Shown here one piece after another: positions 1 to 64,000 of a stretch of 64,000 nucleotides of DNA. This DNA is from Bacteroides sp. (lineage in GTDB: Bacteria; Bacillota; Clostridia; Oscillospirales; Acutalibacteraceae): the NCBI GenBank assembly GCA_023665085.1, contig JAMPEQ010000005.1:1-64000 (forward strand), written 5' to 3'. Position numbers and translations under genes: made by a program. The first letter of the stretch is position 1; each line of letters opens with the position of its first letter. The notes below the pieces were generated by a model. The model saw only the letters and a program-made list of their open reading frames with translations, made no database searches and was not told the origin of the DNA.

Positions 1-319
1 TAAATCTCTTTATTATGCACTTTTTTATTGTATACTTTCTCTTGACAATTTCACCAAAGCTACGCAATAAAACACATGCTCAACTGTTCGCCAAAACAAA
101 ATTCTTACAAAACTCATACAAGTATGCAGAAATAAAGCATGCATTTTTACCAAGAAATAAAAATGATACTTATACAAGTTTTGTGTATTAAATTTTGTTT
201 TGGCACAATTATTATAGCATTAATAAAAATGTTAGTCAATAATGGAGATATATGCAGATTAGGTGCTTTCGTAGGGCACGTCGTCCCAGACACACCGATG
301 TTATATACGAACATCACAC

Positions 320-357
320 AAAGCAAAACCACAGGTAAAATACCCGTGGTTTGCTTT
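320..357 (-). terminator. hairpin terminator downstream of the giant surface protein
   Basis: A long imperfect inverted repeat (AAAGCAAAACCAC... against ...GTGGTTTGCTTT, loop AAA) lies about 40 bases past the stop of the minus-strand surface protein. The outer A/T steps could serve as the U-tract in either direction. The rest of bases 1-395 is A+T-rich and shows no credible gene; the short open frames there lack ribosome binding sites. Confidence 0.6.
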
Positions 358-395
358 CGCTTTTCAGCCTATATTGCCTGCTAAGGAGGTAAAGT

Positions 396-3300
396 TTATT
401 TTGCAGTTTTCACTGTCTTTACAGACGACCATGTTGAATAAAGTCTTACTGTTTCGCCGTTTACATTTATGTCAGTATATGTACGGATACGAACATAATA
501 TTTTTTATTTGCTTTAAGTTTTCTTACTGTTTTTTTAGTAACACTTGTATCTTTCACATAAGCATGCTTGCGAACAGATTTAAAATTCTTGTCAGTTGCA
601 TACTGAATCTGATAACCTGTTGTCTGGTCTGCCTGCTTTTTATATTTTACAGTAAACTGCTTTTTACCCGATTCGATAGAGATCAAAGAAGTTTTCTTTG
701 GTCTGATTTTAAAGGAAACTGTTGTCTTGCCGGAATAATTTCCGATAAAGCTTACTGCTACATAATAGATACCTACATTAACTCTCTTTTTAGGATAAGT
801 CAGCTTGTAGTCAACATTTCTGACAAGCTTTTTGCCGTTTGCATCTTTAATAGTAATTGTAGGTGCATGTGACTTTTTATTGTAGGTGTATGTATGAGCT
901 GAGCTTTCGACGCTCTTAATCTTTGCAATAGTCTTTGTGCTTATAACATTTTTGCAGACTGTGCATGTGCTTGTTATACTTCCGTTGGCCGACATTGTAG
1001 CCTTTGTTGTTTTAGAAACTGTCTTATGACCGAGTGCATTTACATAATTATCCTTAACAGTATAATTACAATTCTTACAGTTATATACAGTGTAGCCCTT
1101 TGCAGTACATGTAGGTGCTATAGTCTGAGCAGGTGTAAGAACATGATTTACTGTATTTGTATAGCTGTCAGTATAAGAATTATTACAGCGCTGGCAGATA
1201 TAGGTTGTGTAACCCTTCTTTGTGCATGTAGGTGCTGTAACAATGCGCACATAGCTGTGATTAAGCATTGGTGTTGACTGCTGCTTTACAATAATTTCAC
1301 CGCATGTTCTGCAGTGGCTTCCATCTGTTAAGCCTGTGCTGATGCATGTTGCAGGAACAGCCTCGTCAAATACAACACTGTGAACATGACCTGTCGGCTT
1401 TGTGAAATCACCCTTGTGACTTTCACCGCAGACAGTACAGGTGTATGTGGTGTAGCCCTCATCCTCCTCTGTAGGCGGGGTAACTACTGTTACATAATTA
1501 TGCCCCGGTGAAGCAATATAATTGTCAGTCTTTTCAGCATTGCAGACTGTGCATCTGTAATCCGTATAGCCTGCAGCTGTGCAGGTTGGAGGCACAACAC
1601 TTACCATTTCATAATTATGAGGAACAAAATCAAGAAATTCTGCATAATAAGTATATTTACAAATTCTGCAGGTGTATTCAATATAACCAAGCTCTGTACA
1701 AGTTGGCGCTTGATAATATCTGTCATACTGATGACCTGTAGGAGAAATTGTATTGCCCTGCTTAAGAAGTTTACCGCAGTTAGCACAAACAACATCACCT
1801 GTATATCCGGGCTGTGTGCATGTAGCTGTTACAACATTTTCAGTAAATGTATTGTTATGCTGACATTCAACAATAATCTTTGCCCAGTGGGCGTAGAGTG
1901 TTGACGGATCTTCTTCCTGAACATAATCAGATGAAGTAAATTCTACACCGCCCTTAGAATGAGTAAACCAGCCTAAAAACTCATAGCCGTCACGTACAGG
2001 CTCACCTGCAAGGTCATATCTTGCACCGATTATCTGTGAAATGGTTTCTTCACCGTCAGTTCCGTCATTATAGATAAATCTGACATCCTTAAGCTTCAGC
2101 CAGCGTGCTGTTGCAGATGCAGTGCCGTCAATTGCATAATTAAATCTCATTCCGTTATACAAAATAGCATCGTCATCATATCCGTCAAGATACCAGCCGT
2201 CAAAATAATAACCGTCTCTTGTAGGTGTAGGAAGAGTTTTTATAATATCACCATAGCTTAAGTTTATTTCTTTAACATTGCACTGTCCGCCGTTTGCATT
2301 AAGTGTAATTTTAGTTTTATATCTTTTCCATGAAGCATACACAGTAAAATCATCTGTCTGTGTAACTTTCATATCAGCAGTAATATAATCATCACCGCCT
2401 TGAGTCAATGTCCAGCCGAGGAAGGTGTAGCCCGATCTGGTGATTTCAGGCAGTTCGCCGTACGGTCTGCCGTAAACAACTCTTCTGTTATATGCAATCA
2501 GTGATATAGCAGCACCATTGGCATCAAACTCCATGTCAACCTGACGGGAAAAAACACTTGCTACTGCTACTGCATCCTCAGTAATTTCAACTATATCACC
2601 ATTACTTACAAGCTTGCCGTTAATGATCCATCCGCCAAATTCTTTACCATAAGTGGTGCTTTCTGCTCTTGGCAGGTCATAAACACCGCCCTCTGTAACC
2701 ACCATAGAAACAGTGTCACAGTAAAGCTCGGGATCTTCAACAACAAATGTAATGGTATGACGTACAACTTTCCATACTGCATAAAGATTAACAGTAGTGT
2801 TGGCATCGTATTCATAAGGCTTTATCTGCTGTTCGTCAGTATATACAACTTCATTGCTGTTAGGCTCTGTTGCCCAGCCAAGAAAGATACCTTCTCTGTC
2901 TTCAGGTGAAATAACTGTTTCGTATGAAGTAAGAAATGCATCACTGCTGACATTTTCAACTGCAAAGCTGTCGGTTGCATAAACAGTTTTTCCGTCACTG
3001 GTGTTGAATCTGAAGTCAACATTTCCGTTTTTAACAATAACGGCATAGAAATTAATTACACCGCCGTTTTCAGAGGTAAGATTCAAAACTCTTGTTCCGA
3101 CACCATACTCAACATTCTTTGTTCCCTTTTCTGTGGTCCAGCCGATAAGGGTTTCATTGTCACCCTCGATAGAATAATTTTCATCACCGATTGATATACC
3201 GTATATGCTTTCAATCTGGGATTTCAAATATGTTTTGGTAAGGGTATTATACACCACTGTGCTTCTGCAGAGGAATGTGTCACCATCATAATAATCTATA

Positions 3301-6300
3301 TAATATGTATTTGGTTCCCACACTGCATAGAGATAGCCGTTTCCGTTGCTGTCTGTAACAAGCTCAACATTTTCAGCACCATCTTTGTAGTCAACACTGC
3401 TTGCATAAGGACTTCTTGACCAGCCGGCAAAATGATAACCTTCCTTGCTGATATTCATTGTATCAAATTTTCTGAGCTCTCCGCCTTGGGCATAGTTATA
3501 AGCCTCTGAAGCGATTACTGTGCCGTCACTGACATAATGAATAGTTGACTCATCTCTTATGAAAACTGCATAAATACTTACAACTCCGCCTGTTGAAGAA
3601 ATGTCTGACACCATCTGACCATCGTTCCACATAACTGTATCAGAATTTACAGCTTTGCTCCAGCCCGCAAAATGATGTCCCTTTTTATAGTTTGTAATAC
3701 CAAGCTCCTCGGCAGTTTTAAGCGGACTTGCCACACCGAAAACATGAGTTGATGTATTTATACGTCTTGTGCCGATACAATAGCTTACAGTATAGGTTTC
3801 GCCAAACCAGTGGGCATACAGAGTATGATCTGAATCACTATTTACTATTGAATTTAAATCAACTCTTGTACCGCCTGATTTTGCAGTATACCAGCCGTCA
3901 AAATAATAACCGCTGGTGCTTGTTGCTGCAGGAAGTTCACCATATGTTTTTCCGACAGTTACTAATTTTGATGATGTATCACATTTGCCGCCGTTTGCAT
4001 CAAATTTAACATTTACCGAATTAACCTTTGAAAGTGTTACAGCTGTTGTACCTGTAGCACCGTTGAGGATTTTTACTGCAAAATTATATTTTATGCCTTT
4101 TTCAAGCCTGTAGGTAATTCTGAAGTTTACTCCGTCACCTGAAATTTCATCAGAAATAAGCTCTTTCATATTTGCATCAAGAATTGCACCTCTGGTATTC
4201 TTGTCACCGGCTGATGAAAATTCATAAGAACCTGTTACTGACGGCATAAACGAATAGTAAATTACTTCGTTTGCCTTGCTGATAACAGCAGTTGACGAAA
4301 CATCAAGTTCTAATATATCATATGACACAAATACTGCATAAAGATATACATTAGCACCCTGTTCAGAGGCAAGATTTTTGAATGTTTCACCCGGTTTGAA
4401 ATCAAGTGTGCTTTCGTCAGCTGACAGTGACCAGCCTGCAAATTTATATCCTGTTCTTGAATAAACGCTATTGGTAATTTTGTATTCCTGGTCATATGTA
4501 AGAGATGATGTCTCTGATACATTTTTAGTGCCATTGTAATATTTTACCTTATACGTAATAGGAGCATATTCAGCCACAAGCACAATGGTTGATGTACTTT
4601 CTGCAACATCATCTATTGATGCGTCTGTTTCATCTTCGTAACACCAACCCTTAAAAGTGTAGCCTTCAGGGGCAGTAACAGCAGGAAAATCTTTGCCCAG
4701 TGCATCTGAATAAGGCTGATCATAGTAAACAAAGCTTGACTCAACATCACATCTTCCTTTGCCTGCATCAAATATAATTTTTACAGGATCGCCTTGCCAG
4801 TGAGCATAAAGAGTGTGGTCATTAATATTTCCGTTTACAGTTTCGGCAGTTACGCATGTTCCGCCGCTCTTTTGTGTATACCAGCCCATAAAGGTGCTGT
4901 CTGCTTTAAGAGGAACAGGAAGTGTGCCGTATTTTTCACCATACATAACTTCTTTATCGGTAATGCCGCATATACCGCCGTTTGCATCAAAGGTAACTAC
5001 AGCCTTGCCTGCATTTGTGTTTACATTATAGTTATTATTTACTGCATAATTATAAGCATAACTATCAGCTTCTGTAATTATTGTAAATTTATTCTTTATA
5101 TTTGAAAAAGCGCCACTTGCTATACGTGTAACAGAGCTTGGAATGCTGATTGTAACCAGCTGTGTATTTCCAAAGGCACTTGAACCGATCCTTTCTACAC
5201 CATCTTCAATCATTACATAGCGAAGTCCTGAATAGTAAAAAGCATTAGTACTTATTTGGGTACAGCTTGCAGGTATAGTTATAAATTCAAGTGAATTACA
5301 ATAACTGAAACAACTATAAGCTATTTCTGTTGTACCGCCAAGCTCAACCTCTGAAAGCTTTGAACAGTTTTCAAACATATATTCACCTAAAGGTGCTGAA
5401 AAATCATTGTCGAAAGTAACCTTTGTAAGCTCTTCGCAATATGAAAAAGCATCGGACTCAATAGTCTTTACACTGGCAGGAATAGTAATCTCTGTCAATC
5501 CTGTGCAACATGAAAATGCAAGTGATGAAATAGTTTCCACTGTATCAGGAATTGTATAAGCACCCTGTCTGCCTGACGGATACAGTACCAATGTTTTTAA
5601 ATCCTTTGAAAATACAACACCGTCAACATCGGTAAAATCAGGATTATTATCTTTTACATAAATGTTCCTGAGATTAATACAGCCCTCAAACTGAGCGTTA
5701 TCTTTTGAAATCTCATTTACAAATGCAGGAATTGTAATCTCTTCTAACGACTCACATGTATAAAACATCTCTGCCGGCAGATACTCCAGTGCAGGAGGAA
5801 GAATCACTTTCTCAAGAGAAGTACAGCCGTCAAATATACCATCACCTACTAACACTGCAGGAGATTTGCTCATATCAGCAGTTTTCAAATCAACACATGA
5901 AATAAAAATGCTGTCAGATATTTCATCAAGAGTGCTTGGTGCAGTAAATGAAGTGATACCACTCTTACAGAAAGCCTGGCTTCCTATTGCTTTAAGTCCC
6001 TCGTTAAAATCCATTTTCTGCAGATCATAGCAAAATGCAAAAGCCTTCTCGTCAATGGTTTTAAGCGTTGACGGACAGTTTACATTCCTCAGCTTATAAT
6101 TTCTGATAAATGCCTGATCACCGATATATTCAAGCCCCTCAGGCAAAACTATGGACTCCAGAATACTGCATGCGGTAAAAGCTCTTGTATCTATATATTT
6201 GAGCGTTGAAGGCAGTGACACATCTGTCAGAGCAGAAAAGCTTTGGAAACAGTTATCTCCTATGGCAGTAATACCCTCTTCAACCACAACAGATGTGATT

Positions 6301-6515
6301 GTATTACAGAAATCTGACCATGGTCTATCTGCAGCCTTAGCGTAGGCAGTCATTTCACCTGTGCCCGAAACAGTCAGCACTGTGCCGTCAATAGTATATG
6401 TTGCTGATTCACCGCAGCTGCCTGAAGTGCTTAAGGCATAGGCTGAAAAATCAAGCCCTGCGGTAATACTTGAAAGCATTACTATTGAAAGTATAAGGCT
6501 TATAAATCTTTTCAT
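396..6515 (-). CDS. giant secreted repeat protein: BspA-type LRR, InlB-type repeats, Cys/His repeats, Fn3-like end
   Basis: A 2039-residue secreted protein, probably an adhesin or binding protein; the ligand is unknown. The start at 6515 follows AGGAGG at about 6525-6530 and gives a clean signal peptide (MKRFISLILSIVML..., cut near AYA-LS). Order: BspA-type LRR_5 repeats (about 55-505), then about twelve InlB/Flg_new beta repeats ending LYAHW or LYAVF (about 510-1520), interrupted by one jelly-roll-like segment resembling a bacterial pre-peptidase domain. Next come eight 40-residue repeats with PTC...GYT.Y.C..C...GH (about 1525-1850), then an Ig-like and a C-terminal Fn3-like domain. There is no LPXTG motif, SLH domain or C-terminal membrane anchor, so the mode of cell attachment is unclear. 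It appears monocistronic. Family assignment by repeat pattern is firm; function is inferred. Confidence 0.9.
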   Translation of the reverse strand: MKRFISLILSIVMLSSITAGLDFSAYALSTSGSCGESATYTIDGTVLTVSGTGEMTAYAKAADRPWSDFCNTITSVVVEEGITAIGDNCFQSFSALTDVSLPSTLKYIDTRAFTACSILESIVLPEGLEYIGDQAFIRNYKLRNVNCPSTLKTIDEKAFAFCYDLQKMDFNEGLKAIGSQAFCKSGITSFTAPSTLDEISDSIFISCVDLKTADMSKSPAVLVGDGIFDGCTSLEKVILPPALEYLPAEMFYTCESLEEITIPAFVNEISKDNAQFEGCINLRNIYVKDNNPDFTDVDGVVFSKDLKTLVLYPSGRQGAYTIPDTVETISSLAFSCCTGLTEITIPASVKTIESDAFSYCEELTKVTFDNDFSAPLGEYMFENCSKLSEVELGGTTEIAYSCFSYCNSLEFITIPASCTQISTNAFYYSGLRYVMIEDGVERIGSSAFGNTQLVTISIPSSVTRIASGAFSNIKNKFTIITEADSYAYNYAVNNNYNVNTNAGKAVVTFDANGGICGITDKEVMYGEKYGTLPVPLKADSTFMGWYTQKSGGTCVTAETVNGNINDHTLYAHWQGDPVKIIFDAGKGRCDVESSFVYYDQPYSDALGKDFPAVTAPEGYTFKGWCYEDETDASIDDVAESTSTIVLVAEYAPITYKVKYYNGTKNVSETSSLTYDQEYKITNSVYSRTGYKFAGWSLSADESTLDFKPGETFKNLASEQGANVYLYAVFVSYDILELDVSSTAVISKANEVIYYSFMPSVTGSYEFSSAGDKNTRGAILDANMKELISDEISGDGVNFRITYRLEKGIKYNFAVKILNGATGTTAVTLSKVNSVNVKFDANGGKCDTSSKLVTVGKTYGELPAATSTSGYYFDGWYTAKSGGTRVDLNSIVNSDSDHTLYAHWFGETYTVSYCIGTRRINTSTHVFGVASPLKTAEELGITNYKKGHHFAGWSKAVNSDTVMWNDGQMVSDISSTGGVVSIYAVFIRDESTIHYVSDGTVIASEAYNYAQGGELRKFDTMNISKEGYHFAGWSRSPYASSVDYKDGAENVELVTDSNGNGYLYAVWEPNTYYIDYYDGDTFLCRSTVVYNTLTKTYLKSQIESIYGISIGDENYSIEGDNETLIGWTTEKGTKNVEYGVGTRVLNLTSENGGVINFYAVIVKNGNVDFRFNTSDGKTVYATDSFAVENVSSDAFLTSYETVISPEDREGIFLGWATEPNSNEVVYTDEQQIKPYEYDANTTVNLYAVWKVVRHTITFVVEDPELYCDTVSMVVTEGGVYDLPRAESTTYGKEFGGWIINGKLVSNGDIVEITEDAVAVASVFSRQVDMEFDANGAAISLIAYNRRVVYGRPYGELPEITRSGYTFLGWTLTQGGDDYITADMKVTQTDDFTVYASWKRYKTKITLNANGGQCNVKEINLSYGDIIKTLPTPTRDGYYFDGWYLDGYDDDAILYNGMRFNYAIDGTASATARWLKLKDVRFIYNDGTDGEETISQIIGARYDLAGEPVRDGYEFLGWFTHSKGGVEFTSSDYVQEEDPSTLYAHWAKIIVECQHNNTFTENVVTATCTQPGYTGDVVCANCGKLLKQGNTISPTGHQYDRYYQAPTCTELGYIEYTCRICKYTYYAEFLDFVPHNYEMVSVVPPTCTAAGYTDYRCTVCNAEKTDNYIASPGHNYVTVVTPPTEEDEGYTTYTCTVCGESHKGDFTKPTGHVHSVVFDEAVPATCISTGLTDGSHCRTCGEIIVKQQSTPMLNHSYVRIVTAPTCTKKGYTTYICQRCNNSYTDSYTNTVNHVLTPAQTIAPTCTAKGYTVYNCKNCNYTVKDNYVNALGHKTVSKTTKATMSANGSITSTCTVCKNVISTKTIAKIKSVESSAHTYTYNKKSHAPTITIKDANGKKLVRNVDYKLTYPKKRVNVGIYYVAVSFIGNYSGKTTVSFKIRPKKTSLISIESGKKQFTVKYKKQADQTTGYQIQYATDKNFKSVRKHAYVKDTSVTKKTVRKLKANKKYYVRIRTYTDINVNGETVRLYSTWSSVKTVKTAK

Positions 6516-6772
6516 AAAATATTTCCTCCTTTTTATTACAGCAAATGCAGATATCAGTTCAGCAAAATAGTCATCTGCATTCTTTGCTTCTATCTGCACT
6601 ATAGCACAAAAAAATCAATTTGTCTCAAAATATGCAAAAAAGTATTGTTTTTTCTACATTTTCGCAATATATAGATGAAAATTTTTCAAGTTAATGAAAA
6701 AATACCCGTAAAAACACACATTCTGAATATCACCGGTTACTATGGAAACGACTAAATATAAAGACATTATAT

Positions 6773-6801
6773 TTGACAATTTAAGTATTTGTTGATATAC
6801 T
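6773..6801 (+). promoter_or_regulatory. sigma-A-type promoter for zapA
   Basis: TTGACA at 6773-6778, a 17-base spacer and TATACT at 6796-6801, about 42 bases before the zapA start. A near-perfect vegetative promoter. Confidence 0.75.
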
Positions 6802-6842
6802 ATAAAAGTAAATTTGTCGATTGTTATATGAGGGTGTCGATT

Positions 6843-7196
6843 ATGAATAAAAACAAGGTACACGTAAGAATAGGCGGAGCAAGCTACACTATCGTTACAG
6901 AAGATGACAGCGAATATGTAGAAAATCTTGCAGAGATATTAAATAATGAAATCCGCTCAATCTGCAACGCTAACCCAACATTGTCAATAACACAGGCTGC
7001 TGTACTTGTTGCACTTGATCAGGCAGATGCCTGCAAAAAAGCCTCTGCTGCTGCCGATAATCTCAGAGTTCAGATAAAGGACTACTTAGAGGAAAGCTCA
7101 AGAGCAAGAATGGAAGTTGATGTTGCAAGACGTGAAGTTGAGCGCCTTAACAGAGAAATTTACGACCTCAGAAATAAATTGGCAGACAAAAAATAA
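6843..7196 (+). CDS. zapA: cell division protein ZapA
   Basis: A 117-residue ZapA homologue, which promotes FtsZ filament bundling at the division ring. The N-terminal part (KVHVRIGGASYTIVTEDD) is the typical ZapA head, and the rest is one long helix ending in a coiled coil rich in R, E and L. An upstream in-frame start at 6789 exists, but ATG 6843 is preceded by a GAGGG ribosome binding site at 6830-6834, lies downstream of a strong promoter and matches the family N-terminus. The U32 peptidase gene follows after 18 bases, so the two are probably co-transcribed; zapA next to a U32 gene is a common Firmicutes arrangement. Confidence 0.88.
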   Translation: MNKNKVHVRIGGASYTIVTEDDSEYVENLAEILNNEIRSICNANPTLSITQAAVLVALDQADACKKASAAADNLRVQIKDYLEESSRARMEVDVARREVERLNREIYDLRNKLADKK

Positions 7197-7214
7197 AATT
7201 TAGGATATATAAAT

Positions 7215-9215
7215 ATGAACTTAGAAATTTTGGCCCCTGCAGGAAGCATGGAGTCATTGATTGCCGGTGTTCGCAGTGGTGCAAACGCAGTCTACCTGGG
7301 TGGAAGGCTGTTCAATGCCCGTCGCAATGCCGGCAATTTTGATGTCCATGGGCTGACAGAGGCAGTAAAATATTGTCATCAGCGTGCTGTAAAGGTTTAT
7401 CTTACACTCAACATTCTTATCAGTGATGATGAAATGGAAAGTGCTTATAATTTTGTAAAAGAGGCTCTTAATGCGGGTGTTGACGCATTTATTGTGCAGG
7501 ATATAGGCACTGCAAAGATGATTAAAAGTTGTTTTCCGAGTGCAAGACTGCACGGCTCAACTCAGATGAGCATTATGACACCTGCAGGTGCAAAAAAGGC
7601 AGAAGAGCTTGGATTCAGCAGAATAGTTCTTCCCCGTGAAATGAGCAGAGAGGAAATAGCAGAAATACGCAGAAGTACTGATCTGGAATTAGAGCTTTTT
7701 GTTCACGGTGCACTTTGCATGTGCGTATCAGGACAGTGCTATCTTTCATCTATGTTCGGCTCACGAAGCGGAAACCGCGGACTATGCGCCCAGCCCTGCC
7801 GTCTGCCCTTTACTGCTAAGGGAGACAAAAAGGAATGTGCTTTGTCGCTGAAGGATTTAAGCTTAATTAATCATATTGACGAGCTTGACGGAATTGCCTC
7901 TCTTAAAATTGAAGGCAGAATGAAACGCCCTGAATATGTCAGCGCATCTGTTACCGCAGTAAAAAAAGCAATTGACGGCACGCTGACAGGAAATGACACT
8001 ATAAAGCTGCGCAGTGTATTCTCCAGAAGCGGATTTACTGACGGATATTTTACAGGCCAAACAGGTCATGATATGTTCGGCACGCGTCAAAAGGAGGATG
8101 TTGTGCTGGCAAAAAATGTTCTGAAGGAAATCAGTCACAGCTACGACAACGAAAATCCCCTTTTGCCTATTGACCTGAGCTTTGTATGCAAAAGAGGTAA
8201 AAAGGCAGAATTAACTGCATCCGCACTCGGAAAAACTGTAACAGCAGTCGGTGATATTCCCGAAGAGGCTATCAATAAGCCGATGACTGAAGATTTATTA
8301 AAGCAAAGGCTCGGCAAGCTGGGCGGTACACAGTTTTACCTGAACAAAATAGAAATTTCACTTGATGAAGGACTTATTCTCCCTGCATCAAAAATCAACG
8401 AGCTTCGCAGAACAGCTATCGAAAAGCTGACCGAAAGCGAGGAAAGAGAAGTACCTGCAAAAGCTTTCACACCAATTGAGGCTGCATCAAAAGGTAACAT
8501 AAATTATATTACAGCCAGCTTTACCGATGCGTCACAGATACCTGACAAGCACCCTTTCAGGCATGTATTTATTCCGCTTAACAGCACTATTGAAGACTTC
8601 GTTGACAATCGTGCAGGAGTTGTTCTGCCCAGAGGATTATTCGGCATAGAAAGCAAGGTTAAAGAACGGCTTGAAAAATTAAAGAAGGCAGGTGTGTGCA
8701 AGGCACTTTGCGGAAATATCGGTTCATACACGCTTGCTGAGGAAATGGGCTTTGAGGTATTCGGTGATTTCGGACTTAACATATATAATTCCCTTTCTGC
8801 CGAACAGATTGACAATCCTATTTTATCCTTTGAGCTTACTCTTGAGCAAATTTCAAAAATCAATGCAAAAAACACAGGCATCATCATTTACGGCAATGTT
8901 CCACTGATGATGACACGAAACTGCCCTGTAAAAAACAGCATAGGATGCTATGAATGCAATAAAAACGGCAGATTGACCGACAGAAAAAATATTGAATTTC
9001 CTGTTATCTGCTCAGAATACCCTTGTGTTGAGATACTTAACAGTGTTCCTGTTTATATGCTTGACAGAATGAGTGAGGTCAAGGCTGATTTCGGTCATTT
9101 CTATTTTTCAACAGAAAGCGTCAGAGATATTGAAAACATTATTGAACTTTACAAAAACAGGTCTAATCCCCCATTTCCGCACACAAGAGGACTTTATTAC
9201 AGAGGTACATTATAA
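7215..9215 (+). CDS. U32 family peptidase / RlhA-like protein
   Basis: A 666-residue U32 family protein. The opening LEILAPAGSMESL, the HGALCMCVSGQCYLSS segment and the following RGLCAQPCR Cys cluster (about residues 165-200) are the family signature; these Cys probably bind an Fe-S cluster. Two branches are known: collagenase-like peptidases, and RlhA/YdcP, which makes 5-hydroxycytidine in 23S rRNA. The full length with an extra C-terminal domain (including a second Cys-rich stretch, NCPVKNSIGCYECNK) fits the longer Firmicutes RlhA-like form. The stop overlaps the start of maf by one base (TAATG), so translation is coupled. Exact substrate is not decided by sequence alone. Confidence 0.85.
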   Translation: MNLEILAPAGSMESLIAGVRSGANAVYLGGRLFNARRNAGNFDVHGLTEAVKYCHQRAVKVYLTLNILISDDEMESAYNFVKEALNAGVDAFIVQDIGTAKMIKSCFPSARLHGSTQMSIMTPAGAKKAEELGFSRIVLPREMSREEIAEIRRSTDLELELFVHGALCMCVSGQCYLSSMFGSRSGNRGLCAQPCRLPFTAKGDKKECALSLKDLSLINHIDELDGIASLKIEGRMKRPEYVSASVTAVKKAIDGTLTGNDTIKLRSVFSRSGFTDGYFTGQTGHDMFGTRQKEDVVLAKNVLKEISHSYDNENPLLPIDLSFVCKRGKKAELTASALGKTVTAVGDIPEEAINKPMTEDLLKQRLGKLGGTQFYLNKIEISLDEGLILPASKINELRRTAIEKLTESEEREVPAKAFTPIEAASKGNINYITASFTDASQIPDKHPFRHVFIPLNSTIEDFVDNRAGVVLPRGLFGIESKVKERLEKLKKAGVCKALCGNIGSYTLAEEMGFEVFGDFGLNIYNSLSAEQIDNPILSFELTLEQISKINAKNTGIIIYGNVPLMMTRNCPVKNSIGCYECNKNGRLTDRKNIEFPVICSEYPCVEILNSVPVYMLDRMSEVKADFGHFYFSTESVRDIENIIELYKNRSNPPFPHTRGLYYRGTL

Positions 9216-9748
9216 TGATTATACTTGCATCAAAATCACCAAGAAGAAAAGAGCTTTTATCGCTGATAACAACAGATTTTATAATAAAATCCGCAGATGT
9301 TGACGAAACTCTGCCCTTTGAGATGACACCTCAGAAGGCAGTGGAATACCTGTCAAAAATCAAAGCTGAGCCTTTTAGAAACTGCACTGACACTGTAATC
9401 GGAGCAGACACTGTTGTTGCAATAGATGATAAAATACTCGGCAAGCCTGCAAATGAGCAGGAGGCATACAGCATGCTGAAACTGCTTTCAGGAAGAACGC
9501 ACAGTGTTTTTACAGGAGTTACAGTAATCACTCCTGAAAAGACAAGCACCTTTTCAGTTGAGACACAGGTAGAATTCTTTGATTTGACAGACGACGAAAT
9601 TTACAGCTATATTGCTACAGGGGAATGCATGGACAAGGCAGGGAGCTACGGCATTCAGGGCAAGGGCGGACTGCTTGTTAAACGGATTAACGGCGACTAC
9701 GCAAATGTTGTCGGACTGCCTGTAAGCACACTGAATAAGCGCTTATAA
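9215..9748 (+). CDS. maf: Maf-like nucleoside triphosphate pyrophosphatase
   Basis: A 177-residue Maf/YhdE family house-cleaning enzyme that hydrolyses non-canonical or excess NTPs (dTTP/UTP type) to the monophosphate and pyrophosphate. Visible motifs: ASKSPRRKELL at the N-terminus (phosphate-binding), GADTVVAIDD (acidic catalytic Asp) and GSYGIQGKGG near the C-terminus. Length is normal. It starts on the last base of the upstream stop codon and is the last gene of the zapA-U32-maf operon. In Firmicutes Maf often sits near division or shape genes, which fits zapA here. Confidence 0.9.
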   Translation: MIILASKSPRRKELLSLITTDFIIKSADVDETLPFEMTPQKAVEYLSKIKAEPFRNCTDTVIGADTVVAIDDKILGKPANEQEAYSMLKLLSGRTHSVFTGVTVITPEKTSTFSVETQVEFFDLTDDEIYSYIATGECMDKAGSYGIQGKGGLLVKRINGDYANVVGLPVSTLNKRL

Positions 9749-9795
9749 ATATAATAGAAAATGGTCGAATATGATTTATATTTGAATAAAAACTC

Positions 9796-9824
9796 TTGAA
9801 TTATGCATAAAAAAATGATAAAAT
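9796..9824 (+). promoter_or_regulatory. probable promoter for the PHP phosphoesterase gene
   Basis: TTGAAT at 9796-9801, 17-base spacer, TAAAAT at 9819-9824. This leaves an untranslated leader of about 115 bases before 9947, in which I see no riboswitch. Confidence 0.45.
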
Positions 9825-9946
9825 AATTTTATATGTTACAATATCTGTTATTACTTAACCAACATAATTGATAGGTATTATACAAATTTACAAAGTAAAC
9901 AATGAACAAAATGGCAAATTTCCACTGATTTGAAAGGAGTTATGTT

Positions 9947-10828
9947 ATGGCAGCAGATTTACATTGTCATACTAAATTAAGTGACGGTTCAGTCGGAATA
10001 GAAGATTTAATCGTTATTGCTCAAAAAAGCGGAATAAACACTATTGCCATAACAGATCACGACTGCCTTGCAGGTACAGTAAGAGGTCAGGTTATCGGCA
10101 AAAGATATGGTGTTGAAATTATTCCGGGTGTTGAGCTTTCCGCATTTGACTATGAATCCGGCAAAAAGGTACATATTTTAAGCTATCTTGCAGATAAGCC
10201 CGACAGACTTGAAGGCTTGTGCAAAAGAACATCAGTTGCTCGAAAGAGAGCAGGTCAGATTATGATGCTCAAGGTTGCAGCAAGATTTCCTATTACAACT
10301 GACTTTATAATCAACCATGCATCAGGCTCAACAAATTTATTTAAACAGCATATTATGCATGCATTAATGGACGCCGGATATACTGATGAAATATTCGGAG
10401 ACTTGTATAACGCTTTATTCAGCAGAGAAAGCGAAACAAATCTGCTTGCTCCTGTTAAATATCCCGATGTTAAAGAGGTTATCAGTGAAGTTCACGAAGC
10501 AGGCGGTATTGCTGTTCTTGCACATCCTGCAGTTTACGACAATTTCGATGAAATCGAAAATTATATTGAATTGGGACTTGACGGTATCGAGGTATGGCAT
10601 CCGTCAGCAAGTGACGAAACCATTGAAACACTGTCAAAAACTTGCAAAAATCATAAGCTGCTTATGACAGGCGGATCAGATTTTCATGGAATTTACGGCG
10701 GCAAAGCAATTACTCTCGGCTCTTGCTCAACTCCAGACATTCATCTTGACAAGCTTAAAGGCTATAAGGCAAAGAAAAAGAGAGCACAGCGCAAAGCTGA
10801 AAAAGCAAAGCTTGCCGAAGAACAATAA
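9947..10828 (+). CDS. PHP domain phosphoesterase (YciV/RNase AM-like)
   Basis: A 293-residue PHP family metal-dependent phosphoesterase. The N-terminus carries the first PHP motif (DLHCHTKLSDG, residues 4-14), followed by TDHDCLAG, the metal ligand regions VLAHPAVY and the terminal GGSDFHG. This layout matches the YciV group, some of which hydrolyse 3',5'-nucleoside bisphosphates or trim 5' ends of RNA (RNase AM/TrpH). The C-terminus is very Lys/Ala-rich (KAKKKRAQRKAEKAKLAEEQ). The start is set by GAAAGGAG at 9931-9938. It appears monocistronic with its own promoter and a strong shared terminator behind it. Confidence 0.85.
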   Translation: MAADLHCHTKLSDGSVGIEDLIVIAQKSGINTIAITDHDCLAGTVRGQVIGKRYGVEIIPGVELSAFDYESGKKVHILSYLADKPDRLEGLCKRTSVARKRAGQIMMLKVAARFPITTDFIINHASGSTNLFKQHIMHALMDAGYTDEIFGDLYNALFSRESETNLLAPVKYPDVKEVISEVHEAGGIAVLAHPAVYDNFDEIENYIELGLDGIEVWHPSASDETIETLSKTCKNHKLLMTGGSDFHGIYGGKAITLGSCSTPDIHLDKLKGYKAKKKRAQRKAEKAKLAEEQ

Positions 10829-10853
10829 ACTAAATACATAACAGCATAAGTTA

Positions 10854-10886
10854 AACCGGCAGATGAAATTCATCTGCCGGTTGTTT
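10854..10886. terminator. bidirectional terminator between PHP gene and acyl-CoA ligase
   Basis: ACCGGCAGATGA / TCATCTGCCGGT hairpin with a 3-5 base loop, followed on the plus strand by TGTTTT. It lies between two convergent genes and can serve both. Confidence 0.85.
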
Positions 10887-10901
10887 TAATACTATTTATA
10901 T

Positions 10902-12587
10902 TTACTTCAAAACTTTGAAATCTACCTTACCGATTTTTGTTCTCGGGAGCTCGTCAATATAGACAATTTCTTTTGGTACAGACCATTTTGAAAGATTCTG
11001 CATACCAAAATCAATAATCTTCTTTGTAAGCTCTTCTTCACTGTCATTTGCAAATTTCTTATTTTTAACTACAAAGAGCTTAAGCTGGGTACTGCCTTCT
11101 TCGCCTGTACCGATAACACAGCAGTCATAAATCTCTGCCATAGCTCTGTAGGACTCTTCAATAAATGAAGGATAAACCAGATATCCGCTGATTTTGTATA
11201 CTCTCTTAAGTCTTTGGCGATAATATATATCACCTGTTGCTTCTTCAATAAAGCACATATCACCGGTATGAAGCCAAATTCTGCCGTCATCATGCTTTAC
11301 GAGAACCTTAGCAGTTTCATCAGGATCGTGATAGTAACCTTCCATAAGAGTAGGACCATAAATGCAAAGCTCGCCGTCTTCTCCTTTAACTTCTTCGGTT
11401 GTGCCGGGCTTAACAGTCATTGCCTCAATATTATAGCAAGGTATACCGATACATCCCTGCGGAGCTTCTCTTCTCGGATCTGTGAAGGAGCAGACTGTTA
11501 CGCACTCGGTCAATCCATAGCCTGACACAAAGTGACACTTTGCGCCATTTTCTTTAAGCAAAATATCCATCTTTTCGGTAAGTGAATAAGGAACAATATC
11601 TCCGCCTGAACCGATAAGCTTCATATTGCTCATATCTATTCCCTTGAGATAACCTGCCTTGTGAACCTTTTCAAAGAAATCAGGCACACCGAATATATAA
11701 TTAATGCCGTATTTTTTAATTGAGTCAGAACACATTTTTGCATCAAACTGAGGGAACAATGCCTGAGGCATACCTGTGCAGATTGACACATGCATACAAA
11801 GAGCAAAGCCGAAGCCATGGAACACAGGAAGTGCAGTAAGCATTGCGTCAGTTTCAGGATTAACCTGCATGCCAAGAACATTTTCAACAACATCACAAAG
11901 CTGATATGAAAGATTATTGATAGCCTCATTGCAAAGCTGAACACCTTTTGGATTGCCTGTTGTTCCGCCAGTCATCATAATTGCAGCTACAGCAAGTGGA
12001 TCGGATGCAATTTCAACCTCGCCGCCATCGGCAAGATATTTCTTGCCCTCTTTAAGAAATTCTGTCCACTCAATATTCTTGTGAACCTCGGTAGCAGGAG
12101 CAGTCTTACCCTTGATTTTCTTCTTATAAAGCTGATTGGCAATAAAACCGTATACGGACTTCGGAAAATATCCTGCAGTTTTACAGCGGATAAGGGTAAG
12201 ATTTTTCATTCCCTGAAACGCTTTTTCACTTACATCAAAGCAAAATGCATATTTAGCACCAACAAGTGAAACTGCATACTGTGCTTCGCTTGCCACAGAA
12301 AGTGGATGAAGCATTGCTGCAATTGCACCGATTTTATTAATTGCATATATCGCTGTAATGCACTGAGGCATATTAGGTGCACATACAATTACCCTGTCGC
12401 CCTTTCGCACGCCGTTTGCCACGAGAGCAGCTGCACACAAATCAACCATTTCCTCCGCCTTTTTCCAGCTGATTGTGTTGTTATAGTAATAAAAACATGG
12501 TGAATCAGCATGCTGTGCTGCTGAATCGGCAAATTTTTCATACATTGTTTTTTTTACGTCATACCGAGTATTGTATTCAATCATCAA
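10902..12587 (-). CDS. AMP-dependent acyl-CoA synthetase/ligase
   Basis: A 561-residue ANL-superfamily enzyme that activates a carboxylic acid to an acyl-adenylate and then a CoA thioester. Visible: the P-loop-like motif MMTGGTTGNPKG (about 204-215), the A5-type motif SGYGLTE, the hinge region WLHTGDMCFIEEATGDIYY and the C-terminal catalytic Lys region PRTKIGKVDFK. Length is that of medium/long-chain fatty acid or aryl acid CoA ligases; the substrate cannot be read from the sequence. The start follows GGAGG at 12594-12598. It is monocistronic, convergent to the PHP gene and divergent from the membrane protein gene at 12800. Confidence 0.88.
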   Translation of the reverse strand: MMIEYNTRYDVKKTMYEKFADSAAQHADSPCFYYYNNTISWKKAEEMVDLCAAALVANGVRKGDRVIVCAPNMPQCITAIYAINKIGAIAAMLHPLSVASEAQYAVSLVGAKYAFCFDVSEKAFQGMKNLTLIRCKTAGYFPKSVYGFIANQLYKKKIKGKTAPATEVHKNIEWTEFLKEGKKYLADGGEVEIASDPLAVAAIMMTGGTTGNPKGVQLCNEAINNLSYQLCDVVENVLGMQVNPETDAMLTALPVFHGFGFALCMHVSICTGMPQALFPQFDAKMCSDSIKKYGINYIFGVPDFFEKVHKAGYLKGIDMSNMKLIGSGGDIVPYSLTEKMDILLKENGAKCHFVSGYGLTECVTVCSFTDPRREAPQGCIGIPCYNIEAMTVKPGTTEEVKGEDGELCIYGPTLMEGYYHDPDETAKVLVKHDDGRIWLHTGDMCFIEEATGDIYYRQRLKRVYKISGYLVYPSFIEESYRAMAEIYDCCVIGTGEEGSTQLKLFVVKNKKFANDSEEELTKKIIDFGMQNLSKWSVPKEIVYIDELPRTKIGKVDFKVLK

Positions 12588-12736
12588 TAATATCCTCCGT
12601 TTGCTTAATGAACACTTTTACAACAAGTTAATGAACACATCTTAAACAAATGCACAATTAACTTATTGGTTTGATTATATCAAATACATATTATGATTTC
12701 TACCATATCATAAATAATTTATCTTTATTTAATAAA

Positions 12737-12764
12737 TTGACTTTTTCTGTATCTGTGGTAGAAT
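12737..12764 (+). promoter_or_regulatory. promoter for the YjdF-like membrane protein
   Basis: TTGACT at 12737-12742, 16-base spacer, TAGAAT at 12759-12764, 35 bases before the ATG at 12800. Confidence 0.6.
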
Positions 12765-12799
12765 AAAAAAGTATTTTGTTATCTTTGGAGGATATACAA

Positions 12800-13483
12800 A
12801 TGGCATACAAAATAAAAAAAGATCCTATCAATAAAATTCCAAAAGCACAATTTATTTTTTGGATTATTGTAAGAACTTCCATGCTTATCTGTGCAGGATA
12901 TTCTTTTATTCACGGCGATGTTGTAATGGGCTTCGAAAGCGTATTCTGCTTTATTTTTACACATTTATGGGACATGTTTCAGATTTTCGGCAACGGAAGC
13001 TTTATTGAAGAAGTTCCCCCTCTCAGCCAGACCATGCTGAATATTATTATATTTATAGGTATAGTTATAGGCTCATATTTCGGAATGTTTGACAAAATTT
13101 CGTGGTTTGACAATATGATGCATATCCTTTCAGGCACTGTATGCGCTGTATTCGGATATGATTTTGCCTGCATTATTCAGCGAAAAAAAGGTCAGTGTGC
13201 TGCAACTCTTGCCGCAATTTTCAGCATAATGTTTGCACTTTCAATCGCAGTCGGCTGGGAATTTTATGAATTTTTAATGGACACGCTGCACGGAACAAAT
13301 CTTCAGCTTTCAAAAGCAGGTGAAGAAACAGCAATGTTTGATTTGTCAAAATACAATAACGAGTACGGATATCTCGGTTTGGTTGACACAATGACGGATA
13401 TGATGATGAATGCAATCGGCGGAATTGTGGGAATGATATTTATGATAGTATTAAGAAACAGAAAGAAAAATAAGAAAAAATAA
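12800..13483 (+). CDS. YjdF/DUF2238-like integral membrane protein
   Basis: A 227-residue protein with about six hydrophobic segments. Conserved polar motifs lie in or near the membrane: WDMFQIF, FDNMMHILSG, GWEFYEFLMD and DTMTDMMMNAIGG. This D..H/E...E/D..D pattern resembles the YjdF/DUF2238 family, whose function is unknown. The start at 12800 rather than the upstream ATG at 12776 is chosen because GGAGG lies at 12787-12791. The C-terminal tail (RNRKKNKKK) is strongly basic and probably cytoplasmic. Monocistronic. The family call rests on motif spacing only. Confidence 0.7.
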   Translation: MAYKIKKDPINKIPKAQFIFWIIVRTSMLICAGYSFIHGDVVMGFESVFCFIFTHLWDMFQIFGNGSFIEEVPPLSQTMLNIIIFIGIVIGSYFGMFDKISWFDNMMHILSGTVCAVFGYDFACIIQRKKGQCAATLAAIFSIMFALSIAVGWEFYEFLMDTLHGTNLQLSKAGEETAMFDLSKYNNEYGYLGLVDTMTDMMMNAIGGIVGMIFMIVLRNRKKNKKK

Positions 13484-13487
13484 GTTA

Positions 13488-13515
13488 AGCGGTGTGCCAA
13501 TAACGGTACACCGCT
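13488..13515 (+). terminator. hairpin after the YjdF-like gene
   Basis: AGCGGTGT...ACACCGCT inverted repeat just after the stop codon at 13483. No clear T-tract follows, so termination may depend on the next hairpin at 13543. Confidence 0.45.
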
Positions 13516-13542
13516 GTAATATTATATAATTATATACAAAAT

Positions 13543-13570
13543 AAAAAAGCAGTCATTAAGACTGCTTTTT
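13543..13570 (-). terminator. terminator of the tRNA-Met/tRNA-Glu operon
   Basis: AAAAAGCAGT / ACTGCTTTTT hairpin directly after the CCA end of tRNA-Glu on the minus strand, followed by a run of T in that direction. Confidence 0.8.
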
Positions 13571-13571
13571 G

Positions 13572-13646
13572 TGGTGACCCGGACGGGAATTGAACCCGTG
13601 TTACCGCCGTGAAAGGGCGGTGTCTTAACCTCTTGACCACCGGGCC
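13572..13646 (-). tRNA. tRNA-Glu (anticodon TTC)
   Basis: Read on the minus strand: a complete cloverleaf with acceptor GGCCCGG/CCGGGTC, anticodon stem ACCGC/GCGGT with loop CTTTCAC, T-arm ACGGG TTCAATT CCCGT and encoded ACCA end. The anticodon in the loop is TTC, giving glutamate. It is the second gene of a two-tRNA operon, four bases after tRNA-Met. Confidence 0.95.
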
Positions 13647-13650
13647 GAAG

Positions 13651-13727
13651 TGGTGGCTTTAACTGGATTCGAACCAGTGACACTGCGGGTATGAACCGCA
13701 TGCTCTAGCCAACTGAGCTATAAAGCC
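13651..13727 (-). tRNA. tRNA-Met, elongator (anticodon CAT)
   Basis: Minus-strand cloverleaf with acceptor GGCTTTA/TAAAGCC, D-arm AGCTCAGTTGGCTAGAGC, anticodon stem TGCGG/CCGCA with loop TTCATAC, T-arm ACTGG TTCGAAT CCAGT and encoded CCA. The loop TTCATAC is that of elongator tRNA-Met; tRNA-Ile with lysidine usually has CTCATAA, and the initiator lacks this acceptor pattern. Confidence 0.92.
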
Positions 13728-13915
13728 ATATGATTAAGTGCAAGCAAGATTATATATTAATAAAGGCAATTTGTCAACACTTTTTTATCAAAAATTATTA
13801 TTTTTAAGAAAATTTTCATTTCAGCAATTAAAATTATTTATACAAATAATATATAAATGTAATAAATAATACTAAAATATATTTGCACCTATTTATCAAA
13901 TTTATACTTTTGTTA

Positions 13916-13944
13916 TTGACAAAAAAATAAATATATGATATAAA
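13916..13944 (+). promoter_or_regulatory. promoter of the GntR-ABC operon
   Basis: TTGACA at 13916-13921, 17-base spacer, TATAAA at 13939-13944. The rest of the 300-base gap between tRNA-Met and this operon is A+T-rich without other recognisable features. Confidence 0.75.
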
Positions 13945-13946
13945 GT

Positions 13947-13973
13947 AACTGTGATAGCAATGATAGCACAGTT
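13947..13973 (+). promoter_or_regulatory. candidate GntR operator
   Basis: Inverted repeat AACTGTG-N13-CACAGTT immediately downstream of the -10 box; it also contains a direct repeat TGATAGCA-A-TGATAGCA. The position over the transcription start is ideal for autorepression by the GntR/YtrA-type protein encoded next. Operator identity is inference. Confidence 0.55.
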
Positions 13974-14031
13974 AAAACATTACATAATATAGCCAAATCT
14001 TATCTTTGGCTGAGGAAAGGAGTGGTAAAAG

Positions 14032-14409
14032 TTGATATTTATTGATAACCGCAGCCGAGTGCCGATTTATGAACAGATAAAAGAACAGATTATCATGCTT
14101 ATAAATAACGAAATTCTTAAACCGGACGACCAGCTGCCGTCAATAAGAAGCTTATCTAACCAGCTTAACATTAATGTAAATACTATTAAACGTGCTTTTG
14201 CGGAGCTGGAGGCACAGGGTGTTACTTACTCTATTCAGGGCAGAGGCGTTTTCGTTGCACAAAACCCTGTAGATAATCCCCTGATTATTAAATCAGCTAT
14301 GGAAGACATAAGTATTGCCGTAAAATCAGGCAAGGCAAAGGGTGTTGACAAAAAAGAGCTCATTCAATTAATCGACAAAATTTATGAGGAGGAAGATGAC
14401 GATGCTTGA
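14032..14409 (+). CDS. GntR family regulator, YtrA type
   Basis: A 125-residue GntR regulator. An N-terminal winged helix (about residues 1-75) opens FIDNRSRVPIYEQIKEQI and has the recognition helix region RSLSNQLNINVNTIKRAF. The C-terminal part is only about 45 residues, as in the YtrA subfamily that controls ABC transporters. The start is TTG at 14032 behind GAAAGGAGTGG at 14015-14025; no in-frame ATG fits. The gene overlaps the following ABC ATPase gene by eight bases. It probably represses its own operon through the inverted repeat at 13947-13973 in response to an antibiotic or envelope signal, as YtrA homologues do. Confidence 0.9.
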   Translation: MIFIDNRSRVPIYEQIKEQIIMLINNEILKPDDQLPSIRSLSNQLNINVNTIKRAFAELEAQGVTYSIQGRGVFVAQNPVDNPLIIKSAMEDISIAVKSGKAKGVDKKELIQLIDKIYEEEDDDA

Positions 14410-15295
14410 AATTAAAAATGTAACTAAAAAGTTCGGTGATATGACCGCTATAGAAAACATTTCATTTAAGGTTGAAGAGTCCTCAATTTACGGCCTTGTA
14501 GGTTATAACGGTGCAGGTAAAACTACACTGCTAAAAACCTGTGCAGGTATCTATAAATCCGAAGGCGGACAGGTACTTTATAACGGAGAGAATGTTTATG
14601 ACAACGGTGTAGTTCGTTCAGACATGTTTTTCATTCCCGATGATTTTATGTTTGCAAGACGTGCAAGCCTTAAAAAAATGGCAAAGTTTTATAAGGGCTA
14701 TTACCCTAACTGGTCAGACAGGGTATTTATGAACATGACAAACGCTATGGGACTTGACAGTAAAAAGAGCCTGACATCTTTTTCAAAGGGTATGCAGAAG
14801 CAGGCTGAAATTATTTTTGCCATGGCAACACGGCCTAAAGTTCTTCTGCTTGATGAGGTTTTTGACGGAATTGATCCGCAGAAGCGTAATCTGTGTAAAA
14901 AGCTGTTTATTGAATATATGGCAGAAACCAACTGTTCGATGATACTCAGCAGTCACAATCTGCAGGAAATCAGCAATCTTTGCGACCATGTTGCGCTTAT
15001 TAACGGAACACATTTATCCATGGACGTATCTGTTGACGACATAAGCTCTGCATACAAAAAATACAGACTTATTTTTGCAGATAATATTCCGCAGAATGCT
15101 TTCACAGATATTCCGCAAAAGAATATTTCACTGTCTGAAAAAATGGCAACAATTATTGTTCCTACTGATTATGACGAAGAAAAGCTGAAAGCACTTAACC
15201 CTGTTCATATGGACAGCGTGGGACTTTCTCTTGAAGAGGTATTTCTTAATGAAATGGAGGATAACAGCTATGACATCACAAAAATCTTCAGTTAA
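14402..15295 (+). CDS. ABC transporter ATP-binding protein
   Basis: A 297-residue ATPase of the ABC-2 exporter type. Walker A GYNGAGKTT, signature FSKGMQKQ, Walker B VLLLDEVFDGID and the H-loop SSHNLQ are all present. The C-terminal about 80 residues form the accessory domain found in YtrB/BcrA-like ATPases. ATG 14402 is preferred over two in-frame upstream ATGs because GAGGAGG lies at 14387-14393. It overlaps both the regulator gene upstream and the permease gene downstream, so the three are translationally coupled. Substrate unknown; the YtrA-type regulator points to envelope stress or peptide antibiotic export. Confidence 0.92.
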   Translation: MLEIKNVTKKFGDMTAIENISFKVEESSIYGLVGYNGAGKTTLLKTCAGIYKSEGGQVLYNGENVYDNGVVRSDMFFIPDDFMFARRASLKKMAKFYKGYYPNWSDRVFMNMTNAMGLDSKKSLTSFSKGMQKQAEIIFAMATRPKVLLLDEVFDGIDPQKRNLCKKLFIEYMAETNCSMILSSHNLQEISNLCDHVALINGTHLSMDVSVDDISSAYKKYRLIFADNIPQNAFTDIPQKNISLSEKMATIIVPTDYDEEKLKALNPVHMDSVGLSLEEVFLNEMEDNSYDITKIFS

Positions 15296-17669
15296 TAAGA
15301 AATCAAAAATTTATGATTTTAAGGCAGCCCTCTCATTATCTGCGCCTATGTCGGCGGTTCTGTTTATTATTCTCAATATTTTCTATGTATATTTTCCTTT
15401 AACAATTTTTTCAACTCATATCGGGCAGAATTTTAAAATAAATTTTGAGGAAATCAGAAATAATTATATTATTATGCTGACAGACAGCTATATAAGTCGT
15501 TCCGGTGATATTTTAAAATTCTTATTATTGTCAATAGGCGTTATTGCAGGATTATATTTATTTGTCTACAAAACAAATAAAAAGGCTGTTAATATATATC
15601 TTTCTTCCCCTGTTGACAGAAGCACAATGTTTATGAACCGTGCTTTCGGAGGTTTGATTGTACCTGCTGTGGCAATCGCCCTTCCTATTCTTGCTGATGT
15701 TATAATCAACATTTATTTTATCGGAAATCCGAGCTACATGCTTTATGGCGGATTCTTCCTTTTCCTTGAAACATTTGCTTATTATTTTGTTGGTCTGGCT
15801 TTCAGCATTCTTGCAATAAGTATATGCAACACAGTTGTTGAGGCTTTGTTTACAAGCGTTGCTTTCTTAGGGTTTCCAACAGCCGTATTGTTTTTCATCA
15901 ACTCAATGCTCAACTGCTTCTTAAGAGGCTTTTATACAAACAATTCACTTTTATCATATTCAGGCACATCACTTGCCGGCAACGGTTATGTTGAAACATG
16001 CACATATTTGAATCCGCTTTTATTCAGCAAGAATATGAAAGAGGGTATGGAGGGAGCATCTGTCCTTGAATTATTCTCACGTATTACTCCCGAATATCAA
16101 AAACTAGGCGGATATTCTGATTCTTATACAGGTGCAGAAAAAATAGGCTCAGGTAACATTGTTCCTATAATTTTATGGCTTGCAATAAGCGTTGCTGTTA
16201 TGTTTATAGCAAGAAAGGTTTACAACAGCTTCAAGGCTGAAAATGCAGGAGTACATGGATCAGCTCCATTTGCAACACATTTCTTTATTATTACATGTGC
16301 CCTTACCGGTGCTGGATTATTTGCAGATTTCTCAAGCCTTGCTGCCGAAATTACATCTGCCAAGGAAATTGCAATTATCATTTTATGTGCAGTTATCTTA
16401 TTGTTCCTGCTGTATTATATCTTTGTTGTAATAAACCGCAGAAGCTTTAAGCAAAAGGCGAAAATATTTATAATACCTGCCGCATTATCTGTAATGTTCT
16501 GTGTAATGACCTGCGTTCTTAATACAGGCGGATTAGGCTACGCAACATATGTTCCGGATGCTGATGATATCGACTGTGCATTTATTGCAGGCAATTCATA
16601 CAATGCTGCTTTTTCAGAATTAAGTGATGATGATGTGTACAACTTAGATTCATTCAGCAGTGTATTTTCATTTTATTCATCATCATCCAAGATTATCGGT
16701 GCATTTGATGAGAAAGAGGATCTGGAAAAACTTACAGATATAATGAAGGATATTTCTGTAAAAAAAGACGAAACCAACGGCGGAACAGTGGTTGGTTGTT
16801 ACCGTCTTAAAAACGGAGAAGTTATTACCAGAGTATACAGAACAACAGATATATCTGCCTGTGAAAAAATCCTTTCACTGCGTGACACAAGCGGATTTAA
16901 AGAAGAGCTTGCTTATCTCTTTGGTCTCGAAGAAACTGATAAGACCTTTACGGACAAATATAATGATGACAGTATTATAAGATGCGCTTTCGGATATTCC
17001 AACGAAAAGATTGCAAGGCAAAGCATTATAAATGGTACTATAGAAATCAGAGCAAACTCATTAATCTCTCAAAAGAATATAGAAAACACCACAGAACTTC
17101 GCAGGGCTTTATATGATGATCTCACAGCGCAGACATATGAGGACAGAATTAATCCTGCTGAAAACGCACTTGGTATAATTACCATATATGCATCTGAAGC
17201 TTCGGCAGACGACATGTTATATGATGACTATAATTACTACGGCGATTTTGACTGCCATTATGTAATTTATCCGTCAATGACTAACACAATAAATTATCTC
17301 AAAAGCGTTAATGCATATGATTTTCTTATCAATTCTTCTGTAGATAAAAACGTTAAGTCAGTAAAAACAATGACCGTTGAAGATTTGATGAAAAAAGAGT
17401 CAGAGCAATTTTTCTATAATCTCAAAGATGTTAATTATCTGTTTAAATCAGGCTATAACAATCACATTTTCACAGAAGAATATGACGATGAATATTACAC
17501 AATGGTAAAGGATTTGTTTAAAGGCTGTGCGGCTTCTGATGAACAAAATGTTATCAAAAATCTAATATCAAAATCAACATTTTACGGTAAAGCATCACCT
17601 AAAGACACTATCATACTGATAGAATACGAAAACGGTGATTTTACAACAAGACTTATAAAAAATAAATAA
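15270..17669 (+). CDS. ABC-2 type permease with large extracytoplasmic domain
   Basis: A 799-residue membrane protein, partner of the ATPase upstream. Residues 1-405 hold at least six hydrophobic segments. After the last of them (IFIIPAALSVMFCVMTCVLN) comes a soluble domain of about 360 residues rich in D, S and Y that is probably outside the cell. I chose ATG 15270 (GGAGG at 15256-15260) rather than ATG 15231, which lies inside the ATPase gene without a good ribosome binding site. The large external domain is unusual for an ABC-2 permease and could bind the exported compound or sense it. A terminator follows. Confidence 0.8.
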   Translation: MTSQKSSVNKKSKIYDFKAALSLSAPMSAVLFIILNIFYVYFPLTIFSTHIGQNFKINFEEIRNNYIIMLTDSYISRSGDILKFLLLSIGVIAGLYLFVYKTNKKAVNIYLSSPVDRSTMFMNRAFGGLIVPAVAIALPILADVIINIYFIGNPSYMLYGGFFLFLETFAYYFVGLAFSILAISICNTVVEALFTSVAFLGFPTAVLFFINSMLNCFLRGFYTNNSLLSYSGTSLAGNGYVETCTYLNPLLFSKNMKEGMEGASVLELFSRITPEYQKLGGYSDSYTGAEKIGSGNIVPIILWLAISVAVMFIARKVYNSFKAENAGVHGSAPFATHFFIITCALTGAGLFADFSSLAAEITSAKEIAIIILCAVILLFLLYYIFVVINRRSFKQKAKIFIIPAALSVMFCVMTCVLNTGGLGYATYVPDADDIDCAFIAGNSYNAAFSELSDDDVYNLDSFSSVFSFYSSSSKIIGAFDEKEDLEKLTDIMKDISVKKDETNGGTVVGCYRLKNGEVITRVYRTTDISACEKILSLRDTSGFKEELAYLFGLEETDKTFTDKYNDDSIIRCAFGYSNEKIARQSIINGTIEIRANSLISQKNIENTTELRRALYDDLTAQTYEDRINPAENALGIITIYASEASADDMLYDDYNYYGDFDCHYVIYPSMTNTINYLKSVNAYDFLINSSVDKNVKSVKTMTVEDLMKKESEQFFYNLKDVNYLFKSGYNNHIFTEEYDDEYYTMVKDLFKGCAASDEQNVIKNLISKSTFYGKASPKDTIILIEYENGDFTTRLIKNK

Positions 17670-17677
17670 AGTCAGCA

Positions 17678-17711
17678 AAAATACGCAGTGCCTAAGCATT
17701 GCGTATTTTTT
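17678..17711 (+). terminator. terminator of the GntR-ABC operon
   Basis: AAAATACGCA.TGC / GCA.TGCGTATTTTTT hairpin right after the permease stop, with a T-tract. Confidence 0.85.
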
Positions 17712-17732
17712 GTTTGGCGACAGCGAGCCTGT

Positions 17733-17750
17733 TACGTAATATATTACGTA
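17733..17750 (+). promoter_or_regulatory. 18-bp perfect palindrome upstream of XRE regulator
   Basis: TACGTAATATATTACGTA is a perfect palindrome about 50 bases before the XRE gene start, the right place for an autoregulatory operator. A second, looser symmetric element (CATAACTTATTATG) follows at about 17759-17772. Confidence 0.5.
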
Positions 17751-17802
17751 TTTCAACACATAACTTATTATGTATGCTAAAATATTGGATGAGGTAATTA
17801 TT

Positions 17803-18024
17803 ATGGAATATTATAACAGATTAAAAGAGCTTAGAACTGACAAGGATCTTTTTCAAAAGGATATAGCTAAAATATTAGGTATTGACCAGCAGTATTACAG
17901 TAAATACGAGCAAGGTAAAAATGAATTACCGATAAGACATTTAAGAACATTGTGCTTATTTTACGGAGTATCTGCCGATTATATTCTGGATTTGCCTAAT
18001 GATTTAAAATATCCTGAAAGATAA
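17803..18024 (+). CDS. small XRE-family HTH regulator
   Basis: A 73-residue Cro/C1-type DNA-binding protein consisting of little more than the HTH_3 domain: LKELRTDKDLFQKDIAKILG, then the recognition helix QQYYSKYEQGKNELPIRHL and the closing helix LCLFYGVSADYILDL. ATG 17803 has a GAGGT ribosome binding site at 17790-17794; the in-frame ATG at 17770 has none. It stands alone between terminators with a palindromic site upstream, so it probably autoregulates. Its targets are unknown. Such stand-alone regulators are common in Clostridia chromosomes and need not be phage-derived. Confidence 0.82.
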   Translation: MEYYNRLKELRTDKDLFQKDIAKILGIDQQYYSKYEQGKNELPIRHLRTLCLFYGVSADYILDLPNDLKYPER

Positions 18025-18038
18025 TATAATAACAATAT

Positions 18039-18082
18039 AAAAGCAGTTGATACTTAGCCGAGGTGCTGTAATCAACTGCTTT
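18039..18082. terminator. bidirectional terminator between XRE gene and ylmH
   Basis: AAAAGCAGTTGAT / ATCAACTGCTTTT stem with an 18-base loop, A-tract on one side and T-tract on the other, between two convergent genes. Confidence 0.82.
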
Positions 18083-18090
18083 TTATATAC

Positions 18091-18816
18091 CTATTTATAT
18101 ATTATCATTTCAACAACAAGTCTGTCCTTTTTTGTTGATCTGAGTTGTTCGGTAAACTGAAATCTTCCAAAGCCCCGAAGAGAGATTATATCACCCTCTT
18201 TGACATTATAAGAGCAGTTTAGCGTCTGGCAACTGTTTACAAATGCTTTTCCCTGCACGATAAGCTGGGATGCCTCCCTGCGCGAAAGATTATATACTGC
18301 GCTTATCATAACGTCAAGACGAAGTGAAGAAACTATAATTTCACTGCTTTCAGGAACTGAGACAGCAGTATCAGGCAGAGTGTCTGCAATTTCAGCCTTA
18401 ACGGTTGTATGCCTTATCCTGTCAAGACTTTGAATAATATAATCACTGATACTATTCAAGCAAAACAAATATCCACAGTTATTTTCAATAACAATATCTC
18501 CCAGCAATTCTCTTTTAATTCCCAAATTCATAAGAGCGCCGAGAAAATCACGATGAGCAAGCTTATCGGCAAATTTTGCATTTGCCGGCTTGATACAAAT
18601 GCAGGAAATAGGATAATCTGCATTCTCAGCATCCTCACCAAAGCAGGCAACCACTCTTTCAGCCATGTCATATCCGCCATAACTTTTATGCGGAAGATAG
18701 CTTTTATTAAGAATGATCTGCTCCTGCAGATTTAAGAAATCAGTGAAGGTGGTATAATTCTTTTCATATGCACGGCGGTAAAGCTCATTAAATCTTTTTT
18801 CAGTCATTTCAGCCAT
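18091..18816 (-). CDS. ylmH: YlmH-like S4 domain RNA-binding protein
   Basis: A 241-residue YlmH homologue. The N-terminal two thirds match the YlmH module (GYDMAERVVACFG, then HRDFLGALMNLGIKRELLGD), and the C-terminal S4 domain (about 165-225) has LSRREASQLIVQGKAFVN. In Gram-positive bacteria YlmH sits in the division cluster and acts in ribosome rescue on obstructed 50S subunits. Here it is detached from that cluster and coupled to a DNA glycosylase gene: its ATG overlaps the glycosylase stop by one base (TAATG). An alternative start three codons downstream is possible. Transcription ends at the hairpin at 18039. Confidence 0.88.
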   Translation of the reverse strand: MAEMTEKRFNELYRRAYEKNYTTFTDFLNLQEQIILNKSYLPHKSYGGYDMAERVVACFGEDAENADYPISCICIKPANAKFADKLAHRDFLGALMNLGIKRELLGDIVIENNCGYLFCLNSISDYIIQSLDRIRHTTVKAEIADTLPDTAVSVPESSEIIVSSLRLDVMISAVYNLSRREASQLIVQGKAFVNSCQTLNCSYNVKEGDIISLRGFGRFQFTEQLRSTKKDRLVVEMIIYK

Positions 18817-19634
18817 TACAGATTATTTCTTGCCCAGTGGAAAAGATACTGCTGAGCAATTCCTCCTATTCCGTTAAAACATTCGGGAAGTCCGTTTGGA
18901 TAATGCTCCATAACACGCTTCATCCACACATCAACAGGAAAAGCATCATAAAATCCAAAGCCGAAAAGCAGTGCACAATTAGCCACCTTGATACCTACCC
19001 CATAGATATTAAGAAGCTCCTTGCGTGCCTCCTCGAGAGAAAGATTTTTAATTTTTTCCAAATCTATCTGCCCTGATGCAACATCCTTGGCAAGCTTTTC
19101 AAGATACTTTGCCCTGTAACCTGTACCGAGAGCCTCAAAATCCTCAACAGTCAAATGGCTCAGTTTTTCTGCACCGGGAAAAGAATAGTAGCCGTCACGC
19201 ACCTCTTCGCCGTATGCTCTGCAAAGCCTGTCAATAATACCTTTAATACGCTTTATATTGTTTTGCTGACTGATAACAAATGAGCAAAGGGCTTCCCAGC
19301 TGTCCTGATTTAAAATACGTATTCCATAGTATTCATCAACAGTAGGTGCAATTAACTCATCCTGCTTGAGCGTATTGCAAATTTCAACATAATCCTTATT
19401 GAAGTCAAAATAATCATACCATATGTTTTCAAAATCCTCTTTAGCGGTGTCCTTAAATATAACAGTGTCACCGTCTTTTTTTATATTCAAAAAGACACCC
19501 TTTACAACACCGCACCAGCTGTTATCCGCCTGCTTCTGCCAGCGAAAAGCCTGACCGCAGTCAAGAGTAAGATCAAGATTAAGACATTTTACGTCACTGA
19601 CAATTACGTCACCGTTTTTATAATCAACTTTCAT
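18816..19634 (-). CDS. ogg: 8-oxoguanine DNA glycosylase (OGG1-type, HhH-GPD)
   Basis: A 272-residue bifunctional DNA glycosylase/AP lyase that excises 8-oxoguanine. The N-terminal OGG_N domain (about 1-110) includes DLTLDCGQAFRWQ. The HhH-GPD domain carries the helix-hairpin-helix YGVGIKVANCALLF with catalytic K216 and the essential Asp of FPVDVW (D235). Length and order match clostridial Ogg. It is the first gene of a two-gene operon with ylmH. Upstream, bases 19635-20027 are A+T-rich and hold hairpins of the AAAACTAAAA type but nothing I can name. Confidence 0.92.
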   Translation of the reverse strand: MKVDYKNGDVIVSDVKCLNLDLTLDCGQAFRWQKQADNSWCGVVKGVFLNIKKDGDTVIFKDTAKEDFENIWYDYFDFNKDYVEICNTLKQDELIAPTVDEYYGIRILNQDSWEALCSFVISQQNNIKRIKGIIDRLCRAYGEEVRDGYYSFPGAEKLSHLTVEDFEALGTGYRAKYLEKLAKDVASGQIDLEKIKNLSLEEARKELLNIYGVGIKVANCALLFGFGFYDAFPVDVWMKRVMEHYPNGLPECFNGIGGIAQQYLFHWARNNL

Positions 19635-20039
19635 ATTTTAAGCATCCTCTAATCGACATTTTTCTTACATAGAGTATAACATTATTTTGTCAATAGTAAA
19701 AGTGAAAAATAGCAGATTTCACAAAAAATTATGTCAATTTTGTAACCTTTGAAATTGTTAAAAACTATGTGTAAACTTATGAAAACTAAAACTTTAAGCT
19801 TTAATTTTTAGTTTTCAACAGCGAAAAATGCGGGTATACAGGCATATTATTGCAATTTTTCAACATCTTCAACAGAGTTTTCCACATAAAATTGCGGAAA
19901 ACTTAAATATACACTTTGTTATACTTAATGCTTGTCAAGTTAAATTTATTAATAAAAATAACCAAAATTCAACAATATAATTAAGGTATATTTTTTGACT
20001 TAATTTCCTACACTAATTGTATAAATTTTGAAAGGAAAA

Positions 20040-20315
20040 ATGGTAATAATGATAAAGGGAGTAAGCAAGCAAATACTAGAGGTAACAAATACCGAAAATC
20101 CATATTTTGAGAAAATTATTTTTTTCGTTAAGCCTGAGTATAAGAACGAGGACAGAAACCGGCTTCAGCAGGAGGCTGAAAGGCTGGCTCTTACTGCTCA
20201 GAAGCCTCCGAAGCTTAAGCTTTCCAAAAAAAAGGTGCTAAGAGTTGTTTTGAATTCAGCACTTTTTACTATGGCAGGCTTTGCCATATCATATATTATT
20301 ACAACATTTTTATAG
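20040..20315 (+). CDS. small tail-anchored membrane protein upstream of SleB hydrolase
   Basis: A protein of about 91 residues, not recognised as a named family. The first half (VSKQILEVTNTENPYFEKII) is soluble, followed by a charged region KLKLSKKKVLR and a single C-terminal membrane helix (VVLNSALFTMAGFAISYIIT). Two ATGs are possible, 20040 and 20049; AAAGGA at 20031-20036 favours either only moderately, and I chose 20040. The gene ends 16 bases before the SleB-like hydrolase gene and shares its transcript, so it may be a sporulation or cell-wall partner of that enzyme. Topology suggests a cytoplasmic head held at the membrane. Confidence 0.7.
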   Translation: MVIMIKGVSKQILEVTNTENPYFEKIIFFVKPEYKNEDRNRLQQEAERLALTAQKPPKLKLSKKKVLRVVLNSALFTMAGFAISYIITTFL

Positions 20316-20331
20316 GAAAGGACTTGACTTT

Positions 20332-21036
20332 ATGACAGTATACAAAGCATTCAGAAACTTTTTTATCACCTGCATTGTTTTTGCAGTTATTATCTGCTCA
20401 GCAGGTGTGGGAACAGTTGCATGGGCAATCAGCAGAAATGAAAACAGCACCTATGCAGTATCAAAATACGGTTCAACAGGAAACGAAGTTAAATCTATTC
20501 AGCGCAAGCTCAGCTCGCTTGGATATTACAACGGCTCAATTGACGGTATTTACGGCACTCAAACAAAAAACGCAGTAACTGCCTTTCAGCGAAACTGCGG
20601 AATAACAGCTGACGGTATCTGCGGCAACCAGACACTGCTCTATCTCGGTCTGGGAGGCAGTACAAGCAACAGTACAAATTATTCAAGCTCCGATATTGAA
20701 CTGCTGGCAAAAGTAATCAGTGCGGAGGCACGAGGAGAAAGCTATGAGGGACAGGTAGCTGTAGGGGCAGTAATCCTCAACAGAGTAAAACATCCGTCCT
20801 TTCCTGACAGCATAAGCGGTGTAATCTATCAGAAAGGTGCTTTTTCCTGTGTAAATGATTCTAACTGGTATGCAGAAGTAGCAGCATCGGCAAAAAGAGC
20901 AGCTACAGATGCACTGAACGGATGGGATCCATCCGGCGGAGCAATTTACTATTATAACGCGAAAAAGACAAATGATTCATTTATGCATTCACGTCCCGTG
21001 CTTAAGGTAATCGGTGACCATCGTTTTTGCTCTTGA
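20332..21036 (+). CDS. sleB: SleB-like spore cortex / cell wall hydrolase
   Basis: A 234-residue secreted peptidoglycan hydrolase. An N-terminal membrane segment or signal peptide (residues 9-32) is followed by a PG_binding_1 domain (about 46-106: STGNEVKSIQRKLSSLGYY and GSIDGIYGTQTKNAVTAFQ) and a Hydrolase_2 catalytic domain (about 120-234) with AEARGE (E132, the likely catalytic Glu), VILNRVKHPSFP and NDSNWY. This is the architecture of SleB, a lytic transglycosylase of spore cortex, and of SleB-like vegetative enzymes. ATG 20332 is chosen for GGAAAGGA at 20315-20322; the earlier in-frame ATG lies inside the upstream gene. A strong terminator follows. Confidence 0.88.
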   Translation: MTVYKAFRNFFITCIVFAVIICSAGVGTVAWAISRNENSTYAVSKYGSTGNEVKSIQRKLSSLGYYNGSIDGIYGTQTKNAVTAFQRNCGITADGICGNQTLLYLGLGGSTSNSTNYSSSDIELLAKVISAEARGESYEGQVAVGAVILNRVKHPSFPDSISGVIYQKGAFSCVNDSNWYAEVAASAKRAATDALNGWDPSGGAIYYYNAKKTNDSFMHSRPVLKVIGDHRFCS

Positions 21037-21047
21037 TCAAAAAGCAC

Positions 21048-21086
21048 AAAATGCCGTTTGAGTTATAATCTCAAACGGCATTTTTA
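21048..21086. terminator. terminator between SleB gene and the iol operon
   Basis: AAAATGCCGTTTGAG / CTCAAACGGCATTTTT hairpin with T-tract on the plus strand and A-tract for the opposite direction; it serves both convergent units. Confidence 0.88.
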
Positions 21087-21100
21087 TATTTCAGTTCCTA

Positions 21101-22000
21101 TTACAGTCCTGTATTTTCAGCAATATATTTGCGTGCCTTTACAGCATACTCAAATGGATTTGCCTTTGCAGGATCCTGCTCAGCCTCAACAACAACCCAG
21201 CCTTCATAATCATTCTCTGCAAGAATATCGAAGATAGGCTTGAAGTCAACATCACCGTCACCGGGAACGGTAAACACACCTGCTCTTACAGCATCAAGAA
21301 AAGACATATGCTCAGGTACAACCTGATTGTTATAAACATCAAGGCGAACATCCTTAAGATGAACATGCTTTACTCTGTTTACATATTTCTTAAGAACAGG
21401 AACAGGATCAATACCTGCAAATGTAAGATGACCTGAATCGAAAAGAAGATATACCAAATCAGGATCTGTCATTTCCATAAGCTTATCGATTTCTTCTACA
21501 GTCTGAACACCTGTTCCCATATGATGATGAACTGTGAAATACATGCCCTTGCTTTTAGCATAAGCACCCATTTCGTTAAATCCCTTTGCAACAATTTCCC
21601 ACTGCTCATCAGTGTAATATGGCTTTTCATCAAGGATTGACTTATCAAGACAGCCCTGAATTGAATTGCCCTGCTCTGATGCACCTATAACCTTTGCACC
21701 CAGCTTATAAAGCTTATCACAATGAGCCTTGAAAGCCTCAATAGTTTCTTCATAAGGCTTTGAAGTAAGATATGACGAAAACCATGCGTTGCAGATTTGA
21801 AGTCCTCTTATGTCAAGATAAGGCTTTAATACATCAGGATCAGCAGGATATTTATTGCCGATTTCAGATCCCTTAAAGCCTGCAAGAGCCATTTCGCTTA
21901 TGCACTGCTCAAAGGTGTTTTCTGCACCAAGGTCAGTCATATCATCATTAGTCCATCCGATTGGTGCAATAGCAAGTTTTACTTTGTTTGAATCAAGCAT
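21101..22000 (-). CDS. iolE: inosose dehydratase-like protein (IolE)
   Basis: A 299-residue TIM-barrel protein of the xylose isomerase-like superfamily. It matches IolE, which dehydrates scyllo-inosose to 3D-trihydroxycyclohexane-1,2-dione: N-terminal [14 protein letters not shown], then [39 protein letters not shown] and the C-terminal VVVEAEQDP. The start at 22000 follows AAAGG at 22011-22015. It is the last gene of an iolG-iolD-iolE operon on the minus strand. Metal-ligand Glu/His positions of the family appear present. Confidence 0.88.
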
Positions 22001-22072
22001 TTTTATATTACCTTTCAAGTTTTATTAATTTTTTCGGTAATGCCAGTGACATTATACTCTGCATTTCAACTT

Positions 22073-23926
22073 TTAATAATCAAATGTATCTTTGATATGA
22101 GCCTGCATATCCTCATATGCAGCAGCTACAGTTTCGCTCTTTGATACTTCGGCAACACCGACTCTCCACCATGACCCAAAGCCGGGTGTCATTGTCTTAG
22201 GCAGTACTTTAATATCAAAAAGACAAGGAAGAGTCTGCTTAGAAGCATCCTCTAAAGCAGCACGAAGCTCATCAGATGTACGGCAGGTGTAACCCTTTGC
22301 ACCATAGCCTTCTGCAATTTTTGCAAAATCAACTGCAATTTCGTCGCCGTCAAGCATACCTGTCTGAGCATTTCTTGCTCTGAAAACAGTTCCGAAGGTA
22401 TCTGTGCCCTGATTGTTCTGCAGGTTTTCAATACATCCCCATCCCATATTATCAAACAGGCATACGTTAATTTTCAGTCCTTCCTGAACAGCAGTATAGA
22501 GCTCACTGTGTCCCATAAGGAAAGAACCGTCACCGCAGAAAGTATAAACCTCTGACTCTGGCTTAGCAAGCTTTGCACCGAGAGCGCCGTTTACTTCGTA
22601 ACCCATATTTGAATATCCGTATTCCATATGATATGTACCTCTGTCCTTTGGTCTGAACAGTCTCTGCATATCACCGGGAAGTGAGCCTGCTGAACCGAGA
22701 GCAATTGCATCATCAGCCATGAATTCATTGATTATACCAAGAGCAAGAGTCTGATTGAGTCCTCCCTCAAGCTCTGTTGAATAGTATTCGTCAACAATTG
22801 CATCCCACTCTGCTTTAGCGTCACGGATTTCATCGGTATATTCTGTCTTATACCCGTCACAAGCATCAATAAGAGCTGTAACAGTCTCCTTAGCATCTGC
22901 AACAATTGCCTCTGCATCCATTTTATATGCATCAAACGGGCAGATATTTATACCGAGAACCTTTCTGTCCTCATTAAACAGCCATTTGGAAGATGTGGTA
23001 AAATCTGAAAACCTTGTGCCGACACCGATAACAAGATCAGCATCCCTTGCAATAACATTTGCAGCCTTACCGCCTGTTACACCAATACCGCCGAGATTGA
23101 GCGGATGCTTCCAGTCAATAATGCCTTTACCCGCCTGTGTTTCGCTGATAGGAATATTATATTTTTCTGCAAATTCAATAAGCTCTTTTTCAGCACCGCT
23201 GTATCTTACACCGCCGCCGCATACGATAATAGGCTTTTTAGCAGATTTAACTGCTTTAACAGCTCTTTCGAGCTGAGATGCAGAAACAGGTCTTCTGTCC
23301 ATATGCCAAACACGCTTTGCAAGAAAATGATCAGGATAATCATAAGCCTCGCCCTCAACATCCTGAGGCATCGCAAGGCAGACTGCACCTGTATCAGCAG
23401 GATCAGTAAGCACTCTCATAGCGTTGATACAAGCCGTCATAAGCTGTTCAGGTCTGTTAATTCTGTCAAAATAATGGCATACGCCCTTAAAAGCATCTGT
23501 TACTGTTCTGCCGTAGTTATCAAAAAATTCTGCCTGCTGTAAAACAGGATCAGGCTGGCGGCAGGCAAATGTATCACCGGGGAGAACAAGCAGAGGAATT
23601 CTGTTTGCAGTTGCACATCCGCAGGCTGTAACCATATTTGTTGCACCCGGACCGATAGATGATACGCATGGAATAATAGCCTTTCTGTCCATCTGCTTAG
23701 CATATGCAACAGCGGCGAGAGCCATGTTCTGCTCATTTTTGCCCTGATAGAACTTAAGATTGTGACCACCCTGCTCCAAAGCCTGACCTACGCCGACTAC
23801 ACAGCCATGACCGAAGATACCGAAAATACCCTCTACAAACTTGGTTTCTACACCATCACACTCTATATACTGATTGTCAAGGAACTGAACAAGTGCCTGT
23901 GACATTGTAAGTCTTGTTCGTTTCAT
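22073..23926 (-). CDS. iolD: 3D-trihydroxycyclohexane-1,2-dione hydrolase (IolD), ThDP-dependent
   Basis: A 617-residue thiamine-diphosphate enzyme that opens the ring of the diketo-inositol to 5-deoxy-glucuronate. N-terminal segments VEGIFGIFGHG and FYQGKNEQNMA, the central domain GIGVTGGKAANVIARDADLVIGVGTRFSDF, and the ThDP motif CGDGSFLMGHSELYTAVQEG...NVCLFDNMGWGCI are visible. Length is typical of IolD. It follows iolG after 19 bases with a GAGG site and precedes iolE by about 70 bases. The following step of the pathway (IolB isomerase) and the kinase and aldolase are not in the window. Confidence 0.93.
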   Translation of the reverse strand: MKRTRLTMSQALVQFLDNQYIECDGVETKFVEGIFGIFGHGCVVGVGQALEQGGHNLKFYQGKNEQNMALAAVAYAKQMDRKAIIPCVSSIGPGATNMVTACGCATANRIPLLVLPGDTFACRQPDPVLQQAEFFDNYGRTVTDAFKGVCHYFDRINRPEQLMTACINAMRVLTDPADTGAVCLAMPQDVEGEAYDYPDHFLAKRVWHMDRRPVSASQLERAVKAVKSAKKPIIVCGGGVRYSGAEKELIEFAEKYNIPISETQAGKGIIDWKHPLNLGGIGVTGGKAANVIARDADLVIGVGTRFSDFTTSSKWLFNEDRKVLGINICPFDAYKMDAEAIVADAKETVTALIDACDGYKTEYTDEIRDAKAEWDAIVDEYYSTELEGGLNQTLALGIINEFMADDAIALGSAGSLPGDMQRLFRPKDRGTYHMEYGYSNMGYEVNGALGAKLAKPESEVYTFCGDGSFLMGHSELYTAVQEGLKINVCLFDNMGWGCIENLQNNQGTDTFGTVFRARNAQTGMLDGDEIAVDFAKIAEGYGAKGYTCRTSDELRAALEDASKQTLPCLFDIKVLPKTMTPGFGSWWRVGVAEVSKSETVAAAYEDMQAHIKDTFDY

Positions 23927-23945
23927 ACTGTCAACCTCTTCTTAA

Positions 23946-24959
23946 TTAGCATTCAATTTCTGCAAGCTTAACAGGTCTGTTTTCTGCAACTGATTTCTTT
24001 GCTGCAAGACCAAGGCGAAGAGCCTCAAGACCGTCATATACAGTAGTCTTTGTTTCTTTATCATTAAGCACACAGTCAATAAACTCTGTCATTTCGTCAG
24101 TAAAGGACTGCATATATCTCTCAAGGAAGAAGTAAAGAGGCTTGTCAGTAACTGCACCGTTTTCATCCATGAATTCAACGTTGGTAGGAGTGTCGTTAGA
24201 AGCACTTGCCTGACCTTTTTTACCGAACACCTCAAGTCTCTGATCATAGCCGTAAGCAGCCTTACGGCAGTTATCGATAACACCGATTGCACCGCTCTTA
24301 AATTTAAGAGCCACAAGAGCTGTGTCAACGTCGCCTGCTTCACCGATTGCAGAATCAACTGTTACAGCAGCGTTGGCATAAACCTCTTCAACCTCACCGC
24401 CGATAAAACGTGCCATATCAAAATCATGTACAGTCATATCAAGGAAGATACCGCCTGATACCTTAACATAGGCAATCGGAGGTGGTTCAGGATCACGTGA
24501 TGTAATTTTAATTGTCTGAAGTTCACCGATTTTGCCCTTGTTTGCAAGATCCTTAATAGTCGCAAAGTTGTGGTCATAACGGCGGTTAAAGCCGATCTGA
24601 AGCTTTACACCTGCCTCATTTACAGCATCAATAACAGCCTTAATCTTTGCAATTGTCAAATCAACAGGCTTTTCACAGAAGATGTGCTTGCCTGCCTTTG
24701 CAGCCTCAATTGCGATATCTGCATGTGTATCTGTTGATGAACAGATAAGCACTGCTTTAATCTCAGGATTATTCAGAATCTCATGATAATCCTCATACCA
24801 ATTTGGGATACCTAATTCTTCAGCAACCTTCTTTGCGCCATCTGCATAAATATCAGAAACAGCAACAATTTCAGCCTGAGGAATATGGTATGTAATTGAC
24901 TTTGCATGCACCTGTCCGATACGACCGGCACCGATAATGCCAACCTTAAGCTTTTCCAT
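23946..24959 (-). CDS. iolG: inositol 2-dehydrogenase (IolG)
   Basis: A 337-residue GFO/IDH/MocA oxidoreductase that oxidises myo-inositol to scyllo-inosose with NAD. The Rossmann motif GIIGAGRIGQVHA opens the protein, EKPVD (catalytic Lys region) lies near residue 97, and the C-terminal domain has SGGIFLDMTVHDFDMARF with the Asp/His of the active site. First gene of the iolG-iolD-iolE operon, start set by GAGAGGTAAAATAAT. Neighbouring iolD and iolE make inositol the likely substrate rather than another sugar. Confidence 0.9.
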   Translation of the reverse strand: MEKLKVGIIGAGRIGQVHAKSITYHIPQAEIVAVSDIYADGAKKVAEELGIPNWYEDYHEILNNPEIKAVLICSSTDTHADIAIEAAKAGKHIFCEKPVDLTIAKIKAVIDAVNEAGVKLQIGFNRRYDHNFATIKDLANKGKIGELQTIKITSRDPEPPPIAYVKVSGGIFLDMTVHDFDMARFIGGEVEEVYANAAVTVDSAIGEAGDVDTALVALKFKSGAIGVIDNCRKAAYGYDQRLEVFGKKGQASASNDTPTNVEFMDENGAVTDKPLYFFLERYMQSFTDEMTEFIDCVLNDKETKTTVYDGLEALRLGLAAKKSVAENRPVKLAEIEC

Positions 24960-25098
24960 ATTATTTTACCTCTCAAAATAAATTTTATTTCATCAGCCAT
25001 TCAGCTAATTATCAAAATCCATCTTATCACATTATATTTAATAATTCAATAATAAATAGACACAGAAAATAAATATTTTTTATATAGTATTAATAAAG

Positions 25099-25127
25099 TT
25101 GCAATAGTGTAAAAATATATGTATAAT
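25099..25127 (+). promoter_or_regulatory. promoter for the TSCPD/glycosidase unit
   Basis: TTGCAA at 25099-25104, 17-base spacer, TATAAT at 25122-25127, 37 bases before the ATG at 25164. Confidence 0.65.
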
Positions 25128-25163
25128 ATAATTTAACTTATATTATTCGGAGGAAATAAAACA

Positions 25164-25418
25164 ATGAAGTATACATTCACTCCTGCCGGAGTTTGTTCAA
25201 GACAAATTTCTATTGAAATCAATGATGATGAAACTATTAAGGATATACAGTTCATAGGTGGATGCAACGGCAATCTTCAGGGTATTTCTGCTCTTGCAAA
25301 AGGCAGAACAATGGATGAGGTTATAGCTGTGCTCAAAGGTATAAACTGCAATTTCAAGGGCACATCCTGCCCTGACCAGCTGGCACGCGCACTTGAAGAA
25401 ATCAAGGAAGAATTTTAA
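25164..25418 (+). CDS. TSCPD domain protein (TIGR03905 type)
   Basis: An 84-residue protein consisting of one TSCPD domain, named for the C-terminal motif that appears here as GTSCPDQLARAL. N-terminal YTFTPAGVCSRQISIEI and FIGGCNGNLQGISALAKGR are typical of the stand-alone TIGR03905 family. The domain also occurs at the C-terminus of class II ribonucleotide reductases, where its Cys may take part in redox chemistry; the role of the stand-alone form is unknown. It is followed after 15 bases by the glycosidase gene and may be co-transcribed with it. Confidence 0.88.
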   Translation: MKYTFTPAGVCSRQISIEINDDETIKDIQFIGGCNGNLQGISALAKGRTMDEVIAVLKGINCNFKGTSCPDQLARALEEIKEEF

Positions 25419-25433
25419 TTAAGGAGTCCGATT

Positions 25434-27770
25434 ATGTTCAGATTGGAAAGTAAAATTTTACAGCGTGAATTCAAAGTGCACGAGGGCACGCTGTACGCTT
25501 CGCAAATAAGAAACACTTTATCAAAAATGGATTTTATTCCTGACGGAAACAGTGTTGAATTTTCCTTTCATTTTACAGACGGAACAGAGTTTTCCTCAAA
25601 AGGATTAACTGTCGCCGAAGAACAGCAGGAGGATGGAAAGCTGTCCTTTACCTTCAATGAATGCGAGGGAATTACCGTTACTATGTCCTTCTGGGCAGGT
25701 GAAGACGGCAATACGCTGAAAAAGCAGATTTCCTTTGTGCAAAACAATACAAAGGTAATTGATTATATTATGCTTGAGCATATAGGAATAATCAATTCAA
25801 CCGCACACTTCTGCGTGCCTATGGATATTGAGGGCACAGAGCTGTCAGGATATCATTCTGCTTTGGGACAGCCGTTTTATATTGACAGTCTGTTTTTCGG
25901 ATGTGAATTTCCTGCAACCGAAAATAATATTGTTTATGGTATCGGTCATGTTAAATACTACTTAGGCAAGGTTATCGACGGCAGATACGACTGCCCTGTT
26001 ACTGTTGTGGGCGGTGCAAAAAGCAGTATGCTTGTTGATGTGCAAAAAGCTTTTTATGATTATATAGACTGCATTGCTGCTCCAAATGATTTCAGACTGC
26101 AGTACAACAGCTGGTATGATCACATGCTTAATATTGACGCCGACAATATTGAACGTTCATTTTTTGAAATCGAAAAGCACTTGTCAAAATGCGGTGTTCC
26201 GCCTATTGACGCATATGTTATTGATGACGGCTGGAACAACTACAAAAGCAGCTTCTGGTCTTTCAATAAAAAATTTCCTAACAAGCTTTATGATGTCACA
26301 CAAATGACAAACCAGCTTAATTCATCCTTTGGATTATGGCTCGGTCCAAGAGGCGGATATAATTTTCAGGATAAATTTGCAAAGCGAATTGAAAAGAATG
26401 GTCTCGGTGCATACAATGCTCAGGCAAGAGACATCTGCATTGCCGATCAGGTTTATCAGGAAAATGCAGGGAAATTTCTTGTGTCAACAACAAAGGAATT
26501 TGATATAAATTACTGGAAGCTTGACGGCTTTTGCCTCAAACCATGCACCAGTGATAAGCATCAGCACATTACCGGCGGTGAAAATGATATGTACTATTTC
26601 ACTGAAATGTGGCAGGGCTGGATTGAAATATTAAAGAAAATCCGTGCCGTTAGAAACACTATAGGCAAGGATATATGGATTAACATGACCTGCTATGTTA
26701 ATCCGTCTCCATGGTGGCTTCAGTATGTAAACAGCATATGGCTTCAGAACAGCAGTGATATCGGCTTTGCAAAAAATCAGGAGAAGCAGACTCAGGCTGA
26801 TGCGGAAATCACTTACCGTGACGGCAGATATTACAACCTGCTGTGCACAAGAGCTGTTCAGCTTCCGCAGAAATACATCTACAATCACGAGCCAATCTAC
26901 GGCAGCTGTGCAAAGGTTAATTATACAGATGAGGAATTTGAAAAATATCTGTACTTCAATGCCTGCAGAGGTCAGGCTTTGAACGAACTTCATCTCAGCT
27001 ATTCAATGATGAACAAGTCAAAATGGCGCATACTGTCTAATGTAATTAATTGGCAGAAGCAGAATTTTGATATATTGAAAAATTCAAAATTCATCGGCGG
27101 AAATCCTGAAGAGAACAACATTTACGGCTATTTTTCATGGAATGAAGACGGGAACGGTGTTATCGCCCTCAGAAATCCTACAGATGAAAAGACCGCACTT
27201 ACACTTACCCTCAACAAGCTGATGGGATGCCCTGAAGACATGAAAAACATTCACAGATACAATGTTTTCAATGAGGCAAAAGAAAATTTTGACAGCTACT
27301 CATACAACGATAAAATTGATATTACTCTTAAGCCATTTGAAATTAAGGTAATTCAGTTCGGCAAAGAGGACAGAAGATACTATCCCGAAGCAACCACTGA
27401 TTTTACAATTTCATTTGATTATCACGGTGAAAAAGACATTGATATTGCTGAAAATGAGAATATTAAAATTGCAGTTAAAAACGGCAGAGTTTTTGCAAAG
27501 TGCGACACATGCGAGCTAAGCTCTGACACTATTATTGACGGCAACGAGCACAAAATCACCATCGTAAGAGAAAAGAATATGCTGTTAAAGCTGTATATCG
27601 ACAGACATCTTGACTGCTCAGGATATAACAAGGAAGCAAAGAAAAAGGTTTCTCTCACCTTTGACAGCAATTCAGAAAATATTACAGTATTTGAAAAAGC
27701 GACTCCTTATGATGAAATTATCACCCTTAAGGAAATACTGAGCAAATCAGGCAGAAGGAGAAATAAGTAA
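25434..27770 (+). CDS. cytoplasmic clan GH-D-like glycoside hydrolase (alpha-galactosidase-like)
   Basis: A 778-residue protein without a signal peptide. The centre looks like a (beta/alpha)8 barrel of clan GH-D: YNSWYD (about 224-229), AYVIDDGW (260-267) and YWKLDGF (360-366), where D364 sits at the position of the nucleophile in GH36/GH27 enzymes; D442 in SSDIGF is a candidate acid/base. The N-terminal 210 residues form a beta-rich domain and the C-terminal about 110 residues (from FTISFDYHG) look like a beta-sandwich. The sequence is too divergent for a sure substrate; alpha-galactoside or alpha-N-acetylgalactosaminide are guesses. The GPH sugar transporter two genes downstream supports intracellular use of an imported glycoside. 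Confidence 0.68.
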   Translation: MFRLESKILQREFKVHEGTLYASQIRNTLSKMDFIPDGNSVEFSFHFTDGTEFSSKGLTVAEEQQEDGKLSFTFNECEGITVTMSFWAGEDGNTLKKQISFVQNNTKVIDYIMLEHIGIINSTAHFCVPMDIEGTELSGYHSALGQPFYIDSLFFGCEFPATENNIVYGIGHVKYYLGKVIDGRYDCPVTVVGGAKSSMLVDVQKAFYDYIDCIAAPNDFRLQYNSWYDHMLNIDADNIERSFFEIEKHLSKCGVPPIDAYVIDDGWNNYKSSFWSFNKKFPNKLYDVTQMTNQLNSSFGLWLGPRGGYNFQDKFAKRIEKNGLGAYNAQARDICIADQVYQENAGKFLVSTTKEFDINYWKLDGFCLKPCTSDKHQHITGGENDMYYFTEMWQGWIEILKKIRAVRNTIGKDIWINMTCYVNPSPWWLQYVNSIWLQNSSDIGFAKNQEKQTQADAEITYRDGRYYNLLCTRAVQLPQKYIYNHEPIYGSCAKVNYTDEEFEKYLYFNACRGQALNELHLSYSMMNKSKWRILSNVINWQKQNFDILKNSKFIGGNPEENNIYGYFSWNEDGNGVIALRNPTDEKTALTLTLNKLMGCPEDMKNIHRYNVFNEAKENFDSYSYNDKIDITLKPFEIKVIQFGKEDRRYYPEATTDFTISFDYHGEKDIDIAENENIKIAVKNGRVFAKCDTCELSSDTIIDGNEHKITIVREKNMLLKLYIDRHLDCSGYNKEAKKKVSLTFDSNSENITVFEKATPYDEIITLKEILSKSGRRRNK

Positions 27771-27772
27771 TT

Positions 27773-28543
27773 ATGGAATGTAAAAAATGCGGAAACAGCA
27801 CTCTGATAAAATCAGGTGACTGGTACAAATGTGCAAACTGCGGTGCAGAAATCTTCGACACGGAAATCAACACCGAAGAGGGTGTTAATCCAACAAAGGA
27901 GATTGAACAGCTAGAAAATGAAATGAGCTTAAATCCCGACGCAGACTCAAAAAATGGTGAAAACAGCAAAGATGAAAAGAAACAAAAAAGCAAGATGCGC
28001 GAGACAATCGAATTTCTTGCACCAATTGTTTGCGCTGTTGTTATTGCTATGCTTTTAAAAACATTAGTATTCGCAAACGCTGTTGTACCTACAGGCTCAA
28101 TGCTGAATACTATTCAAAAAGGCGACAGAATTATTGCCAGCAGACTTGCTTATATCAATGAAGATCCTGAAAGATATGATATTGTAATTTTTGAATATCC
28201 TGACTGGAAGATTGATCCTACTGTTCCGAAGGATAAGGAGACCTATTTTGTAAAACGTATTATAGGTCTGCCCGGTGAAACAGTTGAAGTGGTAAACGGT
28301 GTTGTTTATGTTACAAAAACCAACGGTGAGGTTATCCAGACTGACACTGAATTTATAACAAACTGTGTTCCTACGGGAGATTACGGTCCGTTTACTGTTC
28401 CGGAGGGTTGTTATTTTATGATGGGTGACAACAGAAATGAAAGTGCCGATTCAAGATTCTGGACAAATAAATATGTAGAAAAGGATAAAATACTCGGCAA
28501 GGTTAAATTTAAATATTATCCGGGAATAAGTGCAATAGAATAA
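27773..28543 (+). CDS. lepB: type I signal peptidase with N-terminal zinc ribbon
   Basis: A 256-residue signal peptidase that removes signal peptides at the membrane. The catalytic Ser is S109 in VVPTGSM and the general base Lys is K161 in FVKRIIGLPGE; MGDNRNESADSRFW is the family box E. One membrane segment spans about residues 80-100. Unusual is the cytoplasmic N-terminus: CKKCGN...CANCG (Cys 3, 6, 20, 23) forms a rubredoxin-like zinc ribbon, followed by an acidic linker of about 45 residues. It starts three bases after the glycosidase stop and is probably in the same transcript. Confidence 0.9.
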   Translation: MECKKCGNSTLIKSGDWYKCANCGAEIFDTEINTEEGVNPTKEIEQLENEMSLNPDADSKNGENSKDEKKQKSKMRETIEFLAPIVCAVVIAMLLKTLVFANAVVPTGSMLNTIQKGDRIIASRLAYINEDPERYDIVIFEYPDWKIDPTVPKDKETYFVKRIIGLPGETVEVVNGVVYVTKTNGEVIQTDTEFITNCVPTGDYGPFTVPEGCYFMMGDNRNESADSRFWTNKYVEKDKILGKVKFKYYPGISAIE

Positions 28544-28608
28544 TATACACCTTATTGGCAGGAACTTTATGCTTTTGCTGATTCCATAATAAATAAGGGG
28601 GATTTACT

Positions 28609-30099
28609 ATGGAAAACAAGTATATTCACAGCAAAGAAAAATGGGCATTCAGCTTTGGAGCATTGGGACAGGGTATGATTTACGCAATGATGTCAAGCTA
28701 CATCAGCGACTACTATCTTAATGTTCTTCAGCTTGCACCTATGTTTGTACTCTTGCTGATGCTGCTTGCAAGAGTGTGGGATGCTATCAATGATCCGCTT
28801 ATGGGAATGATAGTTGACCGCCGCACAACAAAACGAGGCAAAATGAAGCCCTACATAATTTATGCATCAATACCTATTGGTATTCTGACAATTCTTATGT
28901 ACCTCAGTCCGAATCTTGAAAAAGGTCCGCTTATGGTATATTCAGCCATTGTTTACATAATGTGGGGAATGATTTACACAATGGCTGATGTTCCCTTCTG
29001 GAGTCTGCCGAATGTAATGACGCCTAATCCTGAAGAAAGAAGCTCAACTATCTCTTTCAGCAGAATACTTAACGGTATAGGCTCTGCAGTTCCTGAGGTG
29101 ATGTTTCTTGTAATCGGTCTTGTTCTGCCGAAAATCCTCGGCACTTCTGACGGATTGCAGTACAACAAAACAAAATATCTTATTATGGCAGTGTTTACTG
29201 TTGCTATAGGAATTCTGCTGTATGCAAGATCATATTTTCATGTTAAAGAAAGAGTTGTTATTCCCGACGTTAAGACTGTTAAAGGCGAGCCGTCAAGACT
29301 TTCAAGAATATTCAGATGCAAACCGCTTATGCTTGTAATTGCCATGGGCATTCTTTCAAGTGGAAGATACATGGTGCAGGCAGCGGCAGTACATGTGGCA
29401 AGATACGCCTTTTATATCGGCGAACCGCTGGAAAACATGACAGACTCGCAGAGAGTAGCCGCTATCGAGGCAAGCGTATCAACTGTAAAAACAATCTTTC
29501 AGGTATGTGCAATTATCGGCATGTTCGGTGCAATGCTGTTCATGCCCGTGCTTATGAAGAAGTTTGATTACAAAAAGCTTGTTATAACTACCTGTCTGGC
29601 AGGATTTGCCGCAAGTATCTTCACAACACTCATCGGCTGGTTTACGATGAATCTATACATATGTATTCCTTTTATTCTTATTTCATGCATTCCTCTCGGT
29701 GTGCTTAACGTAATTACATATGCTATGATTGGCGACTGCCTTGATTATATGGAGCTGAAAACAGGATTTCGAGACAATGCTCTCGGTTCTGCGTGCCAAG
29801 GCTTTGTAAACAAGCTCGGAAATGCACTTGCAACATCAGGAATAGTGGTTATGTATATGTTTATCGGACTTGAGCCTGAGAAAATGCTCAGCTCAGATGT
29901 AATTATTGCAGCAACTGACCTTGCAATCAACCAGCGTTTTGCAATGTTCTCTCTTGTTTCAATAGTACCGGGTATAAGTCTTCTTCTCTGTGCTATCCCG
30001 ATGTTCTTTTATAAAATAAGCGGAGACAGAAAGAAACAGATGCAGGCTGATCTTGAGGCACTCAGAATAAAAAAAGGAATTGTTATAAGTGATGACTAA
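28609..30099 (+). CDS. GPH family sugar:cation symporter
   Basis: A 496-residue membrane transporter with about twelve helices, of the glycoside-pentoside-hexuronide (MelB/XynB-like) family. Typical features: the N-terminal FSFGALGQGMIYAMMSSYISDYY, the loop motif DAINDPLMGMIVDRRTTKRGKM (residues about 61-82, cut here from a longer stretch) and the second-half motif GDCLDYMELKTG. It has a GGGGG ribosome binding site 10 bases before the ATG. The neighbouring intracellular glycosidase suggests that it imports the glycoside cleaved by that enzyme. The last eight bases overlap the following hydrolase gene. Confidence 0.88.
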   Translation: MENKYIHSKEKWAFSFGALGQGMIYAMMSSYISDYYLNVLQLAPMFVLLLMLLARVWDAINDPLMGMIVDRRTTKRGKMKPYIIYASIPIGILTILMYLSPNLEKGPLMVYSAIVYIMWGMIYTMADVPFWSLPNVMTPNPEERSSTISFSRILNGIGSAVPEVMFLVIGLVLPKILGTSDGLQYNKTKYLIMAVFTVAIGILLYARSYFHVKERVVIPDVKTVKGEPSRLSRIFRCKPLMLVIAMGILSSGRYMVQAAAVHVARYAFYIGEPLENMTDSQRVAAIEASVSTVKTIFQVCAIIGMFGAMLFMPVLMKKFDYKKLVITTCLAGFAASIFTTLIGWFTMNLYICIPFILISCIPLGVLNVITYAMIGDCLDYMELKTGFRDNALGSACQGFVNKLGNALATSGIVVMYMFIGLEPEKMLSSDVIIAATDLAINQRFAMFSLVSIVPGISLLLCAIPMFFYKISGDRKKQMQADLEALRIKKGIVISDD

Positions 30100-31051
30100 A
30101 CATACTAAAGGCTTATTGGCAGCGGGTGCGCTGGCAGTTGGTGCAGGCATAGGTGCTGCTGTTCATGGATATCTTGACGTTATGTATCGTGAAACCATTC
30201 CGCAGGGCATCATAAAACGCATCATGAACAAGAAAAACGACGAAGATATGTCTGACTTCGGAAAGTTCACAGCAAAAAACTGCGAATGGGTAAATCAGCA
30301 GAATATCGAAACAATTGATTTAATCAATGACAGAGGCTTTACTCTTAAAGGCTATCTTCTTTCTGCACAAAATAAAAGTAATGTTTTTGTGCTCTTTGCA
30401 CATGGCTACAGAGCCGACCATTTAGGTGATCCAATCAATTTTGAAAAATATTATCATGAAAAAGGCTTCAACTTTATGTCGGTAGACCATACTGCTGCAG
30501 GAAAGTCAGAGGGTGATTTTGTAGGCTTTGACTATTACGAATCCCGTGACATGCTCAGGTGGATTGATTATCTTGTATCACGTTTCGGAACTAATATAAA
30601 AATAATTCTGCACGGTGTTTCAATGGGCGGTGCAACTGTATGCAAAATGGCGGACAGTGTGCCCGAACAGGTAAAAATAATCATAAGCGACTGTGCATAC
30701 ACAAGTGCACTGGAACAGTTTGACGAAACCGTAAAAAGTGTCGGAATATCTAAAACAAACGGACTTTTAAAAATTTTCAACAAGATTAACAAGCTGTTTG
30801 CAGGCTATGATTTAGAAGAGACAAATGTGCGTCCTTCCGTAATCGGAGCAAAAGCACCCATGCTGTTTGTGCACGGCGGTGCAGATGATTTTGTGCCGAC
30901 AAAAATGGTTTATGATTTATATAAGCTGTGCCCCGCTGAAAAAGATTTGCTTATTGTGGAAAACGCAGGTCACGCACAAAGTATTATGACAGGAACAAAA
31001 AAATATCAGGCTAAGCTTGATGAATTTATAGAAAAACATCTGGAGGATTAA
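30092..31051 (+). CDS. alpha/beta hydrolase, membrane-anchored
   Basis: A 319-residue alpha/beta-hydrolase. The nucleophile elbow GVSMGG (about residues 177-182), the oxyanion region FAHGYRADH, the acid region VHGGADDFVP and a late His (AGHAQS) make a complete Ser-Asp-His triad. The first about 25 residues (GLLAAGALAVGAGIGAAVHG) form a membrane anchor or uncleaved signal. It resembles the BEM46/YqkD-type hydrolases; substrate unknown. ATG 30092 is preferred over GTG 30089. It overlaps the transporter gene by eight bases and is followed by the broken tautomerase gene after two bases. Confidence 0.87.
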   Translation: MTKHTKGLLAAGALAVGAGIGAAVHGYLDVMYRETIPQGIIKRIMNKKNDEDMSDFGKFTAKNCEWVNQQNIETIDLINDRGFTLKGYLLSAQNKSNVFVLFAHGYRADHLGDPINFEKYYHEKGFNFMSVDHTAAGKSEGDFVGFDYYESRDMLRWIDYLVSRFGTNIKIILHGVSMGGATVCKMADSVPEQVKIIISDCAYTSALEQFDETVKSVGISKTNGLLKIFNKINKLFAGYDLEETNVRPSVIGAKAPMLFVHGGADDFVPTKMVYDLYKLCPAEKDLLIVENAGHAQSIMTGTKKYQAKLDEFIEKHLED

Positions 31052-31053
31052 TT

Positions 31054-31392
31054 ATGCCGTTTATTGAATTAAAAACAAATCAGAATATTGATAATGTAAA
31101 AGAAGAAATCAAAACAGAACTGGGACAGGCAATAACAGCTATTCCCGGCAAGAGCGAAGCATAGCTTATGGTTGAGCTTGAAGGAAGCAAGGATATGTAT
31201 TTTAAAGGCAGTGACGAGCCATGTGCAATGTTTGAGATTGCAATTTTCGGCAGTGCTGATGACAGTGCATACGAGGATTTAACAAAACGCATCTGTGCAT
31301 TAAGCGAAAAATATTTATCTGTTCCTGCTGACAGAACATATGTAAAATACAACGAAATATCTCAATGGGGATACAATAATTTCAATTTCTGA
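31054..31392 (+). pseudogene. MIF-like tautomerase interrupted by an in-frame TAG
   Basis: Reading from ATG 31054 (ribosome binding site GGAGG at 31042-31046) gives MPFIELKTNQNID... with the catalytic Pro at position 2, typical of the macrophage migration inhibitory factor/tautomerase family. Codon 37 (31162-31164) is TAG, after PGKSEA; reading on in the same frame gives LMVELEGSKDMYFKG and a normal C-terminus ending QWGYNNFNF at 31392. Total length of 113 codons equals the family. In homologues I recall, this place has W or Y before LMV, so a single base change explains the stop. It could be a recent nonsense mutation, a sequencing error or a suppressed codon. Confidence 0.82.
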
Positions 31393-31404
31393 CAAAATCA
31401 GCAT

Positions 31405-31439
31405 AATCCGCAGAAGTACAAAACTTTTGCGGATTTTTG
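31405..31439 (+). terminator. terminator after the tautomerase remnant
   Basis: AATCCGCAGAAGT / ACTTTTGCGGATT hairpin followed by TTTTG; ends the operon that begins near 25.1 kb or 28.6 kb. Confidence 0.82.
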
Positions 31440-31495
31440 TTTGCCTGAAAGTCAAAATTTGCAAAATCGTAGTATTTTTTATGAAAAATCGTTTA

Positions 31496-31524
31496 TTTAC
31501 ACAATATACTATATAATGTATAAT
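31496..31524 (+). promoter_or_regulatory. promoter of the LytTR two-component operon
   Basis: TTTACA at 31496-31501, 17-base spacer, TATAAT at 31519-31524, 34 bases before the ATG at 31558. Confidence 0.65.
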
Positions 31525-31557
31525 AATATAGATAACTTTTATATAAGAGATGGTTAA

Positions 31558-32259
31558 ATGAAGATTTTTATATGTGACGATCAGCAGCAGTACATTCAGC
31601 AAATCAGTGAAATAACAACAAGCTTTATGCAGAAAAACAAGCTGAGCACTGAAATTGAATGCTGCAGTGATATTGATAAGATTGTAAGCTATGAAAAAAA
31701 TTACTATGACATTGCTCTTCTGGATATTGAAATAGGAAACAGAAACGGTATAGAAATAGGCAAAAAGCTGAAAAAGATAAATCCCAACATAGTTATATTT
31801 ATAATTACTGCATACGAAAAATACCTTGATGATGCCATGGATCTGAATGTTCTGCGTTTTATCACTAAGCCTATTGATAAGGACAGGCTTGAAGCAGGAC
31901 TTGAAAAAGCACTTGAACAGATTGACAACACTGTGCTTGAGGTTTATCTTGTTGAGGACAAAAATACAGTGAAACTGCCTGTAAGTGATATAATGTTTAT
32001 AGAAATATCAGGCAGAAGAACTAAAATTGTTACAAAGGAACACGAATTTTACTCATCAAGGCCTATGAAATACTGGCGTGAAAAGCTGAATGCACTGTTT
32101 TTTTATCCTATTCATACAAGCTATATAGTAAACATGAAGCACATTACAAACTATGAAAAGGAATTTGTTGTGCTTGACAACAAATATAAGATACCCATTG
32201 CATTCAGAAAGCAGACTGACTTTAAAAAATATTTTGTTAAATATTTCAGCGGGAGATAA
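31558..32259 (+). CDS. LytTR response regulator (AgrA-like)
   Basis: A 233-residue response regulator. The receiver domain (1-125) starts MKIFICDDQQQ with the acidic pair D7/D8, has the phospho-acceptor D56 in ALLDIEIG and the switch Lys in RFITKPID. The C-terminal LytTR domain (about 135-233) has FIEISGRRTKIVT and FYPIHTSYIVNMKHI, the pattern of AgrA/ComE/BlpR DNA-binding domains. The gene is followed after two bases by an AgrC-like kinase. Regulators of this type usually respond to peptide signals, yet no AgrB/AgrD-like peptide gene lies beside it. Confidence 0.92.
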   Translation: MKIFICDDQQQYIQQISEITTSFMQKNKLSTEIECCSDIDKIVSYEKNYYDIALLDIEIGNRNGIEIGKKLKKINPNIVIFIITAYEKYLDDAMDLNVLRFITKPIDKDRLEAGLEKALEQIDNTVLEVYLVEDKNTVKLPVSDIMFIEISGRRTKIVTKEHEFYSSRPMKYWREKLNALFFYPIHTSYIVNMKHITNYEKEFVVLDNKYKIPIAFRKQTDFKKYFVKYFSGR

Positions 32260-32261
32260 TT

Positions 32262-33563
32262 ATGGTAACAATTTTACTGTACTGTGTAATTTTTATTTTA
32301 GAATTTTTCATATCCTTCAGCTTTATGATGAATATTGCCGATTTTAAAATAAAGCAAAGAAATGTAATAATAACCGGTCTGCTTTTAACGGCAGTACATT
32401 TTGCCTGCAATTTTATTTTTAACAATAACTTTGCTGTAAATATCTTCATATTCTTCGCAATAAACATTATCTGGATTATGCTGAGCTATAAAATAACGGT
32501 CAAAAAAGCATTTTTGATTTGTGTAATAATTACAACGACCAGCAGTGCATCGGAATTCATAACATTAAATTTGATGAATGTTTTGTTCAACCAGAACGGC
32601 TTAGCCTACAGAAGCAGTGAGGCACAGCTGCTGATAGGCGGTATAATGAGCAAGGCAGTTTACTTCCTTTTCCTGAAGATTTTTCAGAGATTCAAGGGGC
32701 TTTCTCAAAAAGAAAATACAAAAGCTATTCCCTTTTATATGTACATTTACCCTTTCAGCGTTATTGTAATTATCGTACTGCTGTTTAATTTGATTAACAC
32801 TATAAATGCAACGGATAATCAAAAGTATCAAATTATGATGATAGCACTTTTACTGCTGATTTCGGTCATTGCAACATTTATAATGTATAACAACACACTA
32901 AAAAAAGATATTGAGCTGGCAGAAGTCAAACAGGCATTTGACAAACAGCAGACCGACAAGGAATACTATCAGATTTTGGAGCATCAAAACGAAGAAATGC
33001 GAGTGTTTGCACACGATATCAAAAATCACCTGTCATCAATAAAATCTCTTTCAGCCAGCAAGCAGGTTGATGAATATATAGATAAAATTCAGACTGATTT
33101 AAAAAAATACAGTCCTGCAGGAAACACAGGAAACAAAATCCTTGATTTGATAATAAACAAATACCGTGTACTTTGCGAAATTAATGAAACAAATTTTGAC
33201 ACAATAATCAAGACGGCAAATCTTTCTTTCATTGACGACAACGATTTATCATCACTGATAAACAACATATTGAGCAACGCGCTGGAGGCAGCAGAAAAAT
33301 CTGAGGAAAAGAAAATAACACTGTCTATAAACAGTGTAAATAATTTTCAGGTGCTTACATGCACAAACAGCTGTGACACACCACCGAAGTCAAATGGGGA
33401 TATTTTGATTACCACAAAGCACAATGCAAAACTGCATGGCTACGGAACAAAAAGCATAACAAGAATATCAAACAAATATAACGGCAGTCTTGACTGGAAT
33501 TACGAGGCGGATAAAAAGGAATTTGTTTTGTCAATAGTATTTACAAGCAGTACAATTAATTGA
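32262..33563 (+). CDS. AgrC-like sensor histidine kinase (GHKL)
   Basis: A 433-residue sensor kinase. Residues 1-215 contain six or seven membrane helices, a short coiled coil follows, and the kinase core begins with the phospho-acceptor region FAHDIKNHLSSI (H251). The ATPase domain shows the N-box SSLINNILSNALEAAE and a G-box variant HGYGTKSI, as in the HATPase_c_5 group of AgrC/NatK-like kinases. It is the partner of the LytTR regulator upstream. The nature of the signal is unknown; a secreted peptide is the usual one for this family. Confidence 0.9.
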   Translation: MVTILLYCVIFILEFFISFSFMMNIADFKIKQRNVIITGLLLTAVHFACNFIFNNNFAVNIFIFFAINIIWIMLSYKITVKKAFLICVIITTTSSASEFITLNLMNVLFNQNGLAYRSSEAQLLIGGIMSKAVYFLFLKIFQRFKGLSQKENTKAIPFYMYIYPFSVIVIIVLLFNLINTINATDNQKYQIMMIALLLLISVIATFIMYNNTLKKDIELAEVKQAFDKQQTDKEYYQILEHQNEEMRVFAHDIKNHLSSIKSLSASKQVDEYIDKIQTDLKKYSPAGNTGNKILDLIINKYRVLCEINETNFDTIIKTANLSFIDDNDLSSLINNILSNALEAAEKSEEKKITLSINSVNNFQVLTCTNSCDTPPKSNGDILITTKHNAKLHGYGTKSITRISNKYNGSLDWNYEADKKEFVLSIVFTSSTIN

Positions 33564-33601
33564 ACGTTTGTTTGACTTCGCATATAACAGATGATATAAT
33601 T
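33563..33601 (+). promoter_or_regulatory. lexA promoter with SOS box
   Basis: Consensus promoter TTGACT (33573-33578), 17-base spacer, TATAAT (33596-33601). Overlapping the -35 is GAACGTTTGTTT (33563-33574), close to the Gram-positive SOS box CGAAC-N4-GTTCG, so lexA is probably autoregulated. The box also starts at the stop codon of the kinase gene. Confidence 0.68.
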
Positions 33602-33652
33602 ATGCTATAGTAATATATCCATAAAAATATATCCAAAACAATTGGAGGAAAA

Positions 33653-34240
33653 ATGGAAAATTTAACTGAAAAGCAAAAAGCAGTATTTGACTACATTAAG
33701 GAAATAATATCAATGCGCGGTGTAGCACCGTCTGTAAGAGAAATAGGCGAGGCTGTAGGTCTGCGCTCAACATCGTCGGTGCAGTACAATCTCAATGCCC
33801 TTGAAGAAATGGGATATATCAAGCGTGATGCAAATCTAAAACGCACCATACGCATTGCTGGCAGTGCTGAAAGTGTAGCGCACATTCCTCTTTTGGGAAC
33901 AGTAACCGCAGGAATGCCGATACTTGCCACCCAGCAGATAGAAGATTACATTGCCATTTCAGGTGTAAACGCAAGCAATCTTTTTGCCCTTCATGTCAAG
34001 GGTGACTCTATGATAAATGCAGGAATTTATGACGGAGATATTATCATTGTTGAACAGTGCCCTACTGCTGATAACGGCGATATTGTTGTAGCTTTAATCG
34101 GTGATGAAGCTACCGTTAAGCGTTTCTACAAAGAAAACGGACATTTCAGATTACAGCCTGAAAATGACAAATACGAGCCGATCATTGTTGACGAATGCGT
34201 CATACTGGGCAAGATAAAAACACTGATCCGCTCCTATTGA
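33653..34240 (+). CDS. lexA: SOS repressor LexA
   Basis: A 195-residue LexA. The N-terminal winged helix (1-68) has the Firmicutes pattern APSVREIGEAVGLRSTSSVQYNL. The self-cleavage site is A86-G87 in TVTAGMPI; the catalytic dyad is S119 in VKGDSM and K156 in EATVKRFY. All residues needed for RecA-stimulated autoproteolysis are present. The own promoter carries a near-consensus SOS box. The start follows GGAGG at 33641-33645. Length is slightly shorter than B. subtilis LexA (205) but complete. Confidence 0.96.
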   Translation: MENLTEKQKAVFDYIKEIISMRGVAPSVREIGEAVGLRSTSSVQYNLNALEEMGYIKRDANLKRTIRIAGSAESVAHIPLLGTVTAGMPILATQQIEDYIAISGVNASNLFALHVKGDSMINAGIYDGDIIIVEQCPTADNGDIVVALIGDEATVKRFYKENGHFRLQPENDKYEPIIVDECVILGKIKTLIRSY

Positions 34241-34301
34241 TATTTACATATTCTTATGTTAGAATAATTAGAAAATCAAATTGCAAATTCGGAGGAAAAA
34301 T

Positions 34302-35126
34302 ATGAGCGAATGTAATCACGATTGTTCAAGCTGTAAATCAAACTGCGGTGAAAGAAAGCCAAGCAGAGAGGATTTTCTTAAGCCGATGAACAAATATTCA
34401 AATATAAAAAAGGTTATAGGCATTGTCAGCGGCAAAGGCGGCGTAGGAAAAAGCCTTGTAAGCTGTCTGCTTGCCTCAAAATGTGCAAAGGCAGGATTAA
34501 AGGTCGGCATACTTGATGCTGATATCACAGGTCCGTCAGTGCCGAAATCATTTGGAATAAATTCACGTGCTATGCAGGATGAGGAATGTCTTTTACCTAC
34601 TGTCACAGACAACGGCGTTAAGGTTATGAGCATTAATCTTCTGCTTGAGGACGTAAATTCACCTGTTGTGTGGCGTGGTCCTGTAATCAGCGGTGTTATT
34701 GAGCAGTTTTGGAGTGATGTGCGCTGGGGAGAGCTTGACTACCTCTTTGTAGATATGCCACCCGGAACAGGTGATGTGGCTCTGACAGTATTCCAGAGCC
34801 TTCCGGTTGACGGAATTGTTATTGTATCAACTCCGCAGGATTTGGTAAAAATGATAGTAAACAAGGCTTTCAATATGGCTAAGCTGATGAATGTGAGTGT
34901 GCTTGGACTTGTAGAAAATATGAGCTACTACACATGTCCGAAATGCAACGAGAAAATAAACATTTTCGGTGAATCAAAAATTGACGAAACAGCAGCGGAG
35001 CTTGGGGTTCCTGTTTTGGCAAAATTACCTATAAACCCTGAAATCAACAAAATGGTTGATGAGGGCAGAATAAGTGAAGTTGAGTGCAGTGAGCTTGACG
35101 ATTTTATAGATGCATTAAAGGGATAA
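34302..35126 (+). CDS. mrp: Mrp/NBP35-type Fe-S cluster carrier ATPase
   Basis: A 274-residue P-loop ATPase of the Mrp/ApbC family, thought to carry and transfer Fe-S clusters. Deviant Walker A GKGGVGKS lies at residues 44-51, and [10 protein letters not shown] and the C-terminal CPKC pair (bridging cluster at the dimer interface) are present. The N-terminus adds a Cys cluster C-x3-C-x2-C-x3-C ([12 protein letters not shown]), as in NBP35-type proteins and many clostridial Mrp. ATG 34302 follows GGAGG at 34291-34295; the earlier in-frame start is not supported. It is separated from dCMP deaminase by four bases. Confidence 0.92.
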
Positions 35127-35130
35127 CAAT

Positions 35131-35628
35131 ATGGCTAAAAGAGAAGATTATATTAACTGGGATGAATACTTTATGGGTGTGGCAATCCTTGCGTCAAGAC
35201 GAAGCAAGGATCCTAACACTCAGGTAGGAGCATGCATTGTTAATGACGACAACAAGATAATGTCTGTAGGCTATAATGGTCTGCCGAGAGGATGCAGTGA
35301 CGACGAATTTCCATGGGAGCGTGAAGGTGAAAAGGACAGCGATACAAAATACCCTTACGTCTGCCATGCAGAGCTTAACGCAATACTCAATGCAGGCGGA
35401 AATGATTTAAAGGGCACACGAATTTATGTGGCACTTTTCCCCTGCAACGAATGCGCAAAGGCAATTATCCAGTGCGGAATAAAAGAAATTATTTACATAA
35501 GTGACAAATACAAGGACACAGATCTTGTTCAGGCAAGCAAGCGAATGCTTCAGTCTGCAGGCGTAAAGCTTACTCAGTTCTGCTCTGACAAAGGCATCAG
35601 CATATCCTTTAACGCTGACGAAATATAA
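35131..35628 (+). CDS. dCMP deaminase
   Basis: A 165-residue zinc deaminase that turns dCMP into dUMP for thymidylate synthesis. Zinc motif HAE at residues 79-81 ([13 protein letters not shown]) and PCNEC (C105, C108) are in place; [15 protein letters not shown] at the N-terminus matches the dCMP deaminase/ComEB family rather than cytidine or tRNA deaminases. Four bases after mrp and about 25 before the HAD gene, so probably part of one operon with them. Confidence 0.9.
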
Positions 35629-35652
35629 ATTATAATATTTGAGGACTCTAGT

Positions 35653-36246
35653 ATGCAGGAAATTGATATATACGATTTTGACAAAACACTTGTACCCTTT
35701 GACAGCGGATCGCTTTTCTGGGGATACTGTATAATACATTATCCATGGATTGCTCTTATGCTTCCATTTCAGGCGATTGCAGGCTTTTTAGCTATTACGG
35801 GAATAATTGATTTTACAAAATTCAAAAAGATTTGCTTTTCATTTGTTCCGCTTATTCCGTTAAAGCACGCTGTAAACGGATTTTGGAACAGGCACGAAAG
35901 ACAGGTACATAATTGGTTTTACGGCAGAAAACGCAAGGCGGTTGTTATCAGTGCATCTCCTGATTTTCTGCTTGAAGAAATACAAAAACGTCTTGGCTTC
36001 GAAACTCTTATCTGCACAAGACACAGCCGCAAAACAGGTGCAATTATCGGCAAAAACTGCCGAGGCGAAGAAAAAGTAAAAAGACTTTATGAAATTTATG
36101 ATGCTGACAAAATAAGGGTAATTGATGTATATTCAGACTCTCTTAAGCATGACAAGCCTATTTTTTCACTTGCAGGTGAAAACTGCTATCACATCGTAAA
36201 CGGTGCAAGAAGAAAATTCAATTTTGACAAGGTTTACAAAATTTAA
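35653..36246 (+). CDS. HAD superfamily phosphatase (subfamily IB-like)
   Basis: A 197-residue HAD hydrolase. Motif I is YDFDKTLVPFDSG (nucleophile D8, acid D10), motif II is VVISASPDFLL, and the late acidic region is VYSDSLKHDKP. The cap region (about 30-95) is hydrophobic with helices (GYCIIHYPWIALMLPFQAIAGF), as in membrane-associated PgpP/PSP-like HAD-IB enzymes acting on phospholipid or phosphoserine-type substrates. The exact substrate is unknown. The start follows GAGGA at 35640-35644. Confidence 0.82.
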   Translation: MQEIDIYDFDKTLVPFDSGSLFWGYCIIHYPWIALMLPFQAIAGFLAITGIIDFTKFKKICFSFVPLIPLKHAVNGFWNRHERQVHNWFYGRKRKAVVISASPDFLLEEIQKRLGFETLICTRHSRKTGAIIGKNCRGEEKVKRLYEIYDADKIRVIDVYSDSLKHDKPIFSLAGENCYHIVNGARRKFNFDKVYKI

Positions 36247-36264
36247 CAAATGAGGGAATAATTT

Positions 36265-37578
36265 ATGAAAAAAGGAATTATAATATCAGCAGCGGCACTT
36301 TTGGCTCTTGCAGGTTTATTCATTTTTTCAACTCAATACAGAGATTATAAAGAAGCTCAGAAAAATATAACTGCTTCATACTCTACACTGCCCACTGTGA
36401 CAAAGACTACAACAGAAACTACAACAGAAAAAGCTCTTTCAGGAGTTATTGTTGAAAATAAAGAGGGCAACTATCAAATGATAGTAGAAAATAATGAAGT
36501 TATCATTACTCACGGTGAATACCGTTCAAATTTCGGCAGCGTATGGAATAACTATATAAAAGCAGAAATGCCCGAAATGTATTACCATGATTTTGACGGT
36601 GACGGAAAAAAAGAACTGATTTTAAAAATGGCTACGGACAAATTTAAAAGTGTCGCAACCGGTGAATATGTAAATCAATACTCACTGTTTTTGCTCGATC
36701 CTCACACTACCAGCAAGGGCGAAAAGGTTATAACCTACAATCTTGCAGACAAAAATTCATGGAAATCTCCATTTGAAAATGCAATCAGATGTGAGCTTAC
36801 CCAGCTGAAAAGCTGTGATAAAATTCTGCAGTTTGCTATGAACAACAAGGACCGAAAAATTATATATGACGAAAATACAGGCATAACAAAAAACAAGTAC
36901 GCCGGCTATGCCACTGCCCGCAAAGGCGAAAACGGTGCATATTATACTATGCGAAACTGGAGCAAGGATTTAGGTATATACGATATTCTTGATGACGGAA
37001 CTATAACTCTTGACATTCAGGTGCTTGTTTCTTATCAGGAAAACAATTTAATCGAGCAGATAGGAAATATTCACTGTGAAATGATAGTCAGAAACAAAAG
37101 CTTTGATATTAAGCCGAATTCAATAAAGTTTGTTGCAACAGAAGGTCATAAGGCTTATGATCCGCGAAAAAGTGCACAAACTGACTGGCAGGTAAAAATA
37201 AGCAACTCAAGCGAAGCACCCGCAATATCAAACAAGGCTCTTGACTGGATAAAATTTGATATTGATGTAACAAATGCACCTGCTCAGCAGAATTTGTTCT
37301 TCTCTGAAAAAGAAAGTAAAATAAAGTACATTGACGAAATAATCTTTGACAAGCGTTCTGTTACTTTAATTGCAAAAAGCGGATATGGATTTTCTTCATC
37401 CCTCATAAATTCACAATGCTTCAGTGTTGCAGTTAATGCAGGAACTAAAAATCAGGTTGAAATAGGATACCAATGCAGTGAAACTGACATCGGCAGCCAA
37501 AAAGCACTTGTCATAACCTTTGACAGAACATATGATCAAAAAGATTTAAAAAATTTAGCAATTTCGTTTTCACGATAA
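36265..37578 (+). CDS. membrane-anchored extracytoplasmic protein of unknown function
   Basis: A 437-residue protein I do not recognise. The N-terminal MKKGIIISAAALLALAGLFIF is a signal anchor, followed by a Thr-rich linker (TVTKTTTETTTEKA). From residue 65 on there is a soluble domain with YHDFDGDGKKELIL (about 108-121), the Ca-binding loop pattern seen in FG-GAP/VCBS-type repeats of clostridial lipoproteins. The rest is beta-rich with no Cys cluster, sorting signal or known catalytic motif. It lies 18 bases after the HAD gene and may belong to the same transcript. Confidence 0.65.
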   Translation: MKKGIIISAAALLALAGLFIFSTQYRDYKEAQKNITASYSTLPTVTKTTTETTTEKALSGVIVENKEGNYQMIVENNEVIITHGEYRSNFGSVWNNYIKAEMPEMYYHDFDGDGKKELILKMATDKFKSVATGEYVNQYSLFLLDPHTTSKGEKVITYNLADKNSWKSPFENAIRCELTQLKSCDKILQFAMNNKDRKIIYDENTGITKNKYAGYATARKGENGAYYTMRNWSKDLGIYDILDDGTITLDIQVLVSYQENNLIEQIGNIHCEMIVRNKSFDIKPNSIKFVATEGHKAYDPRKSAQTDWQVKISNSSEAPAISNKALDWIKFDIDVTNAPAQQNLFFSEKESKIKYIDEIIFDKRSVTLIAKSGYGFSSSLINSQCFSVAVNAGTKNQVEIGYQCSETDIGSQKALVITFDRTYDQKDLKNLAISFSR

Positions 37579-37694
37579 AAATTGATAAAAACGTCTATAT
37601 ATTAATTATTGATAAACTATTTTAGACATTAGTTGAACTATGAACAGCTTTGTGCTATATTAGTTTTTACTAAGTTCCGGAGGTTTATGAATTC

Positions 37695-38549
37695 TTGAAA
37701 GAAGTAGTTATCACCGCAGATTCAACCTGCGATTTACCCAAATACCTGATTGAAAAATATGATATAAGAATAATTCCGCTTTCAATACTGCTGGGTGAAA
37801 ATTCTTATCTTGACGGAATTGAAATTTTCCCTGAGGATGTTTACAGCTATGTAGATAAAACAGGAAATCTTCCTAAAACTTCGGCAGTTACCCCGGCGAT
37901 GTACAGCGATGTTTTCGGTGAAATAACATCCGAGGGCAAGGCTGTTGTGCATATAGGCTTATCGTCAGCAATATCTTCAAGCTATCAAAATGCCTGCCTG
38001 TCTGCATCTGAATACAGTGATGTATACTGTGTTGATTCAAAAAGTCTTTGTACAGGAATGGGATTGCTTGTTCTTAAAGCATGCGATTTCAGAGAAAAAG
38101 GCTTTGATGCAAAAAAAATTGCCAACAGAGTGAATTCACTTGTGCCCAAGGTGTGCACCACCTTTGTTCTTGATAATCTTGAATATCTTCATAAGGGCGG
38201 CAGATGCTCAGGCGTTGCACGAATCGGCGCGAATGTGCTCGGGATAAGACCAAGCATTGCCGTTGATTCAAAAACAGGAAAGCTGGATGTTGCAAAAAAA
38301 TACCGTGGTAAAATTGACATGGTTTATAAGCAATACATTAACGATTGTCTTAAGGATACAAAAAAGATTGACACCTCGCGAATTGTAATTGCAAACAGCG
38401 GAAATGTTCCTCCCGAAATATTAAGCTTTGCAAAGGGTGTAATTGAAGGCACAGAGAATTTTGATGAAATTATTACTGCCAAGGCAGGCTGTACAATTTC
38501 ATCACACTGCTGTCCTAAAACTCTTGCAGTATTCTATATAAAAAAATAA
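37695..38549 (+). CDS. degV: DegV family fatty acid-binding protein
   Basis: A 284-residue DegV protein. Members bind a fatty acid in the cleft and some act as FakB, presenting it to the FakA kinase. Typical: VVITADSTCDLP at the N-terminus, PKTSAVTPAMY, GLSSAISSSYQNA (binding Ser residues) and YLHKGGRCSGVARIGANVLGI. The start is TTG at 37695, eleven bases after GGAGG at 37679-37683. An ATG with a four-codon frame (ATGAATTCTTGA, 37687-37698) lies between and overlaps the TTG; it may be a minute leader or chance. Confidence 0.92.
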   Translation: MKEVVITADSTCDLPKYLIEKYDIRIIPLSILLGENSYLDGIEIFPEDVYSYVDKTGNLPKTSAVTPAMYSDVFGEITSEGKAVVHIGLSSAISSSYQNACLSASEYSDVYCVDSKSLCTGMGLLVLKACDFREKGFDAKKIANRVNSLVPKVCTTFVLDNLEYLHKGGRCSGVARIGANVLGIRPSIAVDSKTGKLDVAKKYRGKIDMVYKQYINDCLKDTKKIDTSRIVIANSGNVPPEILSFAKGVIEGTENFDEIITAKAGCTISSHCCPKTLAVFYIKK

Positions 38550-38554
38550 TTTTC

Positions 38555-38602
38555 AGCACTGCGTTATATACCACTTTGGCTTTTAATCGCAGTGCTTTTT
38601 TA
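38555..38602 (+). terminator. terminator after degV
   Basis: AGCACTGCG / CGCAGTGCT stem with a 23-base loop, followed by TTTTTTAT. Confidence 0.78.
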
Positions 38603-38768
38603 TAAAAAACTATAATTATTCTCTTTTTTATTGTTTCGCAACTGATTTTTTACAATTTGCAACACTATTTTTCTTGTTAAAAGCCATTCGCTTTGGTATC
38701 ATAAAATCAAAGAAACATTGCAAACTTTATTTTGTTTGGCTAACACAACCGCCCACGGAGGTGCTTTT

Positions 38769-39911
38769 ATGCAGTTTAGCGAAAATTTAAGAAATCTGCG
38801 AAAAGAAAAAGATTTTTCACAGGAATATCTTGCTGAGAAATTAGGAGTATCAAGGCAGACAATATCGAAGTGGGAAAACGCCACGGCAATGCCCGACTTG
38901 AAAAAGCTTACCGAAATAGCAGAGCTTTTTGAAATAGGCATCAACGATTTACTGGGGCTTGATGTTTCAGCGGAAAATGAAAACAAAAACAACACTATAC
39001 AAATTGAATACAGCAGTCAGAAATTTGAGGCTAAGATTCAGGAGCTGACACAAAAGAACAATAACATGAAAACGGCTCTGATAATTACATCAATATCTAT
39101 AATTCTGCTTGCTGTTATACTGATTGTGACAAATATAAATATCAGTTCAAATGTAAATAGCTTGCGCTCCCAGATTAATAATATTCAGCCGCAGGTTGTT
39201 TACAGAGACAGTGAAGAGAAATATGATAACTACACATTTGACTGTGTTATCACTGCTGTGAACAAAGATAAGCATAACATGGTTACCTTAGACATAAGCT
39301 ATATACCTGATAGAATAACAAAAAATGCAGTGGTTTATTTTGTAACTAACGGTGCTGACGGCACAGAATACAAAATAAATGCAGAGCAAAAGAATAATAT
39401 CTACAGCGGTACAGGTGAAATTGATGTTAGAAACAATGGTGTTTTTAATATCTTTGTTGACGACGGAAAAGAAGTGACTAAAACTGAATGCATATTTGAC
39501 CTCGAGGAAGATTTCTTTCAGGTTATAGGTCAGCCGACAATAAGCTATGCCGGCTCGCCATGGGGTTCAGCAACATGTTTAATAGATAACAGTACCATTG
39601 ACTGTCTTACTGCAAAGCCGATAAAGCTTGTTTCGGCAAAGCTTGAAACTGTAAAAAACGGCAAGATAACGTATTCGCAGGACTGCGTGGAAATGAACAC
39701 TTTAGATGACGATAAATATCACAATCATTACTCAATTCAGTTTGATGAGGCTGATTTTAACAGCAATAATAAAAACAATACCGGTGAAGAGTCAATTTAT
39801 ATTTTAATTCAGGATGATAATGGCGTTAAGTATACCTGTTATCTTGAAGGCAATGCAGATGAGCCTTTCGGCAGAGCAGTAATTGATTTTGATAGTGCAA
39901 AAACTGAATAA
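38769..39911 (+). CDS. membrane-anchored XRE regulator
   Basis: A 380-residue protein with an N-terminal HTH_3 domain (residues 1-65: FSENLRNLRKEKDFSQEYLAEKLGVSRQTISKWENATA), one membrane helix (about 105-127) and an extracytoplasmic domain of about 250 residues (beta-rich, Asp/Asn-rich). It could act as a one-component membrane sensor. The external domain is not recognised. ATG 38769 has ACGGAGGTG at 38755-38762; the earlier in-frame ATG at 38718 does not. It stands alone between two terminators. Confidence 0.8.
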   Translation: MQFSENLRNLRKEKDFSQEYLAEKLGVSRQTISKWENATAMPDLKKLTEIAELFEIGINDLLGLDVSAENENKNNTIQIEYSSQKFEAKIQELTQKNNNMKTALIITSISIILLAVILIVTNINISSNVNSLRSQINNIQPQVVYRDSEEKYDNYTFDCVITAVNKDKHNMVTLDISYIPDRITKNAVVYFVTNGADGTEYKINAEQKNNIYSGTGEIDVRNNGVFNIFVDDGKEVTKTECIFDLEEDFFQVIGQPTISYAGSPWGSATCLIDNSTIDCLTAKPIKLVSAKLETVKNGKITYSQDCVEMNTLDDDKYHNHYSIQFDEADFNSNNKNNTGEESIYILIQDDNGVKYTCYLEGNADEPFGRAVIDFDSAKTE

Positions 39912-39917
39912 GAAGAA

Positions 39918-39961
39918 CAAGCAGAAGGAGTATGACGTACATATTTCTTCTGCTTCTTTTA
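39918..39961 (+). terminator. terminator after the membrane XRE gene
   Basis: AAGCAGAAG / CTTCTGCTT stem (with inner symmetry around TGACGTACA) followed by CTTTTATT. Confidence 0.7.
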
Positions 39962-40058
39962 TTGTGCGTATATTTATCATATTTAAACATAACAATGTAC
40001 GATATTGTTAATTTGTTATCAATTAGTTGTGTATTCCAACAAAGTTTGCAAATATTTA

Positions 40059-40086
40059 TTGACAAAAATATAAACAATATTATAAT
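40059..40086 (+). promoter_or_regulatory. serCA promoter
   Basis: TTGACA at 40059-40064, 16-base spacer, TATAAT at 40081-40086. No T-box or riboswitch is visible in the 54-base leader. Confidence 0.72.
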
Positions 40087-40139
40087 GTAATAACAAGTTA
40101 TTAAAAAATAATTATATTAATAGATGGGAGAATAATATT

Positions 40140-41225
40140 ATGGCAAGAGTTTATAACTTTAGTGCAGGTCCTTCAACATTACCTGAAAAGGTGCTTGAGC
40201 AGGCTGCAGCAGAAATGATGGATTATCAGGGCAGCGGTCAGTCTGTTATGGAGATGAGCCATCGTTCAAAGGTATTTGACAAAATCATTAAGGACGCAGA
40301 GGCTCTTATGAGAGAGCTTTACAACATTCCTGATAATTACAAGGTTCTGTTTTTACAGGGCGGTGCATCTGCACAGTTCTCAGCTATTCCGCTCAACTTT
40401 ATGAACGGTACAGGCAAAGCTGACTATATTATCACAGGTCAGTGGGCTAAAAAAGCTTTTCAGGAAGCACAGAAATATGGTGATGTTGTTGCAGCAGCTT
40501 CATCTGCTGACAAAACATTCAGCTACATTCCTAAGACTAAGGCTGAGGATTTCCGTGACGATGTTGACTATGTTTACATCTGCATGAACAATACAATCTA
40601 TGGCACTGTTTATAAAGAGTTACCTCCTGTTGGTGACAAGGTGCTTATCGCCGATGTATCATCATGTGCTCTTTCAGAGCCTCTTGACATCAGCAAATTC
40701 GGTGTAGTTTACTTTGGCGCACAGAAGAACGTTGCTCCTGCAGGTCTTGTTGTTGCAATTATCCGTGAAGATTTACTCGGCAAGGCAAGAGATATCACCC
40801 CTGTTATGATGAACTATCAGGTTCAGGCAGATGCTGATTCACTTTACAACACTCCTCCTTGCTGGACTATTTATATCTGCAAGCTTGTTCTTGAGTGGAT
40901 TAAGAACGACATTGGCGGTCTCGCTGCAATGAAAGAGAGAAATGAGAAAAAGGCTGCTGTTCTTTACAACTTCCTTGACAATTCTAAGATGTTCAAGGGA
41001 ACTGTTGTTCCTGAGGACCGTTCACTCATGAATGTTCCTTTCGTTATCGGTGACGATGAGCTTGAAAAGAAATTTATTGCGGAGGCAGCAGAGGCAGGAT
41101 TTATAAACCTCAAGGGCCACAGATCAGTTGGCGGTATGAGAGCATCAATCTACAACGCAATGTCAATTGAAGGCGTAGAAAAGCTTGTTGAATTCATGGC
41201 TGAATTTGAAAAAGAAAACGCTTAA
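40140..41225 (+). CDS. serC: phosphoserine aminotransferase
   Basis: A 361-residue PLP enzyme that converts 3-phosphohydroxypyruvate and glutamate to phosphoserine in serine synthesis. N-terminal YNFSAGPSTLPEKVLEQA, substrate-binding region MEMSHRSKVF, FLQGGASAQF and the PLP Lys K196 in YFGAQKNVAPAG are all typical; the C-terminal HRSVGGMRASIYNA completes the family. First gene of the serC-serA operon with its own promoter; serA follows after 17 bases. Confidence 0.97.
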   Translation: MARVYNFSAGPSTLPEKVLEQAAAEMMDYQGSGQSVMEMSHRSKVFDKIIKDAEALMRELYNIPDNYKVLFLQGGASAQFSAIPLNFMNGTGKADYIITGQWAKKAFQEAQKYGDVVAAASSADKTFSYIPKTKAEDFRDDVDYVYICMNNTIYGTVYKELPPVGDKVLIADVSSCALSEPLDISKFGVVYFGAQKNVAPAGLVVAIIREDLLGKARDITPVMMNYQVQADADSLYNTPPCWTIYICKLVLEWIKNDIGGLAAMKERNEKKAAVLYNFLDNSKMFKGTVVPEDRSLMNVPFVIGDDELEKKFIAEAAEAGFINLKGHRSVGGMRASIYNAMSIEGVEKLVEFMAEFEKENA

Positions 41226-41242
41226 TTTATAGGAGAAAAACT

Positions 41243-42403
41243 ATGTTTAACATTAAAACACTTAACAAAATTTCTGATGTAGGTCTTTCAAAATTTGACG
41301 AAAGCAAATACACCTGTGCAAATGAAATAGAAAATCCTGATGCAATCATGGTAAGATCTGCTTCAATGCACGATATGGAAATGCCTGAATCACTTCTTGC
41401 TATTGCAAGAGCAGGTGCAGGTGTAAACAATATTCCGGTAGCTGACTGTGCAGGCAAGGGTATTGTTGTTTTCAACACACCCGGTGCAAACGCAAATGCT
41501 GTAAAAGAGCTTGTTATCTGCGGTCTTCTTCTTTCAAGCAGAAAGATTACAAGAGCTATCGACTGGTGCAAGACTATCAAGGATGAGGGCGATAATGTAG
41601 GCAAGACAGTAGAAAAAGGCAAGAGTGCTTTTGCAGGTCCTGAAATCAAAGGCAAAACTCTTGGTGTTATCGGTCTTGGTGCAATCGGAAGACTTGTTGC
41701 AGAAGCAGCAGTTGACCTTGGCATGAATGTTATCGGCTATGATCCGTTTTTACCTGCAGATGCGCAGCTTAAGGCAGGCATCACATTAAATAACAATCTT
41801 GAGGAAATCTTCCCTGTTGCTGATTATCTTACACTGCATGTTCCTCTCACTCCTGAAACAAAGGGACTCATTTGTGCTGACACTATTGCAGCTATGAAGG
41901 ACACTGTAAGAATTATGAACTTCGCAAGAGGTGACCTTGCTGTTTCAGCAGACATTATAGATGCTCTTGAAAACGGAAAAATGGCTGCTTATGTAACAGA
42001 TTTTCCATCAGCCGACATCATTGGTGTTGACGGTGTAATCGCACTTCCTCACCTTGGTGCTTCAACTCCTGAAAGTGAAGAAAACTGTGCCTCAATGGGT
42101 GCACTTGAGCTTATTGATTTCCTTGAAAACGGAAACATCAAAAATTCTGTAAATCTTCCAACAGTTGTTATCGCAAGAACAGGCGCAGCAAGAATTACAG
42201 TTATTCACAAAAATCAGCCTAATATGATTGCAACAATTACTGATACAATCAGCAAGGACGGCATCAATATTGCATCATTTGAAGATAAAAACCGCGGTGA
42301 GTGGGCTTACTCAATCATTGATACAGATACAGAAGCTTCTCAGCAGGTTATTGACGACATCACAGCAATTGACGGCGTTATCAAAGTAAGAGTTATTAAG
42401 TAA
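41243..42403 (+). CDS. serA: D-3-phosphoglycerate dehydrogenase
   Basis: A 386-residue SerA that oxidises 3-phosphoglycerate, the first step of serine synthesis. Substrate domain followed by the NAD domain with LGVIGLGAIGRLVAEAA, MNFARGDLAV (catalytic Arg region) and the catalytic Glu/His regions; HLGASTPESEENC is the His motif. The C-terminal about 70 residues form an ACT domain (TVIHKNQPNMIATITDTISKDGINIASF), which can bind serine for feedback inhibition. The short form lacks the ASB domain of the long type. Ribosome binding site AGGAG at 41231-41235. Confidence 0.96.
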   Translation: MFNIKTLNKISDVGLSKFDESKYTCANEIENPDAIMVRSASMHDMEMPESLLAIARAGAGVNNIPVADCAGKGIVVFNTPGANANAVKELVICGLLLSSRKITRAIDWCKTIKDEGDNVGKTVEKGKSAFAGPEIKGKTLGVIGLGAIGRLVAEAAVDLGMNVIGYDPFLPADAQLKAGITLNNNLEEIFPVADYLTLHVPLTPETKGLICADTIAAMKDTVRIMNFARGDLAVSADIIDALENGKMAAYVTDFPSADIIGVDGVIALPHLGASTPESEENCASMGALELIDFLENGNIKNSVNLPTVVIARTGAARITVIHKNQPNMIATITDTISKDGINIASFEDKNRGEWAYSIIDTDTEASQQVIDDITAIDGVIKVRVIK

Positions 42404-42428
42404 TAATAGTTCAACAAAGCATTAAGCA

Positions 42429-42465
42429 ACACCCATTAAACGATTTTGTTTGGTGGGTGTTTATT
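42429..42465 (+). terminator. terminator of serCA
   Basis: AACACCCA..AAAC / GTTT..TGGGTGTT hairpin followed by TATTTATT. Confidence 0.78.
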
Positions 42466-42501
42466 TATTGACAATCACCATAAGCAAAATTATAATTGAT
42501 T

Positions 42502-42654
42502 ATGGAATTACATAAAAGAAAACCTAACAGGTTAAAGAATTACGATTACAATCAAAGCGGTGCATATTTTATTACAATATGCACAAAAGACAGACAACCG
42601 ATTTTATCAAAAATTACTCAATCCGTAGATAATGCCGTCCTCGGCATTCCAAAA
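42502..42654 (+). pseudogene. N-terminal remnant of a RAYT / Y1-transposase
   Basis: From ATG 42502 the frame reads MELHKRKPNRLKNYDYNQ then SGAYFITICTKDRQPILSKI and VLGIPK, which is the N-terminus of REP-associated tyrosine transposases (IS200-like Y1 fold). Only about 50 of the usual 170-200 codons remain; the HUH and catalytic Tyr parts are absent. The fragment ends at a small hairpin (AATGCCG-TCCT-CGGCATT, 42631-42648) next to the transketolase terminator. It has no ribosome binding site of note and is probably inert. Confidence 0.72.
42631..42648. repeat. short REP-like palindrome at the end of the RAYT remnant
   Basis: AATGCCG-TCCT-CGGCATT hairpin. RAYT enzymes act on short palindromes of this size, but this one could equally be a coincidence inside the coding remnant. 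Confidence 0.4.
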
Positions 42655-42655
42655 A

Positions 42656-42684
42656 AAAGAGCAGTTGAAAATCAACTGCTCTTT
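42656..42684 (-). terminator. terminator of the transketolase operon
   Basis: AAAGAGCAGTTGA / TCAACTGCTCTTT hairpin; on the minus strand it is followed by a run of eight T. It ends the sortase-LCP-transketolase transcript. Confidence 0.9.
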
Positions 42685-42704
42685 CTATATGTTTATTATA
42701 AATA

Positions 42705-43649
42705 TCATTTATTAAGCATTTCTTTTGCTGTTTTAACAATATTGTCAGCAGAAAGACCAAACTGCTTTAACAAATCCAGTGCAGGGCCTGAATGCCCAAA
42801 CTCATCGTTAACACCGATACGCTTTACTGCAACAGGGCATTTTTCAGAAAGCAGAGAGCATACAGCCTCGCCTAAACCGCCAATAATGCTATGCTCTTCA
42901 ACAGTTATTACCTTGCCTGTTTTTTCAGCAGATGCAAGAACAAGCTCTTCGTCAAGAGGCTTGATTGTTGCAATATTAATGATTTCCGCACTGATTCCAC
43001 ACTCAGCAAGCTCTTTGCCTGCCTCGATTGCTTCAGCCACCATAAGACCGTTTGCAATAATTGTAATATCTGTACCCTCAGAAACTACTTCACCCTTGCC
43101 GATTTCAAACTTATAATTATCATCATGAAATACAGGAACAGCAAGTCTGCCGAAACGAAGATAAACAGGACCTTCATGCTTATAAGCAGCCTTAACTGCC
43201 TGTCTTGCCTCAACATCATCAGCAGGGCAGATTACAACCATACCGGGAATAGAACGCATAAGCGCAAAATCTTCACAGCACTGGTGTGACGCACCGTCCT
43301 CGCCAACAGATATACCTGCATGCGTTGCACCTATTTTAACGTTAAGGTGCGGATAACCGATAGAATTTCTTACCTGCTCAAAAGCTCTGCCTGCAGCAAA
43401 CATTGCAAAGCTTGATGCGAAAGGTACAAGCCCCATAGTGCTCATACCTGCTGCCACGCAAAGCATATTACCCTCTGCGATACCGCAGTTAATATGACGG
43501 TCAGGAAAATCCTTTTTTAAGATACCTGTTTTTGTTGCTGCTGAAAGATCAGCGTCAAGTACAACTAATTTATCTGCGCCCTCCTGAGCCAGCTCTTTAA
43601 GTGCATTGCCGTAGCTGTCACGGGTAGCAATTTTCTTTACATCAGCCAT
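42705..43649 (-). CDS. transketolase, C-terminal subunit
   Basis: A 314-residue subunit of the two-chain transketolase found in many Clostridia and archaea. It carries the Pyr domain (TRDSYGNALKELAQEG, then NCGIAEGNMLCVAAGMS) and the C-terminal transketolase_C domain (VVSEGTDITIIANGLMV). E of GIAEGNM activates the ThDP of the partner chain. It starts two bases after the stop of the N-terminal subunit gene. Together they connect pentose phosphates and glycolysis; the serine and inositol genes nearby are not directly linked to it. Confidence 0.93.
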   Translation of the reverse strand: MADVKKIATRDSYGNALKELAQEGADKLVVLDADLSAATKTGILKKDFPDRHINCGIAEGNMLCVAAGMSTMGLVPFASSFAMFAAGRAFEQVRNSIGYPHLNVKIGATHAGISVGEDGASHQCCEDFALMRSIPGMVVICPADDVEARQAVKAAYKHEGPVYLRFGRLAVPVFHDDNYKFEIGKGEVVSEGTDITIIANGLMVAEAIEAGKELAECGISAEIINIATIKPLDEELVLASAEKTGKVITVEEHSIIGGLGEAVCSLLSEKCPVAVKRIGVNDEFGHSGPALDLLKQFGLSADNIVKTAKEMLNK

Positions 43650-43651
43650 AA

Positions 43652-44497
43652 TTACGCCTCCTCAATCTCTGCAAGCTGAGCCTTAAGCTCTGCCATTGCA
43701 ATATAATATTCTTCTTCGTTAGGTGCTTTGCCGTGCCAGCCGACCTGATTTTCCATATAAGAAACACCCTTGCCCTTAACAGTTTTCATAATTACACCAA
43801 AAGGCTTGTCAGATTTATGGAAAGCGTCAACCGCCATTTCAATTTCATAAAGATTATTACCATCAATAACCATAACATCAAAGCCGAAAGCCTCAAGCTT
43901 TTTGTCAATAGGCTCAGCACTCATAACCTCGTCACAAGTACCGTCAATCTGAAGTCCGTTGCTGTCAACAAACACACAAAGGTTATCAAGATTATACTGA
44001 GAAGCAAACATCATAGCCTCCCAAACCTGACCTTCTTCAATTTCACCATCACCCAAAAGAGTGTACACGTTAATATCATTCTTACCGAGATACTTTGCAC
44101 CCTTGGCCATACCGACAGCAGCACTGATGCCCTGTCCGAGAGAACCGGTTGACATATCAATACCCGGAACAGTATTCATATTAGGATGTCCCTGAAGATA
44201 TGAATCAATATGACGAAGAGTTTTTAAATCCTCTACAGGAAAATATCCTTTATACGCAAGTGCACTGTAAAGTGCAGGTGCAGCATGACCTTTTGAAAGA
44301 ACAAAGCGGTCGCGATTTTCATCCTTCGGGTTCGCAGGATCAACATTCATCTCCTTAAAATAGAGGTAAGCCAGCAAATCAGCAGAAGAAAGACTGCCGC
44401 CCGGGTGACCTGCTTTTGCTCCGTATGTGCCTTCAATTACGCCCATTCTGATTTTTACAGCACAGGCACTGAGCATTTTTTTAGTTTCCTTATCCAT
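43652..44497 (-). CDS. transketolase, N-terminal subunit
   Basis: A 281-residue subunit carrying the ThDP-binding PP domain. Visible: AGHPGGSLSSADLLAYLYF, FVLSKGHAAPALYSALA and the ThDP motif LLGDGEIEEGQVWEAMMFA...NLCVFVDSNG. ATG 44497 with AGGAGA at 44504-44509 is chosen; the longer in-frame extension to 44557 overlaps the LCP gene and is not supported. It pairs with the C-terminal subunit two bases downstream and probably shares the transcript of the LCP gene, 34 bases upstream. Confidence 0.93.
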   Translation of the reverse strand: MDKETKKMLSACAVKIRMGVIEGTYGAKAGHPGGSLSSADLLAYLYFKEMNVDPANPKDENRDRFVLSKGHAAPALYSALAYKGYFPVEDLKTLRHIDSYLQGHPNMNTVPGIDMSTGSLGQGISAAVGMAKGAKYLGKNDINVYTLLGDGEIEEGQVWEAMMFASQYNLDNLCVFVDSNGLQIDGTCDEVMSAEPIDKKLEAFGFDVMVIDGNNLYEIEMAVDAFHKSDKPFGVIMKTVKGKGVSYMENQVGWHGKAPNEEEYYIAMAELKAQLAEIEEA

Positions 44498-44531
44498 ATA
44501 TTTATCTCCTTTCATAAGAAAAGCTGTTTTA

Positions 44532-45842
44532 TTAATCTGCCTGATTATAGAATACATTTAAAATAGTTTCCATAAGGGCATCTTCATCAGGATAAAATTC
44601 TGCATAAACAAAATCTGCATAATCTTTTTTATCACTTGCCTTCATCTCACCCTGCAAAGTAACAGTATCAAAGCTTGTTATATTCTTTGAAAGCATCAGC
44701 GAGGCAAGATAGGTTGCATTTGACAATGTAATATCTGTTGAGCTGTACTGCTGTGCGATGTTATACATTCTTGCAACAATACTAAAATCATTTATAACCG
44801 CAGGAATAAGCTGAGCAGCATATGCTTTGATATACTGCACCTGTCTTGATGTTCTGTTCAGCGAAGCATCTACAGTGTCCATATCTCTCTGGCGGACATA
44901 GGTTTCGGTCATACCGCCCATAAGGTGAACAGAGTCACCTTTCTTGATGCCCTTATCTTTAAAATCGTAAAGAGACTCAACAGTTACACCACCGATTGCA
45001 TCATTAAGAGGAGCAATACCGTCAAGATCAAGAGCAAAATACTTGTTAACAGGAACATTGCCGAGAATACGGCTTATAGATGTGGTAACATTGGCAGCCG
45101 AGCTTGCCCTGCCGTCACCGTACGCATAACTCAGACAAAGCTGCATTTTTTCACTTCTGAGGAAAACCGAGCTTTCGGAATAAAGGTCAACCTCAACCAT
45201 CGTGTCACGGGGAACAGCAATAGCAGTTGCCTTGCCTGTTGACGAATCAATTGCAAGAACAATGTTGGCATCTGCCTGTCCTGCCGTGCCGACAGCACCA
45301 TTCGTAAGTCCCAGTTCACGCTTATCAACACCGATAAATGCAAAGGAAATCATATCGTCGTTATAAACATATTTATGACCTTTATATTCAATTATTTCCT
45401 GATAATCGGTTTCGGTACTTACATTTTTTATATCATTTTTACCCTTCTGCTGCATGTAAACCACTATACCGACAACTATGAATACTATTAATAATAGGAT
45501 AATTAATATTGCCAGTGCTATTTTTGCTGCAACGGGCATCTTTTTTTTCTTCTTTTTGCTTTGGGAACTGCTGTGATGATGGTGAGAATGACTTGAACTT
45601 TCACCGGAAGAGCTGTGCGAGCTTCCATGTGAACTGCTGTGAGAGGAATGATGATGGTGATGATGAGATGTGCCCGAATAGTGATTTTTCTTCACTTCAA
45701 TCTGCATCTCACTGCTGCTATGCTCCGCAGGTGCGGCTTTATCCTCACCATTCAGCTCGAAGTCTTCTGTTCCTTCAAAATTCAAAACATTTTCAAGATC
45801 GTCACCCAGTCCCTGCAAATTAGGATCAATTGGTTTTTTCAT
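44532..45842 (-). CDS. LytR-CpsA-Psr family ligase with His/Ser-rich cytoplasmic tail
   Basis: A 436-residue LCP protein, which attaches anionic glycopolymers to peptidoglycan. One membrane helix spans about residues 103-130. The external LCP domain has SFAFIGVDKRE, VLAIDSSTGKATAIAVPRDT (the conserved R/D pocket), YGDG, and YVRQRDMDTVDASLNR (the polyprenyl-phosphate-binding Arg/Asp motif). Odd is the cytoplasmic N-terminus: residues 54-95 are almost only His and Ser, with a run of six His at 60-65 and four near 87-90, then a Lys-rich stretch. It overlaps the sortase gene by 17 bases. Confidence 0.9.
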   Translation of the reverse strand: MKKPIDPNLQGLGDDLENVLNFEGTEDFELNGEDKAAPAEHSSSEMQIEVKKNHYSGTSHHHHHHSSHSSSHGSSHSSSGESSSHSHHHHSSSQSKKKKKKMPVAAKIALAILIILLLIVFIVVGIVVYMQQKGKNDIKNVSTETDYQEIIEYKGHKYVYNDDMISFAFIGVDKRELGLTNGAVGTAGQADANIVLAIDSSTGKATAIAVPRDTMVEVDLYSESSVFLRSEKMQLCLSYAYGDGRASSAANVTTSISRILGNVPVNKYFALDLDGIAPLNDAIGGVTVESLYDFKDKGIKKGDSVHLMGGMTETYVRQRDMDTVDASLNRTSRQVQYIKAYAAQLIPAVINDFSIVARMYNIAQQYSSTDITLSNATYLASLMLSKNITSFDTVTLQGEMKASDKKDYADFVYAEFYPDEDALMETILNVFYNQAD

Positions 45843-46641
45843 CTTTAACTAATACTCCGCAAACTAAATATCTGTTACTTTTCTGATTATTTATGCAGGT
45901 TGATAATATAACAATTCTGCTGTCTGTGTCAATATTTTTATCCAACTTTTCTCTGACATTTTTTACGGCAGAGGTCGGATTTTGCAAATAGGACTGAAAA
46001 TCGGCCAGAACACGAGTATCAGCAAAATCAAAGCTGTTTATTATATGCCTGTCATCATATTTAAAGGCAGATATAATCTGATAGGTCAGCTTTCTGTCTG
46101 TTGTATAAATAACGAATTCAGGATGGCTGTCAAAAAAATCTTTCTTTTCAAATTTATGAAGAGTGGTAAACATTGTATCGCCATAGCCGTTATGACCGTA
46201 AATCACAGTAATATAATCATTAAAAGTTTTATGATTCACTATTTCTGTATATATTGCACCGCTGTCAGACCAGCTTTTGTCCTTTGCCGAATGCTTAAGA
46301 TAAAAGCTGTCATCATTATTGCTCTGCACAATCGGATAATCAACCTTAGTTCCGTCAACCTTAATCCATGCATAAATATCACTGTTTTGCTTTTGCAAAG
46401 ACTTAAAATCTATGGGATTTTCGACAGAACCCGCAGATGTTACATAATTGCCTGTATTTGTTGTTGACGGCAGTTCCGGTTCATTATTATTATAATAAAA
46501 CTGCATTCCGAAATACAAGCCGCAGAAAGCAATAACAAAAACCACTATAAAAATAAGTATAAACTTTAATGTTTTCTTTTTCTTATTTTCAGCATTTTCT
46601 TCACTGTTTTGTGAAAGGCTATCAAAATTATTTTCTTCCAA
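45826..46641 (-). CDS. srtB: class B sortase
   Basis: A 271-residue sortase that links surface proteins to the cell wall. Membrane anchor at residues 26-46, followed by the sortase B fold. Catalytic residues are H150 in VIYGHNGYG, C249 in ILSTCINN and R257 in SNRYLVCG. The extra N-terminal helices and the FDSHPEFVIYTTDRKLTYQI segment mark class B. A gene for a protein ending in SPKTG lies directly upstream and is its likely substrate; class B sortases of Clostridia such as C. difficile accept (S/P)PxTG. Only 16 bases separate the start from a terminator hairpin, so expression depends on readthrough. Confidence 0.93.
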   Translation of the reverse strand: MEENNFDSLSQNSEENAENKKKKTLKFILIFIVVFVIAFCGLYFGMQFYYNNNEPELPSTTNTGNYVTSAGSVENPIDFKSLQKQNSDIYAWIKVDGTKVDYPIVQSNNDDSFYLKHSAKDKSWSDSGAIYTEIVNHKTFNDYITVIYGHNGYGDTMFTTLHKFEKKDFFDSHPEFVIYTTDRKLTYQIISAFKYDDRHIINSFDFADTRVLADFQSYLQNPTSAVKNVREKLDKNIDTDSRIVILSTCINNQKSNRYLVCGVLVKDEKTN

Positions 46642-46656
46642 ATTATCACCTACGAA

Positions 46657-46692
46657 AAAAGCCTGTTTACCAATATAAGTAAACAGGCTTTT
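46657..46692 (-). terminator. intercistronic terminator between sortase substrate and srtB
   Basis: AAAAGCCTGTTTA / TAAACAGGCTTTT hairpin with T-rich flank on the minus strand. No promoter fits between it and the srtB start, so it probably acts as a partial terminator that lowers expression of the enzyme genes relative to the substrate. Confidence 0.82.
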
Positions 46693-46709
46693 GCTTGTTA
46701 TTTATTTAA

Positions 46710-47261
46710 TTATTCAGCATCCTTCTTCTTAGCTGTAAGAACTGCTGCACAAGCACATGCTGCAGCAACACCGCAGAATACAGCAGTTACTGAAGCACCT
46801 GTCTTTGGAGACTTGCTACCCTTGTCTACCTTGCTTACCTTGTTGCTTGTTGTAGTTTCGCCATCAAATTCTACAATAGCATTAACGAGAACATCACCGT
46901 TTTCCCAATAGCCAATAGCATCATCACTGATGAATTCGATTGTAAGAGAACCGTCATCATTATAAGTTCTGGTGTAGTCACTGCCCTCGATAAGACCGAG
47001 ATTTTCAAGGTTATCTTCCCAGCCTACAAGAGTGCCTTCACCAACATAAGTGAAAGTAACTCTTGCCGGATTATTTTCATCAACAGTGTATCTGATATCA
47101 GTAGTATCAACACCATTTACCTGGAAGGTAGGCTTTTTATTAGCAACAGTAGTAGCTGTAGGACTCTTTACAGTATCAGCAGCCATTGCAGGAACTACAG
47201 AAACAGCTAGAGCAGATACAGCCATAATTGCTGAAAGAACAATTGATAAAAGCTTTTTCAT
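46710..47261 (-). CDS. small cell-wall-anchored protein with SPKTG sorting signal
   Basis: A 183-residue secreted protein. Signal peptide MKKLLSIVLSAIMAVSALAV...AMAA (cut near residue 28), a beta-rich domain of about 110 residues (FQVNGVDTTDIRYTVDE, VTFTYVGEGTLVGWED), then SPKTG (about 155-159), a hydrophobic helix and the tail KKKDAE. This is a complete sortase sorting signal with S in place of L. The start at 47261 follows GAGGTG at 47268-47273. The middle domain is not recognised. The promoter at 47327-47355 serves it and, through readthrough, srtB. Confidence 0.88.
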   Translation of the reverse strand: MKKLLSIVLSAIMAVSALAVSVVPAMAADTVKSPTATTVANKKPTFQVNGVDTTDIRYTVDENNPARVTFTYVGEGTLVGWEDNLENLGLIEGSDYTRTYNDDGSLTIEFISDDAIGYWENGDVLVNAIVEFDGETTTSNKVSKVDKGSKSPKTGASVTAVFCGVAAACACAAVLTAKKKDAE

Positions 47262-47326
47262 AATTAACACCTCAAATTAATTCATATATGATTGTGCACA
47301 TACACATCGCATACTAAGATACATAG

Positions 47327-47355
47327 ATTATATCACTAAAATTATATAAAGTAAA
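47327..47355 (-). promoter_or_regulatory. promoter of the sortase substrate operon
   Basis: On the minus strand TTTACT (47355-47350), 17-base spacer, TATAAT (47332-47327), about 65 bases before the start codon. Confidence 0.68.
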
Positions 47356-47481
47356 GTATTTTTTTCAGCATTTTTACATCCTTTAGAGAAAAATAATTAC
47401 CAAAAAAGCCTTAACCACTATACTTAGTAGTAAAAATTTTATTCTTTGTCCTGCAAGCACAAAATAAAATTCATCAAATCA

Positions 47482-49329
47482 TTAAGATAATTTCGCTTTT
47501 CCTGTGCAAAGCTCGTAATATCTGCCTTTTAATTCTATCAGGGCATCATGATCTCCTCTTTCAATAATCTCGCCGTTTTCAAGCACCATAATTGCATTTG
47601 AATTGCGGACTGTTGAAAGTCTGTGAGCTATTACAAATACAGTTCTGCCCTGCATAAGTCTATCCATACCATGTTCAATATGAAGCTCTGTTCTGGTATC
47701 AATTGATGATGTAGCCTCATCAAGAATCATTACCGGAGGATCTGCAACTGCCGCCCTTGCGATAGCAAGCAGCTGTCTCTGTCCCTGAGAAAGATTTCCG
47801 CCGTCACCTGTTATCTTGGTATTATACCCGTCAGGAAGCCTGCGTATAAAGCTGTGTGCCGAAGCAAGCTTTGCCGCCTCAATACATTCTTCATCAGTTG
47901 CGTCAAGTCTGCCGTAGCGAATATTATCAAGGATTGTGCCTGTAAACATATGAGTGTCCTGCAGAACAATTGCAAGACTTTTGCGCAGATCATCTTTTTT
48001 GATACGCTTTATATCAATTCCGTCATAGGTTATCGTGCCGTCCTGAATATCATAAAATCTGTTTACAAGATTTGTGATAGTAGTTTTGCCTGCACCCGTT
48101 GAGCCTACAAAGGCGATTTTCTGACCTTTTTTTGCATAAAGATTTATATTTTTCAAAACCTGCTTTTCAGGAACATAGCTGAAGTTTACATCGGTAAAGA
48201 CTACATTGCCCTCAACCTTAATGCGCTGATCACCGTCAATCCAATACCATTCCCTGCCGTTTTCGGTCTTTTGCTCTGACAGAGTAACGCTGCCTTCATC
48301 AATTTCACTTTCCATATCCATAACAGCAAACACTCTTTCCGCACCTGCAAGAGCAGAAAAAATTGTATTCATCTGGTTTGCAATCTGATTAATGGGCTGT
48401 GTAAACTGCCTTGAATAGCTTAAAAAGGCAAAAAATGTACCTATATCCATTCCGCCCATAACAAGAAGTCCGCCGACAAGAGCGACAGAAGCATAGCTTG
48501 CATTATTGATACCCATGGAGCTTGGTCCCATAATACCTGAAAAGAAATTCGCATTTGTAGCAACCTGACGGAAGTTTTCGTTTGTCTGCGTAAATTCTTC
48601 TATTGCCTGGCTTTCGTGATTAAACACCTTAACTACCTTCATGCCTTCGATAGATTCTTCAATATTTCCGTTCATTTCGCCAAGCTTTTTCTGCTGGGCA
48701 CTGAAATATTTTCTGGACTTTTTACCGATTTGTGTTACCGAGAATATCATTATAACAAGGAAAATCAAGGTAATTCCGAAAAGAACAGGACTAAGTGTAA
48801 TCATTGTTATCACAATGCCGACAAAAGTAAATGCCGATGATACAAGCTGAACCATTGACTGCTCAAGCATGAGCTGAATATTGTCAACATCATTTGTAAA
48901 ACGGCTCATAATTTCGCCGTGAGTCTGGGAATCAAAATAGCGCAGAGGCAAGGTCTGCATATGATTGAACAAATCCTTGCGTATGATGTTAGTTGTTTTA
49001 TAGGCAATGCTTACCATAATCCTGCTCTGAATAAATGAAAACAGTGATGCACATACAAAAAGAACAGTAAGCAAAGCAAGATTTTTCACAAGAAGAGGCA
49101 CACCCTCTTCTAAAAATGTTCCTGCCCTGAGTGTTGTTTCAACACCATTTAAAATTGGCTTTAAGCAGTAAGACGAACCAATTGAGCAGGCGGTGCTCAG
49201 TACCAGCATTACAAATACCAATATAAGATACGCCTTGCTTTTTCCCATATACTTAAGCACTCTGCCGAATGTTCGCTTAGCGTTTTTAGGCTTTTTAAAT
49301 CCGCCCTTAGCCTGTGGTCCCGGTGGCAT
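47482..49329 (-). CDS. heterodimeric ABC exporter subunit, consensus-site half
   Basis: A 615-residue exporter half with six membrane helices and a C-terminal ATPase. Walker A GSTGAGKTT, Walker B VMILDEATSSID with the catalytic Glu, and signature NLSQGQRQLLAIARA, in which LSGGQ has become LSQGQ. Such an altered signature next to an intact Glu is the pattern of the TM288-like half of heterodimeric exporters. It overlaps the upstream partner gene by one base. Exported compound unknown; probably a drug or lipid. MarR-type control supports drug response. Confidence 0.93.
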   Translation of the reverse strand: MPPGPQAKGGFKKPKNAKRTFGRVLKYMGKSKAYLILVFVMLVLSTACSIGSSYCLKPILNGVETTLRAGTFLEEGVPLLVKNLALLTVLFVCASLFSFIQSRIMVSIAYKTTNIIRKDLFNHMQTLPLRYFDSQTHGEIMSRFTNDVDNIQLMLEQSMVQLVSSAFTFVGIVITMITLSPVLFGITLIFLVIMIFSVTQIGKKSRKYFSAQQKKLGEMNGNIEESIEGMKVVKVFNHESQAIEEFTQTNENFRQVATNANFFSGIMGPSSMGINNASYASVALVGGLLVMGGMDIGTFFAFLSYSRQFTQPINQIANQMNTIFSALAGAERVFAVMDMESEIDEGSVTLSEQKTENGREWYWIDGDQRIKVEGNVVFTDVNFSYVPEKQVLKNINLYAKKGQKIAFVGSTGAGKTTITNLVNRFYDIQDGTITYDGIDIKRIKKDDLRKSLAIVLQDTHMFTGTILDNIRYGRLDATDEECIEAAKLASAHSFIRRLPDGYNTKITGDGGNLSQGQRQLLAIARAAVADPPVMILDEATSSIDTRTELHIEHGMDRLMQGRTVFVIAHRLSTVRNSNAIMVLENGEIIERGDHDALIELKGRYYELCTGKAKLS

Positions 49330-51074
49330 TATTCAAGCACCCCTTTCTGCTGAGTTTTGTAAATCTCCTGATAAATTTCATTATTATCAAGCAATTCTTC
49401 ATGACTTCCGATTCCTTTAATTTCACCGTCGTCAACAACAAGTATTTTATCTGCCCCCTGAACAGATGAAATTCGCTGCGCAATAATAAATACTGTGGTA
49501 TCAGAAAGCTCATTGTAAAAGCTTTCACGTATTTTTGATTCTGTTGCGGTATCAACGGCGCTGGTGGAATCATCAAGTATAAGTATTTTCGGTTTTTTTA
49601 TCATTGCTCTGGCAATACAAAGTCTTTGCTTCTGTCCGCCTGAAAGATTAAGTCCGCCCTGTGCAAGATTAGTATCATATCCGTCAGGCTGTTCCATTAT
49701 GAAATCATGTGCCTGAGCCGCCTTGCATGCTGAAATTATTTCTTCATCAGTTGCATCCTTTTTACCCCAGCGAATATTTTCCTTGATAGTACCGCTGAAA
49801 AGTACATTCTTCTGCAAAACAACGCCGATAATGTCGCGAAGAGCAGTTAAATCATATTCTCTTACATCAACATCATCCACAAGCACCTGACCGTCAAGCA
49901 CATCATAAAGTCTCGGAATCAGATTTACAAGGCTTGATTTTCCGCAGCCCGTACCGCCTACAATACCGATAATTTCACCTGCATTTGCAGTGAAAGAAAT
50001 ATTATCGAGTATATTGTCGCCCTTTGAATCGGCAGAATATTTGAAATTTACATTTCTGAATTCAACCTTACCCATGGGAGCCTGAGGAATATACGGCTTT
50101 TCGGGATTTTTGATATCAACATCAGTATCAAGAACTTCAACAACACGGTCACCGCACGCCTTACCTCTGGCGAGCATGATAAACATCATTGATATCATCA
50201 TAAGATTCATAAGAATTTGTGTAATGTATGAAGCAAGAACAGATATCTGTCCAACCTCCATAGTTCCGTTAAAGGCACTGTATGCACCTCGGTAATACAC
50301 AAAAACAATTACTGCATTGAATATCAGCATCATCAAAGGCATGGCAGTAACCACAATGCCTGATGCCTTTGCGCCCTGTGCAGCCAGCTCATCGGATGCT
50401 GTGTGAAATTTTTTCTTTTCATAATTTTCACGGACAAAGGCTTTAACAACTCTTATGCCGATAAGATTTTCCTGTACAACTCTGTTGACATTATCAACTC
50501 TCTTCTGCATTTTTTGAAACATAGGAAAACCGAATTTAAGCACAACAACAACGACAATTGCAATTATCGGAATCATGACAAGCAGGATTGACGACATTCT
50601 CGGGTTAATACGCACCGCAAAAACAGCCGAAACAATCAGCAGTGCAGGACCTCTTACAAGAATTCTCAGTCCCATCATAACAATATTCTGAAGCATTGTA
50701 ATATCATTTGTCATTCTTGTAGTAAGTGATGCAGTTGAAAACTCATCAATGTTTTTAAATGAAAAGCTGCTTATTTTTTTGTAAACATCATTTCTGAGTC
50801 TGAAAGCAAAGCGCTGGCTTACAACTGCAGAGCTTTTCATTGTGGCAAAGCCGCCGCTAAGACCGATAACTGCAAGCAGAAGCATAAATAAGCCAAGCTT
50901 TATAACTGTGGACTCGGTTGCCTCGCCTGCCTTTACGCTTTCGTAAATATTATTGGCAAGAGTGGGCATTGAAAGCTCACATATAGCTTCAATAATCATA
51001 CCGGATGCACTGACAGCTGCCAGCGGCCACAGACCTTTCATATATTTTGCAAGCTTTTTAATCACATATATCAC
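49329..51074 (-). CDS. heterodimeric ABC exporter subunit, degenerate-site half
   Basis: A 581-residue partner of the 615-residue exporter. Six membrane helices, Walker A GGTGCGKSS and a normal signature NLSGGQKQRLCIARA, but Walker B reads ILILDDSTSAVD: the catalytic Glu is replaced by Asp. This is the TM287-like half that builds the degenerate ATP site. It overlaps the MarR gene by 17 bases upstream and the other exporter gene by one base downstream, so all three are translationally coupled. Confidence 0.93.
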   Translation of the reverse strand: MIYVIKKLAKYMKGLWPLAAVSASGMIIEAICELSMPTLANNIYESVKAGEATESTVIKLGLFMLLLAVIGLSGGFATMKSSAVVSQRFAFRLRNDVYKKISSFSFKNIDEFSTASLTTRMTNDITMLQNIVMMGLRILVRGPALLIVSAVFAVRINPRMSSILLVMIPIIAIVVVVVLKFGFPMFQKMQKRVDNVNRVVQENLIGIRVVKAFVRENYEKKKFHTASDELAAQGAKASGIVVTAMPLMMLIFNAVIVFVYYRGAYSAFNGTMEVGQISVLASYITQILMNLMMISMMFIMLARGKACGDRVVEVLDTDVDIKNPEKPYIPQAPMGKVEFRNVNFKYSADSKGDNILDNISFTANAGEIIGIVGGTGCGKSSLVNLIPRLYDVLDGQVLVDDVDVREYDLTALRDIIGVVLQKNVLFSGTIKENIRWGKKDATDEEIISACKAAQAHDFIMEQPDGYDTNLAQGGLNLSGGQKQRLCIARAMIKKPKILILDDSTSAVDTATESKIRESFYNELSDTTVFIIAQRISSVQGADKILVVDDGEIKGIGSHEELLDNNEIYQEIYKTQQKGVLE

Positions 51075-51528
51075 TGCCTTTCTGTAAATTATTTATTGCC
51101 AGATCCAGTAAAAATGAAAGCTGTTCAATCTGTTCAGATGTCATGCTGCCATTTATTGCATCTTCAAGGGCATCCATATGCTCTTTGATTTTTGCAGGTG
51201 CATTTTTTGCCTTTTCTGTAGGATAAAGACGAATTATTCTGGCATCATTTTTATCAGGTTTCTTTTTTATGAAACCCGCTTTTTCCATTCGCTTTACCGA
51301 AACGCTGGCAGTGGCAGATGCAACTCCCAAAGCTCCCGCCAAATCACTCAGTGTTATCCCCTCATTATGTGTCAGTGTAAATAAAATATCCTGCTGACCT
51401 GAAAAAAGCCCCTGTTCAGCCAAAGCCTCATTAAAGCTTTTACGTATCAGCTTTGCAAGATGAACCGCCCTGGGACCAATCATATTCGTTGGAGGAGGTC
51501 CGCAGTCATGCTTTTTCAATAAATTCAC
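51058..51528 (-). CDS. MarR family regulator
   Basis: A 156-residue MarR-type winged helix protein. The core has GQQDILFTLTHNEGITLSDLAGALGVASATASVSVKRMEKAG and the wing DKNDARIIRLYPTEK (with the conserved D.R). It is the first gene of the exporter operon and probably represses it through the perfect inverted repeat at 51545-51568 until a ligand, perhaps a drug carried by the exporter, binds. Start at 51528 behind GAGGTG at 51533-51538. Confidence 0.92.
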   Translation of the reverse strand: MNLLKKHDCGPPPTNMIGPRAVHLAKLIRKSFNEALAEQGLFSGQQDILFTLTHNEGITLSDLAGALGVASATASVSVKRMEKAGFIKKKPDKNDARIIRLYPTEKAKNAPAKIKEHMDALEDAINGSMTSEQIEQLSFLLDLAINNLQKGSDICD

Positions 51529-51544
51529 CTCTTCGACTATTATT

Positions 51545-51568
51545 TAGCCGACTATGATTAGTCGGCTA
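51545..51568 (-). promoter_or_regulatory. MarR operator candidate
   Basis: Perfect inverted repeat TAGCCGACTA-TGAT-TAGTCGGCTA between the -10 box and the ribosome binding site of the MarR gene. The site and size fit a MarR dimer. A further half-like CGACTAT sits at 51534-51541. Confidence 0.72.
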
Positions 51569-51574
51569 AGCGTT

Positions 51575-51602
51575 ATTTTATCATGTTTCCAAAAAAAGTC
51601 AA
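51575..51602 (-). promoter_or_regulatory. promoter of the MarR-ABC operon
   Basis: On the minus strand TTGACT (51602-51597), 16-base spacer, TAAAAT (51580-51575). The operator begins seven bases downstream of the -10. Confidence 0.65.
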
Positions 51603-51691
51603 GATTGATATTGTAAACTATTTATTAATGTGCTAAAATACCTAATGCTGATTTTTACGGACATAGGCAGTATTTCAAGGAGGCGGACAGC

Positions 51692-52540
51692 TTGGATTTA
51701 CACGACTATAACACTATAAAAAGGATACTTTCACGTCACGGCTTCACATTTTCAAAGTCATTGGGACAAAACTTTTTAATCAATCCTGATGTATGTCCGT
51801 CAATGGCAGAAAGTCTTAATGCAGACAGCAAAACAGGTGTGCTGGAAGTTGGTCCCGGAATAGGTGTGCTTACAAAGGAGCTGTGCAAAACAGCACACAA
51901 GGTAGTCACTGTTGAGCTTGACAAGCGTCTGTTACCCGTGCTTGATGAAACACTTGCCGAATTTGATAATCTCGAGGTTGTAAACGGCGATGTAATGAAG
52001 CTTGATCTGCACAAACTGCTTGAAGAAAAATTCAAAGGGTGCACATCAATTAAAGTATGCGCAAATCTGCCGTATTATATCACCTCTCCTGTAATAATGA
52101 CACTGCTTGAAAGCAGACTTCCTATTGATGAAATCGTTGTAATGGTGCAAAAAGAGGCAGGCGAAAGACTTTGTGCAGAGGTTGGCACAAGAAATGCAGG
52201 TGCCGTTACTGTTGCGGTAAATTATTATGCTGAAAGTGAAATACTTTTTGACGTAGGCCGAGAATCATTCATGCCCAGCCCTAAGGTTGACAGCGTTGTA
52301 ATAAGGCTTAAGCTCAGAAAAGAACAGCCTTATGTAATTAATGATGAAAAGAAATTTTTTACTGTAGTAAAATGTGCTTTTTCACAAAGAAGAAAAACTG
52401 CATTAAACAGCATATCGAATACAATGGGTGTATCAAAATCAAAAATAAGCGAAGCATTTAATGCTATTGGTATTGAGCAGAATATCAGAGCAGAAAAGCT
52501 TACTATGGAAGATTTTATTGCTATTGCGGACAGCATATAA
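51692..52540 (+). CDS. rsmA: 16S rRNA dimethyladenosine transferase RsmA (KsgA)
   Basis: A 282-residue methyltransferase that dimethylates A1518 and A1519 of 16S rRNA with S-adenosylmethionine. Motifs: FSKSLGQNFLINPDV, the SAM-binding LEVGPGIGVLT, VELDKRL, and the catalytic NLPYYITSPVI. The start is TTG at 51692, six bases after AGGAGGCGG (51678-51686); there is no ATG nearby. Divergent from the MarR operon. Confidence 0.95.
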   Translation: MDLHDYNTIKRILSRHGFTFSKSLGQNFLINPDVCPSMAESLNADSKTGVLEVGPGIGVLTKELCKTAHKVVTVELDKRLLPVLDETLAEFDNLEVVNGDVMKLDLHKLLEEKFKGCTSIKVCANLPYYITSPVIMTLLESRLPIDEIVVMVQKEAGERLCAEVGTRNAGAVTVAVNYYAESEILFDVGRESFMPSPKVDSVVIRLKLRKEQPYVINDEKKFFTVVKCAFSQRRKTALNSISNTMGVSKSKISEAFNAIGIEQNIRAEKLTMEDFIAIADSI

Positions 52541-52618
52541 AATCATTATAAAATGATATATCCAAAAATTCGGTCTAATATTATATTTTTACTTTGTTAG
52601 AAAGGAATTGTTTTAACT

Positions 52619-54010
52619 ATGAAGGACAACACCAGAGTTTTTGAAGACTACAAAGTACCCAAGGCAGTTGCAACAATGGCTCTGCCGAGCATGATGGGTA
52701 TGCTTATCAACATTGTATATAATCTTGCAGACACCTTTTTTGTAGGTCAGACAGGTGACAGCAATCAGGTTGCCGCAGTTTCTGTATCAATGCCGTTATT
52801 TTTGCTTTTTATTGCTGTAGGTAATTTGTTCGGTGTAGGCGGATGTGCATTTATAAGCCGTTCTCTTGGCGAAGGTAAAAAAGACAGAGTAAAAACTATA
52901 AGCAGCTTCTGCATTTACGGCTCAATAGCAGTCGGCATTATTTTAGGAATACTATTTTTTACGCTTAAAAATCCGCTGCTTTATCTGGTAGGTGCAAGTG
53001 ATAATACAATAGGATATGCACAGGACTATCTGCAGTGGGTAGCAATAGGTGCTCCGTTTGTTGTAACATCTATTACCGTAGGAAATCTTGTTCGCGGAGA
53101 GGGTGCTGCAAAGACATCTATGATAGGCTCAGTGCTCGGTCAGGCTATAAATATCATTCTTGATCCCATTTTTATTCTCGGCAAAGGCGACAAGCTTTTT
53201 GGAATTACTCTTCCTTTCGGTCTTGACATGGGTGTTGCCGGTGCAGCAATTGCCACCGTACTCGGCAATATTTTCAGTGTAGTATTTTTCCTTATTTATT
53301 TTCTCAGAGGCAAAAGCATTCTCAGTATTACTCCAAAGCGTTTTTCAGCTAAAAACGGTATTGCCAAAGGTGTTGTTAATGTAGGCCTTCCTGCTGCACT
53401 TAACAATCTTCTTATGAGCATAAGCAATATTATTATAAATATAGTTCTTGTAGGCTATGGTGATAATGCCGTTGCTGCAATGGGTGTTGCTATGAAGGCA
53501 AATATGCTTGTTGTTATGCTTCAAATCGGCTTGGCGCAAGGTGTTCAGCCTCTTATCGGATACTGCTATGGTGCTAAAAATTATACTCGAATGAAAAGCT
53601 GTATGCGTTTCAGTATTTTATGCAATATTATAATAGGTACAGCTATGATGCTGTTCTATCTGATATTCAGAGAAACTGTAATAAGCATGTTCATAGACAA
53701 CAAAGAGGTTATTGACATCGGAGTAAAAATGCTTACCGCCCTTATGAGTCCAGGTCCCGTTATCGGAATTATGTTTGTTCTTAACTTTGCTTTTCAGGGA
53801 ATGGGCAAGGGCATACAGAGCTTTATTCTTTCTGTAGGCAGGCAGGGCCTTATATATATTCCGCTTCTGTTTATTATGAACCGGTTTATCGGACTTGACG
53901 GCGTAGTATGGTGTCAGGCAGCCGCTGATTTCGCCTGCGTAATCATGAGTCTGCTGATGTGGCTTAAAACAAAAAAAGATTTGAAAAAGCAATTAACACA
54001 ACAGGCATAA
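52619..54010 (+). CDS. MATE family efflux transporter
   Basis: A 463-residue membrane protein with twelve helices of the MATE (MatE) family, exporting drugs or metabolites with Na or H influx. Both repeat halves are visible: PSMMGMLINIVYNLADTFFVGQTGD and, in the second half, LPAALNNLLMSISNIIINIVLVGYGDNAVAAMGV (broken here at 20). Start by AGAAAGGA at 52600-52607. It follows rsmA by about 80 bases and is closed by a terminator. Confidence 0.92.
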   Translation: MKDNTRVFEDYKVPKAVATMALPSMMGMLINIVYNLADTFFVGQTGDSNQVAAVSVSMPLFLLFIAVGNLFGVGGCAFISRSLGEGKKDRVKTISSFCIYGSIAVGIILGILFFTLKNPLLYLVGASDNTIGYAQDYLQWVAIGAPFVVTSITVGNLVRGEGAAKTSMIGSVLGQAINIILDPIFILGKGDKLFGITLPFGLDMGVAGAAIATVLGNIFSVVFFLIYFLRGKSILSITPKRFSAKNGIAKGVVNVGLPAALNNLLMSISNIIINIVLVGYGDNAVAAMGVAMKANMLVVMLQIGLAQGVQPLIGYCYGAKNYTRMKSCMRFSILCNIIIGTAMMLFYLIFRETVISMFIDNKEVIDIGVKMLTALMSPGPVIGIMFVLNFAFQGMGKGIQSFILSVGRQGLIYIPLLFIMNRFIGLDGVVWCQAAADFACVIMSLLMWLKTKKDLKKQLTQQA

Positions 54011-54029
54011 CAGCAGGATAGTTATAATT

Positions 54030-54058
54030 AAAGGCTTTTCCTTAGGGAGAAGCCTTTT
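54030..54058 (+). terminator. terminator after the MATE gene
   Basis: AAAGGCTTTTCC / GGAGAAGCCTTTT hairpin with a four-base loop; the T-run is short. Confidence 0.75.
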
Positions 54059-54150
54059 ACTGATAAAATCTAAGAATTTTTTATTACTCAGGTTGTAAAA
54101 ATATGGCTGTAGTGATATAATAATTAGGATTATTATTAAAGGGTGGTTGT

Positions 54151-54336
54151 ATGCAGTATCAGCTTGGTGACATTATAATAATGAAAAAGCCTCATCCCTG
54201 CGGCTCAAAGGAATTTGAGCTCACCAGACTGGGTGTTGACTACAAACTGAAATGCTGTAAATGCGGTCGTGAGGTTATGATTTCCAGAATCAAGGCAGAA
54301 AAAAGTATAAAAGGACTGAAGGCACCAAATGAGTAG
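54151..54336 (+). CDS. DUF951 family protein
   Basis: A 61-residue protein. MKKPHPCGSKEFELTRLG and KLKCCKCGREVMISR mark the DUF951 family of Firmicutes; three or four Cys suggest zinc binding. Function unknown. It overlaps the murI gene by eight bases (ATGAGTAG), so it is translationally coupled to glutamate racemase. Confidence 0.88.
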   Translation: MQYQLGDIIIMKKPHPCGSKEFELTRLGVDYKLKCCKCGREVMISRIKAEKSIKGLKAPNE

Positions 54337-55105
54337 CAATGCAAAAATCGGTTTTTTAGACTCAGGCATCGGCGGTGTAACAGTGCTGAGAGAAACTGTC
54401 AAGCTTTTGCCTAATGAGGATTATGTTTTTTTCAGCGACTCAATCAACAACCCATACGGTGACAAAAGTGACGAAGAAATAATTGCACGCTGTGACGAAA
54501 TAGTGAATTTGCTTGTAAACAAAAAAGGCTGCAAGGCAGTAGTTGTTGCATGCAACACCGCATCGGCAAAGGCAGTTAAGGCTCTTCGCGAAAAATACAC
54601 TGACATACCAATTGTTGCAATTGAGCCTGCATATAAAATGGTGCACGACAATAATCCCGACGGCTTCACGCTGATTATGGCAACCAAAGGAACTGCCGGC
54701 AGTGAAAAATTCCGCAGGCTTTATTATTCATATTACAACCACAAAACAAGTTTGCTTGCCTGCGTTGGTCTTGCTGACCTGATAGAGCAGGATAAAAAAG
54801 ATGAGCTTGATAAATATCTAGAAGAGCATTTATCTGCCTATCGCGGCAAAGCGCAGAACGTTGTGCTTGGCTGTACACATTATCCCCTTGTAAAAAAGAA
54901 CATTTCAAATATTCTGGGCAATGTGCAGTTTTTTGACGGCTCACAGGGTGTAAGTAAAAGGCTTAAATTTATTTTGGAAGAAAAAAATCTGCTCACCGAA
55001 AGCCGTGGCGGATTTACTGTTGATTTTATCGACTCATCTGCAGATAAAAAACAGCAGGAACAGAAAAAAGAAAGATTTTTTAAACTGCTTGAGCAGGAGA
55101 ACTGA
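54329..55105 (+). CDS. murI: glutamate racemase
   Basis: A 258-residue racemase making D-glutamate for peptidoglycan. D11 in GFLDSGIGG, C75 in VVACNTASAKA and C182 in LGCTHYPL form the active site; all are present. Length is normal. It starts inside the DUF951 gene. The 100 bases behind it up to prfA hold no gene. Confidence 0.95.
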   Translation: MSSNAKIGFLDSGIGGVTVLRETVKLLPNEDYVFFSDSINNPYGDKSDEEIIARCDEIVNLLVNKKGCKAVVVACNTASAKAVKALREKYTDIPIVAIEPAYKMVHDNNPDGFTLIMATKGTAGSEKFRRLYYSYYNHKTSLLACVGLADLIEQDKKDELDKYLEEHLSAYRGKAQNVVLGCTHYPLVKKNISNILGNVQFFDGSQGVSKRLKFILEEKNLLTESRGGFTVDFIDSSADKKQQEQKKERFFKLLEQEN

Positions 55106-55206
55106 ACTTGAATTTTTATATTTGAAAGAAAATGGAGAAGAGCATGTAAACAACTGCAATGACTGCTTGAATAATTTTTATTTTAAAATTAAAGTGAGGA
55201 AAACTT

Positions 55207-56283
55207 ATGATAGATAAATTAATAGAAGTAGAAAAGCGATATGAAGAGGTGAACGAGCTTGTATGCCAGCCTGATATCGTATCGGATCAGGAACGATATA
55301 CAAAGCTGATGAAGGAGCTTAAGCATCTGACACCTGTAGTAGAAAAATTCAGAGAATATAAAAAAGCAGAGGAAACCTTTGAAGAATCCAAATTGATGAT
55401 GGACGAGGGCGGAATGGATGCTGATTTTGCTCAGATGGTTAAAGAGGAATTTGAGCAGAGCAAGGAAGATATTGAAAGAATAGGCGAAGAGCTTAAGGTT
55501 CTTCTTCTGCCTCGTGATCCTAATGATGACAAAAACGTTATCATAGAAATCCGAGGTGGTGCAGGCGGTGAAGAATCTGCATTATTTGCAGGTGTGCTTT
55601 ATCGTATGTATTCAATGTATGCCGAGGCAAAAGGCTTTAAAACAGAAGTAATCAATGCAAACGAGACAGGTCTGGGCGGTTTCAAGGAAATCAGCTTTTC
55701 GGTAGAGGGTGACGGTGCATATTCCAGATTTAAATTTGAGTCAGGTGTTCACCGAGTTCAGCGTGTACCCGAAACAGAAAGCCAGGGCAGAATTCACACC
55801 TCCACCACTACTGTAGCTGTACTTCCCGAGGCAGAGGATGTTGACTTTGAAATCAATCCTAAGGATCTGCAGATAGACACCTTCCGTTCATCAGGTGCAG
55901 GCGGACAGCATATTAACAAGACCTCTTCCGCTATCAGAATTACTCATCTGCCGACAGGAACGGTTGTTGAATGTCAGGACGAAAGAAGCCAGCACAAAAA
56001 CAAAGAAAAGGCACTTAAGGTTTTGCGTTCACGTCTTTATGATGCAGAAAAAGCAAAGCATGATGCTGAGATTGCAGGCGAAAGAAAGGCTCAGGTCGGC
56101 ACAGGTGACAGAAGTGAAAGAATAAGAACCTACAACTACCCTCAGGGCAGAGTATCCGATCACAGAATAGGTCTCACTCTCTACAGGCTTGAGCAGTTTT
56201 TAAACGGTGATCTTGATGAAATGATTGATGCACTGATTACTGCTGACACTGCTGAAAAGCTTAAGGCACAGGGTGAAGAATAA
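55207..56283 (+). CDS. prfA: peptide chain release factor 1
   Basis: A 358-residue RF1 that ends translation at UAA and UAG. The GGQ motif lies at 232-234 in [15 protein letters not shown]; the codon-reading tripeptide position is PET (188-190), the RF1 type, rather than SPF of RF2. [14 protein letters not shown] follows as usual. RBS GTGAGG at 55194-55199. The presence of a normal RF1 means that UAG is read as stop here. Confidence 0.96.
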
Positions 56284-56307
56284 ATTACGAGAGGTTAACA
56301 TATAAAT

Positions 56308-56916
56308 ATGTCCATTAAACAAGGCGATTATTTAAAAAGACTGCGAATAGAACGAGGATTAAGTCAGGAAAAGCTCAGTGAGGCACTGGGACTTTCAAGG
56401 CAGTCAATATCAAAATGGGAGCAGGGCAACTCCTCCCCTGAAATAGATAACATCAAAAAGCTGTCAGAATATTTCGGCGTATCTGTTGAATCAATTATCA
56501 ACGGCGAGCCGGACAGTATAGAGGATATAATAAACAGAACGGAACAGAAGCCGCAAAATTCAGCAGAGACGAAAGAAAAAGCTGAAGAACAGACACAAAA
56601 GCAAAAGAAAAAGCGTGGATGGCTTTTTCCCTCATATCCCGTATTAATGGTAATACTTTACTGCATACTCGGCTCAGCGTTTTCGCCGAAGGGCTGGTAT
56701 ATGGGGTGGCTTGTACTGCTGACAATCCCTCTTTACTACACAGGAGTTATTGCCGCCGAAAAGAAAAAGCCGATAATATTCTGCTATCCTGTTCTGGCGG
56801 TTATGATATTTCTGCTTTTAGGACTCGGTGCTGGATTATGGCATCCTGCATGGATTATATTCCTTACAATCCCTATCTTCTACATAATTACAGCTAAAAT
56901 GAAAAACAAATCATAA
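56308..56916 (+). CDS. XRE regulator with C-terminal membrane helices
   Basis: A 202-residue protein with an N-terminal HTH_3 domain (KRLRIERGLSQEKLSEALG, SRQSISKWEQGNSSPEI) and, after a charged linker (about 70-108), four hydrophobic segments up to the C-terminus (LMVILYCILGSAF, GWLVLLTIPLYYTGVI, CYPVLAVMIFLLLG, IIFLTIPIFYIITA). A membrane-bound regulator of unknown signal. It follows prfA by 25 bases and precedes the tsaC-coaE fusion by 26. Confidence 0.85.
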   Translation: MSIKQGDYLKRLRIERGLSQEKLSEALGLSRQSISKWEQGNSSPEIDNIKKLSEYFGVSVESIINGEPDSIEDIINRTEQKPQNSAETKEKAEEQTQKQKKKRGWLFPSYPVLMVILYCILGSAFSPKGWYMGWLVLLTIPLYYTGVIAAEKKKPIIFCYPVLAVMIFLLLGLGAGLWHPAWIIFLTIPIFYIITAKMKNKS

Positions 56917-56942
56917 TAAGAAAATTCAAGAGATTATTTGTT

Positions 56943-58511
56943 ATGAATACTAAGATACTTTCCACAAGTGAATATGATATACAAACTGCGGGAAGAATTC
57001 TTGCAGAGGGCGGACTCGTTGCATTTCCTACCGAAACTGTTTACGGACTGGGTGCAAATGCACTTAATGAAGATGCCGTTAAAAAGATTTACGCCGCCAA
57101 GGGCAGACCAAGTGACAATCCGCTGATAGTGCATGTTGCCGATAAAAAGGACATTGCACCGCTGGTTAAAGAAATTACACCAAAGGCGCAGATGCTTATT
57201 GATGCTTTTTTTCCTAATGCGCTGACAATCATTCTGCCGAAGAGTGACAAAATCGGCAAAACCGTCAGCGGCGGACTTGACACAGTTGCAATACGCATGC
57301 CTAAAAACAAAACGGCACAAAGAGTAATTTCTGCAGCAGGCTGTCCGATAGCCGCACCAAGCGCCAACACATCAGGTCTGCCGTCACCGACAAAGGCAAA
57401 GCATGTTATTAATGACATGATGGGTAAGATTGATGCTGTAATAGATGGTGGTGACTGCGAATACGGCGTTGAATCAACAGTAATTACACTAGTTCCCGAA
57501 ACTCCTGTAATTCTCCGCCCCGGTGCAGTTACCAAAGAAATGATTGAAGCAGTTATCGGTAAAGTTGATGTTGCAAAAGCCGTGCTTGAAGGTATGAAAA
57601 ATAACGAAGTGGCTGCTTCGCCCGGAATGAAATACAAGCACTATGCACCAAAGGCAAAGATTATAATAGTAGATGCTGACAAAAAAACTTATGAAAGATT
57701 TGTAAATTCACAAAAAAATGCATTTGCCCTTTGCTTTGAGGAAGATAATGTTACCGTTAATAAGGTAACATTCGGCAAAGAAAATGACGATATTTCACAG
57801 GCAAAAGAGCTTTTTGATGCACTGAGAAGGCTTGACGAAATGGGTGCAGAAAAGGTTTATGCCAGAATCCCGAATATAACAGGTGTCGGCATGGCGGTTT
57901 ACAACAGGCTAATCCGTTCTGCCGCCTTTAAAGTAATTGATTTGAACAAACCGTTTTTCATAGGACTTACAGGCCCTACAGGTGCAGGCAAGGGCTTTGT
58001 CAGCGAATATTTGAAATCATCAGGATTTAATGTGATTGACAGCGATAAAATTGTTAAAGATATATATGAGAGCAATTTATCACTTATAAAAACACTTGCA
58101 GATGAATTTGGATGTGAAATTCTTGAAAACGAAAAAATCAACAGAAAGGCACTTGCTAAGCTTGTGTTTTCATCTGATGAAAACAAGAACAAGCTGAATT
58201 CAATTGTTCATCCTTTTGTTATTGAAGAATGTGAAAAAAGAACGTCAATTCTCAGTGTGCTTGATGCACCCCAGCTTTTTGAGGCAAGAGCACAGAGCAA
58301 ATGCTATAAAATAATCAGTGTTATTGCTGACAAAGAGACACGGATAAAACGTATAATAAGCCGTGACAACATAACAAAAGAGCAAGCACTTGAACGAATT
58401 AATGCACAGTATGATGATGATTTTTACATTTCTCACAGTGATTTTGTAATTTATAACAACGGCGAAGATGTAGAAAGTCAAATTAACAATATATTGGAGG
58501 AAATACTATGA
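56943..58511 (+). CDS. fusion: threonylcarbamoyl-AMP synthase (TsaC/Sua5) + dephospho-CoA kinase (CoaE)
   Basis: A 522-residue two-enzyme protein. Residues 1-210 are the YrdC domain that makes threonylcarbamoyl-AMP for the tRNA t6A modification (GGLVAFPTETVYGLG, KGRPSDNPL, AAPSANTSGLPSPT). Residues about 225-330 form the Sua5 C-terminal domain (SPGMKYKHYAPKA). Residues 335-522 are dephospho-CoA kinase, the last step of CoA synthesis: P-loop GPTGAGKG (343-350), NVIDSDKI, IVHPFV, PQLFEA and RDNITKEQALERINAQ. Nothing in the reading frame suggests two genes; the linker VIDLNKPFFIGLTG is continuous. The stop overlaps the M18 peptidase gene (ATGA). Confidence 0.9.
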   Translation: MNTKILSTSEYDIQTAGRILAEGGLVAFPTETVYGLGANALNEDAVKKIYAAKGRPSDNPLIVHVADKKDIAPLVKEITPKAQMLIDAFFPNALTIILPKSDKIGKTVSGGLDTVAIRMPKNKTAQRVISAAGCPIAAPSANTSGLPSPTKAKHVINDMMGKIDAVIDGGDCEYGVESTVITLVPETPVILRPGAVTKEMIEAVIGKVDVAKAVLEGMKNNEVAASPGMKYKHYAPKAKIIIVDADKKTYERFVNSQKNAFALCFEEDNVTVNKVTFGKENDDISQAKELFDALRRLDEMGAEKVYARIPNITGVGMAVYNRLIRSAAFKVIDLNKPFFIGLTGPTGAGKGFVSEYLKSSGFNVIDSDKIVKDIYESNLSLIKTLADEFGCEILENEKINRKALAKLVFSSDENKNKLNSIVHPFVIEECEKRTSILSVLDAPQLFEARAQSKCYKIISVIADKETRIKRIISRDNITKEQALERINAQYDDDFYISHSDFVIYNNGEDVESQINNILEEIL

Positions 58512-59914
58512 GCGAAAAAACAGAAGCACAGCAGTTAAAGGACCTGCTGTTCAACAAAAAAGAAAACGGCGTAGATTTCATGAGCGAAGAAGAGCTTGCA
58601 CAGTGTGATGAATTCTGTGAAGGCTACAAGCAGTTTCTTTTTGAAAATAAAACCGAAAGAGAATTTGCTGCATCAGCACTTGAGATGGCAGCTGCCAACG
58701 GTTTTGCAAAATTTGACAAATTCGGTGATGCACTTGAGGCAGGCTCAAAGGTTTATTATTTTAACCGCGGAAAAGCAATAATTCTTTGCGTAAAAGGCAG
58801 AAGAAGTATTGCAGACGGTGTAAGAATTGCCGCTGCTCATATTGACTCGCCAAGAATAGACCTCAAGCAGTGTCCTGTATACGAGGATGGAAATCTTGGA
58901 TTATTCAAAACCCATTACTACGGCGGAATTAAGAAATACCAGTGGACTGCTATTCCCCTTTCTCTTCACGGCAGAATATGCAAAAATGACGGAAGCTTTG
59001 TTGATGTAAAAATCGGTGAAAAGGCAGGCGAGCCTAAATTCTGTATAACAGATATTTTACCTCATCTTGGTCAGGAACAGATGAGCAGAAAGGCAAACGA
59101 AATTGTCAGAGGTGAAGAACTCAACGTCGTTATCGGCTCAAGACCATTTAAGGATGACAGCGAAAGTGAAAGAATAAAGCTTAACATCTTAAACCTGCTT
59201 TATCAAAAATACGGCATTGTTGAAAGAGATTTTCTTTCTGCTGAGCTGGAGCTTGTGCCTGCTTTTACTGTTGATGATATAGGATTTGACAGAAGTCTCA
59301 TCGGCGGCTACGGCCATGATGACCGCGTTTGCTCATACCCTGCAATGCAGGCAATATTCGCCATTGACGAAGTACCTGAATACACAGCAATCACCGTTCT
59401 TACAGACAAAGAAGAAACCGGATCTGACGGAAATACAGGTCTTAATTCCAGCTACCTCAAATACTTTATTGAAGATCTTGCAAGACTTGAGGGCTATGAG
59501 GGCAGAGATGTTTTATCAAACTCAAAATGTCTTTCTGCTGACGTTAATGCTGCATTTGATCCAACTTGGCCTTCACAGTTTGAAAAGAGCAATGCGTCAC
59601 TCATCAACAATGGTGTTGTAGTGACAAAGTTCACAGGCTCAAGAGGAAAGGGCGGAACAAGCGATGCATCAGCAGAATATGTAAGCTTTGTCAGATCACT
59701 TCTTGAAAGTAACGGAGTTTTATGGCAGAGCGGAGAGCTTGGCAAAGTTGACGGCGGCGGCGGCGGAACTGTTGCCATGTATATTGCAAATCTTGATGTT
59801 GATGTTATCGACGTCGGTGTACCTGTTCTTTCAATGCATGCGCCATACGAAATTGTCAGCAAAATTGACACCTATATGGCATACAAGGCATTCTCTACCT
59901 TCTTTACGAAATAA
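58508..59914 (+). CDS. M18 family aminopeptidase
   Basis: A 468-residue metallo-aminopeptidase of family M18 (aspartyl aminopeptidase-like, ApeA/LapIV group). Metal-site motifs: IAAAHIDSPRIDLK, GHDDRVCSYPA, LTDKEETGSDG and LSMHAPYEI near the C-terminus. Cytoplasmic, as no signal peptide is present. It starts within the stop codon region of the fusion gene and ends eight bases before rsmE. Confidence 0.92.
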   Translation: MSEKTEAQQLKDLLFNKKENGVDFMSEEELAQCDEFCEGYKQFLFENKTEREFAASALEMAAANGFAKFDKFGDALEAGSKVYYFNRGKAIILCVKGRRSIADGVRIAAAHIDSPRIDLKQCPVYEDGNLGLFKTHYYGGIKKYQWTAIPLSLHGRICKNDGSFVDVKIGEKAGEPKFCITDILPHLGQEQMSRKANEIVRGEELNVVIGSRPFKDDSESERIKLNILNLLYQKYGIVERDFLSAELELVPAFTVDDIGFDRSLIGGYGHDDRVCSYPAMQAIFAIDEVPEYTAITVLTDKEETGSDGNTGLNSSYLKYFIEDLARLEGYEGRDVLSNSKCLSADVNAAFDPTWPSQFEKSNASLINNGVVVTKFTGSRGKGGTSDASAEYVSFVRSLLESNGVLWQSGELGKVDGGGGGTVAMYIANLDVDVIDVGVPVLSMHAPYEIVSKIDTYMAYKAFSTFFTK

Positions 59915-59922
59915 TCTGAATT

Positions 59923-60645
59923 ATGCAAAAATTATTTATTGATTTTATCCCTGAAAACAAAATAATTCTTGATGAAGAGCAGTCAAGGCATATTGCAAAA
60001 TCTCTCAGAATGAAGGTCGGTGATATGCTTATGCTTGCCTGTGGAGACGGCTTTGACTACGGATGTATTATTGATAAAATCACTGCAAGTAAAGTGACTT
60101 TATCTGTCTGCTACAAGCAGGCAAATAACAGCGAGCCGAGTGTTAAGGTCAGTCTTTATCAGGGTGTGCCAAAGGGTGACAAGCTTGAGGATGTTATTCA
60201 AAAATGTACTGAGCTTGGTATTCACGACATTACCCCTGTGATAACTCACAGAAGTGTAAGCCGTCCTGATAAAAAAGCTGCTGAAAAAAAGCAGATACGA
60301 TATCAAAAAATTGCTCTTGAGGCAGCACAGCAGAGCGGTCGAGGGATTGTGCCCGAAATACGTCAGATGACAAGTCTCAAAAATGCTGTGGAAAATGATA
60401 ATGCTCAGCTGAAGATTCTGTTTTATGAGGGTGGCGGCGAAAGCCTTAGAAATCTTATTACAAAGGATATACAATCAGTCTCAATTTATATAGGTTCTGA
60501 GGGAGGATTTGAAAAAAGCGAGGTTGAACTGATAAAAGCAAATGGCGGAAAGGTCGCAAGTCTTGGTGCAAGAATATTAAGAACGCAGACAGCCCCCACG
60601 GCTGCCCTTACATCAATAATGTTATTAACAGATAATTTAGAATAG
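59923..60645 (+). CDS. rsmE: 16S rRNA m3U1498 methyltransferase RsmE
   Basis: A 240-residue SPOUT methyltransferase. The N-terminal PUA-like part includes EEQSRHIAKSLRMKVGD; the knot region shows QGVPKGDKLEDVIQKCTELG, IGSEGGFEKSEVELIKANGG and LGARILRTQTAPTAAL, all family-typical. Last gene of the run from prfA to rsmE; a hairpin follows. Confidence 0.95.
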   Translation: MQKLFIDFIPENKIILDEEQSRHIAKSLRMKVGDMLMLACGDGFDYGCIIDKITASKVTLSVCYKQANNSEPSVKVSLYQGVPKGDKLEDVIQKCTELGIHDITPVITHRSVSRPDKKAAEKKQIRYQKIALEAAQQSGRGIVPEIRQMTSLKNAVENDNAQLKILFYEGGGESLRNLITKDIQSVSIYIGSEGGFEKSEVELIKANGGKVASLGARILRTQTAPTAALTSIMLLTDNLE

Positions 60646-60661
60646 TTAGAAAAACAATGAT

Positions 60662-60700
60662 AAAGACGGTATTTTAGAAAGACAATCTGATGCCGTCTTT
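60662..60700 (+). terminator. hairpin after rsmE
   Basis: AAAGACGG / CCGTCTTT stem with a 23-base loop. The following sequence is ACTATATATA rather than a T-run, so strength is uncertain. Confidence 0.6.
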
Positions 60701-60814
60701 ACTATATATAGATGTATAAAATTATATTATATATAGGGTAAAAATAATATCAGCCCCCGGAAATCAGCATTTTATGCACTTGAAAAAATTTTTTAAAAAA
60801 TTTCAAAAAATGTA

Positions 60815-60843
60815 TTGACAAATGGATTTTTATGGTGTATTAT
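60815..60843 (+). promoter_or_regulatory. promoter of riboswitch leader 1
   Basis: TTGACA at 60815-60820, 17-base spacer, TATTAT at 60838-60843, about 20 bases before the first aptamer. Very similar to the promoter of leader 2. Confidence 0.8.
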
Positions 60844-60867
60844 CAGGGTGTAGTAAGAAGTAAATAA

Positions 60868-60946
60868 CTCAATAGCAAAACCGATGAAAGTCGGTGACGC
60901 AAAACTAAAGGGACTAAGTCGTATGATATGTCAGCCAGCTGCCGTC
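60868..60946 (+). ncRNA. GEMM-I (cyclic di-nucleotide) riboswitch aptamer 1a
   Basis: Carries the conserved GEMM-I elements in order: AATAGCAAA, the P1b hairpin ACCGAT-GAAA-GTCGGT with its GNRA tetraloop, GACGCAAA, CTAAAGGGACTAAG and the 3' strand GTCAGCCAGCTGCC that holds the tetraloop receptor. This is the c-di-GMP-I family (RF01051). The base aligning with Vc2 G20 is A. A terminator follows 45 bases later. The 3' strand GCTGC (60938-60942) can pair with GCAGC of the terminator 5' arm (60990-60994), which predicts termination when ligand is bound. Confidence 0.92.
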
Positions 60947-60990
60947 TAAGAAACGTAATTCTTTTTTTCGTGCCCAAAACACGAAGCGTG

Positions 60991-61031
60991 CAGCCGGTTT
61001 CCCAAATTGAAGGAAAGGAGGCTGTTTTTTT
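60991..61031 (+). terminator. intrinsic terminator inside leader 1
   Basis: CAGCC..TTTCC / GGAAA..GGCTG hairpin followed by seven T. It is the expression platform of aptamer 1a. A smaller hairpin TTCGTG-CCCAAAA-CACGAA lies just before at 60967-60985. Confidence 0.88.
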
Positions 61032-61084
61032 ATTTACTGAAAATGCTGCAAAATACAAAATAAAAATTTAAATTAAATAAGAAC

Positions 61085-61166
61085 ACCAATAGCAAAACCG
61101 ATGAAAGTCGGTGACGCAAAGCTAAAGGGACTAAGTCAAAGTTGATATGTCAGCCAGCTGCCGTTT
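61085..61166 (+). ncRNA. GEMM-I riboswitch aptamer 1b
   Basis: Second aptamer in leader 1, nearly identical to 1a (GACGCAAAGCT instead of GACGCAAAACT, and another P2 loop). Again A at the G20 position. No terminator follows before the start at 61242; instead a small hairpin TTCTTT-AAC-AAAGAA (61216-61230) touches the ribosome binding site, so control may be at translation. Confidence 0.92.
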
Positions 61167-61241
61167 AAGATATCGTAAATCTAAAAAATCTATAATAACG
61201 ATTCACGGTTGGTAGTTCTTTAACAAAGAAAGGAAACAATC

Positions 61242-61469
61242 ATGAATTTAGTTTTATCAAAAATAATCGCAGCTATTTTGTCACTAATTTTCGCAATTAA
61301 CCTAGCAACTCCTGTCGGGTATAAAGTACCAAAATTCGTTCAGGAAATAACACCGTATTCAACTGAAGCAACAGATGAAACGGGATATGAAGACGAAACA
61401 GACTATGTACTTGATAATCAAAATGAAGAAAACCCTGGATCTGCTGATGCAGACAATCAGGATAATTAA
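61242..61469 (+). CDS. short secreted protein under tandem riboswitch control
   Basis: A 75-residue protein: signal peptide MNLVLSKIIAAILSLIFAIN with cleavage near residue 24, then a short acidic segment (TDETGYEDETDYVLDNQ). It aligns with the first about 65 residues of the 422-residue protein encoded at 62018 and then stops, so it may be a truncated paralogue or a free secreted peptide. The reading frame has no visible lesion; the TAA at 61467-61469 follows DADNQDN. RBS AAAGGA at 61229-61234. Function unknown. Confidence 0.78.
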   Translation: MNLVLSKIIAAILSLIFAINLATPVGYKVPKFVQEITPYSTEATDETGYEDETDYVLDNQNEENPGSADADNQDN

Positions 61470-61590
61470 CATCAAAAACAATAAAAAATCATTTCACAAT
61501 TAAAAATATAAACATATAATATTAATGTACATCAAACAAAATTCAACTAAGAAAATGTGCTAAAAAAATTTAAATAAATTCAAAAAAGTA

Positions 61591-61619
61591 TTGACAAATA
61601 GAATTTTGTAGTGTATAAT
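61591..61619 (+). promoter_or_regulatory. promoter of riboswitch leader 2
   Basis: TTGACA at 61591-61596, 17-base spacer, TATAAT at 61614-61619: a consensus promoter, stronger on paper than that of leader 1. Bases 61470-61590 before it hold nothing I can name. Confidence 0.85.
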
Positions 61620-61643
61620 AGATTTGTATTTGGAAGTAAATAA

Positions 61644-61722
61644 CTCAATAGCAAAACCGATGAAAGTCGGTGACGCAAAACTAAAGGGACTAAGTCGTAT
61701 GATATGTCAGCCAGCTGCCGTC
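61644..61722 (+). ncRNA. GEMM-I riboswitch aptamer 2a
   Basis: Same sequence as aptamer 1a, placed 776 bases downstream, followed by its terminator at 61767-61807. Confidence 0.92.
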
Positions 61723-61766
61723 TAAGAAACGTAATTCTTTTTTTCGTGCCCAAAACACGAAGCGTG

Positions 61767-61807
61767 CAGCCGGTTTCCCAAATTGAAGGAAAGGAGGCTG
61801 TTTTTTT
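61767..61807 (+). terminator. intrinsic terminator inside leader 2
   Basis: Identical copy of the terminator at 60991-61031, between aptamers 2a and 2b. Confidence 0.88.
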
Positions 61808-61860
61808 ATTTACTGAAAATGCTGCAAAATACAAAATAAAAATTTAAATTAAATAAGAAC

Positions 61861-61942
61861 ACCAATAGCAAAACCGATGAAAGTCGGTGACGCAAAGCTA
61901 AAGGGACTAAGTCAAAGTTGATATGTCAGCCAGCTGCCGTTT
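61861..61942 (+). ncRNA. GEMM-I riboswitch aptamer 2b
   Basis: Same sequence as aptamer 1b; lies 76 bases before the start codon at 62018, with the small RBS-proximal hairpin in between. Confidence 0.92.
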
Positions 61943-62017
61943 AAGATATCGTAAATCTAAAAAATCTATAATAACGATTCACGGTTGGTAGTTCTTTAAC
62001 AAAGAAAGGAAACAATC

Positions 62018-63286
62018 ATGAACTTATTTTTATCAAAAATACTTGCTGCTATTATGTCGCTTATTTGCGCAATCAATCTCGCTACCCCTGTAGGTTACAA
62101 AGTACCCAAAGTTGTTCATAATGTAACACCGTATTCGTCTGAAGCAACAGAAGGAACAGGATACGATGATGAAACAGACTATGAACTTGATAATAAAAAC
62201 GAAGAAAATCCTGAAACTCCGGATACTCCTGATACAGACGATCAGGATAAAAACACTAACGAAGAAACAAAAAATGATCAGGCTCCGGCAACTCCTGCTG
62301 AGACTCCTGAAAACACAAACAATAACGAAAACGACACAATGTCAGATCGCGCAGAGAATGTATTGGGCGATTTAGGCAATACAAATGACACAGCCAATCC
62401 GGCTGATGAAGACGAAATTAACGTCGAGGATCTTGAAATACTTGACACAATTGATATTTCAGCAACAGAAAATGATAATGTTACATTAACATTATATGCT
62501 GATGCTAAGCAGAGCAATGATGATTCAACAATATCAGCTTCTAAAAAAGCAGCTGCTACAGTAGACTTTAACAAGTCAGAAATCAGCAGCCAAGGCGATG
62601 ACGGTACTCCGACAGTAACTGCTACAGCAGTTGTAAGCGGTGACGGCAATATGGAAGATAATGTTTACAGACATTTTGTTGATATTGATAAATTTATTGA
62701 CAGCACTGAAGCTGCAATTGCTGAGTGTTATGGTCTTGAAAGAGAAATGGTTACACATTATACTCCTGAAGGTTTAACAGATCTTTTTGAAGTTGATGAA
62801 CACACCTCATATTTTACCACTTGTGACACTCCGATTGGACCAGAGGGTATTACCCTTGCTATCACTGATGAAGTAAGAGAAGCAATTATCCCTGCAACAA
62901 TGCTCAAATTTGCTATTAACGAAATCTCTTTTAAAGGTAATATTACAAACATTTCTGATGGTGCATTCCTTTTATGTGATGCCTTAACAGATATTACAAT
63001 TCCTGAAACAGTTAAAACAATCGGTGAAAACGCATTTTCATACTGCTCAAATCTTAAAAATGTTGTTATACCTGAAGGCGTTGAGTGCATCAAAGCTTCT
63101 GCATTTATGCACTGCGACAACTTAGAAACAGTTACTCTTCCATCAACAATTAATTATATCGGTGACGAAGCGTTCTCATTTATGATGGCAGGTTCTAAGA
63201 TTACCTGTGCAACTCAGGAAGTAAGAGGTCTTTTTAATTATTACAATGTAACTGCTGAAAGAACAACTGTTACTGTAGCAGAATAA
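62018..63286 (+). CDS. secreted leucine-rich repeat protein under tandem riboswitch control
   Basis: A 422-residue secreted protein. Signal peptide MNLFLSKILAAIMSLICAIN (cut near residue 24), an acidic Pro/Thr/Asn-rich stalk (about 45-150), a middle domain (about 150-290) of unknown fold, and at the end (about 305-410) BspA-type LRR_5 repeats (FLLCDALTDITIPETVKTIG, AFSYCSNLKNVVIPEGVECI, AFMHCDNLETVTLPSTINYI). No sorting signal, so it is released or weakly held. Control by cyclic di-nucleotide riboswitches suggests a role in attachment or the sessile state. RBS AAAGGA at 62005-62010; a strong terminator follows. Confidence 0.88.
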   Translation: MNLFLSKILAAIMSLICAINLATPVGYKVPKVVHNVTPYSSEATEGTGYDDETDYELDNKNEENPETPDTPDTDDQDKNTNEETKNDQAPATPAETPENTNNNENDTMSDRAENVLGDLGNTNDTANPADEDEINVEDLEILDTIDISATENDNVTLTLYADAKQSNDDSTISASKKAAATVDFNKSEISSQGDDGTPTVTATAVVSGDGNMEDNVYRHFVDIDKFIDSTEAAIAECYGLEREMVTHYTPEGLTDLFEVDEHTSYFTTCDTPIGPEGITLAITDEVREAIIPATMLKFAINEISFKGNITNISDGAFLLCDALTDITIPETVKTIGENAFSYCSNLKNVVIPEGVECIKASAFMHCDNLETVTLPSTINYIGDEAFSFMMAGSKITCATQEVRGLFNYYNVTAERTTVTVAE

Positions 63287-63393
63287 CGAAGAAAATTACT
63301 AACGCAAGATAACTTCTTGCAGTATAAATATAAATATTTGTATAATAATGGCTGTTATGGCTGTAATTAATATATGAATGTTCGCATTTGTGA

Positions 63394-63433
63394 AAAAGCG
63401 GTTCTACGGAGTAATTCGTAGAACCGCTTTTTT
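63394..63433. terminator. terminator after the LRR protein gene
   Basis: AAAAAGCGGTTCTACG / CGTAGAACCGCTTTTTT hairpin with A-tract and T-tract; serves the LRR gene and possibly the convergent gene at 63491. Confidence 0.88.
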
Positions 63434-63490
63434 ATTTAGCCAAACGAGAGTCGAATCTTATTTTGTTCAACTCTTGTTTAGCTAACTTAA

Positions 63491-64000
63491 TCAATGTCCG
63501 TGTGGCTTTGCAGAAAATCTGGATCTTTCCTTTTTCAAATCTGCATAAAGAAAATCAAAAAACAATACCGCAAGAGGAATAAGAACAAACCAGATTGCCT
63601 TGCCTTCAACAAGACTGCAGAGCACTGTAGAAATAATTGCACCGATAATAAAGCACACAATCATTGTAATATGATGAAAAAGCATTTTTAAATATGTTTT
63701 ATCATTTTTATTTTTAAATGCCTTAACAGTCCATACGCCTATCTGCCTCACATGATTTGTGCAGAATGTAGTTGCACTGGGAATTCCCTGTGCCTGCCGA
63801 AATGTATTATACTGCATGGAGCATATAAAGTTAATTGCTACTTGAGATATCTGAAAAGGTGCACTTTCAGGAATAAATCCCAGCAGTATTACAACAATAA
63901 TTTCAAGGGCAATGAGCAGCGTATCCCACCTCACAGCCCTCATCTTTTTTACAGGATTAGGCAGGGCTTCACTGAATACAGCACCCAAAAGGTATGCTCC
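63491..64000 (-). CDS. YoaK/DUF1275-like membrane protein, partial
   Basis: The C-terminal 169 residues of an integral membrane protein; the frame stays open to the window edge (…GAYLLGAVFSEALP), so the start lies beyond. MQYNTFRQAQGIPSATTFCTNHVRQIG is characteristic of the YoaK/DUF1275 family; three or four hydrophobic segments are present and the C-terminus is basic. Function of the family is unknown. Confidence 0.82.
   Translation of the reverse strand, partial: GAYLLGAVFSEALPNPVKKMRAVRWDTLLIALEIIVVILLGFIPESAPFQISQVAINFICSMQYNTFRQAQGIPSATTFCTNHVRQIGVWTVKAFKNKNDKTYLKMLFHHITMIVCFIIGAIISTVLCSLVEGKAIWFVLIPLAVLFFDFLYADLKKERSRFSAKPHGH

Follow-up and report, generated by a model that had tools for sequence, protein, structure and literature searches.

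Identical tandem c-di-GMP-I riboswitch leaders with a terminator and a predicted ribosome binding site switch precede two related genes in an Acutalibacteraceae genome

The locus and its leaders

The window, meaning the whole stretch of 64,000 nucleotides that was analysed, gives six matches to Rfam 15 with cmscan at gathering thresholds: two tRNAs and four c-di-GMP-I (GEMM-I, RF01051) aptamers (Table 1). All four aptamers cover model positions 1-87 of 87, with E values of 1.3e-10 or 2.8e-12, and score 65.7 or 72.5 bits against a gathering cut-off of 35 bits. They lie in pairs in two leaders of 390 bp, 60857-61246 and 61633-62022, that show no differences when compared base by base at an offset of 776. 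Each leader carries a terminator-shaped hairpin between its aptamers and is preceded by its own putative sigma-70-like promoter. The original prediction had described four GEMM-I aptamers in two identical leaders, each with a terminator between the aptamers, and was accurate on all of these points.

Table 1. Features of the two leaders and their genes
Feature	Position	Strand	Basis
Promoter-like site 1 (predicted), TTGACA-17-TATTAT	60815..60843	+	Consensus scan, 11/12 matches
c-di-GMP-I aptamer 1a	60864..60946	+	RF01051, 65.7 bits
Proposed antiterminator, GCTGC 60938-60942 with GCAGC 60990-60994 and CAGCC 60932-60936 with GGCTG 61020-61024	60932..60994	+	MFE of the strand-free platform
Intrinsic terminator 1, CAGCC..TTTCC / GGAAA..GGCTG, then T7	60991..61031	+	Sequence, fold, comparable hairpins in homologous leaders
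c-di-GMP-I aptamer 1b	61081..61165	+	RF01051, 72.5 bits
Proposed antisequestor, GCCAGC 61153-61158 with GTTGGT 61208-61213	61153..61213	+	Duplex and forced fold; GCCAGT:ATTGGC in C29 and G077
Proposed sequestor hairpin with anti-SD TTCTTT 61216-61221, covering the start codon and the Shine-Dalgarno (about 61229-61236)	61201..61247	+	Fold obtained when the 3' strand of the aptamer is blocked
75-aa protein with a hydrophobic N-terminus followed by an acidic stretch	61242..61469	+	ORF
Promoter-like site 2 (predicted), TTGACA-17-TATAAT	61591..61619	+	Consensus scan, 12/12 matches
c-di-GMP-I aptamer 2a	61640..61722	+	RF01051, 65.7 bits
Intrinsic terminator 2, identical copy	61767..61807	+	Identity at offset 776
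c-di-GMP-I aptamer 2b	61857..61941	+	RF01051, 72.5 bits
Proposed sequestor hairpin, copy 2	61977..62023	+	Opening cost, shuffles
422-aa surface-type protein, BspA-type leucine-rich repeats	62018..63286	+	PF13306 LRR_5, 86.7 bits

The 75-aa protein has no match in Pfam or NCBIfam, and a search of genome contigs found no relatives of the 422-aa protein. The two proteins are paralogues with 47 of the first 61 residues in common, which upholds the claim that they are related; that they are secreted, as was also claimed, is suggested by a hydrophobic N-terminus read by eye only. Over these 61 codons, dN is 0.11 and dS is 0.78. Given that the leaders are identical although the adjacent codons have a dS of about 0.78, recent gene conversion is suggested. 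This combination of identical leaders and an old gene divergence had been overlooked. The 390-bp identity could instead be an assembly artefact, since the genome is in 32 contigs and the repeat exceeds a typical short read, but the flanks of each copy clearly differ on both sides (8/13 just upstream, 35/178 just downstream) and the contig extends over 181 kb, which makes an artefact very improbable.

Related leaders

Four tandem GEMM-I pairs are present in this genome (G000), including the two of the window. The unit of aptamer, terminator, aptamer and ribosome binding site (RBS) also occurs at G000:C29 and, in a second species, at G077:C47, in both cases before homologous transglutaminase-domain proteins, which are 53% identical across 538 positions. 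In the C22 doublet, again in G000, each aptamer is followed by a terminator-like hairpin and T-tract, and in a related species the homologous platform at G008:C41 is an apparent RBS hairpin. In the genus search 47 candidates were scored per genome with strict filters, so that absences are soft. The wider riboswitch set of this genome had escaped the original prediction, which took four aptamers within 1.1 kb to be rare. A survey of tandem c-di-GMP-I riboswitches reports 347 doublets and 12 triplets (PMC9481103), and rarity of tandem GEMM-I as a strong claim was rejected, given the numbers in that survey and the four pairs of this genome.

The terminator behind the first aptamer

The sequence and fold of the hairpin behind the first aptamer are those of an intrinsic terminator, and comparable hairpins recur at C29, G077, G008:C19 and C22, in agreement with the transcriptional platform that had been proposed for this aptamer. 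A simple terminator scan did not list the 60991-61031 hairpin, whose loop of 9 nt is above the scan maximum of 8.

The proposed antiterminator is the minimum free energy (MFE) structure of the platform, and the same fold is given by the MFE of the homologous G008 platform. When the arms were shuffled 1000 times, pairing as good arose by chance 70 times for the window, 59 for G008, 169 for C22 aptamer 2 and 199 for C22 aptamer 1, none of which is significant. The 5' arm of the terminator strongly complements its own aptamer at G077, where 0/1000 shuffles were as good, and at C29, with 3/1000.

The ribosome binding site behind the second aptamer

The second platform is informed by three distinct leaders, those of the window, C29 and G077, from 80 genomes of the genus. 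The hairpins recur in them with letters changed on both sides: UUCUUU:AAAGGA and GGUUG:CAAUC in the window, UUCUUG:CAAGGA and AAGAUU:AAUCUU in C29, and UCUUGU:ACAGGA and AAUAGA:UCUAUU in G077. The competing helix is GCCAGC:GUUGGU in the window and GCCAGU:AUUGGC in the other two. The MAFFT alignment of four leaders misplaces the start-codon region. The start codon of G077 is uncertain; TTG was used, and the ORF list has a GTG nine bases upstream.

Barring the aptamer strand raises the cost of opening the Shine-Dalgarno (SD) and start region in 4/4 leaders, two of which are the near-identical window copies. The cost with the strand barred versus free is 7.1 versus 2.3 kcal/mol for copy 1, 5.8 versus 2.2 for copy 2, and 7.0 versus 5.1 and 8.5 versus 6.8 for C29 and G077. 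Upstream shuffles reached the bound-state cost in 9/300 cases for copy 1, 22/300 for copy 2, and 7/300 and 47/300 for the other two leaders (2-16%). Of the 46 ORF starts of the window that have an SD-like site, among them that of the 422-aa gene, 12 also cost at least 5.8 kcal/mol to open. The earlier proposal that the second aptamer acts at the RBS gains from the homologous leaders and the recurring hairpin, with statistics that are moderate.

The folds also indicate what would change on binding. In the window, pairing of the SD is much the same in the two states (unpaired 0.45 versus 0.46 in copy 1, 0.53 versus 0.45 in copy 2), and the change of state concerns stem length and the start codon rather than SD pairing. 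The MFE of C29 and of G077 retains the RBS hairpin in both states, and switching there would therefore have to be kinetic; the start codon of C29 is unpaired in both states (0.87 versus 0.91).

Proposed mechanism and alternatives

From the observed aptamers, terminator-shaped hairpin, identical copies and promoter-like sites, we infer a set of switching steps. Each leader is rather likely to be a homotypic bi-mechanism OFF switch, in which the first aptamer acts through the intrinsic terminator and the second through the RBS hairpin; two complete c-di-GMP-class riboswitches, both OFF, would then stand in series at two levels. Without ligand, the 3' strand of the first aptamer would pair downstream and keep the terminator from forming. 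With ligand, the strand would stay in the aptamer and RNA polymerase would stop. Transcripts that escape would carry the second aptamer, whose 3' strand, when ligand is bound, is predicted to release GUUGG to join the anti-Shine-Dalgarno hairpin over the RBS and start codon. In short, high ligand would shut off the surface-protein genes at two points, first at each round of transcription and then reversibly on the finished mRNA. This agrees with the earlier suggestion that one transcript is checked twice by the same ligand, the aptamers being of one class and both platforms supported, the second moderately. The two-input switch raised in the same prediction was rejected, in that both aptamers belong to one ligand class and share the pocket letter; this predicts an OFF response that is steeper or has two stages.

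A pseudo-cooperative arrangement is less probable but carries some weight. Only the terminator and aptamer pairing would then matter, and the second aptamer would act other than at the RBS, for example through Rho-dependent termination or mRNA decay, or would be a relic. The two terminator-like hairpins of the C22 doublet speak for it, as do the moderate statistics of the RBS hairpin, and surveys describe c-di-GMP-I doublets in this way (PMC9481103, PMC12452182). Yet no U-tract terminator was seen by eye 3' of the second aptamer in the window, C29 or G077, and the stretch from this aptamer to the start codon, of 76, 104 and 85 nt respectively, carries a recurring anti-SD motif GUUCUU. It is also conceivable, if rather improbable, that ligand prevents the terminator, as in Bc3-5 of Bacillus thuringiensis, such that c-di-GMP turns the surface proteins on. 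c-di-GMP usually promotes surface adhesion, and an ON switch would be consistent with that role. The terminator, however, lies 44 nt beyond the first aptamer and uses none of its nucleotides, whereas the competing fold does, which matches the way the Cd1 OFF riboswitch of Clostridioides difficile works (PMC9262584) and favours an OFF switch.

The ligand

The window leaders resemble the c-di-GMP-I class in aptamer sequence and structure and in their surface-type target genes, but all nine aptamers of this genome have A at the ligand-selectivity position (Vc2-G20), as in cGAMP riboswitches (GEMM-Ib), rather than the G of the c-di-GMP-selective form. The original prediction had not remarked on this letter. 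The selectivity-position count was drawn from 44 loci, one of which, L033, was dropped for want of a core matched by the pattern, and leaves out three further places, two of which (G039:C30:51370 and 51487) were read separately as G.

The physiological ligand could accordingly be 3',3'-cGAMP, and in a Desulfobacca aptamer the same letter went along with a preference for cGAMP (PMC9481103). The cGAMP riboswitches of Geobacter also have A at this position, and tandem GEMM-I pairs occur there as well (PMC6456294). Several observations make cGAMP an improbable ligand here. One GGDEF protein was found in the genome, with response-regulator (REC), HD-GYP and GGDEF domains, and it has the canonical Asp rather than the Ser of Hypr enzymes (PMC6456294); the three genomes with A-type leaders have one GGDEF protein each, reading GHMFGD or GHGFGD, and no Hypr form. 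No SMODS CD-NTase match was found; PF21654 (DncV-like) also had no match, but had none in controls either and is uninformative. The P2 helix of the crystallised cGAMP riboswitch runs from C15 to G40 (PMC6274999) and its closing pair thus reads C-G, as against G-C here by Rfam alignment. In Cd1 the Vc2-G20 position is described as influencing selectivity and not as a strict filter (PMC9262584), and one G008 aptamer has C there.

GGDEF proteins are present in 13/13 genomes with GEMM-I and in 10/47 others (60 genomes, own included; hypergeometric 2.2e-7, relatedness ignored). Membership of RF01051 stands, given that the literature treats the position as a selectivity factor. Despite the A, c-di-GMP from the sole REC-HD-GYP-GGDEF protein appears the likeliest ligand, given its canonical Asp. 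A broader scenario, in which gene conversion maintained identical copies of an inherited homotypic bi-mechanism module in front of surface genes that had diverged, while its A-type pockets drifted to 3',3'-cGAMP or a cyclic-dinucleotide mix in a lineage that has no recognised Hypr cyclase, is a long shot as a whole.

Comparison with known systems

Leaders that carry several complete riboswitches one after another are known from tandem c-di-GMP-I systems, including the triple Bc3-5 (PMC4759541), which is an ON switch whereas the window leaders are predicted to be OFF. Such tandems precede Bacillota COG1305 transglutaminase-like genes (PMC12452182), as the C29 and G077 doublets precede transglutaminase-domain genes. 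The window leaders differ from them in a second platform that looks translational and in having two identical doublets in a row. In Cd1, as proposed here, the antiterminator consumes aptamer nucleotides and the terminator does not (PMC9262584), but Cd1 has one aptamer and is transcriptional, whereas the window leader has two. The proposed arrangement resembles the bi-mechanism SAM-II/SAM-V tandems and some SAM-II doublets, with terminator first, RBS second and the same ligand; the class here is c-di-GMP-I, and the review table that covers bi-mechanism tandems lists SAM combinations only, not all tandems having been evaluated (PMC9481103).

If the proposal is correct, a single signal controls one mRNA at two stages through one class of aptamer, and the proposed bi-mechanism advantage, a fast stop plus a reversible block of finished mRNA, could be tested with a single ligand. 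The two terminators of C22, the terminator and RBS hairpin of the window and C29, and the apparent RBS hairpin of G008:C41 would allow the transition from one kind of platform, transcriptional or translational, to the other to be traced. The presence of an A-type pocket in a genome with a canonical cyclase offers a clean test of the power of one letter to predict ligand.

The A-type aptamer pattern was found in nine stretches of named genomes, including Paenibacillus, Izemoplasmatales and Oscillospiraceae, and eight of the nine leaders were inspected by eye. With the core pattern, a second aptamer at most 400 bp away was found among these A-type leaders only in L056, the sequence of which is that of G077.

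Duplicated leaders in the window

The window holds a real and tidy example of tandem c-di-GMP-I control, new in its combination of features and of a kind already known. A covariance search of the whole window against Rfam 15 found four RF01051 aptamers within 1.1 kb, all above the gathering cut-off of 35 bits, and so upheld the original prediction of four GEMM-I aptamers. They lie in two leaders that are identical across 390 bp at an offset of 776 bp, and each runs from one aptamer through a T7-tailed hairpin to a second aptamer, followed by the ribosome site and ATG. Given that a promoter-like site stands directly upstream of each copy, the identical tract starts near the expected transcription start; its 3' end is 5 bases inside the reading frame. 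In the stretch that separates gene 1 from promoter 2 the terminator scan, which misses long-loop hairpins, gave no plus-strand terminator, so transcription started at promoter 1 could conceivably extend across all four aptamers.

Features of the leaders and related loci (window positions unless a contig is given; C22 and C29 are contigs of the window's own genome, G000)
Feature	Location	Detail
Promoter-like site, copy 1	few bases 5' of leader	TTGACA-17-TATTAT, 11/12 consensus matches
Identical tract, copy 1	60857-61246	
Aptamer pair, copy 1	60864-60946, 61081-61165	RF01051, 65.7 and 72.5 bits
Terminator, copy 1	60991-61031	first platform
Terminator 3' arm, copy 1	61012-61024	contains AAGGAGG
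Proposed RBS hairpin, copy 1	61201-61247	second platform
Promoter-like site, copy 2	few bases 5' of leader	TTGACA-17-TATAAT, 12/12 consensus matches
Identical tract, copy 2	61633-62022	
Aptamer pair, copy 2	61640-61722, 61857-61941	RF01051, 65.7 and 72.5 bits
Aptamer pair	C29:39099-39432	RF01051
Aptamer pair	C22:248790-249098	RF01051
Single aptamer	C22:180032-180116	RF01051
Locus of single aptamer, L036	G000:C22:176000-184000	
GGDEF domain	G000:C22:137601-138047	sole GGDEF domain of genome
Aptamer pair, L045	G035:C58:710-932	G-type, 139 nt start to start
Aptamer pair, L047	G039:C30:51370-51560	G-type, 117 nt start to start

The first gene encodes a protein of 75 aa with no match in Pfam or NCBIfam, and the product of the second, 422 aa long, contains leucine-rich repeats of the BspA type (PF13306, 86.7 bits); the two have 47 of 61 N-terminal residues in common. 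Values of dN 0.11 against dS 0.78 (NG86, first 61 codons) suggest that both reading frames are under selection and that their divergence is old. The leader, in contrast, has 0 changes in 390 bp next to codons with dS near 0.8, and an old duplication, simply inherited, would not fit that identity. For the 49-nt linker from terminator to aptamer 2, the chance of no change is 1.8e-5 at an assumed divergence of 20%. Recent gene conversion, or the acquisition by one gene of the other's leader, probably accounts for the identity, with assembly collapse as a caveat.

Proposed control at the two platforms

A hairpin and U-tract, varying in their letters, follow the first aptamer in the leaders of the window, C29, C22 and two same-genus genomes, G077 and G008 (contig C19), and are absent from the single C22 aptamer (L036) and from G008:C41 (L043). 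The competing fold draws on nucleotides of the aptamer. The 5' arm of the G077 terminator can form 12 continuous pairs and a second block with the aptamer, equalled in 0 of 1000 shuffles, and the pairing in C29 is nearly as strong (3/1000). For the window leader, the strand-free platform has the competing fold as its MFE structure; the pairing energy is not significant there (70/1000), nor in G008 (59/1000), C22 second (169/1000) or C22 first (199/1000). Since the terminator, which is separated from the aptamer by 44 nt, itself contains no aptamer letters, ligand binding should favour it and would give an OFF switch. Cd1 of Clostridioides difficile is likewise reported to be OFF (PMC9262584), whereas Bc3-5 of Bacillus thuringiensis has the opposite sense (PMC4759541).

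The terminator 3' arm carries a full Shine-Dalgarno-like AAGGAGG in four of the six terminators read (window, C29, C22 first and G008:C19, but not G077 or C22 second). A homologous platform in G008:C41 lacks the U-tract, and its equivalent arm (GAAAGGA) takes the place of an RBS before the ATG of a CAP-domain protein. It is as if terminator and RBS hairpin were interconvertible.

No terminator was seen by eye downstream of the second aptamer in the window, C29 or G077. All three have a conserved GUUCUU there that could base-pair with the Shine-Dalgarno sequence; beside it stands a second stem in which the letters vary and the pairing is kept. The 5' side of this second stem overlaps the alternative partner of the aptamer 3' strand (window, GCCAGC:GUUGGU; C29 and G077, GCCAGU:AUUGGC). 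With the aptamer strand barred, the cost of opening the region from Shine-Dalgarno to start is higher in 4/4 leaders, counting the window copies as two. Translational control by the second platform is probable, although support from shuffling the upstream sequence is moderate (9, 22, 7 and 47 of 300 shuffles equal the cost without the aptamer strand) and a level of 5.8 kcal/mol is reached at 12 of 46 ORF starts in the window. Also against translational control, the equilibrium fold retains the RBS hairpin in either state in C29 and G077, and the window Shine-Dalgarno itself is about equally paired in both. The C29 start codon is open in either state, and that of G077 is uncertain (TTG was used, with a GTG nine bases upstream as alternative).

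In one survey, c-di-GMP-I riboswitches form the most numerous tandem doublets (347) and triplets (12) and are classed as pseudo-cooperative, with bi-mechanism tandems given as SAM combinations only and not all tandems checked (PMC9481103). Another source allows in general that the second riboswitch of a tandem may be translational (PMC12452182), and in Bc1 of Bacillus thuringiensis a single c-di-GMP-I aptamer is reported to exert opposed control over transcription and translation (PMC11218506). Within a limited collection and set of terms, the literature found names no c-di-GMP-I doublet in which one platform is transcriptional and the other translational. The likelier reading of the leaders is a homotypic OFF control that acts at two levels and has been duplicated and homogenised; c-di-GMP is the likelier ligand.

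Ligand and cyclase

The base equivalent to Vc2 G20 and Cd1 G11 is A in 9/9 aptamers of G000; over 43 aptamers from G000 and relatives it is G in 29, A in 13 and C in 1, with 1 of 44 loci unreadable. An A at this position reportedly accompanied improved cGAMP binding in a Desulfobacca aptamer (PMC9481103), and Cd1 reportedly still bound c-di-GMP when its G was replaced by A or C (PMC9262584). G000, G008 and G077 each encode a single GGDEF protein, which carries an HD-GYP motif and the canonical Asp. By Pfam, the G000 protein has response-regulator, HD and GGDEF domains. Its GGDEF domain is fused to the response-regulator and an HD-GYP-type domain, so signal synthesis and breakdown may reside in one protein; no EAL domain and no SMODS CD-NTase was found in G000. 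The canonical Asp of the sole GGDEF, the lack of a SMODS CD-NTase and the tolerance of Cd1 for A make c-di-GMP the likelier ligand over cGAMP, though selectivity may be relaxed. In a set of 60 genomes that includes G000, GGDEF occurs in 13/13 with GEMM-I versus 10/47 without.

Related loci in the genome and genus

G000 (2.34 Mb, 32 contigs) has nine RF01051 matches. The window leader recovers the other three places in a DNA similarity search at 69, 76 and 84% identity, so the window, C29 and C22 loci form one family. The C22 pair precedes SipW-like signal peptidases, which score over the TIGR02228 cut-off and far under that of the SipW model, and a PARCEL-repeat surface protein. Its small neighbours have no family match; we take them to be reminiscent of TasA-type matrix proteins. 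The lone aptamer of L036 is identical to the first of the C22 pair, and there the terminator is truncated and the sequence continues into an apparent gene fragment; the locus resembles a copy of the SipW-like one that has decayed.

Downstream of the C29 pair lies the gene for a protein that combines transglutaminase and fibronectin-III domains. Tandem riboswitches ahead of transglutaminase genes are already known: a contiguous-riboswitch survey places tandem c-di-GMP-I ahead of COG1305 transglutaminase-like genes in Bacillota (PMC12452182). The transglutaminase-domain protein after the G077 leader is 53% identical to that of C29 over 538 positions. RF01051 occurs in 13 of 80 same-genus genomes, own included, and among these 13 only G000, G008 and G077 have A at the selectivity position. 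The second-platform pattern matches among the 80 genomes only in G000 (three places) and G077 (one), with 0 matches for its reversed control; the G008 leader is cut by a contig end right where the second aptamer starts.

In further genomes of the genus, G-type GEMM-I aptamers flank a GGDEF gene on both sides, at G006:C39 (L039), G036:C48 (L040), G030:C48 (L041) and G085:C60 (L078), the gene being placed by search in the first three and, in L078, by eye from a similar protein start only. The cyclase thus seems to be regulated by its own product, and a second aptamer lies between it and the next gene. Two further G-type pairs, L045 and L047, occur in other species.
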